From Pyrinomonadaceae bacterium (GTDB taxonomy: Bacteria > Acidobacteriota > Blastocatellia > Pyrinomonadales > Pyrinomonadaceae): a stretch of 64,000 bases of DNA. Position 1 is the first letter of the stretch, and each line of letters starts with the position of its first letter. The stretch spans positions 1-64,000 of the forward strand of contig JAJQRF010000001.1 in assembly GCA_021228405.1 (NCBI GenBank), read 5' to 3'. Positions 1 through 64,000 of this stretch are shown here, piece after piece. Position numbers and translations under genes: made by a program. The notes under the pieces were generated by a model. It was not told where the DNA came from, made no database searches, and saw nothing but the letters and a program-made list of their open reading frames with translations.

Positions 1-208
1 CATCATCGTCCAAATACTTCAAGGTCGAGCCCAACACTCCGAGCGATAAAACTCCGATCACTGCCACTAACCACCATTGTTTCCTTAATTTTGTAAACAG
101 ACTCTTATTTAACGATTCATCAATTAACACTTGCGTTCGTTTTTCGGTTGTATTCGCAGAGATAACAGACACGGATGGATTGCTGTTTGATGTTTTCTTT
201 TTAGACAT
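1..208 (-). CDS. N-terminal part of a small single-span membrane protein (runs off the left edge)
   Basis: An open frame starts at the ATG whose complement is 206-208 and continues without a stop past position 1, giving the first 69 residues. The start MSKKKTSN is followed by a polar stretch to about residue 43. A basic patch (KLRKQ) then precedes a hydrophobic segment, about residues 45-63 (WWLVAVIGVLSLGVLGS), which looks like one transmembrane helix or uncleaved anchor with the N-terminus in the cytoplasm. I do not recognise the family. The most likely reading is a bitopic protein whose main domain lies outside the window. Confidence 0.55.
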   Translation of the reverse strand, partial: MSKKKTSNSNPSVSVISANTTEKRTQVLIDESLNKSLFTKLRKQWWLVAVIGVLSLGVLGSTLKYLDDD

Positions 209-465
209 ATTTATTTTCGGTTTGTAAATCGCCTGACGGAGATTTATCGACGGTTTTCCCGGACAGACCGCATCCGACATTTATCTGAGAAAATGTCCTG
301 ACGGCGGATCAATTCCGGCAATTGGAAAAAGTCCAGTGACGGTAAAACAATTGTTTGGACAAACGAATATTAAGTAGTTTGATTGATTTAAAGACAGGAA
401 ATGAAGTAAGATGCGCTTGTCACGGTACATCTTGAAGAATCATTCGTGCGTCTTTGAGATCAACC

Positions 466-510
466 AAACTACCTGACCGGTAATTCTAATTATCGATCAG
501 GTAGTTTTTT
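466..510 (+). terminator. Long hairpin with T-run, plus-strand intrinsic terminator
   Basis: The arms 466-476 and 497-507 (AAACTACCTGA / TCAGGTAGTTT) pair perfectly over 11 bp. After one mismatch a second helix of about 8 bp (CGGTAATT / AATTATCG, one G-U) closes on a very short loop. Six T follow on the plus strand only. No protein gene lies upstream on that strand inside the window, so the transcript being ended would be a non-coding RNA or one without a recognised frame. Confidence 0.65.
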
Positions 511-530
511 AACTTCTGATAAAAAATGAA

Positions 531-570
531 AAAGCCGTTCGCATCTGAAATATAAGAACGGCTTTCTTTA
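531..570. terminator. Bidirectional hairpin terminator
   Basis: A 10-bp perfect stem, AAAGCCGTTC (531-540) with GAACGGCTTT (556-565), flanked by A-rich sequence on the left and T-rich sequence on the right, so it can act in both directions. It lies 21 bases beyond the first terminator. Confidence 0.6.
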
Positions 571-1014
571 ATTTCTTTTTAGGTATGGCAGTCAAATCAA
601 ACGTCAACATTGTTGCGCCTGGCACAAAGTTTTGAGCTGAATCATAGTTTAAAATCGCCAACATAAAAAAATAAGAATCCAAGGTTAATAAACAAGCATT
701 CCGAATATTCCACAGCTTGCATACTATTCATTACTGTTTTATTTCTTAAATCGGTAAAATCCCAAAAAGTGAAGGCGATTATTCCCCGTGTGCCTTCCTC
801 AATTAAATATTGGAACTTTTAATTTGACGTTGAATACTTTAAAATAATCGGAAATATTCAACGTATTACCAATTTAACTTGGCTGCCTAATTTTTAGCAA
901 ATATACACAAAAGAAACTTGTTTGTCAACATTTATTTTAAAAAATTTTCAAAACAGTTATTTTATAAATGCAATCACTTTTCATTAGTTTTAATTCGCTC
1001 CCGGTTAAGTTATA

Positions 1015-1053
1015 CAAAAAAGGCAGTGAACCCGCACAAAAGTTCACTGCCTT
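1015..1053 (-). terminator. Intrinsic terminator of the DUF5916 gene
   Basis: The arms AAGGCAGTGAAC (1020-1031) and GTTCACTGCCTT (1042-1053) form a perfect 12-bp stem. On the minus strand the stem is followed by a run of T (complement of 1016-1021). It lies about 20 bases after the stop codon of the minus-strand gene at 1075-3699. Confidence 0.85.
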
Positions 1054-1074
1054 AAGGTTATGGATGGAGGAGCA

Positions 1075-3699
1075 TTAGAAGCTCTTTCTAAACAAATATG
1101 AGGCTCTGATGAAAAATGTTCGGCTGTTTCTTTCAAATCCAGGCTCAAACTGTCCGGTGATCGGACTGAAACCGCCATAATTGAAATTGTCGTTATATCC
1201 GACATAGAAAGCCGTTCCCGGATTCGGATTCCAACCAAAGAGAAACTGCCCGCTCGTGTTTGCTCTCAAAGTATCGTAATCGAGCCGTAACCTCGTAAAA
1301 ATGAAGCGTGTAAACTGGTAGGTCGAGCGAAACGAAAAAATGTTCGTGTCGAAAGCGACCTGTTTGTTGTCGTTTCTTCGCAGACGGCTTTTTGTGTAAT
1401 CGAGCGATATTCTGAGCGGATCGATAGGCTTATATTCACCGCCGACATTGGCATCAAACTGCCAGCCTTTTCCCGGGTCAAGTGCCGGATATTCTCCCGC
1501 AGTCTGCGGATTTTGCTGAAATCTTTGGACAAACGCAATGTATGCCGGACTGACGCGCGGATATTTGTTTCCGGCACCGAAATCGAAATCGAAGGCGTTA
1601 AAGATCGAACCGACAAATCCGTAAAGCGAAAGTTGTTTGCTGAACGTTTTATTGACGTTAACGCTGAAGTAAGGCTGTGTCGTCGAACGTGTCGGTGCGC
1701 CGAAAAAGCCGCCGCTGAGATTTATATTCGGATTGCGTCTGGCACCAAATTCATCTTCATAGAGTTTTTCAAATCCGACCCCTGTTTCGGCATAGACAAA
1801 GGTATTGCCCTGCAATGTCAGGTTTGCATTTCCTCCGACCAAAGCATCCTGACGGCGACCGTTCCAATCGTAAACGAATCTTCCGAACTGGTTGAAATTA
1901 GCGCGGATGATCTTGGCTTTCGGGTTGGATTTGGTACTCACGCGGTTTGCAAAGAAAACCGTGTTGGTGTTGGTTCGGCGCGTGAATCCGGCATCGGTTC
2001 GGTAATCCTTCGAGCGTCCGAAAACTTCCGCAAACCAGCCGTGACGGTCGGTCGTGTAATCCATACTCCAATAATAGCCGACACCGTTTCCGCTTCGGTA
2101 TTTCACCTTGTCATCATTCGGATTGTAGAAAAAACTGCGTGTATGCGTTCCGAGAACCTGAAAATTCATCACGGTTTTCGGGTTGATTTTAAACGAACCG
2201 TCAAAACCGCTCGTGTAATTTCGGTTTTTCGGAAAAGTTCGCGCGGTCGCAAAAAATCCGACATTGTTTTCCTTTCCAAAGTCGCGCTTTAGACGCAAAA
2301 CACCGAAAAGAGCGTTTTTATCGACCAGTTCTTCGATGCTTCCGCAAGGAACGTAGTTGGTAAAATACTCCCGCGACCGTTGACAATTAAGCAGTTCGGC
2401 GCGCTCGTCTTCCGTATAATTTCCCGGCGCGTTGTCCGAAGCGAGCAAAAGTCCGAACGAATTTTTACCGATCTTCCCGGTCAGCTTTGCGGCAACATCG
2501 GGATCGACGATCGTGCGCGAGTAAAACGGCTGTAAAGGTGAATCGAAAATCTCTTTTCCTTCAAGAAAGAAAGGGCGTTTTTCCTGAAAAAAGATCGGAA
2601 AACGCTGGTTCGCTGAAACAACGACCGCATCGGCTTCGATCTCCGCGAAATCGGGATTTATCGCCGCATCGAGCGTTACGTTCGGTGAAAGCGTATATTT
2701 CAAAGTCACGCCGAGATCGGTTTGAACCGGGTTATTGACAAATCTTCCGGGGTCTTGCAGTCCGTTCGGGTTAAATACCGGGTCGAACGGATTTCCTCTG
2801 ATTATCGAAGGTAAAACAGAACGTTTACGCTCTCCGGTTTCGGAAATTTTTACGGTCGGAACTATTTCGAGCGTTCTTTCATACTTGATTTCGTCCAAAC
2901 CCGTGATCTTTCCGTGTTTGATCAAAAAGCCCGAAACGTTGCGGTCGTCCGGCATCCATTGGTCGAATTCGTCATTCAGCCGATCGATGTTGCGCGCCGC
3001 GTTGAACCCCCAGTGTTTTCCTTTTCCCGCGACATAACGCAGGGATTTGAACGGGATTTTCGCTTCGACCGACCAGCCCCAATCTTCGATCACGCCTTTC
3101 GATTCCATCACGATGTCAACCGAAAAATCCGCGCCTTGTCCTTCGGTAAAAATACCGTCCTGCTGAATTCCCAGAGGGTTAAAACCTATCACGTAAGCAC
3201 GCCGCTGATCGTTGTAAGTGTCGAGCCACATCCGCACGTTGTCTTCGCCGAAAACTTCATCGCGTTTGGCGACGGTCGCCCGAATTTTGTCTTTTTCGTC
3301 CCAACATTTAAAGGCGACGTAAAGATTTTTTTCGTCATACATCACCAGAACTTCGGTCGGTTTTGACGGCGCGATATTGTCGCCCGGGTTGGTTTGGTAA
3401 AAATCCTTAAAAACCGCCGCATCCTTCCAGATTTCCTCGTCGATCTTTCCGTCGATCACGACCGGGATCGACATTTTCGGAATGTTAACGGGTTTTGCTT
3501 TTTCGGGCGGAATCGCAACCTTTGAATTGTTTTTGGGAGCTATTTTCGTTTCAACAACTTCGCTTTTTTTACCGTCATCCGAAGTATTCGTTTCGGACGA
3601 GGTTTTAGCGGTCGAAGTTTCGGACAAATTTGCAGGTTGGGCTTTTATAATAAAAAATGAAAAGAATATAATTGCAAAAAAAGCCAACGACTTTCTCAT
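1075..3699 (-). CDS. CBM9-like/DUF5916 secreted outer-membrane protein
   Basis: This 874-residue protein has a signal peptide (residues 1-20, ending KAQ), then a low-complexity Ser/Thr/Lys linker to about residue 75. A carbohydrate-binding family 9-like domain follows, about 78-270 (PVVIDGKIDEEIW, then LYVAFKCWDE and DNVRMWLDTYND). The rest matches the DUF5916 type, rich in alternating aromatic/polar strands and ending in phenylalanine (RKSF), as expected of an outer-membrane beta-barrel. Proteins of this architecture are common in Acidobacteriota and Bacteroidota, usually without a known substrate. A GAGGTG ribosome-binding site lies 4 bases before the ATG. The gene stands alone and has its own terminator. 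Confidence 0.85.
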   Translation of the reverse strand: MRKSLAFFAIIFFSFFIIKAQPANLSETSTAKTSSETNTSDDGKKSEVVETKIAPKNNSKVAIPPEKAKPVNIPKMSIPVVIDGKIDEEIWKDAAVFKDFYQTNPGDNIAPSKPTEVLVMYDEKNLYVAFKCWDEKDKIRATVAKRDEVFGEDNVRMWLDTYNDQRRAYVIGFNPLGIQQDGIFTEGQGADFSVDIVMESKGVIEDWGWSVEAKIPFKSLRYVAGKGKHWGFNAARNIDRLNDEFDQWMPDDRNVSGFLIKHGKITGLDEIKYERTLEIVPTVKISETGERKRSVLPSIIRGNPFDPVFNPNGLQDPGRFVNNPVQTDLGVTLKYTLSPNVTLDAAINPDFAEIEADAVVVSANQRFPIFFQEKRPFFLEGKEIFDSPLQPFYSRTIVDPDVAAKLTGKIGKNSFGLLLASDNAPGNYTEDERAELLNCQRSREYFTNYVPCGSIEELVDKNALFGVLRLKRDFGKENNVGFFATARTFPKNRNYTSGFDGSFKINPKTVMNFQVLGTHTRSFFYNPNDDKVKYRSGNGVGYYWSMDYTTDRHGWFAEVFGRSKDYRTDAGFTRRTNTNTVFFANRVSTKSNPKAKIIRANFNQFGRFVYDWNGRRQDALVGGNANLTLQGNTFVYAETGVGFEKLYEDEFGARRNPNINLSGGFFGAPTRSTTQPYFSVNVNKTFSKQLSLYGFVGSIFNAFDFDFGAGNKYPRVSPAYIAFVQRFQQNPQTAGEYPALDPGKGWQFDANVGGEYKPIDPLRISLDYTKSRLRRNDNKQVAFDTNIFSFRSTYQFTRFIFTRLRLDYDTLRANTSGQFLFGWNPNPGTAFYVGYNDNFNYGGFSPITGQFEPGFERNSRTFFIRASYLFRKSF

Positions 3700-3804
3700 A
3701 CTGCACCTCTTTTAAGAACAGGAGTAGAAACTAAATGATTTAATAAATTAATTACGGGCGAAAATGAATGCCGTTTATAAAACGGGCTGAAAAACGGAAA
3801 GTTT

Positions 3805-3843
3805 CAAAAAAAGAGCGAAAGATACGGTCTTTCGCTCTTTTTT
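3805..3843 (-). terminator. Intrinsic terminator of the DUF4097 gene
   Basis: AAAAAAGAGCGAAAGA and TCTTTCGCTCTTTTTT pair around the 5-base loop TACGG. The hairpin lies directly after the stop of the minus-strand gene 3849-5942. Its A-rich and T-rich flanks would let it work on both strands. Confidence 0.85.
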
Positions 3844-3848
3844 CGTAT

Positions 3849-5942
3849 TTATTTTTTATTGACGACGTTTGAATTGCGAATATAAAGCGTTCCGCTTTCG
3901 GAAGTGAAATTAAACTTTGAATCGCCGTTTCCGGTGCGCCAGGTATTTTCGTCTTCCATCACAAAGCTGACACATCCCGAACACTTTTCAGACCCAACGC
4001 TCGTAACTCTTCCGTTGCCGTTTGCGTTTTGTCCCGAAACAGCCGTGCCGTTAATAAAAACATTCTGTCCCGAACCGTAGACCGAAGTACCGTTTGCACC
4101 GATAAAACCGATCTCGTTATTGGTTTTGATAAGGGCATTGGCGGTTTCCGGCAAGGTCAGATAAATATCTCCGGCGTTCGATTTGGCGTTAATTTTCGTA
4201 AAATCGCCTTCGAGAAAAACTTCGCTGTCATTGGTTTGCGCTTCGAGTTCGCCGCGAAAACCGATAATTCTCACAAGACCGTCGGCAGTGAACAGGCGGA
4301 GTTTTCCGTCCGCGTCGCGGATGTTTACCGCGCCTTCCGTTCCGTTCAGATCAAGTTCGCCTGAAACGTTCTCGATTCTGATCTCACCGTCCGTAACGAT
4401 CTTGAGATTCGACTTTTTTGGGACAAATACCTCCACGAAAACACCTTTCGCGCCGTCGCCGAAATATTCGTCCGCGTCTTCTTTATTGTTTACGACGATT
4501 TTTACTTCCGAATCGCTCGCGTCGGCGGTCATCGCAAGCGGCTTTTTGTCACTGCTCCGCGACATCTTTTTTACGACGTATTGAACCTCCTGCTTGTCCC
4601 AACCGCGAATTTTCACGTCGCAACCGCTGGCATTGACCGTCACTTTCGGCGTGCCTTTAACCGCAAAGGTTTCGCTTTTTTTCTCGATCGCAGGCATACT
4701 TCCCGACCAGTTTATCTCCGCCAAACGGTCGAGATTCGCCAATTTTTCCAGTTTTATCGCTTCGATCTGTTTTTGTAAATCTTCGAGATTGATCTCTTTC
4801 AAACCTTTCAAACTTTCAAGCGAAGCACGCACCGACGCTTCGGCGGCAAGCGCGATTTCAGGGTCGAGGTCTTTCAATTCCAAACGCATTTCCTTTAACG
4901 CTTCTTCCATTTCCCTCTGCGCTTCCTTTATCGACACCAAACGTTCTTTGTCGGCTTCGCGCATTGCGGCGGCAACTTCCTTGTTGATCTTGCCGATTTT
5001 TACTTTCGGAACGCGCGGCGGCACGGGAACGGCAACATCCGCCGAATATTCGCCGTCTTCCGAATCTTCTTTGATGTCATTCAAAAGATTGGTCGGCTGG
5101 CTCGGATTTTTGCCGTCGTTCTTTCGATTGATGAACAAACCGCCGTTGACACTGCTGAGTTTGATCTGCGCGTTGCCGTTGCCGAGTCTGCCGTAAAGGT
5201 CTTTGCCGACATATTCGCCTTTCCGCACGGGAAGCCCGAAATCGTTAGCGATCTTGCCGTTGACCGTGTCGGCTTTAACGGTCGCGTTGGAATCGGACGG
5301 GATCAGCAGATTGACTTGTCCGTTGACGGTTTCAAGCGAGATTTTGCTTCCCGCTTCCAGATTATCGAAATCGGCGTTGACCGTTCCGTTGACGGTCGAA
5401 AGCGAAGCGTTTCCGCGTAAATTCGACGCTTTGACCTGTCCGTTGACGGCTGAAACATTGGTCGAATTAACAAAATTTGAAACCGTTACCGAACCGTTGA
5501 CGGTTTCGATCTCGTCCAAAACAGCCGTGCGCGGAATCATCAGACGAAACTGCACTTCGAGTTTCCGGTAATTTTTCCAGCCGTTCTGATTGTTTTTCCA
5601 GTTGCCGTAATCGACTTCGGCGGTGAACGAATTCTGGTTTGAATCGATTTTGATCTCGACTTCGTCGAGCGTTTCCTTGCTGTCGGCGATCTTGGTCGCT
5701 TCGAGGCGGACTTCCGGTTTGTCCCACGCTTCGACCGTGATCGAACCGTTGATGTTTGAAACGCGAACTTTTCCGTTGGCGTTCAAGGGATAGCTTTGTT
5801 CAAATTTTTCGGTTTCGTCCAACTGGATCGTCTGCGCCGAATTCGTTTCTGTTTCGAGATTGTATTGTTTGCCGGGAAGCGATATGTCGCTACCTGTCGA
5901 AATCATCAATCCGGCTAAAATAACGGAATATAACCAACTCAT
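3849..5942 (-). CDS. DUF4097-family secreted beta-repeat protein with a helical insert
   Basis: A 697-residue protein with an N-terminal hydrophobic export signal (WLYSVILAGLMIS). Residues about 55-290 and 430-690 carry the repeated VNGSV/VNGQV/VNGTV-type strands typical of the DUF4097 (putative adhesin) right-handed beta fold, for example VRVSNINGSITVEAWD near residue 59. Between the two halves, about residues 315-425, is a strongly charged Lys/Glu helical region (READKERLVSIKEAQREMEE) that should form a long helix or coiled coil. A ribosome-binding site (CAGGAG) stands 8 bases before the ATG. Role unknown; such proteins are often found next to anti-sigma or two-component genes, but none is adjacent here. 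The gene is divergent from the TPR regulator. Confidence 0.8.
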   Translation of the reverse strand: MSWLYSVILAGLMISTGSDISLPGKQYNLETETNSAQTIQLDETEKFEQSYPLNANGKVRVSNINGSITVEAWDKPEVRLEATKIADSKETLDEVEIKIDSNQNSFTAEVDYGNWKNNQNGWKNYRKLEVQFRLMIPRTAVLDEIETVNGSVTVSNFVNSTNVSAVNGQVKASNLRGNASLSTVNGTVNADFDNLEAGSKISLETVNGQVNLLIPSDSNATVKADTVNGKIANDFGLPVRKGEYVGKDLYGRLGNGNAQIKLSSVNGGLFINRKNDGKNPSQPTNLLNDIKEDSEDGEYSADVAVPVPPRVPKVKIGKINKEVAAAMREADKERLVSIKEAQREMEEALKEMRLELKDLDPEIALAAEASVRASLESLKGLKEINLEDLQKQIEAIKLEKLANLDRLAEINWSGSMPAIEKKSETFAVKGTPKVTVNASGCDVKIRGWDKQEVQYVVKKMSRSSDKKPLAMTADASDSEVKIVVNNKEDADEYFGDGAKGVFVEVFVPKKSNLKIVTDGEIRIENVSGELDLNGTEGAVNIRDADGKLRLFTADGLVRIIGFRGELEAQTNDSEVFLEGDFTKINAKSNAGDIYLTLPETANALIKTNNEIGFIGANGTSVYGSGQNVFINGTAVSGQNANGNGRVTSVGSEKCSGCVSFVMEDENTWRTGNGDSKFNFTSESGTLYIRNSNVVNKK

Positions 5943-6239
5943 AATTGCACTCCTGAAAGCTTATAAAAATGTATAAATTGAAGAAGAATTTCCTCGTAAC
6001 TACATACAAAACACCGCACGTTTTCGATTTATGACAAGTTTTTTGAAAAAAAATTCAATTTTTTATTTGACGCAGAAATTCAAGGAACGATTGCCGCAAA
6101 ATTTCGTCCTTATCATTTGGAAAATTCAAAGTTCGGAATGATAAAATCTCAGTTTTGAGAATTAAATAAAGTTTTCCTTCGTGTTTTGCAAAGCAACTTA
6201 TTATTTTTTCAAATCGTCCAAAAAATCTATTTGATCGGC
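5943..6239. promoter_or_regulatory. Divergent intergenic region
   Basis: About 300 AT-rich bases between the minus-strand DUF4097 gene and the plus-strand TPR regulator. It must hold the promoters of both genes. I see no operator-like inverted repeat clear enough to name. Confidence 0.4.
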
Positions 6240-6255
6240 AGGAGAAGTTTTTATT
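6240..6255 (+). promoter_or_regulatory. Ribosome-binding site and probable AUU initiation codon
   Basis: AGGAGAAG (6240-6247) is a strong Shine-Dalgarno sequence. The open frame that encodes the complete winged-helix domain begins just after an in-frame stop at 6232-6234. Between that stop and the domain there is no ATG, GTG or TTG. The codon at normal distance from the ribosome-binding site is ATT at 6253. Confidence 0.5.
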
Positions 6256-8160
6256 TACTACGCATTTGACGATTTTCGGCTCGATGTCGAAAACGAGAAA
6301 TTATTCAATGCAGATCAGCCCGTTTTGCTCACGCAGAAGGCTTTTGCCATTCTGCATTTGCTCTTGAAAAACTCGGGTCAATTGGTAAAAAAAGAATTTC
6401 TCATAGCGGAAATCTGGCAGGACAGCTTTGTCGAAGATGCCAATATCACGCAACAAATTTACATTTTAAGAAAAACGCTCGGCAGCGATAAAAACGGCAA
6501 ACCTTTTATCGAAACCTTACCGAAACGCGGCTACAGTTTTGTCGGCGAAGTCAGAAAATTTGAAAAAATTGCCGACGAAGCGGTCGACAACGATTTAAGC
6601 GAAGAGAAACCGATCTCAGTTGCAAACGATGAGATAAACGAAAAATCCGAATTTTCGACCGTTTCAAAAACTTTTTCCGGGAAATATTTGCAAGCCGGCT
6701 TGGTCGTTTTGGCAGTTTTTGTTTTGATTGGTGCGGTCTTTGTTTTCAAAAATAAAACGTCGACGGCAACCGGAAACGCGATCAACTCGGTCGCGGTTTT
6801 GCCGTTCAAAAATATTTCACAAAATGACGATTCTAAACTCGCTTTCGGGCTTTCAGATGCGGTTATCAACAATCTGAGCAAACAGCATAAAATTCCCGTT
6901 CGCTCGATGAGTTCGGTTTTTCAATACGCCGACAAAGAATCTTACGACCCGATCGAAGCCGGAAAAAATCTCGGTGTCGATTCCGTTTTGGAAGGAACGG
7001 TTCAGCGCGAAGGCGAACAGGTCCGAGTTTCGCTCAGACTGATAAAAATCTCCGACGGTTCGACGCTCTGGGCGGAAACCTTTAACGAAAAATCGGGCAA
7101 TATTTTCGCTTTGCAGGATTCTATTTCCGACAAAGTTACGCGTTCGCTTCCGCTGAATTTGGCAGGTTGGGAGAAACCGCTCGCCGCCAAACAGCCCGCC
7201 AATCCCGAAGCGTTTCAGTTTTATCAGCTCGGCGTTTATTTTTCCAACACGCACACTAAAGAAGGTTTTGAAAAAGCCGTTCTTTATTTTCAAAAAGCCG
7301 TCGAATTAGACCCGAATTACGCGCCGGCTTACGCAATGCTCGCCGATACTTACAACTGGCAAAACGACTCTGTAACGACCGAAAAAAGCCCTGAACTATG
7401 GAGCAAATCCGAAGAAGCCGCGAAAAAAGCGTTGGCTCTGGACGATACGGTTGCCGAAGCCTATATTGCTCTCGCTTTTGTCCAGTTTGCGAAATACAAG
7501 GATTTTGAAGCGGGCAAAAACTCGCTCGAACGCGCCGTCCGGCTTGCGCCTTTCAATCCGTTTGCCCGACTTCATTACGGCTGGGAATTGCTTCAACGCG
7601 GCGATGTCGAGAATGCTTACGCGGAGCTAAAACTCGCGCAGGAATACGCACCGCTTTCAGCGCATAACAATATGTCTTTTTGCAGTATCTTGATGTGCAA
7701 ACGCGATTATCAGCAAGCTTTGAAATATTGTGAAAAAGCCGCCCAACTCCAACCGACTCTGCCGTTCGTAAATATTCAAACGGCAAATGTTTTGTATCTC
7801 AACGGAAGAACCGACGAAGCCGTAAATTTGCTGAAATTGGAGAGTAAGGACGCATCGCAAAAATTCACCGCCTTGGGAAGTTTGGCTTATATTTACGCGA
7901 AAAACGGTAACAAAACCGAAGCCGAAATACTCTATTCACAACTCAAGGATTCGCCTGACGGGGCGAATAAATACAGCGATCTGACCTTGCTTGCCTTCAC
8001 GCTCGGCAAAAAGGACGAAGCCTTAAAATATTTCCGCCAATTGCTTAATCAATCCGCAATCCCGCCGACTTATCTGAATTTCGATCCTTACTGGGAAGAA
8101 GTTTTGAAGGACGAAAATTTCAAAAATCTGATCGTCAGAACTCCGCATCAAACTTCCTAA
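6253..8160 (+). CDS. CadC-type winged-helix regulator with TolB-like and TPR domains
   Basis: About 635 residues if translation starts at ATT 6253. The first 24 residues (YAFDDFRLDVENEKLFN...PVL) complete the N-terminal strands of an OmpR/CadC-type winged helix that ends near residue 100 (ETLPKRGYSFVGEV). A start at TTG 6325 would remove part of that domain. A single membrane helix lies at about 146-166. It is followed by a TolB/FlgO-like domain, about 176-290 (SVAVLPFKNIS, LGVDSVLEGTVQREG), and tetratricopeptide repeats to the end. Proteins of this type are membrane-anchored transcription regulators that sense through the outer part. The target is unknown; the divergent DUF4097 gene is a candidate because of position only. 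Confidence 0.8.
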   Translation: MYYAFDDFRLDVENEKLFNADQPVLLTQKAFAILHLLLKNSGQLVKKEFLIAEIWQDSFVEDANITQQIYILRKTLGSDKNGKPFIETLPKRGYSFVGEVRKFEKIADEAVDNDLSEEKPISVANDEINEKSEFSTVSKTFSGKYLQAGLVVLAVFVLIGAVFVFKNKTSTATGNAINSVAVLPFKNISQNDDSKLAFGLSDAVINNLSKQHKIPVRSMSSVFQYADKESYDPIEAGKNLGVDSVLEGTVQREGEQVRVSLRLIKISDGSTLWAETFNEKSGNIFALQDSISDKVTRSLPLNLAGWEKPLAAKQPANPEAFQFYQLGVYFSNTHTKEGFEKAVLYFQKAVELDPNYAPAYAMLADTYNWQNDSVTTEKSPELWSKSEEAAKKALALDDTVAEAYIALAFVQFAKYKDFEAGKNSLERAVRLAPFNPFARLHYGWELLQRGDVENAYAELKLAQEYAPLSAHNNMSFCSILMCKRDYQQALKYCEKAAQLQPTLPFVNIQTANVLYLNGRTDEAVNLLKLESKDASQKFTALGSLAYIYAKNGNKTEAEILYSQLKDSPDGANKYSDLTLLAFTLGKKDEALKYFRQLLNQSAIPPTYLNFDPYWEEVLKDENFKNLIVRTPHQTS

Positions 8161-8224
8161 ATTTTCGACAAAATCAAGCAAACAATCCGAATTGAGAAAA
8201 AATTGATGTTTTTTTTCTCTCAAA

Positions 8225-8428
8225 TTGAAGATTTTTAAATCGCTCAGTGTCACGATTTCCAGAGCGGGTTTTATTTTTACGCTGAACGTGGGAATTGTTT
8301 TGATTCACTCCGATCTAGGCTGGTTCGTCGGCGAACACGGCAACGGCAACAGCGAATACGGTTTTATTTTAATCGTCGCTCTTTTAACGGTTACGGCTTC
8401 AGATTCTAAACCCGATCTTCCCAAATAA
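8225..8428 (+). pseudogene. Remnant of a DoxX-family membrane protein (C-terminal part)
   Basis: The frame reads VGIVLIHSDLGWFVGEH, then EYGFILIVALLTV. This resembles the C-terminal two helices of DoxX-family proteins (an H...GWFVGEHG-type loop followed by EY and a last helix). The usual first half with its other helices is absent, because an in-frame stop lies at 8204-8206. No good start or ribosome-binding site is visible. I call it a decayed fragment. It could instead be a short expressed protein of about 67 residues starting at TTG 8225. Confidence 0.45.
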
Positions 8429-8439
8429 CTACAGATATT

Positions 8440-9909
8440 ATGAAATTTACAAGTAAATTTTTAGTTTTTATTTTTGCTTTTCTGTTTTTTTCTTCAAACA
8501 TTTTTGCCGACACGCTCGGATATGTGAGCAAAGCGGAGGCAGACAAAGCGGTTTCGGCGTTGAATATTACCAAACGGCTCAGACATTTTTGCGCGCCTTG
8601 CAACGATAAAACATTTCGCGACGAACAAGTTGATTCGGTTTATGCTTCAAAAGCCGACGAAACGAGTTACCGTGTGATCGTTAACGGCAAAGCGATCGAT
8701 CTCGGCTACGTTTATTTCCCGTTGACGGACGGAAAATGGAAAAACCTTGCCGCCTGGGTCGGTTACAAATTCGATTACATTCCCGAATTTCTCGAAATAC
8801 AAACTGCGCCGACGAATCCACCGCCAAGAAATGATACGAATGCAACAGAAATCGATTGGATGCCCGTCGTGGAAATGGACAAGCAGATATTTCCCGCGTT
8901 TTTTCTTGCGACGGCAACGAAACCGATCGTCGAAAGCCAGACCGCCGGAGTTATCGGCGACGCGCAGGGTTTGGTCGGGATGCACATCATCAATCCAAAA
9001 GCGAATACGCGATTAAAGATCGGCATCGAGATCGATTCGATCTTGAAATATCAGGAATTTGACGCGAATCTGGCGGAAAAAGGCAAATATTATCAGGTTT
9101 ACCCGAAACTGGTTTGGAATTGGAACGCGCTCAAAAGCTATAAAAAAGCCGCGCCTGCCAATGCTAGTTTTGCGCTTTATCTCGACGGAAAACTAATCGA
9201 AAAGAAAAACGTCGTCGTCAGAATCCGCTCGGTCAATGAAGCGGTTTATGCTTACAGTTATCTTCTGGATGAAAACCGCTGGGCAAATACGAAGTGGCTT
9301 TTCGCAGCTTACGTCAACGAAGATCACGAATGGATCGATCAGATTTTGAAGGAAGCATTGAACGCGAAAGTCGTTGATTCTTTTACGGGTTATCAGGAAG
9401 ATTATAAAAAAGTTTTCGCGCAGGTTTTTGCCGTTTGGTATGTTTTGCAGAAGCGAAATTTCAAATACAGCAGTATCACGAATACTTCGGGAACGGGCAC
9501 GACGACGAAAGTTTACAGTCAATACGTGCGGCTTTTCGATGAATCGATCAATGGTTCGCAGGCAAATTGTGTTGACGGTTCGGTTTTGATCGCTTCGATC
9601 CTGAAAAAGATCGGTTTGCGCGTCGGACTCGTCTTGATTCCCGGACATTGTTTTCTCGTTTTCGACATTACGGGCAAAGGCGATTGGCGCGGACTCGAAA
9701 CGACGATGATGGGAAGCACCGATCTTTCAAATTTCGGCGACGAAAAATCGAAAGCAGAAGCGTCGATGGCAGGATTTTTCAAAGCGGTCGATGCAGGCAC
9801 AAAGAGCTTTGGCGACAGCTTGCAAGGCATTAATCAAAAAGACCCGCGCTACAATTTGATTGACATCGACGAAGCCAGACGTTCGGGAATTTATCCGCTT
9901 TCCTGGTAG
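8440..9909 (+). CDS. Secreted transglutaminase-like protein
   Basis: 489 residues with a signal peptide (about 1-23, ending FAD). The middle is unrecognised. The last third has the pattern of a transglutaminase-like cysteine fold: Cys377 at the start of a helix (QANCVDGSVLIASILKKIG), His403 in PGHCFLVF, and an acidic residue (Asp409 or Glu420) downstream. Such domains act as peptidases, transglutaminases or non-catalytic binders; which applies here cannot be said. The gene stands between the DoxX remnant and a clear terminator, so it is probably transcribed alone. The ribosome-binding site is weak. Confidence 0.65.
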   Translation: MKFTSKFLVFIFAFLFFSSNIFADTLGYVSKAEADKAVSALNITKRLRHFCAPCNDKTFRDEQVDSVYASKADETSYRVIVNGKAIDLGYVYFPLTDGKWKNLAAWVGYKFDYIPEFLEIQTAPTNPPPRNDTNATEIDWMPVVEMDKQIFPAFFLATATKPIVESQTAGVIGDAQGLVGMHIINPKANTRLKIGIEIDSILKYQEFDANLAEKGKYYQVYPKLVWNWNALKSYKKAAPANASFALYLDGKLIEKKNVVVRIRSVNEAVYAYSYLLDENRWANTKWLFAAYVNEDHEWIDQILKEALNAKVVDSFTGYQEDYKKVFAQVFAVWYVLQKRNFKYSSITNTSGTGTTTKVYSQYVRLFDESINGSQANCVDGSVLIASILKKIGLRVGLVLIPGHCFLVFDITGKGDWRGLETTMMGSTDLSNFGDEKSKAEASMAGFFKAVDAGTKSFGDSLQGINQKDPRYNLIDIDEARRSGIYPLSW

Positions 9910-9933
9910 AAAAACGGTGTAAATTTAATACGG

Positions 9934-9966
9934 AAAAGAAGTTTCTGCTCGAAACTTCTTTTTTTT
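9934..9966 (+). terminator. Intrinsic terminator after the transglutaminase-like gene
   Basis: AAAAGAAGTTTC (9934-9945) pairs with GAAACTTCTTTT (9951-9962) around TGCTC and is followed by more T, 25 bases after the stop codon. Confidence 0.88.
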
Positions 9967-10280
9967 CGGACGGAACATTTCCATTTTCAAACTGTTCTGT
10001 TCAGAAAAGATATGATGTTTTCTTTTTGTATTTTTCCTTTTTACAAGGTAATAGAAATTCGCGTTGCATTTGAGCGGGTTCAAATTTAACAATAATTTTC
10101 TTAGCCTTAATCTCGGGCGATGTGGTAGAATTTTTAATTATTAAATCTGTTTTCCCGCAAATGGTTGTAAAAAATAAAGGACAACAGTTTAAGAGTTGAA
10201 AGCCATCAGAAACATTTACATCTATTTTTATATTTGATAGGTTATAAAATTTGCCGATAGCCGGAGACGGAGTAAGGAGA
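9967..10280 (+). promoter_or_regulatory. AT-rich upstream region of the PHP gene
   Basis: About 310 bases with no gene and no repeat I recognise. It should hold the promoter of the plus-strand envelope/lipid block. A ribosome-binding site, ACGGAG (10267-10272), lies 8 bases before the ATG at 10281. Confidence 0.4.
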
Positions 10281-11516
10281 ATGAACTTAAAACAAACGCG
10301 ACTGCATATTTTGCACGAAGCTGAAAACTTAGCCCCGAAAGCGAAAACAGGTATTTCTCTCCATTGTCATACCGAACACTCAAAGGAAATGCTGGATTTC
10401 GTTCCGCATTACGCCGAAAAACTGCCGATAATTGCCTTTTTCTGGGCAAGAGAACAGAAAAAATATCTCGCCCGCGAAGGAAAAGCGATCGATTTTTCAA
10501 CCGCTTTCTGGTCGCCGCCGCTGACCGCCCACGATGTTTACGGGTTTGAGCAAAAACAGATCAACGAAGCCGGATTGGATGCGATAGTTTCCATTTCGGA
10601 TCACGACAGCATCGATGCAAACTTAAAATTGAACGAAACGGCGGAAACGAAAAAAGCTCCGATCTCGCTTGAATGGACGGTTCCGTATGAATACGGATTT
10701 TTCCACGTCGGCGTGCATAATCTGCCCGAAAAACGCGCCGTCGAACTTACCAAAAATTTGGTCGGCTACACGTTCGGCGAAAATCCGAAGAACGAAAAAT
10801 TAACCGAACTTTTTGCGATGCTCAACGAGATTCCCGAAGTTCTGGTGGTTTTAAATCATCCGCTCTGGGACATCGAGATCGTCGGCAAGGAAAAGCACGA
10901 AATCTTACTCAAAAATTTCATCAAGGAACACGGACGCTGGATTCACGCTTTTGAAATTAACGGTTTTCGTTCGTGGTCGGAAAACAAAGCCGTTCTGGAA
11001 ATGGCGGAAGCACTCGGAATCCCCGTTGTTACGGGCGGCGACCGTCACGGATGCAAACCGAACACGGTCATTAATCTTTCAAACGCGCACACTTTTGAGG
11101 AATTTGCCGAAGAAATCCGCGTCGATAAAAAGAGCGAAGTCGTGCTGATGCCCGAATATAAACAGCCGCTTCAATCGCGTCAATTACAATCTTTTTCAGA
11201 GATTTTGAAACTTTATCCCGAATTTCCCGAAGGTCGCAAGAAATGGTTCGACCGTGTTCATTTCGACATCGGCGACGGTTTCGGAACGCGACCGCTTTCG
11301 GTTCATTGGGATCGCGGAGGTCCGTTGTGGCTTCGTTTGGCGATCAAAACGCTGGCGTTTTTCGGAAATCCGCGTCTGCGCCCGTTTTACCGCGCATTGA
11401 TGGACAAAAAGGATATTGTCCCGAAAAATGTCGAGAAAACGGTTTTCGAGCTTCCCGATACGCAGGATTATACGCCGCGTATTTCGACCGAATCGGTTTC
11501 GGAAAATTATTCGTAA
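10281..11516 (+). CDS. PHP-domain metal-dependent phosphoesterase
   Basis: 411 residues from the ATG at 10281; a TTG ten codons upstream is less likely because the ribosome-binding site fits the ATG. PHP-type metal-binding motifs are spread in order: HCHTEHS near residue 30, SDHDS near 112, NHPLWD near 193, and GGDRHG near 253. PHP proteins hydrolyse phosphoesters with two or three metal ions. The C-terminal 130 residues (with RLAIKTLAFFGNPRLRPFYR) are not part of the core domain and may contact membrane or partner proteins. The gene is followed by two GT4 glycosyltransferases, so a substrate in glycolipid or glycan metabolism is plausible but unproven. Confidence 0.75.
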   Translation: MNLKQTRLHILHEAENLAPKAKTGISLHCHTEHSKEMLDFVPHYAEKLPIIAFFWAREQKKYLAREGKAIDFSTAFWSPPLTAHDVYGFEQKQINEAGLDAIVSISDHDSIDANLKLNETAETKKAPISLEWTVPYEYGFFHVGVHNLPEKRAVELTKNLVGYTFGENPKNEKLTELFAMLNEIPEVLVVLNHPLWDIEIVGKEKHEILLKNFIKEHGRWIHAFEINGFRSWSENKAVLEMAEALGIPVVTGGDRHGCKPNTVINLSNAHTFEEFAEEIRVDKKSEVVLMPEYKQPLQSRQLQSFSEILKLYPEFPEGRKKWFDRVHFDIGDGFGTRPLSVHWDRGGPLWLRLAIKTLAFFGNPRLRPFYRALMDKKDIVPKNVEKTVFELPDTQDYTPRISTESVSENYS

Positions 11517-11589
11517 TAATTCATAAATTCATAAAATTACTTTTACGGCAAAAGGCGGGTTTTCCCGCCGTTTGTTATTATAGAGAGCA

Positions 11590-12798
11590 GTGAAAGAACC
11601 GATCCGCGTCGCCTTTTTTCCCGATTCGTTTCTGGAAGTAAACGGCGTTGCGATGACCAGCAACAAACTCGTCGGATATGCCAAAGAAAACGGCTATCCT
11701 TTTTTATGTATTCACGCCGGAGAAGAAACCGAAACGCGCACCGACGGCAGTGTTAGATATTTGTCTTTGAAACGTTCGCCGATTGCGTTTCCGATGGACG
11801 AAGGCTTGAAATACGACCCGCTTTTCCAGCGTCACGTCAACCGCGTTTTGCGCGAATTGATGGAATTCAAGCCCGACGTTTTTCATATCACGGGGTTGAA
11901 CGACGTAAGTATCGTCGGCGCGTATCTCGCGTGGAAATTAAAAATTCCGATGGTCGGTTCGTGGCATACGAACCTGCACGAATATGCGGCGCGGCGTTTG
12001 ACGAAAATCTTCAGATTTCTGCCGAAAAACTTTCTCGATTCGATGACCGGCTTTGCCGAGCGCAAAATTATGGACGGTGCGGTGCTTTACTACAAAATGC
12101 CGAAAATCCTGCTTGCGCCGAATCAGGAATTGATCGACATTCTGCACAACGGAACGAAACGCGAAGCGCGTCTAATGATTCGCGGCGTTGACACGGCGGC
12201 GTATTCGCCCGCCAAACGAACGGTTTCGGACAATATTTTTCGTTTCGGTTTTGTCGGCAGGCTTCGTGCTGAGAAAAATGTGCGTCTGCTTGCCGAACTC
12301 GAAAAAGCACTGTTGCAGAAGGGCAAAACGAATTTCAAATTTTTGATCGTCGGCGAAGGCAACGAGCGCGAATATCTCGAAAAAAATATGACGAAAGCCG
12401 AATTTACGGGATTTCTCGAAGGTGAACAGCTTTATACGGCGTATGCCAATATGGACGTTTTCGTTTTTCCGTCGGAAACCGACGCTTTCGGAAATGTGAT
12501 TCAGGAATCGAACGCGGCAGGAATGCCGTGTCTTGTGACCGACAAAGGCGGACCGAAATTTATCGTGCGTCACGGCGAAACGGGATTTGTCTGCAAGAAC
12601 TTTGACGAATTCGTAAATTATTCGCTCGAACTGATGGAAAATCCCGCGAAACTCGCCGGATTGAAAAAGAAATCGCGCGAATTTGCGCTAACGCGTTCGT
12701 GGAATGCGGTTTTTGAAAGCGTTTATCAAGCATATCGCGACGCTTACGAATCGCGTCAAAGCCAAACAAAATTGGAACAAAAAACATCAGACAATTGA
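11590..12798 (+). CDS. Family 4 glycosyltransferase (MgtA/SqdX-like)
   Basis: 402 residues, starting with GTG at 11590. The N-terminal Rossmann half begins IRVAFFPDSFLEVNGVAMTSNKLV, as in GT4 enzymes that glycosylate lipids (MgtA, SqdX and relatives). The C-terminal half has RFGFVGRLRAEKN, FLIVGEGNE and the nucleotide-sugar-binding stretch VFVFPSETDAFGNVIQES, where FPSETDAFG supplies the EX7E-type acidic residues. It should act at the cytoplasmic face of the membrane. Sugar and acceptor cannot be told from the sequence. It follows the PHP gene by 73 bases and precedes a membrane protein, so an operon is likely. Confidence 0.85.
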   Translation: MKEPIRVAFFPDSFLEVNGVAMTSNKLVGYAKENGYPFLCIHAGEETETRTDGSVRYLSLKRSPIAFPMDEGLKYDPLFQRHVNRVLRELMEFKPDVFHITGLNDVSIVGAYLAWKLKIPMVGSWHTNLHEYAARRLTKIFRFLPKNFLDSMTGFAERKIMDGAVLYYKMPKILLAPNQELIDILHNGTKREARLMIRGVDTAAYSPAKRTVSDNIFRFGFVGRLRAEKNVRLLAELEKALLQKGKTNFKFLIVGEGNEREYLEKNMTKAEFTGFLEGEQLYTAYANMDVFVFPSETDAFGNVIQESNAAGMPCLVTDKGGPKFIVRHGETGFVCKNFDEFVNYSLELMENPAKLAGLKKKSREFALTRSWNAVFESVYQAYRDAYESRQSQTKLEQKTSDN

Positions 12799-12899
12799 TT
12801 TATCAGCGCAATCTCGGTAGCATCTTTGTTTGGTCAAAAGCCTGCCCGAATTATAGAAGGAAAGATTTGCCCGCTCCCGAAAAGCAGAATTTTCGCAGT

Positions 12900-13715
12900 A
12901 TGAAAGAAATAACTTATGACGAAACGCCGCCCGTCAGCCAATCGAATACGATCGGCGAAGCGTGGTCTAATCTGGTTCGCAATCCCGGTTTGTTCATCCG
13001 TTACTGGAACTATAAAGGCGCGATTATGAGCGGCGCAGTTCGTGCACCGATCTTTTTTATCACTTACATCATCGGAAAGGAAAAATTATCGACCGCGCTC
13101 GGCGCAGCGTTGGCGCAGTTCGTTTTCCGCTTTCTGATCGCGGGCATCGGCGGAACCCTGATCCAGTCTTTCCGGCGCGTCGAACCGGCGTGGAAGGCAC
13201 TTTTAACGATTCTTTTCATCGTTCCGCTCATCAGCCATTTCTTTGAATTTCTCGTGCAATTTTCCTTTGCATACCTGACGGGCACGAACGATCACACGGA
13301 CGAAGCCATCGTTCGTTCGATCTGTTTTTCGATATTTTCCGCGCTTTTCACGCTTTTCATTATGCGCCGCAACGTTTTGATCGTCGGCGACTCGGAAAGC
13401 AAATCGCTGTTGAGCGACATCGCCAAACTTCCCTTTCTCATCTTTGAATTTACGATGTTCATTCCCGTCGAGATCGCTTTGATAATCAGACGCGGCGCGT
13501 ATCTGACGGGAATCGCCTGCATTCTCGCGTTCGGCGTGTTTTCGCAAATGCTCTGTCTGGCATTCACGAACAAATTTTACTGGACATACGGCGGCGGAAA
13601 ACAGATCGCTTATCTGAAATATTGGGGCGTTGACGGAATTATTTTGATTAGCATCGTCATCGTTCTCGCGCTCATTTATTTTGCAAGAAAGGATAAACGA
13701 ATGAAAGCCGAATAA
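12900..13715 (+). CDS. Multi-pass membrane protein of unknown function
   Basis: 271 residues from the ATG at 12900. A TTG at 12795 would add 35 poorly hydrophobic residues and overlap the upstream gene by 4 bases. The protein has about six hydrophobic segments, for example APIFFITYIIG, LLTILFIVPLISHFFEFLV, FLIFEFTMFIPVEIALII and IILISIVIVLALIYF, ending in a basic tail. I do not recognise the family. Its place directly behind a GT4 gene and before a terminator suggests a role in the same envelope pathway. Confidence 0.6.
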   Translation: MKEITYDETPPVSQSNTIGEAWSNLVRNPGLFIRYWNYKGAIMSGAVRAPIFFITYIIGKEKLSTALGAALAQFVFRFLIAGIGGTLIQSFRRVEPAWKALLTILFIVPLISHFFEFLVQFSFAYLTGTNDHTDEAIVRSICFSIFSALFTLFIMRRNVLIVGDSESKSLLSDIAKLPFLIFEFTMFIPVEIALIIRRGAYLTGIACILAFGVFSQMLCLAFTNKFYWTYGGGKQIAYLKYWGVDGIILISIVIVLALIYFARKDKRMKAE

Positions 13716-13742
13716 TATAAAATCTGCTTTACTTAACCGAAG

Positions 13743-13777
13743 AAACCGCTAAAACTTTTGTCTTTAGCGGTTTTTTT
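13743..13777 (+). terminator. Intrinsic terminator of the PHP-GT4-membrane protein block
   Basis: AAACCGCTAAA (13743-13753) and TTTAGCGGTTT (13763-13773) form an 11-bp stem followed by a run of T. Confidence 0.88.
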
Positions 13778-13791
13778 GTTAATCTTGGCGT

Positions 13792-14397
13792 ATGCAAGTT
13801 TTAGAATCGGTTCAATCGAATATTTCTTTTTCATCTCTGCTCAAACGCTACACGCTCGAAGAATTTTACGCGCTTCCCGAACCTGCCGACCGCTCTCATT
13901 ACGAATTAATCGAAGGAGTTTTACATATTGTGCCGCCGCCGAAGAATATACACGACGATATAATTGCAGTTCTAAGCCGTTCTTTAACACTTTTTCTAGC
14001 CGCGAACGATGATCCGGGCAGAGTTTTTCATCCGCGCGCTTCGATCTATGTCGAAAATGTCTGGGGAACGTATCTCGAACCCGATATGATGTATGTTTCA
14101 AGCGAATTGCGCGAAAAAATGGGCGAACGCCGAACGTCTGCCGACATCGTTTTTGAATGTCTTTCGGAAAGCACGGGCGTTTACGACCGCACGACCAAAG
14201 CCGACACTTATCTGGCTTTAGGCATCAAAGAACTCTGGCTGATCGATTCGGACAACGAAACCGTCGAAATCAGAAACGCCGACGCAAAAGACGGAATTTT
14301 ATTCTGGCAAAAGCGGCTTTATAGTAAAGGTGAAATTGCCGAATCCAACGTTCTCGAAAATTGGCAGATTGCCGTCAGCGAAATTTTTGCAAAATAA
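13792..14397 (+). CDS. Uma2-family (DUF820) endonuclease-like protein
   Basis: 201 residues with the Uma2 pattern: YTLEEFYALPEP, then HYELIEGVLHIVPPPKNIHDDI, then a PD-(D/E)XK-like core EPDMMYVSSE followed by DIVFECLSESTGVYDRTTKADTYLALGIKELWLID. This family is abundant in cyanobacteria and Acidobacteriota and has the restriction-endonuclease fold. Its cellular role is unknown. The gene sits between a terminator and a GT4 gene that starts 6 bases after its stop. Confidence 0.85.
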   Translation: MQVLESVQSNISFSSLLKRYTLEEFYALPEPADRSHYELIEGVLHIVPPPKNIHDDIIAVLSRSLTLFLAANDDPGRVFHPRASIYVENVWGTYLEPDMMYVSSELREKMGERRTSADIVFECLSESTGVYDRTTKADTYLALGIKELWLIDSDNETVEIRNADAKDGILFWQKRLYSKGEIAESNVLENWQIAVSEIFAK

Positions 14398-14403
14398 ATA
14401 CCC

Positions 14404-15756
14404 GTGTCGATAAAATCAGTTCACATTACAAACTATTACCACAAAAATTCGGGCGGTATCAGCACCAGTTTTAATAATCTGCTTGCCGCCGCCGAACGGC
14501 ATCAGCGTTATGTTCGCCTGATCGTTCCGGGCGAAGCGGAAGCCGTCGAAGAAGTCAATAAATTTGCGAAAATCTATTACGTTCCCGCCAAATTTTCGCC
14601 TGTTTTCGACAAACGCTATCGGCTTCTTCAGCCTTGGCAATATATGCCGAACGACTCGCCGATTCGCAAAATTCTGCTTGCCGAAATGCCCGATATGATC
14701 GAAGTCACTGATAAATACACGATTTCGATGCTCGGCGCGATGGTTCGCATCGGCAAATTCAAACAACTCAACCGCCCGATGCTCGTGCATTTCAGCGCGG
14801 AACGCATGGACGACAACATCGCTTCGTTTATGACGAAATCTTCTTTCGGCGAATGGCTGGCGCGGCGCATTATCGGCAATTACACGCTCGCAATTTTCGA
14901 TTTTCACATCGCCAATTCGGTTTACACGGCGCAGGAATTTTACAAAGCCTACAAAAAAGAAGAAAACGCGCGGCGCAACGATTGGTTTTTCAATAAAGCG
15001 TGGCAATTTTTCAAGGCTCCGCGCATTCCCGTCGAAGAACGTATCTACGTTTGTCCGCGCGGCGTGAACGCGGAAGTTTTTCGTGCGGACAGAAAAAACG
15101 ACGCGGTCAAAAAAGCGATGCGCGAACGGGCGAAAATTCCCGCCGATTCGATCGTTCTGCTTTATGCGGGACGCATTTCGCCCGAAAAAAACATCGGACT
15201 TTTGCCCGAAATGATGAAATTTCTCGCGCAGGATTCCAAACACGATTACCGACTTGTAGTTGCTGGCGCAGGACCGCAGGAAGATTTTTTACGCGAAGAA
15301 ACGGCGAAGAATTTTCCCGGTAAAATCATTCAGTTAGGGCATCTCGATAAGGAAACGCTTGCCGATTATTACGCGAACTGCGATGTTTTCGTGCATCCGA
15401 ATCCGAAAGAACCGTTCGGCATCGCGCCGCTCGAAGCAATGGTTTCGGGCGCACCGACCGTCGCGCCGAATTCGGGCGGAATTTTAAGTTATGCGACCGA
15501 CGAAAACGCGTGGCTGATGACTCCGACGGGCGCGGAGTTTGCGAAAGCCGTCCGCGAAATCGTCGAAAATCCTGACTTACGAGCGAGAAAAGTAAACAAC
15601 GCGATTCTGACCGCACTCGACAACACACGCGAAAAATCGACCGACAACCTTTTCGCCGCTTACGACAAAATGTATGCGGACTTCCAACGCCGAAAGGAGC
15701 TTTTCACCGACATCGAAAAGGCGAAAACCTATGATTTTTCAAAGGAAGTTTTATAG
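14404..15756 (+). CDS. Family 4 glycosyltransferase
   Basis: 450 residues, GTG start. The N-terminal acceptor domain opens VHITNYYHKNSGGISTSFNNLL. The donor domain carries LLYAGRISPEKNIGLLPEMM, YRLVVAGAGPQ and the signature FVHPNPKEPFGIAPLEAMVSGAPTV, with the EPFGIAPLE motif that binds the nucleotide sugar. It differs clearly from the GT4 at 11590, so the two probably add different sugars or act on different acceptors. It starts 6 bases after the Uma2 gene, but the functional link there is doubtful. Downstream comes a phased repeat array, not another gene of the unit. Confidence 0.85.
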   Translation: MSIKSVHITNYYHKNSGGISTSFNNLLAAAERHQRYVRLIVPGEAEAVEEVNKFAKIYYVPAKFSPVFDKRYRLLQPWQYMPNDSPIRKILLAEMPDMIEVTDKYTISMLGAMVRIGKFKQLNRPMLVHFSAERMDDNIASFMTKSSFGEWLARRIIGNYTLAIFDFHIANSVYTAQEFYKAYKKEENARRNDWFFNKAWQFFKAPRIPVEERIYVCPRGVNAEVFRADRKNDAVKKAMRERAKIPADSIVLLYAGRISPEKNIGLLPEMMKFLAQDSKHDYRLVVAGAGPQEDFLREETAKNFPGKIIQLGHLDKETLADYYANCDVFVHPNPKEPFGIAPLEAMVSGAPTVAPNSGGILSYATDENAWLMTPTGAEFAKAVREIVENPDLRARKVNNAILTALDNTREKSTDNLFAAYDKMYADFQRRKELFTDIEKAKTYDFSKEVL

Positions 15757-15772
15757 AGCAGAATAAAAAATT

Positions 15773-15829
15773 GTCCAACAAACTTCAATTTATTGATTAT
15801 CGCAGGCAAAAAACAAACTGAAGTTTGTT
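15773..15829. repeat. Inverted repeat (CAACAAACTTCA type)
   Basis: CAACAAACTTCA near 15776 and TGAAGTTTGTTG near 15819 are inverted copies separated by about 30 bases. A related palindrome (TCAAACTGAAGTTTGA) lies at 46765-46780. It follows the stop of the GT4 gene closely and could fold in the 3' end of the mRNA. Confidence 0.6.
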
Positions 15830-15836
15830 GAACATC

Positions 15837-16015
15837 ATCGATTTACGCGAATTTTCTCAAAATTATCTGATTTTCTCCAAATTTATGGATTTTTCGGCAA
15901 ATTTCCGAGATTTTTCACGGATTTATGAGAATTTGCGCAAATTCAGCTGATTTTTCGCAAATTTAGACGATTTTCCTCGAATTTGGCAATTTTTTCGTAA
16001 CTTCATTGATTTAAT
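15837..16015. repeat. Array A: 20-bp degenerate tandem repeat with 10-bp phased T-tracts
   Basis: About nine head-to-tail units of 20 bp. Each unit has two half-units beginning ATTT or TTTT, and the T-tracts fall every 10 bases almost without drift from 15841 to 16011. A typical unit is GATTTTTCGCAAATTTAGAC. Such phasing of A/T tracts with the helix predicts intrinsic bending. It fills the spacer between a GT4 gene and the permease gene. Units differ at many positions, so the array is old or is held by a function that tolerates variation. Confidence 0.8.
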
Positions 16016-16058
16016 CTCTTCGTTTTAACTCCGCCGAATTAAGTTTTATAATTGCTGA

Positions 16059-17156
16059 ATGCTCGAATTGGTTTTAGCAAATCTGAGAGTCCGCCCGTTT
16101 CGCACGCTGATTAGCGTGGTCGGGGTCGCGTTGGGCGTGGTTCTCGTCGTTTTATTTACCGGCTTGGCGAAGGGAATGTCGGAAGATATGGTCAAACGCG
16201 CCTCGAACTGGAAGGCGGAGATAGTGTTCACGCGCCCGGGCGGAATGGATGCTTCAAGCTCGAACACTTCTCTTTCAACGACTTATGCCGAACGGCTTTT
16301 GCAGATCGAAGGCGTCGAATCGACCGTTCCCGTCATTCGCTATATCACGCCGAACCCGAAACAGCGTTGGGGCGTTCAGCAGATCGACGGCATCGATTGG
16401 GAACCATTCGCAAAAATGAACGATATGAAGCTCGTGCAGGGACGCGGCGCAACAGCAGTCGATGAAGTGATTTTGGACGAAAGATACGTCAAGGACGAAA
16501 AAGTAAAACTCGGCGATAAGATCGGGATTTTCGGCAAAAGCTACACGGCGGTCGGCGTTTTCTCGCCGCCTTCGGGTGCGCGCATCAAGATGTCGCTTTC
16601 CGCGATGCAGAATGCGCTCGAAGCCCCGAATAAATGTTCATACATTTTAGTTAAATTGAAACAGGGCGCGAACGTTGACGAAGTAGCGGCGCGAATCGAT
16701 CAGGCTTTGCCCGGAAATAAGATAAATTTAACGAGAGATTTAATCATCGACGCGCAAGACCGGATTCCCGCACTCGGCACGTTTTTACGCGTTTTGGTCG
16801 GCTTGGGCGCGTTCGTTTCGACGATCTTCGTCCTGCTTTCGATGTATACGACGATCACCGAAAGACGCAAGGAAATCGGGATTTTGAAATCGCTCGGCGC
16901 GTCGAAAGGCTTCATCATCAAAGTTATCGAAGGCGAGGCATTTCTGATCGGCGTGCTCGGCGTTTTGCTCGGTTTCATCGTCGCTTTCGCCGCGTCTTAT
17001 CTGATCGGCGATTTCTTTGAATTGGTTTTCAGCTTCAGTTCGGGCTGGATCATCACGGCAACCGTCATTGCCATCGGCGGAAGTCTGTTCGGCGCGCTTT
17101 ATCCCGCGTGGAAGGCATCGGGAATCGATCCGGTCGAAGTGATGGTCAATGAATAG
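16059..17156 (+). CDS. MacB/FtsX-type ABC transporter permease
   Basis: 365 residues with the usual order: an N-terminal helix (VRPFRTLISVVGVALGVVLVVLFTGL), a periplasmic MacB-like domain (about 50-235), and three C-terminal helices of the FtsX domain (near 245-350, including KEIGILKSLGASKGFI). The protein ends YPAWKASGIDPVEVMVNE, the classic C-terminus of the family. These permeases couple ATP hydrolysis to movement of lipids, lipoproteins or peptides in the envelope without being pores. No ATPase gene is next to it, so the partner must be encoded elsewhere. Confidence 0.88.
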   Translation: MLELVLANLRVRPFRTLISVVGVALGVVLVVLFTGLAKGMSEDMVKRASNWKAEIVFTRPGGMDASSSNTSLSTTYAERLLQIEGVESTVPVIRYITPNPKQRWGVQQIDGIDWEPFAKMNDMKLVQGRGATAVDEVILDERYVKDEKVKLGDKIGIFGKSYTAVGVFSPPSGARIKMSLSAMQNALEAPNKCSYILVKLKQGANVDEVAARIDQALPGNKINLTRDLIIDAQDRIPALGTFLRVLVGLGAFVSTIFVLLSMYTTITERRKEIGILKSLGASKGFIIKVIEGEAFLIGVLGVLLGFIVAFAASYLIGDFFELVFSFSSGWIITATVIAIGGSLFGALYPAWKASGIDPVEVMVNE

Positions 17157-17157
17157 T

Positions 17158-17373
17158 TCAGCCTGTTATCAGGATTTTCATAATCAGAAAGATCGTCAGG
17201 GCAACGGCGAAATTTCTGGCGAAACTCTTTATTTTTTCGTTTTGCGAAAGCGTCAAAACAGCGGTGAGAAGCAGTAAAATTGAAACGATGCAACGATTGA
17301 AATCGTAAAGATCGAAATTGTAGATAGCGGCAAAAATACAGAAAAGAGCTAAAAGAATTTCGATAAGTTTCAT
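17158..17373 (-). CDS. Small membrane protein, two predicted helices
   Basis: 71 residues: MKLIEILLALFCIFAAIYNF, then a second hydrophobic block ILLLLTAVLTL and a third near the C-terminus (VALTIFLIMKILI). A ribosome-binding site (AGAGGTGA) stands 3-4 bases before the ATG, which argues for a real gene. It is convergent with the permease gene (one base apart) and divergent from btaA. No family recognised. Confidence 0.5.
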   Translation of the reverse strand: MKLIEILLALFCIFAAIYNFDLYDFNRCIVSILLLLTAVLTLSQNEKIKSFARNFAVALTIFLIMKILITG

Positions 17374-17409
17374 AAATCACCTCTGACTGATTTTTAGTTT
17401 ATACAAAAT

Positions 17410-18648
17410 ATGAGTTCGGAACAAGATTTAGTTCTCGGCGCGGTCAGACAAAAAGACGCGACCAAAAAACAAAGCATTTTGCAGAAACTTTTCGCCGTTT
17501 GGTTTGACGCGTTCGTTTACAATCAAATCTGGGAAGACCCGCGAGTCGATCTGCAAGCCTTGAAATTAGACGAAAATTCGCGCGTCGTGACGATCTCTTC
17601 GGGCGGCTGTAACGCGCTCAATTATTTGCTCGAAAATCCCGAATCAGTCACCGCCGTCGATCTCAATCGGCATCATATTTACCTGCTCAATCTAAAGATC
17701 GCCGCGCTCAAATCCTTGCCCGCTTACGAAGACTTTTTCGGCTTTTTCGGTTACGGCAAAAGCGAAAAAAACATCGCCAACTACGAAAAATTCGTCGCGC
17801 CTGCGCTGGATGCCGACACGCGCAAATTTTGGGAATCGAATTCGGGATTGAGCAAAATCCGTCACGGCAAACGCATCAATTTTTTCAAAAAAGGCGGGCT
17901 TTACGAACATTCGCGCAACGGTTATTTTCTGCGTTTTTTCCATAAATTCTCGCATCTTCTCGGATTGAAACCAGAAGAAGTCTTAAAAGCGAAAACGGCG
18001 GAAGAACAGAAAAAACTCTATGCGAAATACATCGACCCGTTTTTCGATACGTTCTTTATCAAAACCGTCGGCAAATTGCCTGTGACGATGTTCGGCTTGG
18101 GAATCCCGCCTCAGCAATACGACGAATTGAAGAAGGATTTAAGCGAAAACACCAGCATTATCGACGTTTACCGCGAACGCACGAAACGCCTTGCGACCGA
18201 TTATCCGATCTACGAGAACTACTTTGCATGGCAGGCTTTTGCCCGCAAATACGACACCGAAAACCGTCAGGCGATTCCCGAATATCTAAAGCAGGAAAAC
18301 TACGAGAAACTAAAAGCGAACGCCGAAAAGATAAACACGAAAATCGGTTCGATCACGGACGAGATCAAAAACAAACCGCAAAACGCGTTCAATCGTTTCA
18401 TCTTTTTGGACGCGCAGGATTGGATGAATTCCGAAACAATGACCGATCTTTGGAAGTCAATTTCAGAAAAGGGCGAAAAAGATTCACGGATAATTTTCCG
18501 AACCGCCGGCGCAAGCTCGCCGATCGAAACGAATTTACCGAAAGATTTGTGCGAAAAATTCGTTTACGAAAAAGAGTTTTCAAAAGAACTTTTCAAACAA
18601 GACCGCGCTTCGATCTACGGCGGATTTCATTTATATTTGCTGAAATAA
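17410..18648 (+). CDS. btaA: BtaA-like S-adenosylmethionine:diacylglycerol 3-amino-3-carboxypropyltransferase
   Basis: 412 residues of the DUF3419/BtaA family, close to the family's usual length. BtaA moves the aminocarboxypropyl group of S-adenosylmethionine to diacylglycerol, the first step to the betaine lipid DGTS. The start FAVWFDAFVYNQIWEDPRVDLQAL and the SAM-binding stretch VVTISSGGCNALNYLL followed by VTAVDLNRHHIYLLNLK are typical. The end (FLDAQDWM...IIFRTAGASSPIE) fits the second half of the family. It is followed after 2 bases by an NTF2-like gene and then a methyltransferase of the BtaB type, which supports the assignment. Betaine lipids commonly replace phospholipids under low phosphate. 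Confidence 0.85.
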   Translation: MSSEQDLVLGAVRQKDATKKQSILQKLFAVWFDAFVYNQIWEDPRVDLQALKLDENSRVVTISSGGCNALNYLLENPESVTAVDLNRHHIYLLNLKIAALKSLPAYEDFFGFFGYGKSEKNIANYEKFVAPALDADTRKFWESNSGLSKIRHGKRINFFKKGGLYEHSRNGYFLRFFHKFSHLLGLKPEEVLKAKTAEEQKKLYAKYIDPFFDTFFIKTVGKLPVTMFGLGIPPQQYDELKKDLSENTSIIDVYRERTKRLATDYPIYENYFAWQAFARKYDTENRQAIPEYLKQENYEKLKANAEKINTKIGSITDEIKNKPQNAFNRFIFLDAQDWMNSETMTDLWKSISEKGEKDSRIIFRTAGASSPIETNLPKDLCEKFVYEKEFSKELFKQDRASIYGGFHLYLLK

Positions 18649-18650
18649 AT

Positions 18651-19115
18651 ATGGAAAACGAACAATTAATTCGCACATTTTACGAAGCATTTGCGCGAAA
18701 CGATGCCGGGGCGATGGTCGCGTGTTACCACGACCGAATAGAGTTTTCCGATCTGGCGTTCGGTTCGTTGAAGGGCGAAGACGCGAAAAATATGTGGCGA
18801 ATGCTCGTCGAACGCGCCAAGGGAAATATTAAAATCGCGTTTTCAAATGTTGCCGCAGACGGCGAAAAAGGCTCGGCTGATTGGGTTGCGGATTACGCTT
18901 TCAGCAAAACAGGCAGACAGGTTCATAACGAAATTCACGCCGAATTTGAATTTAAGGACGGTAAAATCTTTCGCCATCACGACACATTCGACATTTGGAA
19001 ATGGTCGAAACAGGCATTAGGTCTAAGCGGAACTTTGCTCGGTTGGTCAAGCTTTATGCAAAATAAAATCCGCCAAAGCGCGCTCGAATTGCTCAGAGAA
19101 TACGGCAAAAAATAA
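18651..19115 (+). CDS. NTF2-like (SnoaL-type) protein inside the betaine-lipid cluster
   Basis: 154 residues from the ATG at 18651, two bases after the btaA stop. ENEQLIRTFYEAFARNDAGAMVACYHDRIEFSD, then WRMLVERAKGNIKI and HAEFEFKDGKIFRHHDTFDIWKW, is the NTF2/SnoaL alpha+beta barrel pattern. The fold serves enzymes and binding proteins of many kinds, so no reaction can be named. Its tight packing between btaA and the methyltransferase gene suggests co-translation, and perhaps a role in handling a lipid intermediate. Confidence 0.8.
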   Translation: MENEQLIRTFYEAFARNDAGAMVACYHDRIEFSDLAFGSLKGEDAKNMWRMLVERAKGNIKIAFSNVAADGEKGSADWVADYAFSKTGRQVHNEIHAEFEFKDGKIFRHHDTFDIWKWSKQALGLSGTLLGWSSFMQNKIRQSALELLREYGKK

Positions 19116-19116
19116 A

Positions 19117-19803
19117 GTGAGTTCCAAACCGATCCAAAATCCGAAATCCAAAACCCAAAATCCTTTCGAGAAAATGGATAAAATGTATCGTCACCAACGA
19201 TACTTTTACGATCTGACGCGTAAATATTATCTGCTCGGACGCGACAAGCTGATCGCGGAAATGAAGATTTCCGACGGTGAAAACATTCTCGAAATCGGGT
19301 GCGGGACGGCGCGAAACTTGATAATTCTCGCCGAAAAATATCCGGAAGCCAACTTTTTCGGACTCGACGCTTCGGCGGAAATGCTCAAAACCGCGCAATC
19401 TAAGATCGATGCGAAAAACATCAAAAATATCACGCTTAAAACCGCGCTCGCCGATGATTTCAGGTTCGATAAAACCTTTGCTCTGAACGCAAAATTTGAT
19501 GCGATATTTTTCAGTTACGCCGTTTCGATCATTCCGCCATGGAAAGAATCGATTGAAAATGCGCTCGAAAATCTGAAAACGGGCAAGACGCTTTACATTG
19601 TCGATTTCTACGATCAAGCCGATCTGCCGAAATGGTTTCGTAAATTATTGACTTCGTGGCTCAAACAATTTCACGTTAAATATCCCGAAGAGTTACTGCC
19701 GTTTCTGGAAGATTTAGAAAAGAAAGGTATCGGAAAATTAAACATCAAACCGCTCTATAAAAGGTATTCGGTTCTCATCGAACTGCTTAAAGTCGTGAAA
19801 TAA
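19117..19803 (+). CDS. btaB: BtaB-like S-adenosylmethionine-dependent methyltransferase
   Basis: Up to 228 residues from GTG 19117. A start at ATG 19174 (MDKMYRHQRYFYDLTRKYYLLGRD) is also possible and would remove 19 residues encoded by a low-complexity run of CCAAAATCC-type repeats. Motif I is ILEIGCGTARNLIILAEKYP, followed by FFGLDASAEML. BtaB trimethylates the amino group of the homoserine lipid to complete DGTS. The assignment rests on the family resemblance and on its position two genes after btaA. Confidence 0.75.
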   Translation: MSSKPIQNPKSKTQNPFEKMDKMYRHQRYFYDLTRKYYLLGRDKLIAEMKISDGENILEIGCGTARNLIILAEKYPEANFFGLDASAEMLKTAQSKIDAKNIKNITLKTALADDFRFDKTFALNAKFDAIFFSYAVSIIPPWKESIENALENLKTGKTLYIVDFYDQADLPKWFRKLLTSWLKQFHVKYPEELLPFLEDLEKKGIGKLNIKPLYKRYSVLIELLKVVK

Positions 19804-20174
19804 TTGATGAATTATGCCACAACCCGGCGCAATAGTTGATGAATTATGCCACAAATCTCTCTGACTGACCTTAATTCTTTCTAAACCTGCTATTTTTTTA
19901 TTCATATCCATTTTTTTGCAGATTTAATTATTTTTTTGTAAAGATTCTATTTATTTTTCAATTGGATATATTCCGCTCATCTCCCGGATGCGGTTCAGCT
20001 TATACCTTTATAACTATTATCTAAACTTATGCTTTTTGTCGATTTAGCTTAACGCTTCCGTCTGCCGCAATGAATTAACTCCCTGTTAGGAATAGCTATT
20101 GCTTAGATAACAATAGATTATACCCGGCAATACTTTTAGAAGAGTATATTTATCAAAAGCACAAGGAGACAAAA
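19804..20174. other. Intergenic region with a 19-bp direct repeat
   Basis: TTGATGAATTATGCCACAA occurs twice, at 19804-19822 and 19836-19854, 32 bases apart. The rest is AT-rich and must hold the promoter of the receptor gene at 20175, which has the ribosome-binding site AAGGAG. I see no gene. Confidence 0.55.
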
Positions 20175-23100
20175 ATGAAAACTATTGTTTTTACAATATT
20201 ACTTTCGGTCGTTCTTGTTTTGAGCGGAGCCAGTTCCGTTTCGGCTCAATCAACAACAGGATCGCTATCGGGAGTGGTCACGGATCAGCAGCAGGCGGTC
20301 GTGGCAAACGCAACCGTTACCGTCAAAAATACCGACACGGGTTTTACGCGAAACGGTCAAACCGATGGTGAAGGACGTTACAGATTTGTAAATTTACCGA
20401 TCGGTTCGTATGAAGTAACGGTCGAAGCTTCAAACTTTTCAAAATATGTGCAAACCGGCATTACATTGCTTGTCAATCAGGATGCGGTCGTCAATGCCGA
20501 ATTGAAAGCCGGAGGAGTTCAGGAAGTAGTCACGGTTACGGAAAACGCTTCGCTCTTAAACACTACGACCGCAGAGGTAAGCACACGGTTTGATGAAAAA
20601 CGCCTCTCCGAGCTTCCGATCGCACCAAACAGAAACGTTTACAATGTTTTATTGTCGGTTCCCGGTATCAGCCAGTTAAGTTCGGGGCAGACGGGTTTTG
20701 CCAACGGTATCAGTTTCTCGTCGAACGGCGGACGTTTGCGCTCAAACAACTTTATGCTCGACGGTCAGGACATAAATGACCCGAGCGTTTCAGGCGGACA
20801 GATCGCTATCAACAATCCCGATGCGATCGGCGAAGTTCGTATCATTACCAACCAGTTTTTGGCAGAATACGGACGCAATTCGGGTGCGGTCGTTAATTTC
20901 GTCGGTAAATCGGGAACGAATCAGTTTCACGGTTCGGGATTCATTTTTCACAACAATGAAAATTTCAATGCCTGCAGTAATCTAGACAAGCAAGCCGGAT
21001 TTTGTAATGAAAATTCGACCATCGAATCGAGAAGAAAAGCTCCGCTGAGAAAAGAATTTCAATACGGATTTACCATCGGCGGTCCGTTACATTTTTTCAA
21101 TTTCGGTGACGGCGGTCCGAGTTTTATTGACGGAAGAGACCGCACTTTCTTTTTCGGCGACTATCAACGCTGGACAGATCGTCAATTAGGTTCGGGAACC
21201 ACGATCAACGGTGCTCCGACTGCCGCAGGACGCGCAATATTACAGCAATTTGCCAATCGCCCGCAGGTTGCCGCACTACTCCGATTTTTACCTGAAGGCG
21301 CGCCCAACGGTCAGACAAGGAGCTTCGTGGTCAACGGCATAACTTATAATGTCCCGCTCGGCAATATCACCGGCTCATCTTCGGTTAAATTCGACTCGAA
21401 TCAAGGTTCGGTGCGCGTCGATCACAGATTTAACGATAAGAATTTGATGTATGGACGCTATCGATTTGATAACAACACTTCGTCCGGCACGGGTCAGGTT
21501 ACTCCGGCAGGTTTGACGACTTTCGTTCCGACCAAAACCAAAGCCGCAACGGTTGCTTTAAACTCGGTGCTGACCAGCAAATTGTCAAACGAACTTCGCA
21601 TATCGTGGTCACGCTTTGATTCGACCACCACGGCTGACGATCCGTCTTCGGAATCGATTCCTTCGATCGAAATTTCCGAACTCGGTTTGACGGGCTTCAA
21701 CGCCGCCGCCAGCCGTACCGCCATCGGATTAGCGGTAAATCTGCCGCAATTCCGCATCAATGACACATATCAAATTCAAAACTCATTGAGCTATACAACC
21801 GGGGTTCATAATTTCAAATTCGGCGTTGACCTGCGCAGAACGGATGTCAAGAGCTTCTTTATTCCGACGGTTCGCGGACGTTTGGCATACACGACACTGC
21901 AAAGCTACATCGACGACGTTGCCCAAACTGCGACGATCAATCTTCCGCTCAGGGGCGGCGATCAGATCGGTTTCTATCGCTGGAAGGAATTCTACGCATT
22001 TGCGCAGGATGAATGGCGGCTTGCGTCGAATTTTACTTTGACGCTCGGCGTGCGCTACGAGTATCCCGGCGATTCGTTCAGCTATCTTAAAGATGCAAGT
22101 GCACGAATCGTCGCGGCAAACGGAAACGATCCGCGTTTCGCGCTTACGCCCGTTCCTGAAGCGGACAAAAACAATATTATGCCGAGAATCGGGTTTAACT
22201 GGAATCCGCGAACAAGCGATAAAGGCATTCTCGGATTTTTTACCGGCGGGGATAAATTGGTTTTGCGCGGCGGATATTCACGCACTTACGACGCAAACTA
22301 TATCAACCTGAATCTGAACGTGGCAGGCGGATTTCCGTATGTTGCTTCGATCACATTTCCGGCGGCAAACGCTTTCGTAAACGTGACGACCGCGACGGCT
22401 CCGAACGTTACGAATCCGAATTCCCTGACCAGAACGGTGGTCGGTTCCGATTTCCGCGCGCCTGCGACCGATCAGTTTTCGTTTGAAGCACAGCGCGAAC
22501 TGAGTTCCGATCTGGTTATGAAGGTCGGTTATATCCGCACTCGCGGAACGGGTTTGTTCCAGACCGTCGACGGCAATCCGCGCACGATCTGCCCGACCGG
22601 AACGGCAACCAATCCTTGTCCGCGCGTCGATCCGAGCCGCGGCATTATTCGCCTTCGTGCGAATACCGCAAACTCAGTTTACGATGCGTTGCAGACGAGT
22701 TTGGAAAAACGTCTGAGCAGAAATTTCAGTGCCGGGATCAATTACACGTTCAGCACTTTCATTGATACGGCATCGGAAACATTCAACCCGTCGAATGCCG
22801 AGGTCGCAGTTGCTCAGGATTCATTCAACTTAAGAGGCGACCGCGCACGTTCGAGCTTTGACCGTCCGCATCGTCTTTCGGGAAATGCCGTTTACGAGCT
22901 TCCGTTTTACCGCTCTCAGAATGGATTTATCGGAAAACTTCTCGGCGGTTATCAGTTCAACTCGTTCTTTACGGTTCAGAGCGGCGCACCGTTTACGGTC
23001 TTAAACGGTTCCGATCCTGCCGGAGCATTAAACGGTATCGATAGCCTGGTCGGAAACGCGATTCGTCCGAATCTGGTCACGAATATGAATCTTTCGAGTA

Positions 23101-23438
23101 TGTCGATTCCCGAGATTCTCGCGGCTTGCGGCACGCCGACGACGGCAAACCGCTGCCCCGCGTTGTTCAGTTTGACAACTCAGGCGCAACGGGTCGGAAA
23201 CGCGGGACGCAACATCATCCGCGCCCAACGGCTGGCTTTGGTCGATTTCGGTATCATCAAAAATACGCAAATCTCCGAAAACGTCCGTTTTCAGGTTCGT
23301 GCGGATATGTTCAACGCCCTTAACGAACGCAACTTCGGCGTTCCCGAAGGTCGCGTCAATGCCCCGAATTTCCTTAATCAATGGGCAACGAACGGCGGAA
23401 ACCGTCGAATTATCTTAGGTGCAAGATTGGTTTTCTAA
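20175..23438 (+). CDS. Oar-like TonB-dependent receptor with carboxypeptidase-regulatory domain
   Basis: 1087 residues. A signal peptide (about 1-24, ending SAQ) is followed by a carboxypeptidase-regulatory-like beta sandwich, about 30-115 (GSLSGVVTDQQQAVVANATVTVKNTDTG). Next come a plug domain, about 120-250 (RNVYNVLLSVPGISQ, FMLDGQDINDPS, NQFLAEYGRNSGAVVNFVGKSGTN), and a long outer-membrane barrel ending ILGARLVF. This is the Oar/SusC-like type expanded in Acidobacteriota, used for uptake of large substrates or for adhesion. The substrate is unknown. The gene stands alone between a long leader region and a strong terminator. A related gene of similar build lies at 40483. Confidence 0.9.
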   Translation: MKTIVFTILLSVVLVLSGASSVSAQSTTGSLSGVVTDQQQAVVANATVTVKNTDTGFTRNGQTDGEGRYRFVNLPIGSYEVTVEASNFSKYVQTGITLLVNQDAVVNAELKAGGVQEVVTVTENASLLNTTTAEVSTRFDEKRLSELPIAPNRNVYNVLLSVPGISQLSSGQTGFANGISFSSNGGRLRSNNFMLDGQDINDPSVSGGQIAINNPDAIGEVRIITNQFLAEYGRNSGAVVNFVGKSGTNQFHGSGFIFHNNENFNACSNLDKQAGFCNENSTIESRRKAPLRKEFQYGFTIGGPLHFFNFGDGGPSFIDGRDRTFFFGDYQRWTDRQLGSGTTINGAPTAAGRAILQQFANRPQVAALLRFLPEGAPNGQTRSFVVNGITYNVPLGNITGSSSVKFDSNQGSVRVDHRFNDKNLMYGRYRFDNNTSSGTGQVTPAGLTTFVPTKTKAATVALNSVLTSKLSNELRISWSRFDSTTTADDPSSESIPSIEISELGLTGFNAAASRTAIGLAVNLPQFRINDTYQIQNSLSYTTGVHNFKFGVDLRRTDVKSFFIPTVRGRLAYTTLQSYIDDVAQTATINLPLRGGDQIGFYRWKEFYAFAQDEWRLASNFTLTLGVRYEYPGDSFSYLKDASARIVAANGNDPRFALTPVPEADKNNIMPRIGFNWNPRTSDKGILGFFTGGDKLVLRGGYSRTYDANYINLNLNVAGGFPYVASITFPAANAFVNVTTATAPNVTNPNSLTRTVVGSDFRAPATDQFSFEAQRELSSDLVMKVGYIRTRGTGLFQTVDGNPRTICPTGTATNPCPRVDPSRGIIRLRANTANSVYDALQTSLEKRLSRNFSAGINYTFSTFIDTASETFNPSNAEVAVAQDSFNLRGDRARSSFDRPHRLSGNAVYELPFYRSQNGFIGKLLGGYQFNSFFTVQSGAPFTVLNGSDPAGALNGIDSLVGNAIRPNLVTNMNLSSMSIPEILAACGTPTTANRCPALFSLTTQAQRVGNAGRNIIRAQRLALVDFGIIKNTQISENVRFQVRADMFNALNERNFGVPEGRVNAPNFLNQWATNGGNRRIILGARLVF

Positions 23439-23454
23439 TCTGACCGAAAATAAT

Positions 23455-23490
23455 AAAAAAAGGACAGCATCGACGGCTGTCCTTTTTTTT
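23455..23490. terminator. Bidirectional terminator between convergent genes
   Basis: AAAGGACAGC and GCTGTCCTTT pair around a short loop. A-rich sequence lies before and T-rich sequence after, so it can serve both the receptor gene (plus) and the EamA gene (minus). Confidence 0.88.
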
Positions 23491-23527
23491 ATTACAAATT
23501 CCAGATCGATTCAATCCAAAATCGTTT

Positions 23528-24364
23528 TCATTTTTTGCGTCCGAAGATCGCCAGCGCAACGCCGCCGAGAATCAGACAACTGGCAGATATTAAACGAAAA
23601 GACAAATTTTCGCCGAGAAACAGAACGCCGCCGAGCGCGGCGAGTGCGGGAACCGATATTTGCAAAATTCCGGCGCGTGTCGCGGTGTGAAATTTGAGAA
23701 TTGCATACCAGGCGACGTAACCGATGCCCGAAGCGACCGCGCCGGACAAGACCGCGAGCAAAATTCCCTTTGACGATAGATGCGTTTGCGGTAAAAAGAG
23801 CAACAAAACCGGGACGGCAAAAGGAACGGAACGCAAAAAATTTCCTGCTGTGTCGGCGATCGGGTTCGTGCTGTTTCTTCCGTTCAGCGTGTAAAATCCC
23901 CACGCAACTCCGGCGGAAAACATCAGCACGGAACTGAGCAACGGCGGCGCGGAAAGTCCCGGAAGGATAAGGTAGATCAAACCGCCGAAGGCAAGCACGA
24001 AGCCGAACCATTCCAGACGATGCGGACGTTCACCTTTGTAAAGTGCGGCGGCGATGAGCGTAAACTGGACGGTTCCGAACAAGACCAACGCGCCGTTTCC
24101 AGTCGTCAAACTGACGTAAGCAAACGAAAAACAGATCGCGTATAAAAACAAATAAAAGGCTGATGACCAGTTTCCGCTTTTGAATCGGGATTTGTCCCGA
24201 CTGGTAAAAAAGTTGATGAAAAACAGCATTACCGCGCCCGCCACGAGCCTGATCGCCGTAAACGAAGCGGCATCTATTTCGTCCGTTTTGAGCGCGAGGC
24301 GGCACAGGATCGAATTGAGCGCGAAACAGACGAGCGCGAAGATTGTCGTTAAAAATAGTTTCAC
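23528..24364 (-). CDS. EamA-family transporter (drug/metabolite exporter type)
   Basis: 278 residues starting with GTG at 24364. The GTGA there overlaps the stop of the upstream acyltransferase gene by 4 bases, which suggests translational coupling. Ten hydrophobic segments in two homologous halves (e.g. FLTTIFALVCFALNSILCRLAL and VLMFSAGVAWGFYTLNGR) match the EamA repeat. The second half ends ALGGVLFLGENLSFRLISASCLILGGVALAIF, typical of the family. An inner-membrane exporter of small molecules is likely. Coupling to an acyltransferase gene is unusual and gives no clear substrate. Confidence 0.85.
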   Translation of the reverse strand: MKLFLTTIFALVCFALNSILCRLALKTDEIDAASFTAIRLVAGAVMLFFINFFTSRDKSRFKSGNWSSAFYLFLYAICFSFAYVSLTTGNGALVLFGTVQFTLIAAALYKGERPHRLEWFGFVLAFGGLIYLILPGLSAPPLLSSVLMFSAGVAWGFYTLNGRNSTNPIADTAGNFLRSVPFAVPVLLLFLPQTHLSSKGILLAVLSGAVASGIGYVAWYAILKFHTATRAGILQISVPALAALGGVLFLGENLSFRLISASCLILGGVALAIFGRKK

Positions 24365-25932
24365 TTTTCGTTTTCCACGAGTTCGCCGATCTCTTTTTGC
24401 AAAGTTTGGCGTTGAACAAGAAGCCTTAAAAATAAAGCGCGCTGGCGAAACAAAAGCCACGCGGATTTTATCCAGATATTCAAATCTATCAGCGTTTCCG
24501 ACGAACGAAGCGCGATGTAGCCGCACAGGATCGTCAGCGGAATCGACAAAAGCGCGATCTGCCAACCGTAAAAATACAGAAAAACACCTGCCGAGATCAG
24601 CCACGTGAGCGGCATAAAGATCATCGCGGCGAGGATTTTCGAGGTCGAACCGGCGGCATCGACATCGTGCGTCGTGACGGTTTGACCGAGCAGATTCGAG
24701 AAAACGTAAGCGGGCGAATGAATGACCGCGCCGAGAAGCGCGAACGGTGCGAGAATTATCAAAACCAACACGCGCAGAATCAAATATCTGAAAACATACG
24801 CGGTCGGATGCTGTAAGACCGAAAGGCTTTCCGCCGTCACGCCGCTGGCTTCGAGTTTTGCTTCGTAGCGTTCGATGCGTTCGTTGAGTTCGCGCATTTT
24901 TTGCGGGTCGTTTTGGGCTAAGAGTTCGTATTTTTTCGCCAAATCCTGCAAACGTCCGAACGAACGCGTGAGCGTATCCTTGAACAAAAGATTTTCGTAA
25001 ACCGATGAAAACAACGCTTCGGCTTTGAGAATCGCGTCGAGTTCGTTTTGCGATTCGAGGTTGAGCGTCACGTTTCGGAGCGCGTTTTCGATCTTTGCGT
25101 TGAGCGCGTAAACGGCTTCGCGCGGCGGTTCGCCGTTTTCATCGAGTGCAACGGGTTCGACCTCGATGATCTCGCCGTAACGAATCAACGCTTCGCTCCG
25201 AAACGAAGTTTTCGAGGTGTAATACAAACCGACAGCCATCAATTTGAGAGATTTTGGATTTTGGATTTTGGATTTTGGATTTGAAGAAAGTTGAGCATTG
25301 CCTGACTCTAAAACACCCGCTGACTCGGAAGATATTGACAAATTCACAGTTTCGCCGTGTCCCTGCGTCTCCTCTTCTCCTCTTTTCCTCTTCTCCTCTT
25401 CTTTCCCGAATCCCAACGCGCCGAGCGCGATGCGTGCCGCGCCGGTTTTGAGCGGTTGAAGTTTGGTTTCGTTGTGCGAGATTCCCTCGGGGAAAATGGC
25501 GATACAGCGGTTTTGCGCGAGCAATTCGTAGCAATTTTGAAAGGTTTGGACGTTTTTCCGCATATCGCCCGTTGCATCGACGCGCCGGAAGACGGGCAGA
25601 ATCTCGAACATACGGAGCAAATATCCGGCAACGGGAATGTCGAAAAGCGTCGATTTGGCAAGAAACGAAACGCGCCGTGCGAGCGAAACGAAAACGAGCG
25701 CGGGATCGACCAAGCCGTTCGGGTGATTGAGCACGAAGATCAACGCTCCGTCCTTCGGCACTTTTTCGACATTGACGGCTTCGATACGGCGAAAGAAAAG
25801 CCGCAGAGCGATGCTGATAACGGCGTGCAGAACGCGCCTAACGAACGAACCTTTGCCCAGAAAGATCATCTGCCAAAGGCTCAAAACCCTGACGCTTTCG
25901 ATTTTTTCGCTGTCGTAAACTTCCCTTTTCAT
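24361..25932 (-). CDS. PlsC-like phospholipid/glycerol acyltransferase with a repeat-derived insert
   Basis: 523 residues. The acyltransferase domain (about 45-260) has the HX4D catalytic motif as NHPNGLVDP and the substrate motif FPEGISHNE. It should transfer acyl groups to lysophosphatidic acid or a similar acceptor at the inner membrane. The C-terminal half has a helical stretch and two to three membrane spans (LVLIILAPFALLGAVI and a second hydrophobic pair). Between the FPEG motif and the rest of the domain, about residues 180-228, is a low-complexity insert. Part of it is encoded by tandem 7-base repeats (TTTTGGA type at 25249-25283) and part by a C/T-rich run (25366-25405). Confidence 0.82.
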   Translation of the reverse strand: MKREVYDSEKIESVRVLSLWQMIFLGKGSFVRRVLHAVISIALRLFFRRIEAVNVEKVPKDGALIFVLNHPNGLVDPALVFVSLARRVSFLAKSTLFDIPVAGYLLRMFEILPVFRRVDATGDMRKNVQTFQNCYELLAQNRCIAIFPEGISHNETKLQPLKTGAARIALGALGFGKEEEKRKRGEEETQGHGETVNLSISSESAGVLESGNAQLSSNPKSKIQNPKSLKLMAVGLYYTSKTSFRSEALIRYGEIIEVEPVALDENGEPPREAVYALNAKIENALRNVTLNLESQNELDAILKAEALFSSVYENLLFKDTLTRSFGRLQDLAKKYELLAQNDPQKMRELNERIERYEAKLEASGVTAESLSVLQHPTAYVFRYLILRVLVLIILAPFALLGAVIHSPAYVFSNLLGQTVTTHDVDAAGSTSKILAAMIFMPLTWLISAGVFLYFYGWQIALLSIPLTILCGYIALRSSETLIDLNIWIKSAWLLFRQRALFLRLLVQRQTLQKEIGELVENEK

Positions 25933-25990
25933 TTGCAGATTCGATTTTACACGAATAAGAATGTTTGCCCACGAAAGACATGAAAAAATT

Positions 25991-26080
25991 GAACGCGGAT
26001 TTGGCGAATAAGGCGGATGAACGCAGATTTTTTATTAAATTTATCCGCGCTGATTCGCCCAATCTACCAAATCCGCGCTC
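25991..26080. repeat. Inverted-repeat element, GAACGCGGATT family, copy 1
   Basis: GAACGCGGATTTGGCGAAT at the left end and the inverted ATTCGCCC...AAATCCGCGCTC at the right end form an imperfect long hairpin of about 90 bases. Copies of the same family lie at 44628-44698 and 51998-52087. It occupies the spacer between the acyltransferase and RraB-like genes. Confidence 0.7.
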
Positions 26081-26190
26081 ATCTTTTTTTCGCTCTTTTC
26101 GTTTCTTTCGCAGGCAAAATCCTAAAATCTTCCCGAAAAAAAAGTCCGAAACGAATTCCGAACTTTTAACTTTTAATTTTGAATTTTGAA

Positions 26191-26592
26191 TTATAATTCT
26201 TCGTCTTCCTCGTCCTCTTCGTCGTAATCGCCGACTTCGCCGAACTCCCAACCGTCGTAGGTTTCGATCTCGTATTCGTCGGCGAGTTTTTGAAATTCGA
26301 CGTTTCTCTGCGCCAATGATTCGGGCGTGTGAATTTCCACTTTATCGATGTGGAGCAGATATTCGCCCGTCGATTCGTTGGTTTCCTCGTCGCCGAGCTC
26401 GAAAATATCGACGAAATCGTAGCCTTCCGCGTCGAGATGTTCGCCGAGTTTTTCGAGTTTATCAACGTCCTTATCGACAAAGTAATAGCTGAACAGCATT
26501 TCTTCGTCGAGATTCCAGCCGTCTTCCGTTTTCGCGGCATTAAAAAGTTCGTTAATGCCTTCCAATTGTGATTCCACGTTTCTGAATTCCAT
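26191..26592 (-). CDS. RraB-family (ribonuclease E inhibitor-like) protein
   Basis: 133 residues from the ATG at 26592. A longer frame upstream runs through a repeat element and is not credible. The pattern MLFSYYFVDKDVDKLEKLGEHLDAEGYDFVDI, then IDKVEIHTPESLAQRNVEFQKLADEYEIETYDGWE, matches RraB-like proteins, which in gammaproteobacteria bind RNase E and modulate RNA decay. Outside that group the role is not established. The last 12 residues are almost all Asp/Glu. No strong ribosome-binding site is seen. Confidence 0.75.
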   Translation of the reverse strand: MEFRNVESQLEGINELFNAAKTEDGWNLDEEMLFSYYFVDKDVDKLEKLGEHLDAEGYDFVDIFELGDEETNESTGEYLLHIDKVEIHTPESLAQRNVEFQKLADEYEIETYDGWEFGEVGDYDEEDEEDEEL

Positions 26593-26610
26593 AATTTTTG
26601 TTATAAATTT

Positions 26611-26673
26611 TGAGTCCCTGCTTCGGCAGGCTGAATGCTTTCGCAAACGCCGCCTGAAGGCGGGACTCTGAAC
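26611..26673. repeat. Inverted-repeat element, GAGTCCCGC family, copy 1
   Basis: GAGTCCCTGC at the left and GCGGGACTCTGAAC at the right are inverted ends of a hairpin of about 63 bases. The 26 bases 26648-26673 are repeated exactly, inverted, at 39141-39166. A third, more diverged member is at 28162-28231. Confidence 0.72.
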
Positions 26674-26676
26674 TTT

Positions 26677-26931
26677 CTATTCTTTTAAATCTACTATATC
26701 GGTCGAAGTGTCCGAACTGTTCTGAATCGCGCCGACCCCTTCGGTCGGCGCGGTTTTTTCGTGGTCTTCGGTCGAATGATCTTGTCCGGTCGGTTTGCCC
26801 GCGCCCTCGTTTTCGTCAATCGCCTGAATGTCTTCGTCGCCGATCGTGCCGTCGCCGTTGGGCAAATCCCTGCCCGTCGCGGTCGTGTCTTTTTCGCTGT
26901 CGTTAAAAAAATTGTTCTTTTCGTTTGCCAT
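26677..26931 (-). CDS. Small acidic, probably disordered protein
   Basis: 84 residues from the ATG at 26931, with the ribosome-binding site AGGGGAAG 4 bases before it. Composition is dominated by Asp, Glu, Gly, Thr and Asn, with no hydrophobic core (e.g. TGRDLPNGDGTIGDEDIQAIDENEG), so it is likely unfolded. No family recognised. Its stop is only 4 bases from the adjacent inverted-repeat element. Confidence 0.55.
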   Translation of the reverse strand: MANEKNNFFNDSEKDTTATGRDLPNGDGTIGDEDIQAIDENEGAGKPTGQDHSTEDHEKTAPTEGVGAIQNSSDTSTDIVDLKE

Positions 26932-27093
26932 AATCTTCCCCTTGTCCAATTAAATGTTAGATTTAGATTGTTTCAAGTTTCGCGCCGAAATTCAATTTGG
27001 GATAACGGATAGTTGATAATTGATGGACGATGACACAACGCAAGACTTTCTACGATCATTTACATTTTACCGAACATTATTCGGAAATTTGAC
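26932..27093. other. Spacer with short seven-base repeats
   Basis: AT-rich. Around 27000-27023 it has a few GGATAAC/GGATAGT/TGATAAT heptamers of the same family as the hairpin at 43356-43417. No gene seen. Confidence 0.4.
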
Positions 27094-27315
27094 TAATTAC
27101 ACGTGTTTTTGTCGATTTTCATCCGTTTTTTAGAATTTCCTTCTGTTAGCGCCGATTTTCACGTGTTTGTGATGATTTTCATCGTGTTTGTGACGATTTT
27201 CATCCGTTTTTAGCGATTTTCATCCGTTCGCGGCGATTTTCACTCTGTCGGGGACGATTTTCATCCGTTTTTGGCGATTTTCACCTGTTGGCGGCGAATT
27301 TCATTTATTTTTGTC
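27094..27315. repeat. Array B: 20/21-bp degenerate tandem repeat, GATTTTC type
   Basis: Ten head-to-tail units. The core GATTTTC (GAATTTC in two) starts at 27114, 27133, 27154, 27174, 27195, 27215, 27235, 27256, 27276 and 27296, so the spacing alternates between 20 and 21 with one 19. The consensus is about GTTNNNGRCGATTTTCAYCY. It lies between the acidic-protein gene and the lysS tail fragment. The 20/21 alternation keeps the units on the same face of the helix. Confidence 0.85.
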
Positions 27316-27482
27316 AAATAAAAAAAGTTCCCCGCCATTTCAATGAGTGGTGGCGCAAAGCGACGGGGTGATTATAAAACGAATGAAATTTCGACTGATT
27401 AAATTTAAATAAATCAACTTCGTCCGCAAAGTGAGAGAAAACTTCCCTTCCTGAAAAAGGAGGAAAGCCTTTTTCCTAATTA
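27316..27482. other. Spacer with a terminator-like hairpin
   Basis: GAAAAAGG (27453-27460) and CCTTTTTC (27468-27475) can pair and are followed by T-rich sequence on the minus strand, just after the end of the lysS tail fragment. Further left, 27335-27375 holds a GC-rich segment with CCCCGCC and GACGGGG arms. No gene seen. Confidence 0.4.
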
Positions 27483-27597
27483 TTATTCTGCCGTTTCTTT
27501 TTCTTCTTCTTTGACAAGGGGACGCATATGCGGAAAAGTAATCACGTCGCGGATCGAATGGTTGTTGGTCAAAAGCATCACGAGGCGGTCGATGCCG
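27483..27597 (-). pseudogene. Detached C-terminal tail of a lysyl-tRNA synthetase gene
   Basis: The frame reads [27 protein letters not shown], then a charged tail ending KETAE and a stop. This is class II motif 3 and the C-terminus of LysRS. At DNA level 27520-27597 matches the end of the intact lysS (28297-28374) at about nine in ten positions. Upstream of the match the frame is unrelated and overlaps the lipoprotein gene, so no complete synthetase exists here. It looks like the original 3' end of lysS, cut off when the 0.8-kb segment carrying the lipoprotein gene and a second tail was inserted, or else the product of a partial duplication. Confidence 0.8.
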
Positions 27598-27628
27598 CAG
27601 GTGAAGTGCAACTGTTTGGTGAAACGAT

Positions 27629-28126
27629 TTATTTCGGGTTTTCCGGCAATCTCTGAGCAAATTCGGTCATTGAGAAACTTGCGCATTTCAGTTCGTCATT
27701 CTCGACAATAACCGAAACTTGTAAAGAGTATTTTCCCATTTCCGCCTTATCGGTTTTGGCTGAATAAATAAACTTTCTCATCGGCTTTTTCGTGCCGTCG
27801 GGAAATGTCCAATAACCTATTTCTTCAGACTTATATTTTGTTTCGATCACTTTTCCAAAATGTGAATCTAATTTTTCGAGGGTCTTTGGAATTTCATCAG
27901 AAGAATAGGTTTTGCGAAACAGTCCCGTCATTTTTGAATAAAGTTCCTGATTTTTTTCCGCTATTATTTCTTCGACCGTTTCATTACTGAATTCAAACGC
28001 TTTTTCACGATCTATCGCCAACCCCATTTTCATATCAGGATCGTTTTCGCCCGTTCCGAAGTTAACGGAACAGCCGATGTTTAGTAACAGAAATGTGAGC
28101 GATAGTAAAATAATTATCTTACGCAT
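27629..28126 (-). CDS. Small lipoprotein lying between two lysS tails
   Basis: 165 residues from the ATG at 28126. The signal [20 protein letters not shown] has a lipobox ending in Cys19, so the protein is likely lipid-anchored. The mature part is about 145 residues with no family I recognise: a helical section ([19 protein letters not shown]-like) followed by beta-rich sequence with [19 protein letters not shown]. It lies between the intact lysS and the detached lysS tail, which points to arrival by insertion or tandem duplication. Confidence 0.65.
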
Positions 28127-28161
28127 ATTTATTAGAATCTGGATCATAAATGATTGGAGCA

Positions 28162-28231
28162 AGTTGAGAGTCCCGCGTTTACGCGGCTTTTCGCGCAAGC
28201 TTTTGCCGCCTGAAGGCGCGACTCTCAACGC
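28162..28231. repeat. Inverted-repeat element, GAGTCCCGC family, copy 2
   Basis: GTTGAGAGTCCCGCG on the left pairs with CGCGACTCTCAAC on the right, with inner sequence GCCGCCTGAAGG shared with the copies at 26611 and 39140. It lies between the lipoprotein gene and lysS. Confidence 0.72.
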
Positions 28232-28283
28232 TTGAAAATTATTTATGAGATGTGTTCTGGTTATCTTCTTTGTTTGTTTCGGA

Positions 28284-30221
28284 CTATTTACTTTCAGGAC
28301 GCATATGCGGGAAAAGAATCACGTCGCGAATCGAATGTTTGTTTGTCAAAAGCATCACGAGGCGGTCGATGCCGATTCCGATGCCGGCGGCGGGCGGCAT
28401 TCCGTAACTCAGCGCGCGAATGTAATCTTCGTCCAAAACCATCGCTTCCGCGTCGCCGCCTTCGCGTTCCTTCATCTGATCGACAAAACGCTCGAACTGT
28501 TCCTGCGGGTCGTTCAATTCCGAAAACCCGTTCGCGCATTCCATCCCGTTAATAAAAAGCTCGAACCGCTCGGCAATCTGCGGATTTTCAGGCGAAGCTT
28601 TCGACAAAGGCGAAATCGATTTCGGGTAATCAATGATGAATGTTGGCTGGATTAGATATTCTTCAACAAAATCTTCAAATACTGAAACAATATCCTTAGA
28701 CCTTTCTATTTCCGTTAAGTTTATTCCCGCAAATTTTTTAACGATTTCTTCCCATTTACTATCAATTAATTTATCAGCTTCTTCTTTGCTTAATTTCTCT
28801 TTTGGTTCATCTCCGCCGTCGAAATAATAAACTTCGTTATATAATTCATTTTCAATCCACCATAAAAAATCACTAAGCACTCTGATGTTTGCGCCTTTGT
28901 CTAACCAGTTGCTTATTTCTTCTGTTATATAAGATTTCGCTATTCCACTTTGGCGAGCAATAGCTTCTTTCATTGTCAATCGTTCAAACTTGGAGAAATC
29001 AATGATATTTACAGCTTCGTTGAGTATAATTCCATCCATTTCAAGAACAAATTTTTGAGAAACACCCTTATATTTCACTTGCAAACTTCCGCCTGTCGCT
29101 TTTTGCACCGATTCTTTGATCATCGCTTCGGCGAAATCCATCATTCCGTTGACATCCATATAGGCGCAATAGAATTCGAGCATCGTAAATTCGGGATTGT
29201 GTTTATACGACAAACCTTCGTTGCGGAAATTGCGGTTGAGTTCGTAAACCTTTTCAAAACCGCCGACCGTCAGGCGTTTGAGATAAAGTTCGGGCGCGAT
29301 GCGCGCATAAAGCGGAATTCCCAACGCTTCGTGAAAAGTTTCAAACGGAGTCGCCGCCGCGCCCGTCGCTTTCGGCGTGAGCATCGGCGTTTCGACTTCG
29401 ATGTAACCCGCATCGTCGAGAAATCGGCGCATTCCGCTAATCAATTTCGCCCGCCGCTCGAAAACTTCGCGCGTCGTCAAACCTTCGTGTTCGACCTGAA
29501 GGCTCGACGCGATGAGATCGGCATAACGGTAACGGCGGCGCAGTTCGGGATCAGCAATGCCGTGCATCTTGTCGGGCATCGGGAGCAGAGCTTTTGAAAG
29601 AAACTGAAACGTTTCGACGTGCACCGAAAGTTCGCCCGTGTTGGTCAAAAACAAAAATCCTTCCGCGCCGACAAAATCGCCGTGATCGAGAAGTTTGAAA
29701 ACTTCCCAACCGTCAATAGTGGTCGGTGGTCGGTGATCGGCGGTCGGTTCATTTTCTTCATTCTGACCACTGACCACTGACCACTGACCACTATTATAAA
29801 TGGCTTTTGCATCATCGCGCCGAACGTAAATCTGCAAACGATTAATGCCGTCGCTCAGGTGAACGAACGCCGCTTTGCCCATCACACGCGGCGGAACGGC
29901 GAGGCGACCCGAAATCCGTGCATTGCCAAAGGCTTTTAGTTTTTCATTGAGTTGCGCCTTTAATTCTTGGTCGGGCTTTTCGCCTTCGGGCGTTGCGTCT
30001 TTAAGTTGTTTGACGATTTCCGCGACAGGCGCAAACTTCAAAAGATTCGAGATCGTATCTTCAACTCCCGAAATCTTCGAGCGTTCGTATTTATTCGGAT
30101 AAGAATTTCCGATCAGAGCTTCCAACGCCTTCAAATGCTCGACGCGCGCCTGCACCTGATCGTTGTCTTCGATAATTTCCGCTTCAATGATTGTTTTTGT
30201 GTTCGTATTCGCAATAGACAT
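28284..30221 (-). CDS. lysS: Lysyl-tRNA synthetase, class II, with two insertions
   Basis: 645 residues from the ATG at 30221, clearly longer than the roughly 500 of typical bacterial LysRS. The OB-fold anticodon domain (about 90-240) precedes the catalytic core: motif 2 as [22 protein letters not shown] and motif 3 as [28 protein letters not shown]. Extra sequence comes from two places. First, about residues 142-170 are encoded by inverted seven-base repeats (29713-29796, GTCGGTG/TGACCAC type). Second, residues about 377-530 lie in an AT-rich block (28632-29090) and include an unusual segment with [24 protein letters not shown]. It charges tRNA-Lys. A copy of its 3' end is found at 27520-27597. 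Confidence 0.92.
29713..29796. repeat. In-frame inverted heptamer repeats inside lysS
   Basis: The left arm is built of GGTCGGT-like and the right arm of ACTGACC-like seven-base units that are complementary to one another. It is read through in frame as GQWSVVSGQ and related residues. It sits in the OB-fold domain of lysS, presumably in a surface loop. Confidence 0.8.
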
Positions 30222-30403
30222 AAAATTATTCGGTTCGTTGTTCGTGGTTCGTTGCCGAATTCGGATTAACGGCTGCCAACTCGTATAACTTACGAATTTA
30301 AAAATTATAAGCGAGCGTTGCAGAGTCGGCAATCAAGATTTTATGAAAGCGTGATTGTTTGTTGCATTAGTAAATCTTAGAATAAATGTTTTGAACAATA
30401 AAA

Positions 30404-33400
30404 ATGAACTTTGCGGCGGAAACATCAAACGAATTAAAAAGCTTGCGCGACGAAATAAAGCGCGGAACGCGTGTCATTTCCTTGAACGGCTTAACCTCGA
30501 TCGCCTCGAAAGCGTTCGTTTTATCGAAAATTCAAGCCGAAACCCGCAAAACCTTTGTCATCGTCACCGATTCAAACAAAGAACTCGAAGCCTGGAACTG
30601 CGATCTGGATTTCTGGCGAAACACTCCAAAGTCCAAAGTCCAAAGTCCGAAGCCGGCAAACGAAGACTCAGGACTCAAGACTCAGGACGCAGGACTGCTG
30701 ATTTTGCCATCGTTTGAAACCGACGTTTATTCAGGCACTTCGCCGCACGCCGAAACGCAGGAAGAACGCGCTCTGACGCTCTGGAGGCTAGTCGCGGAAA
30801 AATCAGGAAAACCCGATTTTCTGATTCTTTCGGCAAAATCTTTGATAACGAAAACACTCTCGCCCGCTGAAATTAAAAACTTAGGCGCAAATCTGAAACG
30901 CGACGAAGATTTTCCGCCCGAAGAATTGATCGAAAAGCTCGTCGCCTGCGGTTACGTGCGCGAAGAACCGATCAAGAACGTCGGCGAATTTTCCGTGCGC
31001 GGCGGGATTCTGGATGTTTGGTCGCCAACGGCGGAAAATCCCGTCCGCATCGAATTTTTCGGCGATACGGTCGATTCGATCAGGGAGTTCGATGCCGAAA
31101 CCCAGCTTTCGATCGGGCAGATAAAAGAAATTTCAATCGCCCCGATGCGCGAATTTTCCGCCGTTTCGTCGGATTTCAACGATTGGTCGTTCTTTGCGCG
31201 CGAAAGATTCGCGGACGAAAAATTTGCCCGCGCCGTCAAAGACCGCGCCGATTTTGCCGACGAAGGCGAGGATTTTTCGGGTTGGGAATTTATGTTGCCG
31301 CTCGTCAAACTGCGTGAATCGAGTGTTCTCGATTTTCTCAAAGATTGCGTTTTCATTATCGACGAACCTGCGCAAATCGAACAAACGCTGACCAATTTTT
31401 ACGAAACGCTCGAAAAACGTTACGCCGAGATTAGCGAAGCCGGCGAGATCGGGCTTGCGCCGGATGAATTGTTTCTGGACGGCGTAAGTTTGCGCGAAAA
31501 TCTTGAAAAAAGATCACGCGTCGAGCTTCGCGCACTGGGGAAAACTGCCGCCGCGACAGATGAGCAGTTTATCTTGTCGGAACCGTCTGCGGTAGTGGGC
31601 GGGTTAAAATTCGGCGAATCAGATGCGACGGATTCCCCAGCCGCTACCGCAGACGGTTCTGACCTGCAACGCCGACCGCTCTTCTTGTTCACAACCGCCG
31701 AAAAATCGGCAGATTTCGAGATCATATCGCGCTCAACGCGCAAGTTTCACGGCAACGTCCGCGAATTCGCGAACCAATTCAAAGACCAAAAACCAAAGCC
31801 CGAAGATCAATCTTTGATCGTCATCCAATCGCAGGGAATCGCCGAAAGATTCACGGAGATTATGCGCGAATTCGACGTTTCGGTTGCGCCTGACACTCTA
31901 TTTGTCGGCGATCTGTCGAACGGTTTTGAAATTCCGTCCCTGAATCTGACCGTTTACACCGAAAACGACATTTTCGGCGAATCGACGCAAGCCGAATACA
32001 AACAGCCGAAGACCAAAACCCAGAGATCGAAAACCAATCTCGGCGCGTTCATTTCCGACTTCCGCGATCTGAAACCGGGTGATTACGTCGTGCACGTCGA
32101 TCACGGAATCGGACGTTTTGAAGGGTTGCAGACGATCAGTTCGCAGGGCGTTGAGCGCGAATTTATGTTGCTCATCTACGCCGAAAACTCGAAATTGTTC
32201 GTCCCTGTCGAAAGATTGGATTTAGTTTCGCGTTTCTCTTCGGGCGAAGGCACGGCTCCGGCTCTCGAACGCTTGGGCGGTCTGGGCTGGCAGAAAACCA
32301 AAGCCAAGGCGAAACGCGCAATGCGCGATATGGCGGACGAACTGCTTCGACTTTACGCCGAACGCAAAATGGTTTCGGGCTTTGCCTTTTCGGGCGATTC
32401 GCCGTGGCAGGAAGAATTCGAGGACGCTTTTCCATACGCGCTCACAACCGATCAGGCAAAAGCGATTGACGATGTGAAAAACGATATGCAGACAGCGGTT
32501 CCGATGGACAGATTGATCGTCGGCGATGTCGGCTACGGCAAAACCGAAGTTGCGATGCGCGCCGCGTTCAAAGCCGTGATGGACGGAAAACAGGTCGCCG
32601 TGCTCACACCGACGACCGTTCTGGCGTATCAGCATTTCGAGAATTTCAAAAAACGCTTTAATGCTTTTCCGATCAAAATAGATTTGCTTTCGCGTTTTCG
32701 CTCGTCAAAGGAACAAAAGCTCGTCGTCGAATCTGCCGAAAAAAAACAGATCGACATTCTGATCGGAACGCACCGCATTCTTTCGACCGACGTGAAAATG
32801 CCGAATCTCGGCTTGGTCGTGGTTGACGAAGAACAGCGTTTCGGCGTGGCGCACAAGGAAAAGCTCAAACAATTAAAGAAAAAAGTCGATGTTCTGACGC
32901 TTTCGGCAACGCCGATTCCGCGCACTTTGAATATGTCGCTGCTCGGAATGCGCGATATGTCCGTCATCGAAACGCCGCCGCGCGACCGGCTGGCGATCAA
33001 CACGCAGGTCGTCCAGTTTTCCGAAGGCGTGATTAAATCCGCGATCGAACTCGAACTTGCACGAAACGGTCAGGTTTTCTTTATTCACAACCGCGTCGAA
33101 TCCATCGAAGCGATTGCCGCGCACGTCAAAAAGATCGTGCCGAATGCGCGCGTCGTCATCGCGCACGGGCAGATGAACGAAAAGGAAATGGAACAAGCCG
33201 TGCTCGATTTTGTCGATTATCAATACGACGTTCTCGTGGCGACGACGATCATCGAAAACGGCATCGACATTCCGCGCGCCAACACGATCATTATCAACCG
33301 CGCCGACAACTACGGACTTTCACAACTCTACCAGCTTCGCGGGCGCGTCGGTCGCTCGAACCGCCGCGCTTATGCTTATTTGCTGATTCCTTCGGAACTC

Positions 33401-34048
33401 GAATTAACGCCGATCGCGCGGCGCAGACTTTCGGCAATCCGCGAATTTTCCGATCTCGGCGCGGGATTTCGCATTGCCGCGCTCGATTTGGAACTGCGCG
33501 GCGCGGGAAACATTCTCGGCGGTCAGCAGTCGGGACAACTGGACGCGCTCGGCTTCGATCTTTACACGAAAATGTTGGAGCGCACGATCCAGGAATTGAA
33601 AGGCGAAACGGTCGAAGACGAAATTTCGGTTTCGATCAATCTGGGCATCGACGTTTCGATTCCGAAGGATTACATCGTCGAAACTTCACAGCGTTTGAGA
33701 ACTTACAAACGCATTTCGTCGGCTTCAAACGATGAGGAATTGAACAAAATTTACAGCGAAATTTCCGACCGTTACGGCAAGATTCCCGAATCGGTCGATT
33801 GTTTGTTTGAATATGCGCGATTAAGAAAAACAGCCGAAGAAATGCGGATCATCTCGGTCGATAAAACGGCGAACGGTTTCGCGGTCAAATTCGACCAAAA
33901 CGCAAAGGTTTCGCCCGACAAATTGATGGAATTATTGACGGACGAAAGCGTTTATAACTTTTCGCCGAACGGCATTTTACGAGTCGTGACGGATGAGGAA
34001 AATCTTATCGAAGCGGCGCGGAAACTGCTTTTGAATATTCAGGAATAA
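30404..34048 (+). CDS. mfd: Transcription-repair coupling factor Mfd
   Basis: 1214 residues. The UvrB-like N-terminal part is followed by the RNA-polymerase-interacting domain near residue 559 (GDYVVHVDHGIGRFEG). The two RecG-like helicase lobes have Walker A GDVGYGKTE near 706, DEEQRFGV near 807 and SATPIPRTLNMSLLGMRD. RGRVGRSNRRAYAYLL lies in the second lobe, and the TRCF C-terminal domain ends the protein. Mfd removes stalled RNA polymerase and recruits UvrA. Three stretches look inserted: heptamer repeats at 30629-30705, a palindromic element at 31577-31663, and a short CCAAA-type run near 31780-31810. All keep the frame and lie in the less conserved first third. Divergent from lysS. Confidence 0.95.
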   Translation: MNFAAETSNELKSLRDEIKRGTRVISLNGLTSIASKAFVLSKIQAETRKTFVIVTDSNKELEAWNCDLDFWRNTPKSKVQSPKPANEDSGLKTQDAGLLILPSFETDVYSGTSPHAETQEERALTLWRLVAEKSGKPDFLILSAKSLITKTLSPAEIKNLGANLKRDEDFPPEELIEKLVACGYVREEPIKNVGEFSVRGGILDVWSPTAENPVRIEFFGDTVDSIREFDAETQLSIGQIKEISIAPMREFSAVSSDFNDWSFFARERFADEKFARAVKDRADFADEGEDFSGWEFMLPLVKLRESSVLDFLKDCVFIIDEPAQIEQTLTNFYETLEKRYAEISEAGEIGLAPDELFLDGVSLRENLEKRSRVELRALGKTAAATDEQFILSEPSAVVGGLKFGESDATDSPAATADGSDLQRRPLFLFTTAEKSADFEIISRSTRKFHGNVREFANQFKDQKPKPEDQSLIVIQSQGIAERFTEIMREFDVSVAPDTLFVGDLSNGFEIPSLNLTVYTENDIFGESTQAEYKQPKTKTQRSKTNLGAFISDFRDLKPGDYVVHVDHGIGRFEGLQTISSQGVEREFMLLIYAENSKLFVPVERLDLVSRFSSGEGTAPALERLGGLGWQKTKAKAKRAMRDMADELLRLYAERKMVSGFAFSGDSPWQEEFEDAFPYALTTDQAKAIDDVKNDMQTAVPMDRLIVGDVGYGKTEVAMRAAFKAVMDGKQVAVLTPTTVLAYQHFENFKKRFNAFPIKIDLLSRFRSSKEQKLVVESAEKKQIDILIGTHRILSTDVKMPNLGLVVVDEEQRFGVAHKEKLKQLKKKVDVLTLSATPIPRTLNMSLLGMRDMSVIETPPRDRLAINTQVVQFSEGVIKSAIELELARNGQVFFIHNRVESIEAIAAHVKKIVPNARVVIAHGQMNEKEMEQAVLDFVDYQYDVLVATTIIENGIDIPRANTIIINRADNYGLSQLYQLRGRVGRSNRRAYAYLLIPSELELTPIARRRLSAIREFSDLGAGFRIAALDLELRGAGNILGGQQSGQLDALGFDLYTKMLERTIQELKGETVEDEISVSINLGIDVSIPKDYIVETSQRLRTYKRISSASNDEELNKIYSEISDRYGKIPESVDCLFEYARLRKTAEEMRIISVDKTANGFAVKFDQNAKVSPDKLMELLTDESVYNFSPNGILRVVTDEENLIEAARKLLLNIQE
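30629..30705 (+). repeat. In-frame heptamer repeats inside mfd
   Basis: TCCAAAG occurs three times in a row, followed by TCCGAAG, and after a short gap come ACTCAGG/ACTCAAG/ACTCAGG/ACGCAGG. They are translated as low-complexity residues (TPKSKVQSPK, then LKTQDAG). Confidence 0.82.
31577..31663. repeat. Palindromic element inserted in frame in mfd
   Basis: The left arm GTCGGAACCGTCTGCGGTAG and the right arm CTACCGCAGACGGTTCTGAC are near-perfect inverted copies bracketing about 45 bases. The 87-base element adds about 29 codons without breaking the frame. A fragment of the same element (AGAACCGTCTGCGGCAGCGG) occurs at 51164-51183 between two genes. Confidence 0.78.
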
Positions 34049-34192
34049 GTTTGCCTACAAAAGAAACAAGAAAAACGAAAGCCGAAAGAATTGTTTGTAA
34101 TTAATCTTTCATCTGATAATTCGTGCATTGCTAAAGCTATCTTTTATTTTTTGATTTTTTCGTTTCTTTCGTTTATTTCGCAGGCTAAATTC

Positions 34193-34849
34193 TTATTCCG
34201 TGCAATCGTTGTATAGATTGGTTTCACAGACGAACAAATTCGGGACTACTTCTTTCGTTTGAGTTCTGACGGTTTGCCAGACTTCCGAGTTTGGATAGTT
34301 TTCCTTTGTCCAGCCAAGTTTTTTACGGTTTTTCCAGACAAATTCATACGCTTCTTTTTCGTCCGCGCCTTTCAGATGCTGTGCTTCGTGCAGAAGAATC
34401 GCGGCGCGTTCGAGGTCGTCGGTCGAACGATTGAAAAAGTCGGGATAGATCGTCATAATTTCGAGCGGATAATTGGTCGCGGCATAGGCATTTTCCTTGA
34501 CGACCGAAGCGTTCAGCCAATGATCGTTGGCGCGGTAAACCGTAAAATATCTGAGCATTCGCACTTCACTCGTAAAACCTTTCGCTTCGAGAACATCGAT
34601 GGCGCGTTCGACCGTTTTTCCTTCTTCATAACTTAAACGTTTGGCGGAAAAAATGAGCGAAAAATAAAAACCCAGAACCGAAAAGACGACGACCAGCAAA
34701 CAAACGGCGGCGCGTTTGAAGATTTTCGACCGCAAAAATGAGTTATTTGTCGGTAGATTATTGACTTCGACGAGATGCGACTGGCAACGCGCACAATTTT
34801 CAGCGGTCGGAAAGTTGACCAATTTACAGCTCGGACATTTTTTATTCAT
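34193..34849 (-). CDS. Membrane-anchored zinc-ribbon protein with HExxH metallopeptidase motif
   Basis: 218 residues. Cys5, Cys8, Cys19 and Cys22 (CPSC...CARC) form an N-terminal zinc ribbon. One membrane helix spans about 46-66. The outer part contains LLHEAQHLKGADEKEAYEF, with His154, Glu155 and His158 as the HExxH metal site and Glu164 or Glu166 as possible third ligand. This arrangement suggests a small peptidase facing the periplasm and a zinc ribbon in the cytoplasm. Two cysteines near the C-terminus (VCETNLYNDC) may pair. I know no exact family. The gene is convergent with mfd. Confidence 0.65.
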   Translation of the reverse strand: MNKKCPSCKLVNFPTAENCARCQSHLVEVNNLPTNNSFLRSKIFKRAAVCLLVVVFSVLGFYFSLIFSAKRLSYEEGKTVERAIDVLEAKGFTSEVRMLRYFTVYRANDHWLNASVVKENAYAATNYPLEIMTIYPDFFNRSTDDLERAAILLHEAQHLKGADEKEAYEFVWKNRKKLGWTKENYPNSEVWQTVRTQTKEVVPNLFVCETNLYNDCTE

Positions 34850-35039
34850 CTCGGTAAGGTGCGGTTTTGCGGAAAACCTGCTATTAATTAAAAAGTTTCA
34901 ATTTCGCCGCTTTCCACGAATTTATATGTTTTTGAGTTCAAAAGAAACGCAGGCGGTTTTTTGTGCATCAAACTCCCAAGTTGCCAAACACGAGCATAGA
35001 ATATTAATATTTTCAGTTACATTTCTTAAGGAGTAAACA

Positions 35040-36095
35040 ATGAAATTTATCAACTCCGCAATTTTTTCGATTGCAGTAATTTTAATTTTGAATCTTTCCG
35101 CCTTTGCGCAGGAAACACAGGTCAAGGTCGTCGATGAGGTCGTCGCCGTTGTCAACGACGGTGTGATCACACTTTCACGCATCAAACGCGAGATGAAAAG
35201 CGTCGTCGATTCGTTCGTTGCCGAAGGCAAACCGCGCGAAGAAGCGGAAAAATTGGTCGAAGAAAAGAAAGGCGAATTGATCGCAGGTCTAATCAACGAA
35301 GAGCTTTTGATTCAAAAAGCCAAGGAAGCCGGTTTGGATAAAGAGATCGATGCGAATATCAACCAGAGATTTATTGATATTATGAAACAGCAAAATATCA
35401 AAACCATCGAAGAACTTTATCAGGTGATGGAATCGCAAAACGTCAACCCGCAGGAAATCCGTGAAATCTGGCGCAAACAGGCGACCCGCGAATCGGTTAT
35501 CAACCGCGAAGTAAATTCAAAAATTTATTGGGGCGTAAGCTCGAAAGATTTGAAGGAATATTTTGAAAAGAACAAAGAAAAATTTACCAAGCCCGAAAAA
35601 GTTACTTTAAGCGAGATTTTCCTGAGTTTTGCCGGACGCAATGAAGCCGCCGTCCGCGAAAAAGCGAAACAGCTTGTCGCCCAGCTGAAAGGGGGCGCGG
35701 ATTTTCAAAAACTCGCCGTCGAAAACTCCGACCGTGAAAATGTCGCGCAAAATAAAGGAAAGGTCGATACTTTTACGGTGAAAGACCTCGATCCGAAATT
35801 TGCCGTTGCCATCAAGGATTTGAAAGCGGGCGGAGTCACGGAACCGGTCGAGATCGATCAGGTCGGCATCGAAATTCTTCGCGTCGATGAAAGAACCGCC
35901 GCGAGCAACGAGTCGTTTTTCGACGAAAACGCCGTCCGTCTGGCGTTGATGCAGGAACGCGCTCCGGCTGAACAAAAGAAATTTATGTCAACCCTGCGTC
36001 AGGAAGCATACATCAAGATCAACGACGAATATCGCCCGATCGTTTCGCCGATTCTTTTTGCCGACGAAAGACGCGCCGAAAAAACCGATAAATAA
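35040..36095 (+). CDS. SurA-like periplasmic peptidyl-prolyl isomerase/chaperone
   Basis: 351 residues. A signal peptide ends near residue 23 (SAFAQ). A SurA-type helical N-domain follows (EVVAVVNDGVITLSRIKREM, with GELIAGLINEELLIQKAKE). A single parvulin/rotamase domain occupies about 175-290 (KPEKVTLSEIFLSFAG, KQLVAQLKGGADFQKLAVENSD, GKVDTFTVKDLDPKFA). Such proteins help outer-membrane proteins fold, which fits the large barrel proteins in this window. A good ribosome-binding site (AAGGAG) lies 8 bases before the ATG. Confidence 0.88.
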   Translation: MKFINSAIFSIAVILILNLSAFAQETQVKVVDEVVAVVNDGVITLSRIKREMKSVVDSFVAEGKPREEAEKLVEEKKGELIAGLINEELLIQKAKEAGLDKEIDANINQRFIDIMKQQNIKTIEELYQVMESQNVNPQEIREIWRKQATRESVINREVNSKIYWGVSSKDLKEYFEKNKEKFTKPEKVTLSEIFLSFAGRNEAAVREKAKQLVAQLKGGADFQKLAVENSDRENVAQNKGKVDTFTVKDLDPKFAVAIKDLKAGGVTEPVEIDQVGIEILRVDERTAASNESFFDENAVRLALMQERAPAEQKKFMSTLRQEAYIKINDEYRPIVSPILFADERRAEKTDK

Positions 36096-36170
36096 CTGAT
36101 AACTGATAACTGATAACGGAAAATGGAAAATGATTCAAAAATTTTCCATTTTCCGTTTTCCGTTTTACAC
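36093..36170. repeat. Heptamer repeats forming a perfect 15-bp hairpin
   Basis: AACTGAT occurs three times, followed by CGGAAAATGGAAAAT (36117-36131), whose exact inverse ATTTTCCATTTTCCG lies at 36141-36155 with a 9-base loop. T-rich sequence follows. It may also serve as terminator of the SurA-like gene. Confidence 0.75.
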
Positions 36171-36177
36171 TTAAATT

Positions 36178-36450
36178 ATGCGATTAGATTTATTCTTAAA
36201 AGCTAGCCGTTTGATCCTGCGGAGAAGCTTGGCGCAGGAATTTTGCGATGCGGGATTGATCTTCGTCAACGGTGCAAAGGCAAAATCTTCAAAGGAAATA
36301 AAGGCGAACGACGAGATCGAGATCAAACGCCGCACACGCATCACGAAAATCAGGGTCCGGGAAATCCCCGCGAAAAAGCAGGTTTCAAAGGAACACGCCG
36401 CCGAGCTTTACGAAATTATCTCGGAACAAATATTGGAAGAAGAATTTTAA
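36178..36450 (+). CDS. S4-domain RNA-binding protein (RqcP/Hsp15-like)
   Basis: 90 residues. MRLDLFLKASRLILRRSLAQEFCDAGLIFVNGAKAKSSKEIKANDEIEIK is a complete S4 domain with its positively charged RNA-binding face. The short tail fits RqcP/Hsp15-type proteins, which act on ribosomes with stalled nascent chains. The exact subgroup is inferred. Its stop overlaps by 4 bases with the stop of the convergent gene at 36447. Confidence 0.82.
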   Translation: MRLDLFLKASRLILRRSLAQEFCDAGLIFVNGAKAKSSKEIKANDEIEIKRRTRITKIRVREIPAKKQVSKEHAAELYEIISEQILEEEF

Positions 36451-36923
36451 TTGAGAATATCTTTGATCGAATTTTCAAAGATTTCCACCTTTTTAAGGGC
36501 GCGTTTCACGTCGGGATGTTCGTCATTATATTTTTTCCGCAAATCCCAAAGGTCTGTTTCAAACCCGGCTTTTCTGATAATGATTTTTCCCAAAGCCAAC
36601 GTCAGCTTTGAACTTTCTTCGGTTTTCACGGTCAAAAGCCTGTTCAATTCCCTGTTTAAAACGTCCAGCTCAAAACGGATTTCCTTAACCTTAGGAAACT
36701 CTTCCGTGTAATTTACGAGCAAAGATTCGACTTCGGCGCGCAGTTCCGCGCGGCGCAGAGAGATTTCCGCAAACGCCGGAGAAGATTTCAAAGCGGGTAA
36801 GATCGTTTGAGTATCAACAGTTTTCTTTACCGCAATAGTTTTCGGTTTGGTCTGTGAAAAACAAACCGAACAGAAAACACAAATCGAGATCAAAACAAAT
36901 ATATATTTAGTCATAAAAATCAT
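36447..36923 (-). CDS. Secreted coiled-coil protein of unknown function
   Basis: 158 residues. A signal peptide is followed by a mostly helical mature part (ISLRRAELRAEVESLLVNYTEEFPKVKEIRFELDVLNRELNRLL) that should form a coiled coil. Its start codon overlaps the stop of dusB (ATGA), so translation is probably coupled. A second ATG four codons later is also possible. The sequence has a faint likeness to the helical arms of polysaccharide chain-length proteins (YTEEFPKVKEIRFEL), but without their membrane helices. Confidence 0.6.
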   Translation of the reverse strand: MIFMTKYIFVLISICVFCSVCFSQTKPKTIAVKKTVDTQTILPALKSSPAFAEISLRRAELRAEVESLLVNYTEEFPKVKEIRFELDVLNRELNRLLTVKTEESSKLTLALGKIIIRKAGFETDLWDLRKKYNDEHPDVKRALKKVEIFENSIKDILN

Positions 36924-38005
36924 CCTGCCGCCGCAATTTCACAACTCGTTTCTTCTTCCGAAAAGGCATCGCACGACATAATTTCCAAATCTTTATCGGC
37001 TTCGGTCAGACCGTCGCCGAAGGTTTTTCTTTTCGTCAGGGTTTCAAAATAAACCGTGATATTGTCCAGAATTTCCTGCGCCGAATGCGAATGATAAAGC
37101 GTTTGGCGAAACTGCGCGCCGCCGACCAAACCTTTCGTAAATTGCCCGGCAAGCTGTTTCATTTTGCCGAGCGCGGGCAGTTCGGGCATTTCTTCACGCA
37201 CAAGCTCGAAAAATTCGAGCAAAACGGCTTTCTTTTCTTCGAGGTCGGGCTGATACGGTTCGCGCCCGTTGAGAACGTCGTTGAACTGGCGGAAAATCCA
37301 CGGATTCTGCATCGCGCCGCGCCCGATCAGGATGCCGTCAACGCCCGATTCCGCCCATTTTTTCATCCCGTATTCGATCGTCGTAATGTCGCCGTTGCCC
37401 GAAACGGGAACGTTCACGGCTTCTTTAACCGCGCGGATAAAATCCCAGTTCGCCAAGCCTTTGTAGCCTTGTTCCTTCGTGCGACCGTGCACCTGAATAT
37501 GTTCAACGCCGCATTGTTCCGCCATTTTCGCGACTTCGACCGCGTTGATCGTCGAATCCGAAAAGCCGACACGCATCTTCAAAGTGAGCGGAATCGTGAT
37601 CGTCTTTTTGATCTCTTTGAGAATCGTTTCCAGGCGCGGCAGATCGCGCAACAATCCCGAACCGCCGCCGTGTTTGACGACCTTCGGCGCGGGACAGCCG
37701 CAGTTTACGTCGAGAATATCCGCGCCGACTTCCTGCGCCATTTCCGCGCCGAGAGCCATTCGCTCTGGCTGTCCGCCGAAAATCTGCACCGCAAACGGGC
37801 GTTCTTCCTCGTCGAAACGCATCTGCCGTTTCGCCTTCGGGTTGTGGCGCGTCAAGCCTTCGACCGAGATAAACTCCGACACCACCAGCCCGACACCGCC
37901 GCGCCGTTTGATAAGGCGGCGAAAAGTATAATCCGTCACACCCGCCATCGGCGAAAGGATCAACGGCGGATTTATTTCAATATTTCTGATCTTAAAAGGT
38001 TTCAT
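36920..38005 (-). CDS. dusB: tRNA-dihydrouridine synthase B
   Basis: 361 residues, somewhat longer than usual at the C-terminus. The FMN-binding TIM barrel starts PPLILSPMAGVTDYTFRRLIKRRG. The catalytic cysteine is in DVNCGCPAPKVVKHGGGSGLL, followed by VHGRTKEQGYKGLANWDFI and VSGNGDI, and GVDGILIGRGAMQNPWIF closes the FMN site. It reduces uridine to dihydrouridine in the tRNA D-loop. Its last bases overlap the start of the coiled-coil gene, and a PIN-domain gene stops 3 bases upstream of its start. Confidence 0.94.
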   Translation of the reverse strand: MKPFKIRNIEINPPLILSPMAGVTDYTFRRLIKRRGGVGLVVSEFISVEGLTRHNPKAKRQMRFDEEERPFAVQIFGGQPERMALGAEMAQEVGADILDVNCGCPAPKVVKHGGGSGLLRDLPRLETILKEIKKTITIPLTLKMRVGFSDSTINAVEVAKMAEQCGVEHIQVHGRTKEQGYKGLANWDFIRAVKEAVNVPVSGNGDITTIEYGMKKWAESGVDGILIGRGAMQNPWIFRQFNDVLNGREPYQPDLEEKKAVLLEFFELVREEMPELPALGKMKQLAGQFTKGLVGGAQFRQTLYHSHSAQEILDNITVYFETLTKRKTFGDGLTEADKDLEIMSCDAFSEEETSCEIAAAG

Positions 38006-38008
38006 TAT

Positions 38009-38380
38009 TTAAGGTTTTTCGATTTTCAGTCCTTTGATGAATCGAAAATCTTTGACGTTGTAGGTCAGCAACTTTAAATCGTTTTCCAAACAAGTTGCGG
38101 CAATTATCGCATCGCCGAACATTAAACTGTGGCTTTTAGAATACGTTCTGATAAGTTCAAGCGTTCTGTGGGAAATAAGATGGTCAAAGTGAATAACGTC
38201 GAACCGGGTCAGATATTTTTCTATCTTTTGAACTTCCGATTTATTTTTTGAGCCTTGAATCAACTCCGCATAAACGGTCGTATCCAATGCACAAGAGGAA
38301 TTTTCGATCAACGTTTTCAAACTTGCGTCCCCCTTGAGAATGGCAATAAAAATATTCGTGTCGATCAAATATTCGGTCAT
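38009..38380 (-). CDS. PIN-domain (VapC-type) toxin
   Basis: 123 residues. The acidic PIN residues are Asp7 (YLIDTNIFI), Glu39 (AELIQG), Asp90 (FGDAIIAATC) and Asp108 (TYNVKDFRFI). VapC toxins cleave tRNA or rRNA. Its start overlaps by 4 bases the stop of the small upstream gene, the usual arrangement of an antitoxin-toxin pair. Confidence 0.85.
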   Translation of the reverse strand: MTEYLIDTNIFIAILKGDASLKTLIENSSCALDTTVYAELIQGSKNKSEVQKIEKYLTRFDVIHFDHLISHRTLELIRTYSKSHSLMFGDAIIAATCLENDLKLLTYNVKDFRFIKGLKIEKP

Positions 38381-38604
38381 TTTTTCAGATTCCGATTGTT
38401 TGAACTTTCCCTCAGCTTTTCTGCTATTTCTTCGACCGTTTCACTTCTGTCCGCCCAGAGTCCCAGAATTTCTTCGTCATCGATCTTGTTTTCTTTTTTC
38501 AATAATTTTTCGAGTTCCGCCAAAACTTCCTTTGCCGAACTTTCGGAAACGATCCGATATTTTCGATTCATTTTTTGCGGAATTTCGATGGTAATTTGTC
38601 CCAT
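38377..38604 (-). CDS. Putative VapB-type antitoxin
   Basis: 75 residues directly upstream of and overlapping the PIN gene. It begins MGQITIEIPQKMNRKYRIVS, a short beta-strand start of the kind seen in ribbon-type antitoxins, followed by a charged helical region (LAELEKLLKKENKID). The assignment is mainly from position and size; the exact family is not clear. Confidence 0.7.
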   Translation of the reverse strand: MGQITIEIPQKMNRKYRIVSESSAKEVLAELEKLLKKENKIDDEEILGLWADRSETVEEIAEKLRESSNNRNLKK

Positions 38605-38677
38605 AATGCCAGAAATTATAACATATTAAACATAACCGAACGGCGAAAATGTGCTCCTCTCCTGGAAGGTTTCACTA

Positions 38678-39025
38678 TTATTCAGACTTTAAATCCTGCA
38701 ATATTCCCGCGATTTGTTCAAATTTTTCGAGCGGGATTTCGTTGAGCAATGTCGGCAAATCCTTTTCGCCCGCGCGCTTCAGACCGTTCAGCGAATGATT
38801 TTCGGAAACGTTCTGCGAAGCGTTCGGCTTCCATTCGAGCAGATCGTTCGGCGTGCAGTTCAACGCCAGACACAGTGCCTCGAGCTGTTCGAGTTTGACG
38901 ATAAAAGGCTCATCAACGATGACCTTCCGGGCGGTCGCTTTGATAAATCCGATACTCCGTAAAAATTCATAATGATTGTCCACACCGCGCAACCGCATTA
39001 CTCTTTTCACATTTAAATAAAGCAT
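38678..39025 (-). CDS. XRE-type helix-turn-helix regulator
   Basis: 115 residues. MLYLNVKRVMRLRGVDNHYEFLRSIGFIKATARKVIVDEPFIVKLEQLEALCLALNCTPNDLLEW matches a Cro/C1-type domain in which the second helix pair is IKLEQLEALCLALNCTPNDLL. The C-terminal half is polar with a last amphipathic helix (LEKFEQIAGILQDL). It lies upstream of the toxin-antitoxin pair on the same strand (73-base gap), so it may regulate it. Confidence 0.75.
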   Translation of the reverse strand: MLYLNVKRVMRLRGVDNHYEFLRSIGFIKATARKVIVDEPFIVKLEQLEALCLALNCTPNDLLEWKPNASQNVSENHSLNGLKRAGEKDLPTLLNEIPLEKFEQIAGILQDLKSE

Positions 39026-39139
39026 TTTATTCTCCTCTCTTCATAAAAATTAGATTGCCGCTAAAACTTTAAATAATATTCATCCGGCTTTACGCTCAAT
39101 TAATATTTTGTAGAACTCACCTCATATATATTTTTTAAG

Positions 39140-39202
39140 CGTTCAGAGTCCCGCCTTCAGGCGGCGATGCTTAGAAAAAAAGTCTTCTAAGGAACTCTAA
39201 AC
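39140..39202. repeat. Inverted-repeat element, GAGTCCCGC family, copy 3
   Basis: GTTCAGAGTCCCGCC (39141-39155) on the left and GGAACTCTAAAC on the right form the ends. The first 26 bases are an exact inverted copy of 26648-26673, 12.5 kb away. Confidence 0.72.
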
Positions 39203-39235
39203 TTGGAACAAAACATTTTCATTGCGTTTCGCAAG

Positions 39236-39424
39236 ACTCATATGGACTGTGGCGTTTCCATCTGGACTGTCGCATTTCCATCTGGACTGTCGTATTTTCA
39301 TCTGGACTATGGCGTTTCCGTCTGGACTGTTTTGTTTTCGTCTGGACTATAGTGTTTTCATATAGACTGTGCCGTTTTCGTATAGCCTGTGCCAAGCTCG
39401 TTTAGACTCTAAGATTTCCATTTT
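39236..39424. repeat. Array C: exact 20-bp period tandem repeat, TCTGGACTGT type
   Basis: Nine units of exactly 20 bases. The GGACTGT element or its variant starts at 39244, 39264, 39284, 39304, 39324, 39344, 39364, 39384 and 39404. A typical unit is CATCTGGACTGTCGCATTTC. The middle units are the most alike and the last two are decayed. It lies between the XRE gene and the carboxypeptidase-regulatory-domain gene, both on the minus strand, ending only about 10 bases from the latter's stop. Confidence 0.88.
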
Positions 39425-39434
39425 CTTCCCGGTT

Positions 39435-40226
39435 CTAATGATTGATGCCGAAAATCTGCTCTTGAAAATAGTTTCGCTCCAAAAACCCGAGATATTTATC
39501 TCGCACCTCGTTGTAATTGTCGGTTTGCTGTTTGAGCACCAATTTAAAGGGCTTCGTCTGCGCATCGAGGATAAAAATCCCGGAATCGGCGATGCCCGTG
39601 ATGACGGGCGGCGCGGTCATAAAAGGTTCGGGGTCTTTTTCAAACATAATCGCGCGGATTTGATATTGGCGGTCGGAAAAAGCGTTTAGCGAAAAGTTTC
39701 CGGCTTTATCGGTCTTTACCACGCCGAACGAAACGCCGAAACCGCCCGTGATGCCGCGCAAACCGATCCACGCTTTGAATGCCGGATTTCCCTTTTCATT
39801 TACCACTCTTCCACTCACCCTTTGAACGCCGAGCGCGGGCGGCGCACGAAAAACGATCGTTTGCGGCGGAGTTTTTTCGTCGATCGTGAACACTTCGGCT
39901 TTTTCGCGTTCGGCTGATTGAGGGTAAAACGTCGTCACAAAAGGTGAAAGTATCGACGGGTTTTCGTCGAAATTTATGCTCAAAGTGTATTTTCCTTGCG
40001 GCAGACGAAACGTAAACAAGCCCGACGCGCTCGTGGTCACATTCATTCGCGGGTCGATGACGATCTTGTCGGATTCGACGGGAACCATTTCGATCTCCGT
40101 GTAAGCGAGCGGCGTTCCGTCGGATTTTAATAATTTCCCGCGAATTTGCGCGGAACTTTGGCTGAAACTTGCCGAAAACAAAAGCAGGAATAATGCGAAA
40201 AAGGCGGTAAAAATCTGATTTTGCAT
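39435..40226 (-). CDS. Secreted protein with two carboxypeptidase-regulatory-like domains
   Basis: 263 residues. A signal peptide (ending SSAQ) precedes a first beta-sandwich (IRGKLLKSDGTPLAYTEIEMVPVES, then SGLFTFRLPQGKYTLSINFDE). A second one begins VSGRVVNEKGNPAFKAWIGLRGI and has DKAGNFSLNAFSDRQYQIRA. Such domains bind or decorate envelope proteins; here no enzyme domain follows. It is divergent from the Oar-like receptor at 40483, which has the same kind of N-terminal domain, so a link is possible. Confidence 0.7.
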   Translation of the reverse strand: MQNQIFTAFFALFLLLFSASFSQSSAQIRGKLLKSDGTPLAYTEIEMVPVESDKIVIDPRMNVTTSASGLFTFRLPQGKYTLSINFDENPSILSPFVTTFYPQSAEREKAEVFTIDEKTPPQTIVFRAPPALGVQRVSGRVVNEKGNPAFKAWIGLRGITGGFGVSFGVVKTDKAGNFSLNAFSDRQYQIRAIMFEKDPEPFMTAPPVITGIADSGIFILDAQTKPFKLVLKQQTDNYNEVRDKYLGFLERNYFQEQIFGINH

Positions 40227-40482
40227 AAAACCTCGGATGAAGATTCGTTTTGCACCAGATTATCACAGAAGCCTTTGAATTGAACAGATTTTTCGTGCGG
40301 ACGGTTGCGCCTTTTAAATATTTAACATTTCGGAATTTGGGGTTTATTATATAAAAGTTTTATAATTCGCGTGTTCCGAATTATTAACCTGAATTTAATA
40401 TCTTTCGCAAAATTACGAAAATTTTGCCGGAATTTCAGGTTTGTATTTACCCTGTTTAAGAATAAATTTTGAGGAGATTTTT
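40227..40482. promoter_or_regulatory. Divergent promoter region upstream of the second Oar-like receptor
   Basis: About 250 AT-rich bases between two divergent envelope genes. GAGGAG (40471-40476) is the ribosome-binding site of the receptor. I see no clear operator. Confidence 0.4.
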
Positions 40483-43350
40483 ATGAATAGAACTCTGCGT
40501 ATCTATTTCGTTTTGCTGTTTACATTTATTTTCAGTATTTCCGTTTTTGCGCAATCGCAAGCGACGACGGGCTTGATTCAAGGCACGGTGACAGACCCGA
40601 ACGGCGCATTTATCGCGGGCGCAAGCATCAACGTCAAAAATACAGGCACAGGATTCGAGCGAACCGTCACGAGCAATTCGGACGGTTTTTTTAGTGCGCC
40701 GCTCCTGCCGCTCGGCAAATACCGCATCACGACTTCCGCCTCGGGCTTTACGAATTCCGTGCTTGAGAACGTCGAGGTGTCGGTCGGTCAGACGATCTCT
40801 CTGAAGATCGATATGAAGGTCGGCGGTTCGGTCGAAACGGTCGATGTTTCCGCCGAACCCGAGGGCGTGGAGATCGCCCGCACCGAGCTTTCGACGCAGA
40901 TCAACGAGCGTTCGGTCGAAAATCTGCCGATCAACCGCCGCGATTTTTCGCGTTTCGCGCTTCTAACGCCGGGCGTTTCGATCGTGCAGGGTCCCGACGG
41001 CGACGAGATCACGATCAACGGGCAGAAAGGCATCCAAAACAACGTTTCGATCGACGGTGCAGACGCGAACAACCCGTTTTTCGGCGAACAGCGCGGCGGT
41101 CAGCGTCCGGCGTTTACGATCTCGCTCGAATCCGTCAAGGAATTTCAGGTCGTGCCCGTCGGCGCGTCGGCTGAATTCGGCAGATCAAGCGGCGGATTCA
41201 TCAACGCCGTCACGAAATCGGGCACGAACGAATTTTCGGGTTCGGCGTTCGTCTTCTTCCGCAATCAATCGCTTTCGAGCCAGAATCCCGACGCGGTTGA
41301 CGCGGGACTTCCCGTCGAAGATTTCCGCAATTATCAATTCGGCGGCAACCTCGGCGGACCGATCAAAAGGGACAAGGCGTTTTTCTTCGTCGCCTACGAA
41401 CGCAACGACGGACGCAGTGAAAAACCGAACTCGATCGACCCCGTTCTCGCGAATATTTTCCGAACCCGTTTCAATTCCGTCGAACAAGGCATCATCGAAC
41501 GCACGAACGTTGCCGACGTTTTGCTCGGCAAAGTGGACATCAACGTGGATAAAAACAATCTGCTGACCCTGCGCCACAATTTCAGCCGCGCCGAACAGGT
41601 CAACGGAACGTTCGACGTGCCGACGTGGGGCATCAGCGCGAACGGACGCGAAACCGACAAATCGAACTCGTTCATCGGTCAATTGGTGACGAACATTTCA
41701 TCGAATCTACTCAACGAATTCCGCTTTCAATGGGCGAAAGAAGAGCGTCCGCGCTTTTACGATGGTCCCGATCTGCCCGACACAACCATCGGCACGTTCG
41801 ACGGTTCGATCTCTTACCGTTTCGGTCGCCCGTTCTTTCTGCCCGTTCCGTCAAACGACACGCGCCTCCAGTTTACGGACAATTTCACGATTCTGCGCGG
41901 CAATCATTCGATCAAACTCGGCATCGACTTTAACCGCGTCAACGTTTCGCAGACATTTATCGGCTTTGCACGCGGTCGCTACATCTTTGCCGACGCGACC
42001 ATCGGCGGCGCGATTCAGGGATTCCAGAATTACATCAACGGTGTGAACGCCAACGCGCTTCAGCTTTATCTGCAATTTGCGCCGATCGGCAACCGCACGG
42101 TCGAAGAAGCGGGAACGCAGTCGTTCAACGTTTACGAACCCGGCATTTACGTGCAGGACAACTGGCAGGTGCGCCCTAATCTGACGCTGAATCTCGGTTT
42201 CCGCTGGGAAGGACAATTCGAGCCCGACCCGATCAACAATCCTTCGGCGACGCGTTACGGGCAATTTTTGAGCGATCCGCGTTTCCCGTCCGACGGTTCG
42301 ATTCCCGATTTCACGGACGGTTATTCGCCGCGTCTCGGTCTTTCGTGGTCGCCGGGCAAGGACGGCAAAACCGCGATTCGGCTGGGCGCGGGTATTTACT
42401 ATGCGCGTATTCCGGGGCTTGTGCTGGCAGGACCGCGCAACACGGACGGCGTGATCGCGGGCAACATTTTCTTTGCCAATTTCCTTTGCACGGGTGCAGG
42501 TCTGGGCGGTTGCCCCGTTTTTCCGGGCATCGTTCCGACGGCGGGTTTTACGCCGTTCAATCCGGGCATCGCGGTCTTTGCGAAGGGATTTAAAAATCCG
42601 CGCACGATTCAATACAGCGCGAGCGTCGAACGCGAGATATTTAAAAACACGTCTCTGCTCGTCGCGTATAATCTCGCCAAATCCGACCGCCTGACGCGCT
42701 TCGTCAACCGCAACGATCCGCGTCTTTACAACGGTGTGGCGATCTTTGAACGCGCCAACGGTTCGGGTGTCGGCGAGATTCGTTCGACGGAAAGCTCGGC
42801 AAAATCGCTTTATCAGGGCTTGACGCTGACGCTCAACCGCCGCTTTGCGAACCGCTTCCAGTTTCAGGCGAATTATCTACTGTCATTCGACAAATCCGAC
42901 GACGACAACGAACGCGACCCGTTCACGTTCCGCTACGCCGACCCGCGCGATCTGAGCGCGGAATACAACTGGTCAGACCGCGACCAACGCCACCGTTTCA
43001 ACGCTTTTGCGACAATCATCGCACCGTATGACATCAATATTTCGCCGATCGTCCAGATTCGTTCGGCACAGCCGACCTCGGTGACGAATCGCGGGACGTT
43101 CCCGAATCTGGTCAAACGCAACACTCTGCGGCTCGAAAACGAATTCTTTACGTTCGACATCCGCACGTCGAAGGCGTTCAAATTCACGGAAAAAGTTTCG
43201 CTCGAAGCGATCTTTGAAGCGTTCAACCTCTTCAACAACCGCAACCAACGAAGCCTTCCGCGTCCGCTCACGTTCAACTTCGACGGCACGGTTTCCGCCG
43301 GCTTCGGCGAACCGCGCCAAGCGCAGTTAGGCTTAAAGTTGAAATTCTAA
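40483..43350 (+). CDS. Oar-like TonB-dependent receptor with carboxypeptidase-regulatory domain
   Basis: 955 residues from the ATG at 40483, supported by GAGGAG six bases upstream; a TTG 14 codons earlier lacks a ribosome-binding site. A signal peptide (ending FAQ) precedes a regulatory-like domain (GLIQGTVTDPNGAFIAGASINVKNTGTGFERTV). The plug follows (INRRDFSRFALLTPGVSI, VSIDGADANNPFFGEQRGG, PVGASAEFGRSSGGFINAVTKSGTNEFSG), then a barrel ending RQAQLGLKLKF. It is of the same type as 20175-23438 but shorter and only distantly alike. Substrate unknown. Confidence 0.9.
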   Translation: MNRTLRIYFVLLFTFIFSISVFAQSQATTGLIQGTVTDPNGAFIAGASINVKNTGTGFERTVTSNSDGFFSAPLLPLGKYRITTSASGFTNSVLENVEVSVGQTISLKIDMKVGGSVETVDVSAEPEGVEIARTELSTQINERSVENLPINRRDFSRFALLTPGVSIVQGPDGDEITINGQKGIQNNVSIDGADANNPFFGEQRGGQRPAFTISLESVKEFQVVPVGASAEFGRSSGGFINAVTKSGTNEFSGSAFVFFRNQSLSSQNPDAVDAGLPVEDFRNYQFGGNLGGPIKRDKAFFFVAYERNDGRSEKPNSIDPVLANIFRTRFNSVEQGIIERTNVADVLLGKVDINVDKNNLLTLRHNFSRAEQVNGTFDVPTWGISANGRETDKSNSFIGQLVTNISSNLLNEFRFQWAKEERPRFYDGPDLPDTTIGTFDGSISYRFGRPFFLPVPSNDTRLQFTDNFTILRGNHSIKLGIDFNRVNVSQTFIGFARGRYIFADATIGGAIQGFQNYINGVNANALQLYLQFAPIGNRTVEEAGTQSFNVYEPGIYVQDNWQVRPNLTLNLGFRWEGQFEPDPINNPSATRYGQFLSDPRFPSDGSIPDFTDGYSPRLGLSWSPGKDGKTAIRLGAGIYYARIPGLVLAGPRNTDGVIAGNIFFANFLCTGAGLGGCPVFPGIVPTAGFTPFNPGIAVFAKGFKNPRTIQYSASVEREIFKNTSLLVAYNLAKSDRLTRFVNRNDPRLYNGVAIFERANGSGVGEIRSTESSAKSLYQGLTLTLNRRFANRFQFQANYLLSFDKSDDDNERDPFTFRYADPRDLSAEYNWSDRDQRHRFNAFATIIAPYDINISPIVQIRSAQPTSVTNRGTFPNLVKRNTLRLENEFFTFDIRTSKAFKFTEKVSLEAIFEAFNLFNNRNQRSLPRPLTFNFDGTVSAGFGEPRQAQLGLKLKF

Positions 43351-43355
43351 TTTAA

Positions 43356-43430
43356 GTGGATAACGGATAGTTGATAGTTGATAACTGTTTTTTCACTATC
43401 AACTATCCGTTATCCACTATCCGTTATCAA
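43356..43430. repeat. Heptamer repeats forming a perfect 23-bp hairpin
   Basis: 43356-43378 and 43395-43417 are exact inverted copies over 23 bases, built of GGATAAC/GGATAGT/TGATAGT units and their complements. The loop is 16 bases. Further units continue to 43430. It begins 6 bases after the receptor stop codon and may also act as a terminator. Confidence 0.82.
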
Positions 43431-43679
43431 AAAACTTCTTTACAATTCAAAAATAATAATTTATATTGCTTTGCATCAATAAATGAAAGCTCCGACCGTT
43501 TAGCCGTGACGGTAAAATCAGCTTCTTGATGCCCGAAACGGCAGACGGAAACGCTTGCGTTCATTCGATACGTTTACACAATCGTCGAATCGTGCGAACG
43601 ATTCTTTACCCGATCCCGAACGCGATGCCAAACACACGTTTCAACTTTTCGGAAACACCGCGCAACTTGCAAGCAGCGC
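43431..43679. other. Spacer before array D, no gene supported
   Basis: An open frame runs from 43526 through the array, but its second half only reads the repeat. I see no ribosome-binding site and no recognisable protein in the first half. Confidence 0.4.
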
Positions 43680-43902
43680 AAAACACCGTGCAAGTGCCTC
43701 GGTGCGGCTTGCAAGCGTCGTGGTGCGCCGTGCAAGTGCCTCGGTGCGCGTTTTTTCGTCGTGGTGCGGCTTGCAAGTGCCTCGGTGCGGACTGCAAGCG
43801 TCGCGGTGCGCCGTTTAGTGACGTGGTGCGGACTGCAAGCGTCGTGGTGCGGGATTTTTTAACGTGGTGCGCCGTGCAAGTGTCGCAGTGCGGATTTTTT
43901 CA
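43680..43902. repeat. Array D: 20/21-bp GC-rich tandem repeat, GGTGCG type
   Basis: Ten units; GGTGCG (AGTGCG in the last) starts at 43701, 43722, 43743, 43763, 43784, 43805, 43825, 43846, 43866 and 43887. Spacings are 21, 21, 20, 21, 21, 20, 21, 20, 21. A typical unit is GCAAGTGCCTCGGTGCGGCTT. Two sub-types (GCAAGTGCCTC and GCAAGCGTCGT) tend to alternate. Some units have the left half replaced by a T-run. It lies between the receptor and a coiled-coil gene on the same strand. Confidence 0.88.
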
Positions 43903-43948
43903 ACCCTAAATTACTTTAAATCAATAGAAAACGGAGGAATTTAATAAT

Positions 43949-44611
43949 ATGCCGAGCAGATTTAACCGCGAAGCGGAAAGAAACATTAGAACAAACGATT
44001 TTTTACAGGAAAACAAGACCGATTTTACCGCGAACGCATTTGTAACAGGCAAGATCGCCGAGCTGAAAACCGAACTCGAAACGATGGGCGATAAGCGCGA
44101 AGAACAGATTTCGAGCGACGGCGGTGCGCGACAGAATTACGATATTGCCGAAGAAGCGAACGATTCTTTGAAGGAATTAATGCAGGATGTTGCCGATCTT
44201 GCCGTCACAATGGGCGACGACATCGAAGGCATCGAGGAGAAATTCCGCTTTACGCGAACAGGCGGAAAACGCGCCCGCCTTGCCCGCGCACGCGCCTTTG
44301 CAACGGATGCTTTGGAACACCGCGCGATGTTTGTCGAACGCGGACTCGAATCAAATTTCATCGACGAATTAAACGCGCGAGCCGACGCGCTCGAACAAGC
44401 CCTGGAAAATGCCGTGTCGAAAACTGCCGCCCGCGTCGGTGCGGTCGAATCGAAAATGCAATCACACAAAAAGCAAAAGAAGATCATCGAACAGCTCGAC
44501 CCGATCATCCGCCGCCATTACCGCGATAATCCGGCAAAGCTCGCCGCGTGGGAATTTGCCAGCAAAATCCAACGCGACGAACAACCGAAAACCAAACCGC
44601 CGACCGCTTAA
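43949..44611 (+). CDS. Coiled-coil protein of unknown function
   Basis: 220 residues, with a good ribosome-binding site (GGAGG) before the ATG. Nearly all helical and charged: FVTGKIAELKTELETMGDKREEQ, a long acidic helix with LKELMQDVADLAVTMGDDIEGIEEKF, then an Arg/Ala-rich stretch and FIDELNARADALEQALENAVSKTAARVGAVESKM. No signal peptide, so it should be cytoplasmic. I do not recognise the family. It lies alone between array D and an inverted-repeat element. Confidence 0.6.
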   Translation: MPSRFNREAERNIRTNDFLQENKTDFTANAFVTGKIAELKTELETMGDKREEQISSDGGARQNYDIAEEANDSLKELMQDVADLAVTMGDDIEGIEEKFRFTRTGGKRARLARARAFATDALEHRAMFVERGLESNFIDELNARADALEQALENAVSKTAARVGAVESKMQSHKKQKKIIEQLDPIIRRHYRDNPAKLAAWEFASKIQRDEQPKTKPPTA

Positions 44612-44627
44612 AGATCGTCGGAATGGT

Positions 44628-44698
44628 GAACGCGGAGCGGGCAGATCGACACGGACAAATCAATTAACAATTCGTTTAAATTTGCCCGATTCGCGTGG
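44628..44698. repeat. Inverted-repeat element, GAACGCGGATT family, copy 2
   Basis: The left end GAACGCGGAGCGGGCAGATC and the right end AAATTTGCCCGATTCGCGTGG form an imperfect hairpin. The outer and inner motifs match the copies at 25991 and 51998. Confidence 0.65.
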
Positions 44699-44718
44699 AC
44701 AAAATTATCGACAAAGGT

Positions 44719-44784
44719 GTCAGCAGCCCGCGCGTAAGCAAAGGCTGAAAAATGTTAACCCTTGCTTACGCGCGGGCTACTGAC
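44719..44784. repeat. 26-bp inverted repeat with short loop
   Basis: 44719-44744 and 44759-44784 match as inverted copies at 24 of 26 positions (GTCAG.AGCCCGCGCG...); the loop is 14 bases. It is directly upstream of the TPR gene, so if transcribed it would form a very stable structure in the leader. Confidence 0.82.
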
Positions 44785-44836
44785 ATATCGCAGTTTTTTG
44801 TTAATAATTAATCTGTCCATCTGCTTACAGACAATT

Positions 44837-46708
44837 ATGACCAACGCAATCAATTTAGACGGCGACGATAATATCGTCGTTCAAGGTTCCGAAAACGTAA
44901 ATATTACCGTCAACAAGATTCTCTCGAAATCGCACGACTACAATACAATGCTCGGCGAATTGCGCGAACAGCAGGAAATATTCGACGGCATCTCGGAAGA
45001 AAATTTGAGTCTGCGACTGAAAATCAGCACAAAGATAAATCAGTTAAACGACAGCATCGAACAATTCAAACGCGAGATCATCCAATTAGCCGAAACCTTC
45101 GACAAGCTCGAAGTAAACAGCGAACGACTTCAGCAAGCCCGCGAATTCTTTGAAAAAGGCGAGATCGGCGAAGCCCGCGCCCTGCTCAACGACGACAACG
45201 AAAGACTCGCCGACGAAGAAACCCAACTCTGGCGCAAACGCGACTATTACGAAACCGAGATCGAACCCAAACTAATCGCCAAAGCCGAAGAACGCTATAT
45301 CCAAGCCTTACTCAGCCGAACCGATTACGCCAACCCGAACTGGTTCGCCGACACCCGCAACTATTTCAACCTTTCGATCAAAAGCTACCCGACCAAAGAT
45401 AATATTTTTCAATTTGCATACTTTCTCAAAGACCATAATCAATTTGATGAAGCCGAAAAATATTATTCAAAATATCTGAATGATTTTTCAAACCAAATCT
45501 CGGAAAACGAATACGCAGATGCCTTGAACAATCTGGCTAATTTGCATCGAAATCAAACCCGTTATGACGAAGCCTTGACGGAATTTGAAGAAGCGTTGGC
45601 AATCAGACGCAAGTTGGCGGAAACGAATCCGAACACCTTTTTGCCTGATGTGGCGATGACCTTGAACAATCTGGCTATTTTGCATCAAGCTCAAAACCGC
45701 TATGACGAAGCGTTGAGTGAATATGAAGAAGCCTTGACAATCTATCGCAAGTTAGCGGAAACCAATCCGCATACTTATTTACCTAATGTTGCCACGACCT
45801 TGAACAATCTGGCTGTTTTGCATCAAGCTCAAAACCGCTATGACGAAGCGTTGACGGAATTTGAAGAAGCGTTGGCAATCAGACGCAAGTTGGCGGAAAC
45901 GAATCCGAACACCTTTTTGCCTGATGTGGCGACGACCTTGAACAATCTGGCTATTTTGCATCAAGCTCAAAACCGCTATGACGAAGCGTTGCGTGAATAT
46001 GAAGAAGCCTTGGCAATCTATCGCAAGTTGGCGGAAACCAATCCGCAGACCTTTTTGCCTTTTGTTGCCACGACCTTGAACAATCTGGCTATTTTGCATG
46101 CCGATCAAAACCGTTATGACGAAGCCTTGAGCGAATATGAAGAAGCCTTGGCAATCTATCGCAAGTTGGCGGAAACCAATCCGCATACTTATTTGCCTTT
46201 TGTGGCGATGACCTTGAACAATCTGGCTGTTTTGCATGCCGATCAAAACCGCTATGACGAAGCCTTGAGCGAATATGAAGAAGCCTTGGCAATCTATCGC
46301 AAGTTGGCGGAAACCAATCCGCATACTTATTTGCCCGATGTGGCGATGACCTTGAACAATCTGGCTCTTTTGCATCAAGCTCAAAACCGCTATGACGAAG
46401 CCTTATGCGAATATGGAGAAGCTTTAGAGATTAGAGAATCATTGGCGGAAACCAATCCAATGGTTTATAAAGTTAAAGTTGCTCAAACCAATTATAATCT
46501 GGCAATACTTTATCAAGACGATTTGCCTGATCGTGATAAATCTATTTCGTATGTTTTAACGACTATTGCGATTCTTTTAGAAATCTCGGATGTAGTTATT
46601 TATACAAGGAAATATTTGGAAGCCTCTATTAACATTCTGAAAAAATGGGGTTTGAGCGATGAAGAAATTGACCGAATGATCGCGGAAAAGATGAAAGAAA
46701 GTGAGTAA
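44837..46708 (+). CDS. Tetratricopeptide protein with seven near-identical 46-residue repeats
   Basis: 623 residues from the ATG at 44837. The start INLDGDDNIVVQGSENVNITVNKIL is a short beta element of the kind (DGDNIVIQGV...ITVN) often seen at the N-terminus of multi-domain bacterial conflict or signalling proteins; this is an inference from resemblance. A charged helical region follows (about 45-160). Then come kinesin-light-chain-type TPRs of 46 residues (NNLAILHQAQNRYDEAL.EYEEALAIYRKLAETNP) whose DNA starts at 45524, 45662, 45800, 45938, 46076, 46214 and 46352, exactly 138 bp apart. The copies differ little, so they were multiplied or homogenised recently. No signal peptide. Partner unknown. 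Confidence 0.8.
   Translation: MTNAINLDGDDNIVVQGSENVNITVNKILSKSHDYNTMLGELREQQEIFDGISEENLSLRLKISTKINQLNDSIEQFKREIIQLAETFDKLEVNSERLQQAREFFEKGEIGEARALLNDDNERLADEETQLWRKRDYYETEIEPKLIAKAEERYIQALLSRTDYANPNWFADTRNYFNLSIKSYPTKDNIFQFAYFLKDHNQFDEAEKYYSKYLNDFSNQISENEYADALNNLANLHRNQTRYDEALTEFEEALAIRRKLAETNPNTFLPDVAMTLNNLAILHQAQNRYDEALSEYEEALTIYRKLAETNPHTYLPNVATTLNNLAVLHQAQNRYDEALTEFEEALAIRRKLAETNPNTFLPDVATTLNNLAILHQAQNRYDEALREYEEALAIYRKLAETNPQTFLPFVATTLNNLAILHADQNRYDEALSEYEEALAIYRKLAETNPHTYLPFVAMTLNNLAVLHADQNRYDEALSEYEEALAIYRKLAETNPHTYLPDVAMTLNNLALLHQAQNRYDEALCEYGEALEIRESLAETNPMVYKVKVAQTNYNLAILYQDDLPDRDKSISYVLTTIAILLEISDVVIYTRKYLEASINILKKWGLSDEEIDRMIAEKMKESE
45524..46489 (+). repeat. 138-bp tandem repeats within the TPR gene
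   Basis: Seven copies with an exact 138-bp period. The stretch TTGAACAATCTGGCT opens each copy without change. Variation is limited mostly to a few codons (HQAQ/HADQ/HRNQ, AIRRK/AIYRK, NTFLPDV/HTYLPFV). Confidence 0.9.
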
Positions 46709-46715
46709 ATCGTTC

Positions 46716-46792
46716 CGTGTTCAGAGTTCAAAGTGCGTTCCGCGTTTGGACTTCGCTTAGTGATTCAAACTGAAGTTTGAACTGCGGAACAC
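46716..46792. repeat. Inverted repeat after the TPR gene
   Basis: CGTGTTC...GTTCAAA on the left and TTTGAAC...GGAACACG on the right are inverted. Inside lies the palindrome TCAAACTGAAGTTTGA (46765-46780), related to the inverted repeat at 15773-15829. Confidence 0.55.
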
Positions 46793-46840
46793 GTTTAGGC
46801 TTCAAAATTATGGTCTGTTGAAAATAAATCTAACAATCGC

Positions 46841-47005
46841 GGCTGTGCCGCCCGATGTGCGGAAAGGCTTTGCCTTTCCGAGAGATTCTTCCCAGATTTC
46901 TGAGGCTTTGCCTCGCTTTTAGTCTGATTCGGAGGCGAAGCCTCAAATCGTTAGAGAGCGATTTACGGAAAGGCAAAGCCTTTCCGCACATCGGCGGGCA
47001 AAGCC
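46841..47005. repeat. Nested palindromic element with a perfect 29-bp inverted repeat
   Basis: 46852-46880 and 46966-46994 are exact inverted copies of 29 bases, 85 bases apart. Each arm is itself a hairpin (GGAAAGGC-TTT-GCCTTTCC). Between them are two more small hairpins of the same build: GAGGC-TTT-GCCTC at 46902-46914 and GAGGC-GAA-GCCTC at 46932-46944. The outer ends add a weaker GGCTNTGCC/GGCAAAGCC pair. It could fold as a multi-armed structure. Confidence 0.85.
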
Positions 47006-47101
47006 CTTTCAGAACTTTTATGTTAATTTTATTTTATTACCGTTTCGGCAGCTTTACCTTTCATCAGCCGGCTTTCAGAACTTTTATGTTAATTTTATTT
47101 T
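47006..47101. repeat. 30-bp perfect direct repeat
   Basis: 47006-47035 and 47072-47101 are identical (each begins CTTTCAGAACTTTTATGTTA and ends in an AT-rich run). They are separated by 36 bases and directly abut the nested palindrome. Confidence 0.85.
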
Positions 47102-47131
47102 GAACAAAACTTTAGTTTGAATTGACTAAAC

Positions 47132-47166
47132 AAAAGGTCGCCGAACTTATTCGGCGACCTTTTTTA
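47132..47166. terminator. Bidirectional terminator
   Basis: AAAAGGTCGCCGAA and TTCGGCGACCTTTT form a 14-bp stem with a 4-base loop. It is close to the stop of the DUF4920 gene on the minus strand. Confidence 0.88.
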
Positions 47167-47185
47167 ACTTTTAATTTTTAACTTT

Positions 47186-47710
47186 TTACTTACTCTTGCG
47201 CGTCAGTTCGATGCCCGATGCTTCAAAAGAGATTTCGGTGACGGTGCCGTCGGCGTTGATGTTGTCGAATTTTGCGCCGTCGTCTTTGACGAGATGATCG
47301 ACTTCGGCTTTCGACAGCGTTTTAACTTTGAACGTACCTTCGGCTTTTGCCATCGCTCCGGCTGATTCGAGCGGGACGAAAAAGGCGTGGTCTTTCATCG
47401 TCACACGGACGGATTTTGCATCCGTTTTCGGAGCGAGTTCGAGCCAACAGCCTTCCTTTTTACACGAACGGACGATCACACCCTCGACGCGCACCGATTT
47501 TCCGGCGTATTTATTCGGGTCTTTCATCACTTTTGCGAGCGAAACCTTTTTCGAGTCGCCGAGCGGCGCACCGCGTTTCAGGTAAGCATTGGTCGGAATC
47601 GCTTCCGTTTTATCCTTATCGGTCGGCTTGGCGTGTTCCATTTTTTCCTGTGCGAACGCCGAAACCGACAACGCCAACGCTAATGTTAATAAAGCAATTA
47701 TTTTTTTCAT
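47186..47710 (-). CDS. Secreted DUF4920-domain protein
   Basis: 174 residues from the ATG at 47710. A signal peptide (ending AFAQ) precedes a domain with YAGKSVRVEGVIVRSCKKEGCWLELAPKTDAKSVRVTMKDHAFFVP, which matches DUF4920: an OB-like beta barrel with the paired cysteines C..GCW. These proteins may bind a metal or take part in envelope redox chemistry; the function is not settled. It lies 38 bases after the amidohydrolase gene and is probably the last gene of that run. Confidence 0.75.
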   Translation of the reverse strand: MKKIIALLTLALALSVSAFAQEKMEHAKPTDKDKTEAIPTNAYLKRGAPLGDSKKVSLAKVMKDPNKYAGKSVRVEGVIVRSCKKEGCWLELAPKTDAKSVRVTMKDHAFFVPLESAGAMAKAEGTFKVKTLSKAEVDHLVKDDGAKFDNINADGTVTEISFEASGIELTRKSK

Positions 47711-47748
47711 ATTTTTACGATCTGCTCCTTGATAGAATGATTTCAAAA

Positions 47749-49281
47749 TTATTTTTTCTGATATACGATCTTTCCGTCCATCACCGTCGTTAAAACTTTC
47801 GTGTTTACGATGGCGTTCGGGTTTATTACAAAAATATCGTCCGACAAAATCACGAAATCTGCAAGTTTGCCGACGGCTAATGTCCCTTTGACGTTTTCCT
47901 GAAATTCCGCGTAAGCCGAACCGAACGTGTAAGCGCGCACCGCTTCTTCGACCGTAAATTTCGGTTTTCCCGCTTTTCCGCGATAAATTGCCGCGTAAAT
48001 GCCGTCAAAAGGGCTGAAACTTTTCATCGAAGCGTCCGAACCGAACGCCAGCGAAACGTTTGCATCCGCAACGGCACGAAATCTTTCGGCATCATTGCCG
48101 TCTGCACCGAAAAAAAGAAACGGCTGCATCGAAGCGATAGTCTGCGTTTCGGCAAAGCGTTGCAGGTCATGGTCGCGGAAATTGTGCGCGTGTTCGATGC
48201 GAAAACGCCTGTTTCTACTGCCGTTCGTTTTCGCGACGCGCTCGAAAAGGCTCAAAACAAGGTCGTTCGCTTCGGCACCGATGGCGTGCATCAAAACTTG
48301 TGCGTTTGCTTTATCGGCGTTTGCGATCAACCCGTAAAGCTCCGCCGATTCTTCCCGGTCGCCTTCCGAAAATCCTTTCAGACAACCGCTTCTGACTAAT
48401 TTTTTGTCGGAAACCCTTCGCAGTCCGGCAAGTTCGATCTTTTTGAGATCGTAAAGCGAAACACATTCGTAAACGCGATTTTTTAAAACTCCGCGCCTTT
48501 CCATTTCCTGCAAAACCGCGAAATTGTCGTCCGAATGAACGTCCTGAATCGTGGTGATTCCGAGCGATGCGGCATAATTTGAAGCGGCTTCGAGAACGGC
48601 GGATTTATCGATCCGGCTAAGATTCGGCGCGATTGCTTTCACGAGTTCGACGGCTTTTCCCTTCAAAATCCCGGTCGGTTCGCCGCTTGCATCGCGCACG
48701 ATCTCGCCGTCCGCGATTTCTTTCGTATTTTTATCGATTTTCGCAAGTTTCAGCGCAAGGCTGTTCACCAAAACGATCTGCGGATTTGAATGATAAAGAA
48801 AAACCGGATTGTCGGGCGCGACCGCGTCGAGCAGTTCCTTGGTCGGCAAAGTCTTGTCTTTCCACTTTTCCTGATTCCAGTTTCCGCCTAAAATCCATTG
48901 TCCCTTCGGCACGAAACGAAGATTTCCCTTCAACTTTGCGGCGATCTCCAGCGGCAAAGAAACGTTTTGAAGTTCGACCCGAAAAAACGCGTTGCCGACT
49001 GCAAAAAAGTGAACGTGGCTGTCGTTAAATCCGGGAATCAGGAGTTTTCCCTGCGCGTCGATTATTTTCGTTTCGGCACCTGCGAGGTTTTTAATTTCCG
49101 CGCTCTTCCCGATCGCGACGATCTTGTTTTGCTTGATGGCGACGGCTTCGGCAAGCGGTTTCGCCGCATCCATCGTGCGGATTTTTGCATTTATAACGAT
49201 CAAATCCGCCTTCAGCGTTTGCGCCGAAAGCGGATTCAGAAAAACGCATAAAACCAAAATCGCGAAAGCGGCAAATTTCAT
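47749..49281 (-). CDS. YtcJ-like metal-dependent amidohydrolase, exported
   Basis: 510 residues from the ATG at 49281, which overlaps the stop of the upstream gene by one base (TGATG). A signal peptide (ending LSAQ) is unusual for the family but seen in Acidobacteriota. YtcJ marks are GFNDSHVHFF (metal HxH), YHSNPQIVLVNSLAL, VLMHAIGAEANDLV, FRIEHAHNF and LAFGSDASMKSFSPF. Members hydrolyse amide or related bonds of small molecules. The substrate is unknown. Confidence 0.88.
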   Translation of the reverse strand: MKFAAFAILVLCVFLNPLSAQTLKADLIVINAKIRTMDAAKPLAEAVAIKQNKIVAIGKSAEIKNLAGAETKIIDAQGKLLIPGFNDSHVHFFAVGNAFFRVELQNVSLPLEIAAKLKGNLRFVPKGQWILGGNWNQEKWKDKTLPTKELLDAVAPDNPVFLYHSNPQIVLVNSLALKLAKIDKNTKEIADGEIVRDASGEPTGILKGKAVELVKAIAPNLSRIDKSAVLEAASNYAASLGITTIQDVHSDDNFAVLQEMERRGVLKNRVYECVSLYDLKKIELAGLRRVSDKKLVRSGCLKGFSEGDREESAELYGLIANADKANAQVLMHAIGAEANDLVLSLFERVAKTNGSRNRRFRIEHAHNFRDHDLQRFAETQTIASMQPFLFFGADGNDAERFRAVADANVSLAFGSDASMKSFSPFDGIYAAIYRGKAGKPKFTVEEAVRAYTFGSAYAEFQENVKGTLAVGKLADFVILSDDIFVINPNAIVNTKVLTTVMDGKIVYQKK

Positions 49282-49751
49282 CAATTATTTTCTTCTTTCA
49301 TTTTTTGAAAATAGACTTTTCCCGATTTGGCTTTCGGGTCGATCGAAGGCGTGAATTTGCTCCAATATGTGAGAATTTGCTCTTTGCCTTTGACGGCTTT
49401 CTTTTCGAGCGTGAGAAGCAGATCGCCCTGCGCGTATTTTTCAAACATATTGTCTTCGCCGTAGCTGTCAAAGTAGATCAGCAGTTTGTTTCCCTGAACT
49501 TTCGCGGTGCAGTTCAGATCGATCGACGTTTGATAACCCGCGCTTGTAATCCTTGCGATCAAACCGTCGTCAGTTTCCGTGATGTCGAGTTGGTGCGAAA
49601 TGAAAACCGCCGTTCCGCCAGCCGTTTTGCCGCCGTCTTCGGCGAAATCGTATTTGCCGACCCAATCGCTCTGCGCGTTTGCCGCGATGCAGAAAACTAA
49701 TGTGATTAATAAAATTGCCGTGTTTTTAAGTATAAATTTCATTATTTCCAT
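49281..49751 (-). CDS. Small secreted beta-rich protein (DUF5991-like)
   Basis: 156 residues from ATG 49751, or 153 from the ATG at 49742, which overlaps the upstream stop as TAATG. A signal peptide (ending ANAQ) precedes DWVGKYDFAEDGGKTAGGTAVFISHQLDIT, then a Cys-containing strand (IDLNCTAKVQGNKLLIYF) and a basic C-terminus. The pattern resembles DUF5991; I am only moderately sure. It is coupled on both sides, to the caspase-like lipoprotein and to the amidohydrolase. Confidence 0.65.
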   Translation of the reverse strand: MEIMKFILKNTAILLITLVFCIAANAQSDWVGKYDFAEDGGKTAGGTAVFISHQLDITETDDGLIARITSAGYQTSIDLNCTAKVQGNKLLIYFDSYGEDNMFEKYAQGDLLLTLEKKAVKGKEQILTYWSKFTPSIDPKAKSGKVYFQKMKEENN

Positions 49752-50587
49752 CCTGTTACGAGTAAATTTTGCGCCGCTTTCTGGCTGATTCGCTGATATT
49801 TTGCGTAAGCCGCCGCCGCGCGTGTTTGAATCTGCACGTCCGTTTCACCGTTTACCCAACCTTCGAGCGCGTCGTGCAGAATATAGGCTTCGGGAGCCAT
49901 CAGGTTTGATGTCCAAAGCAACGGATTGGCGGAAGTTTTTTTCAAAGGTTCGGTAAAATAACTGCGGCTGGCGCAAGCCAGAATCACGGCATCACGTTCG
50001 TCGTCGTCAAACTTTTTCGGCTGATCTTTCAAGTCAAAATCCATCAAACCGTTATGCCCGACAAACGCGACGAGATTTGCGCTTCCCAAAATTTGCAGTT
50101 TTGTGCCTTTGATTTCAACGTTTTCGCGTTGCTTGCCCGAAACCGCCGCGAAAAAATCGTCGATGGTTTCCTTCATTTTGCTTCCGCGGTAAGCGTCGGC
50201 GACGAGATAAACGTTTTGCGTTCGGTGTTTGAAAACAATTCGCTGCAAAACGTTTTCCTTTGGATTTTCGATCCCGGCAAGCTTTTCCCAGTTTCGGCTT
50301 TTACCGAAATAGGTTTTCACGCCGTAAGCCGCGCCCCAATAAAGGTTTTTCTTCGTATCTTCGCCGTCGCCGAGAAATGACGGAACCGGCACGATTCCCT
50401 GATTTTCGTTATCGCAAAGCGCGACGAGAACGTGGACGACTTTGCCCGGATTTTGGATTTTTGCAACTGTTTCGTTTTTCTGTTCGTTTTTTGTAAGTGG
50501 TTCGGAATTATTAATTTGCGCTTTTGTGCAACCGCAAATACCCAAAATTGATACTAAAAGCAGGGCGAAAATTTTAAGGTTTGACAT
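49742..50587 (-). CDS. Lipoprotein with a caspase-like His/Cys pattern
   Basis: 281 residues from the ATG at 50587; a Met four codons upstream is also possible. The signal MSNLKIFALLLVSILGICGC has the lipobox Cys at residue 20. The mature part alternates strands and helices: VVHVLVALCDNENQG, QNVYLVADAYRG, ANLVAFVGHNGLMDF and DAVILACASRSYF. The His in GHNG and the Cys in LACAS stand where the catalytic dyad lies in clan CD peptidases (caspase fold). This is an inference from the pattern. First gene of a run of three overlapping genes. Confidence 0.6.
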   Translation of the reverse strand: MSNLKIFALLLVSILGICGCTKAQINNSEPLTKNEQKNETVAKIQNPGKVVHVLVALCDNENQGIVPVPSFLGDGEDTKKNLYWGAAYGVKTYFGKSRNWEKLAGIENPKENVLQRIVFKHRTQNVYLVADAYRGSKMKETIDDFFAAVSGKQRENVEIKGTKLQILGSANLVAFVGHNGLMDFDLKDQPKKFDDDERDAVILACASRSYFTEPLKKTSANPLLWTSNLMAPEAYILHDALEGWVNGETDVQIQTRAAAAYAKYQRISQKAAQNLLVTGWK

Positions 50588-50630
50588 TGAAAAATCCATC
50601 TCTCAAACTGATTCAGGCGAAATTATAGCA

Positions 50631-51158
50631 ATGAAAGAAAAATATCTCCAGATTTTCGGCATCGCTTTGACCGTTTTTTACGGTCTGTTCGTTGCCTGGA
50701 TTTACATTGCCGAACCGAAAAATTTGACCGAATTGCCGACCAAAGCGCAGGAAACCATCGAAAAAGCGACGACGACGGCGCAGGTCATCACGAACACTTA
50801 CGAAATCGACCGGACTAAATTCAACGAAGGCTTAACGGCTTTCCGCAATGATAATTTCCTCGTTGCGCGTGACAGTTTTGCCAAAGCCGATCCTGAAAAT
50901 CGCGACGCTAAAACCCAATATTACATCGCTTACAGTTTTTACAGGCAAGGTTTCGGCAAAGTTTCAAACGACGACGAGCTTTTCAAAAAAGGCTTGGAGC
51001 AAGTCAATAAAGTGATTCAACTGGACAAAAATTTCAAATCGGACGACGCAAATCTGCAATTGAAAACGCCAGTCGAACTGAAAAACGAATTTGAAGAAGG
51101 CTTGAAAGTTACGCCGAGCGATTTCAATCCGCTCAAGGTTTTCCGCGAACGGAAATAA
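50631..51158 (+). CDS. Small membrane-anchored TPR-like protein
   Basis: 175 residues from the ATG at 50631. An N-terminal helix (YLQIFGIALTVFYGLFVAWIYIA) anchors it. The rest is a helical repeat with FNEGLTAFRNDNFLVARDSFAKADPENRDAKTQYYIAYSFYRQG and LEQVNKVIQLDKNFKSDD, which is TPR-like. Partner unknown. It diverges from the lipoprotein gene. Confidence 0.6.
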   Translation: MKEKYLQIFGIALTVFYGLFVAWIYIAEPKNLTELPTKAQETIEKATTTAQVITNTYEIDRTKFNEGLTAFRNDNFLVARDSFAKADPENRDAKTQYYIAYSFYRQGFGKVSNDDELFKKGLEQVNKVIQLDKNFKSDDANLQLKTPVELKNEFEEGLKVTPSDFNPLKVFRERK

Positions 51159-51160
51159 AA

Positions 51161-51191
51161 GGTCAGAACCGTCTGCGGCAGCGGGAGGGTT
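51161..51191. repeat. Fragment of the mfd palindromic element
   Basis: GGTCAGAACCGTCTGCGGCA, continuing GCGGGAGGGTTA, matches one arm of the in-frame element in mfd (31577-31663) with few changes. Only one arm is present here. Confidence 0.6.
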
Positions 51192-51203
51192 ATAGTTTAG
51201 AAA

Positions 51204-51998
51204 ATGGAAAATACGCCGATAAACAAATCCGAATTGACCGATTCAAACGATTTTCAGATCGTTGACGGCGAGCTTCTCGACGTTTCGAGCGGCGCGGAGA
51301 TCGAACAATTCGACGAAGAAAAGACCATCGTTCACGCCAAAAACCAAAAACCAAAAACCAAAGACCAAAAACCGAATTCGACCAATCAAAAGACTTATCT
51401 GCTTTTACCGTTTCTGTTTCTGACGGTCGCGCTTTTGGGCGGTTTGCGGTTTTCTTCGCCCGATAATGCTTTTGTTTTTTTGCGTCCCGCGCTCGTTTGT
51501 CTGATCTTTGCGGCGATTCTGCTGTTTTTGTTTGCGCGGGCAAATTTGATAAAACTCGAAGGCTGGTTTTCGGAAGATTTTTCGAGTTTGAAGAATGCCG
51601 CCAATGCGTCGGTGATAATTACGCTTTTTGCGGCTTCGGTGCAGGTTTTCAATTCTCTTTTGCCCGAACGCGGTTTCCCGTTTTGGGTCGTCGCATTCTG
51701 TTTTTTCTGGACGCTTTGGAACAATATTTTCGCCGAATTCGACACGAAAAAGCTGATAAAAAGCCTCGGCGCGATGTTCGGTTTGGCGTTTGTGGTGAAA
51801 TATCTGGTGCTGGCAAATCTGACCGCCCCCGCGAATGAAAGCTGGCTGAAATCGCTCTGGGAAAATCCGGCGCAGGAGTTTTTTACAAATATTTTCGATC
51901 TTCCGCGTTTCGCGGCGGCAACGGGTTATGTGCAGTTTTTTACGCTGATCTTTTATTTGATCGGCTTGTTCTTATTACCGAATTCAACGAAGAAATAG
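51204..51998 (+). CDS. Multi-pass membrane protein with a repeat-encoded linker
   Basis: 264 residues. A polar N-terminal 45 residues is followed by a stretch encoded by AACCAAA-type heptamers (51340-51380; read as NQKPKTKDQKPN). Then come six or so hydrophobic segments (LLLPFLFLTVALLGGL, PALVCLIFAAILLFLFA, SVIITLFAASVQVF, FWVVAFCFFWTLW, FTLIFYLIGLFLL). No family recognised. It begins 46 bases after the TPR-like gene. Confidence 0.6.
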   Translation: MENTPINKSELTDSNDFQIVDGELLDVSSGAEIEQFDEEKTIVHAKNQKPKTKDQKPNSTNQKTYLLLPFLFLTVALLGGLRFSSPDNAFVFLRPALVCLIFAAILLFLFARANLIKLEGWFSEDFSSLKNAANASVIITLFAASVQVFNSLLPERGFPFWVVAFCFFWTLWNNIFAEFDTKKLIKSLGAMFGLAFVVKYLVLANLTAPANESWLKSLWENPAQEFFTNIFDLPRFAAATGYVQFFTLIFYLIGLFLLPNSTKK

Positions 51999-52087
51999 AA
52001 CGCGGATTGGGCAGATCGGGCAGATTAAAACGGATTATTTATTTAAGATTGTCCTGTAAATCCGTCTGATTCGCCCAATCCGTGTTC
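51998..52087. repeat. Inverted-repeat element, GAACGCGGATT family, copy 3
   Basis: The left end GAACGCGGATTGGGCAGATC and the right end TCTGATTCGCCCAATCCGTG form a long imperfect hairpin of 90 bases. It begins at the last base of the upstream stop codon and ends 10 bases before the next start. Confidence 0.78.
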
Positions 52088-52096
52088 CCGAACTAT

Positions 52097-53611
52097 ATGA
52101 AATTCAATTTTTTGTTTTTATTCATTTTTCTTTTTTCGATCAATGCTTTCGCGCAATCGCCGAGCAAAGTTTTGAAGCAAGCGGAAAAGGCTTTGGGCGG
52201 TGCGAAAATTTTGAAAACCGTTCGTTCGTGGCAGAAAGTCGGCAAAATAACGCGTATCAAAGACGGCGCGGAAGGAAACTTTATCGAACAGGTTTCACAG
52301 CCGAATCTTTATAATATTGCCTACGATTTCGGCGGTTTTGAAACGGAAAAAGGCTTTAACGGCAAATCGAGTTGGGCGCGTGATTCGCGTGAAGGATTGC
52401 AGACTTTGACCGGCAGACAAAGCGTCGATTTTCAGGCGGAAGCCGATTTTCGCAACACGCTCTGGCTCGATTACAAAAAGGATAAATCGAAGATCGCCGC
52501 CGCCGGAAAAGCCGATGTCAACGGGAAATCCGCCAACGCGATTCTTCTGACGACCGCGAAAGGCGTTTCCGTCAAGCTTTATTTCGACGCGGTTTCAGGT
52601 CTTTTGATTCGTGAAGAATTTCCCTTCGGCGACGACAAAATGAGCTTCGATTACGACGATTTTCGCGCCGTCGGCGGCGTAAAAATCCCGTTTTCGACCA
52701 AATTTCAGATCGCCGATGAAAAGTTCGAGATCAGGCTCGACGACGTAAAGATCAACCCGCAGATCGCCAAAGCGGAATTCGATTTTCCGAAACTTTCAAA
52801 CGAACCGCTTCCCGACATTGCCGCGCTTCTCAAGGAATTGCAGGCGAACGAGGACAAAGTCGAAGAGCTTCTGGACAAATATTCGTTCACGCAGAAAAGC
52901 ACGAAACGCGAACTCGGCAAAGACGGAATTTTGCGCGAAACCGATTCGGAAACGACCCAGCTTTCGTTTTACAAAGGCTATCGCATTGCGCGTGTCGTCG
53001 AGAAAAACGGCAAGCCTTTGAGCGAAAAGGAACAAAGAGAAGAAGACAAGGAAGTTCAGAAACGCGTCGAGGAGATCGAAAAGAAAATTGCCAAACAGGA
53101 AGCCAAAACCGTTCAGCAGTCTTCGACCGGAACGCCCGACGAAGAAGGCAGACGCGTTTCGATCGCCGAAGTTTTGCGGGCTTCAAATCTCGTCAATCCG
53201 CGCCGTGAACGTTTTCGCGGGCGCGACGTGATCGTTTTCGATTTTGAACCGAATCCGAATTTCGATTACAAAAACGCGAAAAGTTTTCTGAAATTTTTCG
53301 GCAAAACCGTCGGCGTGATGTGGATCGACGAAAAAGACAAACAGGTTGCGCGCATCGAAGCGGTTTTGGCGGACAGCTTCAATGTCGGCGGCGGCGTGCT
53401 CGCGAAACTTCGGAAAGGCGCGTCGTTCACGCTCGAACAGGAGCGCGTCGGCAACGAAATCTGGCTTCCGTCGGTCGCGGACATCAATTTATCGGTTCGC
53501 GTCCTGCTCGTCAAAGGAATCGATATTAATCAATTAATCAAGTCTTACAACTACCGAAAATTTGAAACCGAAGTGAAGGACGCGAAGGTGGATGAAGTCA
53601 AAAATCAATAG
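52097..53611 (+). CDS. Secreted LolA-like (outer-membrane lipoprotein-sorting type) protein
   Basis: 504 residues from the ATG at 52097. A signal peptide (ending AFAQ) precedes VLKQAEKALGGAKILKTVRSWQKVGKITRI, then repeated strand pairs (GVSVKLYFDAVSGLLIREEFPFGDDKMSFDYDDFRAVGGVKIPF) of the kind found in LolA/LolB-like and zinc-protease-associated proteins. The second half carries a charged helix (EEDKEVQKRVEEIEKKIAKQEAK) and another strand block. It may carry lipid or lipoprotein, but there is no direct evidence for that. Confidence 0.65.
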   Translation: MKFNFLFLFIFLFSINAFAQSPSKVLKQAEKALGGAKILKTVRSWQKVGKITRIKDGAEGNFIEQVSQPNLYNIAYDFGGFETEKGFNGKSSWARDSREGLQTLTGRQSVDFQAEADFRNTLWLDYKKDKSKIAAAGKADVNGKSANAILLTTAKGVSVKLYFDAVSGLLIREEFPFGDDKMSFDYDDFRAVGGVKIPFSTKFQIADEKFEIRLDDVKINPQIAKAEFDFPKLSNEPLPDIAALLKELQANEDKVEELLDKYSFTQKSTKRELGKDGILRETDSETTQLSFYKGYRIARVVEKNGKPLSEKEQREEDKEVQKRVEEIEKKIAKQEAKTVQQSSTGTPDEEGRRVSIAEVLRASNLVNPRRERFRGRDVIVFDFEPNPNFDYKNAKSFLKFFGKTVGVMWIDEKDKQVARIEAVLADSFNVGGGVLAKLRKGASFTLEQERVGNEIWLPSVADINLSVRVLLVKGIDINQLIKSYNYRKFETEVKDAKVDEVKNQ

Positions 53612-53617
53612 AAAATC

Positions 53618-53651
53618 AAAAAGGAGAACTCGCAAGAATTCTCCTTTTTAC
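53618..53651. terminator. Terminator after the LolA-like gene
   Basis: AAAAAGGAGAA pairs with TTCTCCTTTTT around a short internal loop, 10 bases after the stop codon. Confidence 0.82.
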
Positions 53652-53700
53652 CGTTAAAATTGATCGACAGTCATTCGTAATAATTCGAGTCAGACGTTGG

Positions 53701-53865
53701 GAATTTGTCGAATTCCGCGGGAATTTGCTAAATTCTCGCGGAATTTGACGATTTCACGCGGAATTTGACGATTTCCCGCGGAATCTGGTAAATTCCCGCG
53801 GAATTCGGCAATTTCCCGCTGTTTTCGGCAAATTCCCGCAGAATTTGACGATTTTTACGGAATCG
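53701..53865. repeat. Array E: exact 20-bp period tandem repeat, GAATTTGACG type
   Basis: Eight full units begin at 53701, 53721, 53741, 53761, 53781, 53801, 53821 and 53841 without any drift; a ninth (GAATCG) is cut. A typical unit is GAATTTGACGATTTCCCGCG. It lies between convergent genes and runs into the last codons of the C25 peptidase gene, whose stop codon (53855-53857) is inside the final unit. Confidence 0.88.
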
Positions 53866-56512
53866 TAACGAGTCTTTGCGTCGGATCGCCCATAAAAATA
53901 TAGGTTTTTCTGACATCGGGCACGTAATACAAGGCTTTCGTGTCGCGCGCCGCTTCGCCGATGCGCATTCCGCTGAAGAGCTTCTGGTAGAAATCCTTCG
54001 CCATAAATTCCTGCACGTCTGCCGTGTTCGACCCCGAAGCCGACCACGAAGCGAACGCGCCGCCGTTCGGGTTTCTCATCACGGTTTCGGCAAGACTGTC
54101 GATGCTCGTTTCGGCAAACGCGCCGTTCAGACAGGCAACCATTATCGCCAAAGTCGGGCGTTTGAGATTGAACATACTCGGCGAATCGGCGTTTTGGAGA
54201 ATGTTCTGACTCGTCCAATTGTAAACGTTTCCGTGTCCGAAATAACTCAGGATCGCCGTTCCCGCATTGATTCTGGCGAGAATCTGCTCTTTTACGGCGG
54301 CGGTGCTTTGCGAACCTTTGTCGATGTAATAAGGCGTAACTCCCGCAGGAATCAGCGAAGTGATGCGGCGGTTTCCGGCGGAAAAATCGTAACCGACAAA
54401 AGAATCCGCCACAAACGTCACGCCGCGCCCGTTAATTTCGCTCAAAGTCATCGGCTGAATGTGCAGAATCTTGTTCACCATTCTTTCCATCTCGTCCTGC
54501 GTCCGCACGGGAAGTCTGCCGATGACCATTTCGCCGATGAAATCGCCCGTAAAATCGACCAGAAGTTCGTCCGAAACGGCTTCCATATCCCACGTGTCGG
54601 TGAACATCGTTGGAATAATGTCGGCGTTGTCGCCGCCGAAGCCCGAAAAATTGCGCGGATCGATGCTCGCATCGCCGACGAGCATCACGTAATTAGGCTT
54701 GACCGCCCAATTCTGTTTGGCAAACTGGAGAAAATCCTTGACGGCTTTCGCGCTTTTGATGCCGTTATTGAACTCGTCGTAAATATCGACGATGTCAACG
54801 AATTTCGTCATCAAACCTTCCTGATCGCGAAGCGTTTTCATTCCCCAGAAAACTTTCTGATATTTGCGCGGAACGATAATCAGAAAGTTCGCACCGTTTG
54901 CCGTATTTTTCAGATCGGACGCGACATTTTTCGTCAAACTGCCCGAAGTCAGCATTGTTGCGCCGCTTCCCTGCGCTTTCATCACGCGTGTCGAAGCCGC
55001 CGCCGAAACCGAAACCGAATATGTTCCGTCCGCTTCAAGAAAGGTCTGCGCGTCGTAATCCTTCACGTTCAAAGCATCCGTGAGATCGAAAATCCGGACA
55101 TTCGGCGAAGTAAAGCCTTTTAATTTCAAAGCCGTTCCCGCCGCCGCCTGAAAATCCAACTGATCGTTTTCGGCAATATTCCGGCGCGGATAGCTGACGC
55201 GAACCGATTCGACAAAACTCATATCCGTCGTCGTCGAACCTTTTAACAAAACCGTGTTCGCGCCTTCGATAAAACTCGACAAAGGCAAGGTAATGCTGTA
55301 TTCCTTGCGGTTCGTGTAGTTAAAACCCGTCTGCCCGACTTCGATGCCGTTGAGTATGACCTTAACCGTGTGAACGTTTGTCCCGATTCCCTGAAGATCG
55401 ACGTAAAGCGTTGCCGTCTGTCCGCTTTCGGTCGCAATGCGGTTCAAATTTACCGTTTGACTCAAACCCGTTCCGTAGATCAACCCCGAATACCAGTTTT
55501 CCCGTTCGCCGTTCAAAATGCCCGCCGCAAACATCGCGCGGTCGCGTTTTTCGGCAACGATCCGCGTCCAGGTTTCGACCGCCGAGGGATTGAAACTTTC
55601 CGTCATTTTAACGATTCTTCTGCCCGGCGCGCCCGTCGGCGTGAGCCAGTAAATGCGTGTTCCCGAATAGATCGTGTCGATTGACGTTCCGTAAAATTCG
55701 ATCGAGCCGTCGGAATTTACAGTCATCGGCTGTTCGATGCCGTCCGTGTATAATTTCCACGATTCGGCGGTTTGATAATTGAAACCGTTTTGCTGTAAGC
55801 TCGCCGCCGAAATCTTATACCAACCCGTTTGCTTGATTTCCAATTTGATCGCCGAATTGTCGTTCGTCAGCGATTCCGCTTCGCTATTTACAAAATTTTC
55901 GGCTTTGACATTGCTGATCTCGATCGGCTTATATTCAACGCCGTCAATCTGTCCGGGTTGTCCGCCGGGTTGATTTTCCGCTTTTGAAAGGTCGGGCAAG
56001 TTTAATGATTTGAACAAATTCAAAGCATCGTTCCGCACACTGTAAAAACCGAACCACTGGCTTGTGCTGTCGCCTTTGATCGCTTCGAGCCGATACAAAC
56101 TGTTTGCCGTTCCTTCGCGGTCGAAAATTCTGTATTCGCTGCCGAACTCCGCCTTTCCCTGCGCCGTTTTCAAATAGCTCGCCGGCACAAGGTTTTCGTT
56201 GACAGGTTCTCTGATTCCTCGTTCTTCGCGCCAAACACGAAAACCGACAATCTTAGATTCAAACGCTGTTCTCCAAACGATCTGCACGGCATCGGCAAAT
56301 TTTTCCGCCTGGAAATCGCTTAATCTAATGTCGGTTACGATTTCTTTTTCCGGTTTTTGAATCGTTTTCAGTTTAGATTGACTGAAAACAAAAGAGTTAT
56401 TGAGTAAAATTGTGAAGATCAGCGCAAAGGCGACCAAAACAACTTTGAGTGAAAAACTTACACAGTTTTCAAGACGTAGGCTTCCAGATTGGGAGTTTCT
56501 TTTGCCAAACAT
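53855..56512 (-). CDS. Peptidase C25 (gingipain-family) secreted protein
   Basis: 885 residues. A hydrophobic export segment (about 22-44, VVLVAFALIFTILLNNSFVFSQ) is followed by beta-rich N-terminal domains (about 60-460). The catalytic region from about 545 has FLIIVPRKYQKVFWGMKTLRDQEG, YVMLVGDASIDPRNFSG, the catalytic His in ILSYFGHGNVYNW and the catalytic Cys in IMVACLNGAFAE, as in C25 cysteine peptidases (clan CD). It stops soon after the catalytic domain, with no recognisable type IX secretion tail. The 3' end is inside repeat array E. Confidence 0.85.
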   Translation of the reverse strand: MFGKRNSQSGSLRLENCVSFSLKVVLVAFALIFTILLNNSFVFSQSKLKTIQKPEKEIVTDIRLSDFQAEKFADAVQIVWRTAFESKIVGFRVWREERGIREPVNENLVPASYLKTAQGKAEFGSEYRIFDREGTANSLYRLEAIKGDSTSQWFGFYSVRNDALNLFKSLNLPDLSKAENQPGGQPGQIDGVEYKPIEISNVKAENFVNSEAESLTNDNSAIKLEIKQTGWYKISAASLQQNGFNYQTAESWKLYTDGIEQPMTVNSDGSIEFYGTSIDTIYSGTRIYWLTPTGAPGRRIVKMTESFNPSAVETWTRIVAEKRDRAMFAAGILNGERENWYSGLIYGTGLSQTVNLNRIATESGQTATLYVDLQGIGTNVHTVKVILNGIEVGQTGFNYTNRKEYSITLPLSSFIEGANTVLLKGSTTTDMSFVESVRVSYPRRNIAENDQLDFQAAAGTALKLKGFTSPNVRIFDLTDALNVKDYDAQTFLEADGTYSVSVSAAASTRVMKAQGSGATMLTSGSLTKNVASDLKNTANGANFLIIVPRKYQKVFWGMKTLRDQEGLMTKFVDIVDIYDEFNNGIKSAKAVKDFLQFAKQNWAVKPNYVMLVGDASIDPRNFSGFGGDNADIIPTMFTDTWDMEAVSDELLVDFTGDFIGEMVIGRLPVRTQDEMERMVNKILHIQPMTLSEINGRGVTFVADSFVGYDFSAGNRRITSLIPAGVTPYYIDKGSQSTAAVKEQILARINAGTAILSYFGHGNVYNWTSQNILQNADSPSMFNLKRPTLAIMVACLNGAFAETSIDSLAETVMRNPNGGAFASWSASGSNTADVQEFMAKDFYQKLFSGMRIGEAARDTKALYYVPDVRKTYIFMGDPTQRLVTIP

Positions 56513-56756
56513 TTTTTTCTCCAGTGATATTAAATTGTATTTTCAGAGTTTCAGAATCGATTTTTTTGAGAAATCCGTTGCAGGATCGGTAAATTTTTTC
56601 TGACACAGTAAGAGCAGATATTGAAATCGACTCTATATTTAAACTAGAGTGTTTGGCTTAGGTTTGTCAAGATAAATATTGTTTTACTTTTGATGCAAAA
56701 TGTTTCATCAATAGATTTGAACGGTGCTTCGATGTTAAGTCGTAAATGAGGAAATA
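56513..56756. promoter_or_regulatory. Upstream region of the C25 gene
   Basis: About 240 AT-rich bases with no gene. It should contain the promoter of the minus-strand peptidase gene. The ribosome-binding site (CTGGAG) lies next to its ATG. No repeat seen. Confidence 0.4.
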
Positions 56757-56786
56757 AAAAAGGTTGGCTTTTCAAACCAACCTTTA
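56757..56786 (-). terminator. Terminator of the sigma/anti-sigma operon
   Basis: AAAGGTTGG and CCAACCTTT pair. A run of T follows on the minus strand, 42 bases after the anti-sigma stop. Confidence 0.85.
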
Positions 56787-56827
56787 CTATAAAAGTGCAA
56801 TTTAATTTCAAATTCACCCGGACTTTA

Positions 56828-57694
56828 TTATTTATTCATTTCAAGAGAAATATTTTTGCCGTTTCGGATGACCTGAATCACTTTTACGTTGAAGCTGTGA
56901 TTACTCATCGCGGCACTGCCGAGTTTATTTCCATCTATCGCTTCGATGAGGTCGCCGACCCTGATACCTGCGCGTGCCGCCATATTACTCCCGTCAACCG
57001 CCGTTACCTTCCATTTTTCAGACTCAAAAACTGCCGTAATTCCGATGAAATTGAAAATCTGTTTGACGGAATCGGCGGATTTTGTAGAGAGGACGGTCGG
57101 TTTATTGATTTCCGGCAACGTAATTCCGTTCGGTGTCAATATTTCCCCGGTTCCTGAAGCCATATCCCGGCTGAGAGTTTTATCATCTTCCTTAGATTTC
57201 GGCAAAACTTCCTTTTTACTGTTTTGCACACTCGCAATGTCGGAGGTTGCGGCTTTTTTTACCGTATTCGCAGATGCCGTCATTTTATCTTCCGCAACAA
57301 TGAAATTTGCCGGTGTCGGCAAATAGTTTGCGGTTGCCGTCGAATTGTTCGCGGTTGGTGAACTTACAATCGGGCTTTCCTCTAATTTTTGCGGCTGAAC
57401 CGTTGCCTGGACGATTTCTTCATTATTTTTCGAGGTTAGAAAAATATTAAAGCCGACAAAAACAGCCAGCAAAATCACTACGCTGAACGGAAGCAGGTAG
57501 CGTAGGAAAGGAACCAGCGAAGCCGTCTGAAAATCTTCGGGGTTGGCTTTGGCGATTCTGGCTTTCAGATGAAAATCGAAATTTTTCGGCGCGCCGACTT
57601 TTTTCAAACCATTGCACATCAGCCGCAGTTTTTCGTCATCGGCAGACAAAATTTCGGTTTCCGAATCACCTTTTTGTAATTCATTTTCAGTCAT
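56828..57694 (-). CDS. Membrane anti-sigma-like protein with C-terminal PDZ domain
   Basis: 288 residues. The cytoplasmic part (1-63) has LRLMCNGLKKVGAPKNFDFHLKARI, a pattern common in short anti-sigma domains of this phylum. A membrane helix (about 64-87, FLRYLLPFSVVILLAVFVGFNIFL) follows, then a Ser/Thr/Ala-rich linker. The PDZ domain (about 210-285) has VTAVDGSNMAARAGIRVGDLIEAIDGNKL. The gene starts 7 bases after the ECF sigma gene, so the pair is almost certainly co-transcribed. The PDZ domain probably senses an envelope signal or a protease substrate. Confidence 0.75.
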   Translation of the reverse strand: MTENELQKGDSETEILSADDEKLRLMCNGLKKVGAPKNFDFHLKARIAKANPEDFQTASLVPFLRYLLPFSVVILLAVFVGFNIFLTSKNNEEIVQATVQPQKLEESPIVSSPTANNSTATANYLPTPANFIVAEDKMTASANTVKKAATSDIASVQNSKKEVLPKSKEDDKTLSRDMASGTGEILTPNGITLPEINKPTVLSTKSADSVKQIFNFIGITAVFESEKWKVTAVDGSNMAARAGIRVGDLIEAIDGNKLGSAAMSNHSFNVKVIQVIRNGKNISLEMNK

Positions 57695-57701
57695 TGTTTT
57701 A

Positions 57702-58334
57702 TTAAAAATAATGTTTTAATTTTTCCTTCAAGAGTCCGCGCGCACGGCTTATACGAGATTTGGTCGTTCCCAAACCGAGCTGTAAAATTTGCGCGATCTC
57801 TTCATAACTTTTACCTTCGACTTCGCGCAACACGATCGGTGCGCGGTATTTGTCGGGTAAAGTTGCGATTGCTTTCGCAATCACGCGGCTTTTCTCGTCT
57901 TCGATCAAATCCTCGTCCGGCAGAGATTTTTCGTCGGTCGGCTGAAATTCGGTTTCGTTTTCTTCTTCCGACTGAAATAATCCCGTCAGAGAGAAAAGCC
58001 TTCGGCGTTTTCGTTTGCGAATCTCGCTGATCGCGAGATTGGTCGCAATCCTGTAAATATAGGTCGAAAAAGCATATTCGGTGTGATACCGTTCGAGCGC
58101 ATAGTAAACACGGACAAATGTTTCCTGCGCCAGATCGACCGCTTCCTCGTAATCGTTCAAAAAACGATAAAGATAGTTTGTGATCGGATTGCGATAACGG
58201 GCAACGATCTGGGCAAATGCCTCTTCGTTACCTTCTTTCGTGGCTTTGATCAGAGCGTGATCGGAAAAATCTTTAAATGACACGGCGTTTTGCCACACCT
58301 CCGCGCCCGTGTTCACGATTTTGTCCATTCCCAT
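57702..58334 (-). CDS. ECF-type RNA polymerase sigma factor
   Basis: 210 residues. Region 2 is HALIKATKEGNEEAFAQIVARYRNPITNYLYRFLNDYEEAVDLAQETFVRVYYAL with the following YAFSTYIYRIATNLAISEIRKRKRR. Region 4 is IATLPDKYRAPIVLREVEGKSYEEIAQILQLGLGTTKSRISRARGLLKEKL. It directs RNA polymerase to a small regulon and is likely held by the PDZ anti-sigma protein encoded next. The start could be Met1 or Met3. Confidence 0.93.
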   Translation of the reverse strand: MGMDKIVNTGAEVWQNAVSFKDFSDHALIKATKEGNEEAFAQIVARYRNPITNYLYRFLNDYEEAVDLAQETFVRVYYALERYHTEYAFSTYIYRIATNLAISEIRKRKRRRLFSLTGLFQSEEENETEFQPTDEKSLPDEDLIEDEKSRVIAKAIATLPDKYRAPIVLREVEGKSYEEIAQILQLGLGTTKSRISRARGLLKEKLKHYF

Positions 58335-58457
58335 ACACGCATACTTTTTTACAATATAATTGCAATCAAAACAAAAGCCGCTTTGCAGTTTAATTCACGC
58401 CGTGCTTTTGAAAAGGTTGCGAAATCTGGCGAAAATTTATTTCCGCATAACATTTAA

Positions 58458-58502
58458 AAATAAAATCGGCTCGTTATCTGAGATAAACAAGCCGATTTTA
58501 TC
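58458..58502 (-). terminator. Terminator of the gene at 58521
   Basis: TAAAATCGGC (58461-58470) and GCCGATTTTA (58491-58500) pair. It lies about 20 bases after the stop of the minus-strand gene. Confidence 0.75.
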
Positions 58503-58520
58503 TAACTTTTGTTTTAGCTT

Positions 58521-59363
58521 TTAGCCTTCTTGAAAAAGTGCTTCGTCAACCTTTTGACCGTAAGTCACCGTTCCGACCTCGATCACCTGCACTTCCTTGT
58601 TGTTTGCCCAAAGCACCGAACGATACGGAACGAGCGTGCCTTGTGCATAGTTGTAATCGTAAAACTTGCGGCGGTATTTCGTGCCCGCATCTTCATATTC
58701 GAGCATCATCACGCGGAACGATTTGGCACTGACATAAAATCTCGTCTTATTATTTTGCTTATCGGTCACGTCAAGCAGAAAGAAATCGACGTTTTGAATT
58801 TTTTCGCGTCCCGCAAGTTCGATCTTCGATTCGTTTTCCTTGTAGCGCAAAAGCGCGTCGAGTCCGTGCCAGATTTGATTTTGAAATGATTTCAACGCAT
58901 CTTCGCGCGGAGTGAAGACCGTATTGTTGAAGATACCGAAATATTTCGTGCCGTCGTAGATCAGTCCGTATTTTGCGTTCGGAAATTCCTGTTCGAGGCG
59001 GTTTTTTTCCTTTTCGAGCTTTTCACCGCGAATGATCCAGCGTTGATAATTTGCCGTATCGGTTTTGCCGTCCGCCGCAAGGACGCTCAGTTTTCCGCGT
59101 TCGATGGTCGTTTTACGAATCTGGTTAAGCGTATCTCTGCCGCGTAAACCGCCGTAGATCAAAACCGTCGATTCAGCGATCTGTTCAGCCGTAAAATTAT
59201 TGTTTCCGGTTTGATTTTTCTTTTCATCTTTCTTTTCATCTTTCTTTTCATCCTTTTTGTCCCGGTTGTCCTTGACCGTAACATTCTGCTGGGCAGACAC
59301 GAAAACGATGCTTGAAAGAATCGCGGCAATGATTAAAATTATGGTCTTAAAACGCAAAAACAC
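58521..59363 (-). CDS. Secreted protein of unknown function with a KDEK repeat
   Basis: 280 residues. A signal peptide (ending VSAQ) precedes a short run of KDEKKDEKKDEKK, encoded by three copies of a 12-base repeat (GATGAAAAGAAA). The mature part has STVLIYGGLRGRDTLNQIRKTTIERGKL, then beta-rich sequence with FPNAKYGLIYDGTKYFGIFNNTVFTPREDAL and VDFFLLDVTDKQNNKTRFYVSAKSFRVMMLEYE. That pattern resembles LolA-type sorting proteins; the resemblance is weak. It is followed by its own terminator. Confidence 0.6.
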   Translation of the reverse strand: MFLRFKTIILIIAAILSSIVFVSAQQNVTVKDNRDKKDEKKDEKKDEKKNQTGNNNFTAEQIAESTVLIYGGLRGRDTLNQIRKTTIERGKLSVLAADGKTDTANYQRWIIRGEKLEKEKNRLEQEFPNAKYGLIYDGTKYFGIFNNTVFTPREDALKSFQNQIWHGLDALLRYKENESKIELAGREKIQNVDFFLLDVTDKQNNKTRFYVSAKSFRVMMLEYEDAGTKYRRKFYDYNYAQGTLVPYRSVLWANNKEVQVIEVGTVTYGQKVDEALFQEG

Positions 59364-59578
59364 TAATAAATTTCTCCTTGTTTAAGTTGAAAATTCACAA
59401 ATGCGGATTGTAGCACAAACAAAAATAATCTCACATTACGCAGTTGAGAACACTTGTGAATTGATGATGATTCAATGAATTAGGATGCTTCAAAATCGGA
59501 AAAATGGCAATCTGCTTTGTTAATTTTTATAATTTTCGGGCAAACTATTTGCTGAAATATATCAAAATTTATAAACCT

Positions 59579-60040
59579 ATGCTTCATATCGCTCTTGTCG
59601 AACCTGAAATTCCGCCGAATACGGGAAATATTGCCCGCCTGTGCGCGGCGACCTTTACCGATCTGCACATTGTCGGCGTGACGGGCTTTCGGATGGACGA
59701 CCGCACGTTGAAACGTGCCGGTTTGGACTATTGGGAAAACGTCAAACTGCATCGTCACATCGACCTCGAAAGACTTTATAAATCCTTGCCCGGTTCGCGA
59801 TTTTTATATTTTACGACGAAAACCGACAGGCTTTACAGCGATTGGGAATATCAGGAAGGCGATTGTCTGATCTTCGGTCGCGAAACGCGCGGACTGCCCG
59901 AAGAGTTGCTCAAAGCGAACGAAGAACATTGTCTGACGATTCCGATGCCGAACAAAAACGTCCGCAGTTTGAATCTCGCAAACAGCGTCGGGATCGTGCT
60001 TTACGAAGCCTTACGGCAACTCGGATTTTCCAATAAATAA
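59579..60040 (+). CDS. trmL: tRNA (cytidine(34)-2'-O)-methyltransferase
   Basis: 153 residues from the ATG at 59579; an upstream GTG/ATG-poor extension is not credible. The SPOUT-fold marks are MLHIALVEPEIPPNTGNIARLCAAT near the start, LIFGRETRGLPEELL and the knot region LTIPMPNKNVRSLNLANSVGIVLYEALRQ. It methylates the wobble ribose of tRNA-Leu and some other tRNAs. Length is normal for TrmL. Confidence 0.92.
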   Translation: MLHIALVEPEIPPNTGNIARLCAATFTDLHIVGVTGFRMDDRTLKRAGLDYWENVKLHRHIDLERLYKSLPGSRFLYFTTKTDRLYSDWEYQEGDCLIFGRETRGLPEELLKANEEHCLTIPMPNKNVRSLNLANSVGIVLYEALRQLGFSNK

Positions 60041-60157
60041 AAGGGCTTCACGGCTTTTTTCTTGACAATAATTTACAAATAAACTGCATCTCGAAAGCCC
60101 GTTTTTTCATCTTATCTGTGTCATAGAATTGTGACTTTGAAAAGGAGAATAAGGGTT

Positions 60158-60709
60158 ATGAAAAGATTAAGAAATTTATTTGCATTGTCATTCGCAATTT
60201 TAACTTTAGCTTTTGTGAACGTGAACGCCCAAGATTATTCGGCGGATAGAACCGTCAGAAACATCGAGCAAAAAGTATTCAAAAAAATTAACGGGCTTCC
60301 CTATTACGGGTTGTTCGATCACATTGCCTTTCAGGTAAACGGCGATACCGTGACGCTTTACGGGAAGGTTTTACGCGGAACTAATAAAAGCGGTGCGGAA
60401 AACGTCGTGGAAGACATTCCGGGTGTAAGACGGGTTATCAACAAGATCGAGATTTTACCGGCATCGCCGGGAGATGACAGAATCCGTCGGCAGCTCGTGC
60501 GTGAATTTTCAAATCGCGGCGGACTTTACCGTTACCTGCTCGGCACGAGTCCATCGGTCAGAATTATTGTTGATCGCGGTCGCGTCGAACTCGAAGGTTA
60601 TGTTTCAAACCGTACGGATGCAAACCTGATGAACATTACCGCAAACGGCGTGTTCGGTGTTTTCAATGTCGAAAACAATCTGATCGTCGGTAAGGACAAT
60701 GCTCGTTAA
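60158..60709 (+). CDS. Secreted protein with two BON domains
   Basis: 183 residues from the ATG at 60158 (AAGGAG and AAGGG stand before it). A signal peptide (ending VNAQ) precedes two BON repeats: IEQKVFKKINGLPYYGLFDHIAFQVNGDTVTLYGKV, followed by VEDIPGVRRVINKIEILP, and a second half with VRIIVDRGRVELEGYVSNRTDANLMNI. BON domains are thought to bind phospholipid surfaces in the periplasm and help keep the membrane stable under stress. Confidence 0.85.
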   Translation: MKRLRNLFALSFAILTLAFVNVNAQDYSADRTVRNIEQKVFKKINGLPYYGLFDHIAFQVNGDTVTLYGKVLRGTNKSGAENVVEDIPGVRRVINKIEILPASPGDDRIRRQLVREFSNRGGLYRYLLGTSPSVRIIVDRGRVELEGYVSNRTDANLMNITANGVFGVFNVENNLIVGKDNAR

Positions 60710-60738
60710 AGGCTTGTATATTCTCACGATAATCATCC

Positions 60739-60768
60739 AAAAGGAACAAATTTCGGTTTGTTCCTTTT
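60739..60768 (+). terminator. Terminator of the BON gene
   Basis: AAAAGGAACAAA and TTTGTTCCTTTT pair perfectly around TTTCGG. Confidence 0.85.
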
Positions 60769-60860
60769 CTTATTTTTAAATCGAATGAAGTGTTTTAGTT
60801 TGCCTTTTCGTTTTATATAAGTCATTATTTTCGTTTGTCTTTTAAGGCAGAATTACATCT

Positions 60861-62675
60861 ATGATTGAAACAAACAATATTAGAAACATCGCCATCATCG
60901 CACACGTTGACCACGGCAAGACGACTCTGGTCGATGCGATGCTGAAACAATCGGGCACTTTTCGCGACAACGAAGAAGTTGCCGAACGCGTGATGGATTC
61001 GATGGACCTCGAACGCGAACGCGGCATCACGATCATGGCGAAAAATACTTCCGTAAGATACGGCGATTACAAAATTAACATCGTCGATACGCCCGGACAC
61101 GCCGATTTCGGCGGCGAGGTCGAACGCGTTTTGAAAATGGTTGACGGCATCGTTTTGCTCGTTGACGCGGCGGAAGGCTGTCTGCCGCAGACGCGCTTCG
61201 TTTTGCGTAAAGCGTTGGAATTAGACCTTCCCGCAATCGCGCTCGTCAACAAGATCGACCGCCAGGATTCGCGTCCCGAAGAAGTTTTAGACGAAATTTA
61301 CGACCTTTTTATCGATCTGGGCGCGGACGACGATCAGATCGAATTTCCCGTTCTTTATTCGATTTCGCGCGACGGAATGGCAAAGAAAAATCTTTCCGAC
61401 GAATCGAATTCCTTAAAACCGCTCTTCGAGCAAATCATCGAAACCGTTCCGCCGCCGAAAGCGGTTCGGCAGGATTCGCTCCAATTGCTCGTGGCGAACA
61501 TCGACTACAATCCGTTCGTCGGACGGCTGGCGATCGGCAGAATTTTCTCGGGCGAAATCTCGAAAAATCAGGAAGTCATCGTTTCAAAACGCGACGGTTC
61601 GACGCAGAAAACACGCGTCAAGGAGCTGTACGTTTTTGAAGGCTTGAACCGTGAAACGACCGATAAGGCGGGCGTTGGCGAAATCGTCGCGCTGGCGGGT
61701 TTTGACGACATCAATATCGGCGAAACGATCACGCTCGTCGATAATCCGAAACCGCTTCCCGTGATCGCCGTCGACGAACCGACGATCGCGATGATCTTCG
61801 GCGTTAATACTTCACCGTTTTCGGGTTTGGAAGGAAAATACGTCACGTCGCGCCAGATCAGAGAACGGCTCGAAAAGGAATTGCTCGGCAACGTCGCGCT
61901 TCGCGTTACAGACACCGATTCGCCCGATAGTTTCAGAGTTTCGGGACGTGGTGAATTACAACTTGCGATTTTGATCGAAATGATGCGCCGCGAAGGTTTC
62001 GAGCTTCAGGTGTCGAAGCCCGAGGTCATCACGCGCAAGACGGAGAACGGTTTGGAAGAACCGATCGAACTGGTCGTGATCGACGTTCCCGAAGATTTTA
62101 TCGGCGTTGTTACCGAAGCACTCGGTCGCCGCAAAGGTCAGATGACGAAGATGATAAATAACGGAACGGGTCGCGTTCGGCTCGAATACGAAGTTCCGTC
62201 ACGCGGTCTGATCGGTTTTCGCGGTGAATTTTTGACCGAAACGAAAGGAACCGGACTTTTGAACACGATGTTTCTGCGTTTCGACAAATGGCAGGGCGAT
62301 ATGAAGGGACGCGGCACGGGTTCGCTCGTCGCCGACCGCATGGGCGAAACGACGACTTACGCGCTTTATGCACTGCAAGAGCGCGGAACGCTGTTTGTCC
62401 GCCCGCAAACAAAGGTTTACGAAGGAATGCTGGTCGGTGAAAACGCCCGCGCCGTCGATCTCGACGTGAACGCGATCAAGGAAAAGAAACTGACGAATAT
62501 GCGCACGTCGTCGGCAGACGAAGCACTGCGCCTCGTTCCCGTCCGCGAAATGTCGCTGGAAAGAGCGTTGGAATTTATCGCCGACGATGAACTCGTCGAA
62601 GTCACGCCGCAATCGATCCGCCTCCGAAAACGCGTTCTGAAACCCAACGAAAGACCGAAAAAACAAGCGTCTTAA
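60861..62675 (+). CDS. typA: GTP-binding protein TypA/BipA
   Basis: 604 residues, the usual length. The G-domain has [15 protein letters not shown] (G1), RGITI (G2), [12 protein letters not shown] (G3) and NKIDR (G4). The elongation-factor-type domains follow, and the BipA-specific C-terminal domain has [27 protein letters not shown]. It binds ribosomes and helps 50S assembly and stress adaptation. Start at ATG 60861. Confidence 0.96.
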
Positions 62676-62735
62676 CGAATAATTAAAAGTCGATAACTGC
62701 TGACTGTTTTTCATCGAAGGTTGGCAGTTAGCGCT

Positions 62736-64000
62736 TTATTTATCGAGAATTTCTCTCACTTTATCGAGCAAAGTTTCCAATGAAAAAGGCTTTTGCAGAA
62801 AGTTTCTGCCTTCGTCGGTCACGCCGTGGCGAATGACGGAATCATCCGTGTAGCCGGACGTAAATAAAACCTTCAGCCCGGGATGCACAGCCGCCAGTTT
62901 TGCGGCAAGTTCACTGCCGCCCATTTCCGGCATCACGACATCCGTCATCAGCAGGTCGATCACGATGCCGCCTTCGGAATAGATTTTCAAAGCTTCGACA
63001 CCGTTACGGGCTTCGATTACTTTATAACCGTAAGATTCGAGAATTTCGCGGTTGAGATTTCTGACAAGGTCTTCGTCTTCGACAAGAAGAATCGTTTCCG
63101 AACCCGTTTTTGAAGTTTCGTTGCTGCTTTCCATATTTTTTCTGACTTGGTCAATGATCGCAGGTAAATAAATTTTGAATGATGTGCCGTTTCCCGGCTC
63201 GCTGTAAACCCAAATGTAGCCGTCCGATTGTTTGACGAAACCGTAAACGGTCGCCAACCCTAAACCGGTTCCCTTGCCGACTTCCTTGGTCGTGTAGAAA
63301 GGCTCGAAGATATGTTCTTTTTCCTCGTCCGTCATCCCTATTCCCGTGTCGGAAACGGTCATCACGACATAATCTCCGGCTTTCGCGCCCATCACTCTTT
63401 CGGCGTAATATCTGTCTAAATAAATATTGTTCGTTTCGATGGTAATGATGCCGCCTTTCGGCATCGCATCACGCGAATTGACGGCGAGATTGACGATCAC
63501 CTGCGATAAATGCCCGGGATCGACCTTTACCTGGTTGATGTCGGAACGCAGAATGGTTTGCAAAATGACATCTTCACCGATCAGGCGTTTGAGCAACGCG
63601 CTCGTGTCGTTAATGACCGTGTTGAGATTGGTAATTTCGGGTTTGAGAACCTGTTTGCGGCTGAACGCCAGCAATTGCTGTGTCAGTTCCGCCGAACGCG
63701 CACCCGCTTTCCTGATCTCTTCGAGATTATGCCGAAAGGGGCTTTTACTGCCGATCTGTCGGAGCGTCAGATCGCTGTAGCCGTTGATGGCGGTGAGCAT
63801 ATTGTTGAAGTCGTGCGCGATGCCGCCCGCCAGCCGTCCGACCGATTCGAGTTTTTGCGACTGCAAAAGTTTTTCTTCGGTCTTGCGGAGTTCATCTTCG
63901 GCAAGCTTGCGGTCGCTGATGTCGTAAATAATCGAGAGCAGACATTCCTCGCCGTTGAGTTCGATCAGTTCGGTCGAAACCAGCGTATACATATCTCTGC
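62736..64000 (-). CDS. Hybrid sensor histidine kinase/response regulator (5' end beyond the window)
   Basis: At least 421 residues are visible, and the frame continues past 64000. It begins in the end of a PAS domain (CLLSIIYDISDRKLAEDELRKTEEKL). The dimerisation domain has the phospho-accepting His in GGIAHDFNNMLTAINGYSD. The ATPase domain has NLAVNSRDAMPKGG, DTGIGM and GKGTGLGLATVYGFV. A receiver domain at the C-terminus (TILLVEDEDLVRNLNREIL, LLMTDVVMPEMGG with the phospho-accepting Asp, and FLQKPFSLETLLDKV) completes it. It converges with typA. The sensory input is not visible here. Confidence 0.92.
   Translation of the reverse strand, partial: RDMYTLVSTELIELNGEECLLSIIYDISDRKLAEDELRKTEEKLLQSQKLESVGRLAGGIAHDFNNMLTAINGYSDLTLRQIGSKSPFRHNLEEIRKAGARSAELTQQLLAFSRKQVLKPEITNLNTVINDTSALLKRLIGEDVILQTILRSDINQVKVDPGHLSQVIVNLAVNSRDAMPKGGIITIETNNIYLDRYYAERVMGAKAGDYVVMTVSDTGIGMTDEEKEHIFEPFYTTKEVGKGTGLGLATVYGFVKQSDGYIWVYSEPGNGTSFKIYLPAIIDQVRKNMESSNETSKTGSETILLVEDEDLVRNLNREILESYGYKVIEARNGVEALKIYSEGGIVIDLLMTDVVMPEMGGSELAAKLAAVHPGLKVLFTSGYTDDSVIRHGVTDEGRNFLQKPFSLETLLDKVREILDK

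Follow-up and report, generated by a model that had tools for sequence, protein, structure and literature searches.

Plasmid iterons are direct repeats about two helix turns apart, which are private to a rep gene and lie upstream of it. In the ParR/parC centromere, a small binding protein is encoded next to a repeat array, and the system includes a motor ATPase or GTPase. Type III toxin-antitoxin systems of the ToxIN kind have tandem repeats just upstream of the gene of a protein of about 200 aa. REP/RAYT systems consist of an array at a gene and gene-less intergenic copies, with a palindromic unit and a Y1 transposase as partner. The locus described here, array D, resembles each of them in some respect. 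Specifically, its direct repeats are 20 or 21 bp apart and upstream of a gene as in iteron-rep systems, it stands beside the gene of a small protein as parC does, the gene just downstream encodes an approximately 200-aa protein as in type III toxin-antitoxin systems, and an array at a gene occurs together with gene-less intergenic copies as in REP/RAYT.

We analyzed array D within a window of 64,000 nucleotides, that is, the whole stretch of DNA under study, and compared it with arrays in the same genome and in related genomes. A real, conserved pairing of such arrays with genes almost certainly exists. The reading that we prefer, with a probability of roughly one half, is that the arrays are helically phased DNA sites which would be bound by the product of the neighboring gene.

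Structure of array D

Array D occupies 43662–43900 on the plus strand (43662–43896 in the profile parse, consensus CGTGCAAGTGTCGCGGTGCGG) and is composed of about 11 tandem units of 20–21 bp with the core GGTGCG. The core starts at 43701, 43722, 43743, 43763, 43784, 43805, 43825, 43846, and 43866, and a tenth core, AGTGCG, starts at 43887; successive cores are 21, 21, 20, 21, 21, 20, 21, 20, and 21 bp apart. The spaced pair GGTGCG-N14/15-GGTGCG is present eight times in the 64-kb window; 100 shuffles average 0.01 and never reach eight. The array is confirmed where the original prediction had placed it. It is also GC-rich as predicted (GC 0.62), and it belongs to the same class as the window's other arrays, which have a 20-bp period.

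The profile parse distinguishes the unit subtypes GCAAGTGCCTC (n = 3), GCAAGCGTCGT (n = 2), GCAAGCGTCGC (n = 1), and GCAAGTGTCGC (n = 1), and three further units have T-rich letters instead of GCAAG. Two alternating subtypes had been proposed; both unit types exist and self-similarity is highest at lag 41, equal to two units, but the alternation is not strict. The three complete T-type units, located at 43749–43768, 43812–43831, and 43853–43872 (all on the plus strand), are 20 bp long and the remaining units 21 bp, so that the replacement of a left half by a T-run of the same length, as it had been described, is off by one base. The idea of a lost half is not supported either. The T-run unit at 43749–43768 recurs in a copy of the array elsewhere in the genome (C18) and in an array from another genus (G023), and hence is an old unit type that has been kept; as T-run units stand at corresponding places in array D and the C18 copy, they predate the duplication. 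Selection on spacing had been read from these replacements; a constraint on spacing is supported, by evidence other than the replacements, namely the dominance of lags 20 and 21 in the sampled genome and a 10.5-bp component in AT content and conservation within units that is commoner than by chance.

The unit of array D is not palindromic (p 0.98 for a local dyad, 0.94 for a full dyad). The palindrome was also rejected as a common feature of the arrays, as only 7 of 21 arrays, array D not included, have a local dyad with p < 0.05. Upstream of the array, a promoter-like site, TTTACA-17-TATATT, is found at 43439–43467 (plus strand) by consensus match only, and the array D region contains two such sites against 0.7 in shuffles.

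The gene downstream of array D

The partner gene (43949–44611, plus strand) starts about 50 bp past array D and encodes a 220-aa protein. The AlphaFold model of this protein is all-helical with a mean pLDDT of 86.7 and a pTM of 0.56. A Foldseek search against the PDB gave a best E of 0.12, and VIA-align a best Z of 10.1, which is under the tool's telling level for helical bundles. Pfam has no family above cut-off in the D protein and none up to E 1 in its relatives, and no DNA-binding domain was recognized. The family is remotely similar to NCBIfam NF052641, the 'PQLLE family protein': 5 of 11 members match, with a best E of 4.1e-8. The D protein itself reaches 16.3 bits and the best own-genome protein 32.7 bits against a cut-off of 80, which places them outside NF052641. 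The D protein has no match in 72,556 plasmid records and none in phage records; phage families gave nothing beyond weak hits (best E 0.0014, 1 of 11 D-family members). In the defense library, the D protein has no hit and one of 11 members a candidate hit, PDC-M53A (E 2.9e-4). The original prediction suggested a test for a protein that binds GGTGCG. We regard a unit-binding protein as a good guess, for which the product of this neighboring gene would be the natural candidate.

The genes beside the partner gene encode a TonB-type barrel and a TPR protein, and no neighbor is conserved among D-family genes. The TPR gene (44762–46708, plus strand) contains six to seven near-identical internal repeats of 138 bp (45518–46422, 88% matches), which suggests a recent expansion.

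Array-gene pairing in two protein families

The D family has 13 members in this genome at E 1e-4, and 12 of them have an array upstream, each spelled differently. A search with the single protein finds ten members, of which nine have an array directly upstream and one (L122) has none; three more distant members, at C6, C13, and C18, all have one. As background, an array lies within 700 bp upstream of 20 of 351 genes, and the binomial probability for 12 of 13 is 1.4e-14.

Homologs occur in 45 of 162 genomes of the class. A 20/21-bp array is found upstream of 20 of 28 homologs in other genomes, the 28 being the 29 loci kept from outside this genome minus L130, which has 35 bp of upstream sequence where at least 150 bp were required. 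The eight without an array are L129, L141 (178 bp upstream, counted as a miss), L143, L145, L146, L148, L149, and L151, several of which belong to other families of the class. Arrays were called at a fixed threshold, an identity of 0.53 over 80 bp at lag 20 or 21, by which weak arrays are missed, so the misses may include decayed arrays. Downstream of the genes, among loci with sequence there, only L136 exceeds the threshold at 21 bp, alongside a 28-bp signal such as 7-bp repeats give. Blind 1.2-kb windows from relatives gave a signal in 19 of 662 cases, 11 of the 19 being of heptamer or coding type. Eight PQLLE proteins score above cut-off in a phylum sample of 297 genomes, and all eight have a 21-bp array upstream; among the weaker matches examined, L162 is the C6 member of this genome, and L165 and L163 have no clear array. 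Inverted units are seen within the PQLLE arrays L160 and L164.

The pairing also outlives its surroundings. In G023, from a different genus of the same bacterial family, the D-gene ortholog (57.6% identity over 217 aa) also has a D-type array upstream, which matches 54 bp of a 266-bp array D query at 89%, the T-run unit included. Array and gene are kept between the two loci, while the DNA farther out on both sides shows no likeness beyond shuffle level. The family search showed no other genome of the same genus among the matches listed. Array likeness and protein likeness are not significantly related within the D family (Mantel rho 0.09, p 0.22).

The second partner family is represented in the window by a 115-aa protein (38678–39025, minus strand) of the Cro/C1 type. 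It belongs to HTH_26 (PF13443), with 39.5 bits against a gathering cut-off of 22 (38681–39025), and a 20-bp array lies upstream of its gene at 39214–39423 (minus strand, profile parse). Each of the eight HTH_26 paralogs in this genome is preceded by a private array; a ninth match is weak, contains stops, has no array, and is taken as spurious. An array is also present at 12 of 12 homologs elsewhere in the class (11 with period 20/21, one with period 41). The array L115/L188 stands between genes of the two families, one D-type and one HTH, and was counted for both. In a PDB sequence search, the HTH family matches the XRE-family proteins 8q86 and 8qe9 (E 0.002–0.003), entries that are linked to a publication about the SaPI2 repressor Stl2 (PMC11846896).

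The HTH proteins vary most in the turn and recognition-helix region, where pairwise identity is 0.24 versus 0.39–0.58 elsewhere. In a comparison that covered 19 of the 20 HTH loci (L207 was left out), array units and proteins diverge together, with Mantel rho of 0.25 for the rest of the protein and 0.24 for the recognition region, and the recognition region follows the array no more than the rest does. Between the orthologs L203 and L204, the array unit is kept and the flanks are at shuffle level.

One alternative is that the arrays are neutral minisatellites, which mutation produces in intergenic DNA with a step of about two helix turns, and that their link to genes is incidental. Arrays do occur beside housekeeping genes too, and their units are homogenized within arrays and frayed at the ends, as such an origin would have it. 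We nevertheless consider it improbable, for two gene families are linked to arrays far more often than the background would give, and in both D/G023 and L203/L204 the array unit outlasts all flanking DNA.

Arrays across the genome and their gene-less copies

We sampled 464 kb of the genome, in which Tandem Repeats Finder gave 73 repeat clusters. Twenty-one of these are at least 85 bp long and have 20- or 21-bp periods (or double), mostly with 8–13 units and each with its individual spelling. The sample is partly biased, as 14 of the 20 stretches overlap strong or weak array D matches; the six stretches free of such matches (120 kb) contain 4 of the 21 arrays. Scanning lags of 9–66 over the 464 kb, we found lag 20 at six places, lag 21 at 14, and lags 19 and 22 at none, and the dominant lags are 20, 21, and their multiples. 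Although coding sequence makes up 86% of the sample, each of the 21 arrays falls outside the called genes; the gene calls, both here and for the 351-gene background, come from a simple hexamer model.

The majority of the sampled arrays have no partner gene adjacent. In the window, profile parse and gene calls place three 20-bp arrays with neither partner family beside them, at 15841–16012, 27088–27319, and 53700–53863; the end of a peptidase family C25 gene (53855–56512, minus strand) overlaps or abuts the last one. Two arrays, L018:18894–19075 and L030:15949–16174, are upstream of other genes for proteins of about 200 aa that have no Pfam family above cut-off, and these small genes are possible further partner families. 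Units in inverted orientation with the register kept are seen at L030:15978–16174, L027:890–1100, L028:6876–7037, and L025:12625–12797. Repeats of other kinds are present as well: short tandem arrays of 7-bp units lie at 19132, 25250, 29763, 30665, 36092, and 51337 of the window, a 7-bp period accounts for 22 of the 73 clusters, and L029:9546–10415 is a long array with 13 copies of a 66-bp unit.

Some arrays have relatives elsewhere in the genome. Array D is 89% identical over 146 bp to C18:363025–363170, where the likeness stops at the array end and the two differ by one whole 21-bp unit. Shorter relatives are at C1:69717 and C18:203174, and a pattern scan for the T-run unit across genome contigs, including those of other genomes, hit eight places, among them the G023 contig. 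The array L110 is a copy of the L123 array (BLAST E 9e-48). The HTH array of the window has an 84% copy at C5:14854–14950, which lies between convergent open frames and has no HTH gene. Array-to-array BLAST still produced 9 hits with reversed decoys, the lowest at E 6e-14, versus 30 real ones including self-matches; such likeness is therefore unsafe for AT-rich arrays, and copies are named only for array D, L123, and the HTH array of the window.

Unconserved neighbors of the D-family genes, together with copies amid unrelated flanks, would also suit a one-gene cassette whose mobility end is the array, gene-less arrays being left-over or separately moved ends. This seems quite unlikely to us: no recombinase is tied to the arrays, neither ends nor target duplications were identified, and a sequence-specific machine misfits so many unlike array sequences.

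Helical phase, RNA folding, and coding signals

The unit period equals two turns of B-DNA, which favors DNA sites. After folding on each array's own period, a significant 10.5-bp component of AT content appeared in 12 of the 47 arrays linked to genes and in 5 of the 16 others, against 8 of 300 random stretches; for conservation, the 10.5-bp component was found in 7 of 47 and 5 of 16, against 20 of 300. Period and component together are consistent with sites that would lie on one face of B-DNA.

The array could instead act as RNA. It would be part of a long 5' leader, and the repeat RNA would bind or neutralize the downstream protein, either like a type III toxin-antitoxin system or as a self-regulating leader. 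In line with this, the array precedes a gene whose product has about 200 aa, and a promoter-like site lies before array D. Compared with column permutations, sense strands moreover fold slightly better (mean z −0.80), and 14 of 47 score below −1.64; for antisense strands the values are −0.36 and 6 of 47. Array D is at z −2.74, and some words are strand-biased, TGAAA being found in 13 arrays in sense and 4 in antisense. Against dinucleotide shuffles, however, array D folds no better (z +0.70). Terminator-like sites are absent from 43340–44000, including the stretch between array D and the gene, and Rfam has no match in 38500–45000. HTH proteins would be an odd partner for such an RNA, and the period and the 10.5-bp component fit B-DNA. 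We thus consider an RNA role unlikely.

A repeat of seven codons, living or decayed, would also have a period of 21 bp, and a decayed coding repeat was what the original prediction had named as its own refutation. Open frames do run through 21-bp arrays more often than expected from column permutation (29 vs. 13.7). The excess is however seen on both strands, in the core 168 nt with 38 vs. 28.8 in sense and 37 vs. 31.8 in antisense, and all 21 arrays are outside called genes. Moreover, 20-bp arrays and mixed 20/21-bp arrays such as array D shift the frame, and a codon-position signal is absent (3 of 40 arrays with p < 0.05). Coding origin is thus extremely unlikely.

A proposed two-part element

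Under the preferred reading of phased protein-binding sites, array D would be the DNA half of a two-part element, of which the partner-protein gene directly downstream would be the other half. The partner protein would bind the array, probably cooperatively, at sites lined up along one helix face, and from there may control its own gene; array copies elsewhere could serve it as further docking sites. The array, its pairing with both gene families, the fixed period, and the scattered copies are observed; binding, self-control, and any role of the scattered copies are inferred. DNA binding by the HTH family is suggested by its recognized domain, and that by the D protein by the layout which the two families share. 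Several observations weigh against DNA sites: the D protein has no recognized DNA-binding domain and its fold gives no function, L122 and 8 of the 28 homologs lack an array, most sampled arrays stand without a partner gene, and HTH array likeness tracks the recognition region no better than it tracks the remainder of the protein.

Tentatively, and with somewhat less confidence, we extend this proposal to a new class of two-part elements. Each would combine a small gene, from at least two unrelated families, with a private upstream array of phased 20–21-bp units, in which the spelling is private and the period common; gene-less copies seeded between other genes would give each protein its own docking places on the chromosome. 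Literature searches list no description of such arrays and none for 'PQLLE', and within their reach we regard the array-gene system as new.

Through the pairing, a protein family of unknown function and a family of small HTH proteins each gain a DNA partner recognizable in the sequence, so that their function becomes directly testable. Should the arrays prove to be docking sites, a single genome would contain over 20 protein-DNA pairs, parallel and private to one another, in which nature itself has tried out how proteins and repeated sites change jointly. The combination of fixed spacing and free sequence also bears on the origin of minisatellites with a single period.

Comparison with known systems

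CRISPR repeats with unique spacers are absent, as the units of array D directly abut and vary throughout. Y1 (RAYT) transposases were considered as makers of the arrays, but this genome has 9 matches versus 13 and 15 in the relatives G013 and G009, samples of which showed no such arrays; six of eight Y1 loci fetched have at least one array within the surrounding 12 kb, about the density elsewhere. REP/RAYT differs further in that the units described here are not regularly palindromic and the D protein has no Y1 match.

Type III toxin-antitoxin systems differ from array D and its gene in that the D protein is modeled as all-helical, no terminator-like site is present, and the repeats are many more and shorter; in addition, the HTH family shares the array-gene layout. 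In ParR/parC, a motor gene belongs to the system, and beside D there is none; the adjacent genes encode a TonB-type barrel and a TPR protein, and the D-family genes have no conserved neighbor. Compared with iteron-rep systems, no replication initiator family was found for the D protein or its relatives, and array D is not on a plasmid but on a chromosome-size contig of 1,194,427 bases with housekeeping genes; the D protein has no match in plasmid records. Different from a single rep gene with its iterons, at least 21 array-gene pairs and gene-less copies exist in one genome. By this analysis, the layout appears to resemble that of iteron-rep and parC-ParR pairs, with the defining features of both absent. 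The likeness to NF052641 is remote: the D protein is far below the cut-off of this family, and a 21-bp array lies upstream of every PQLLE member above it.
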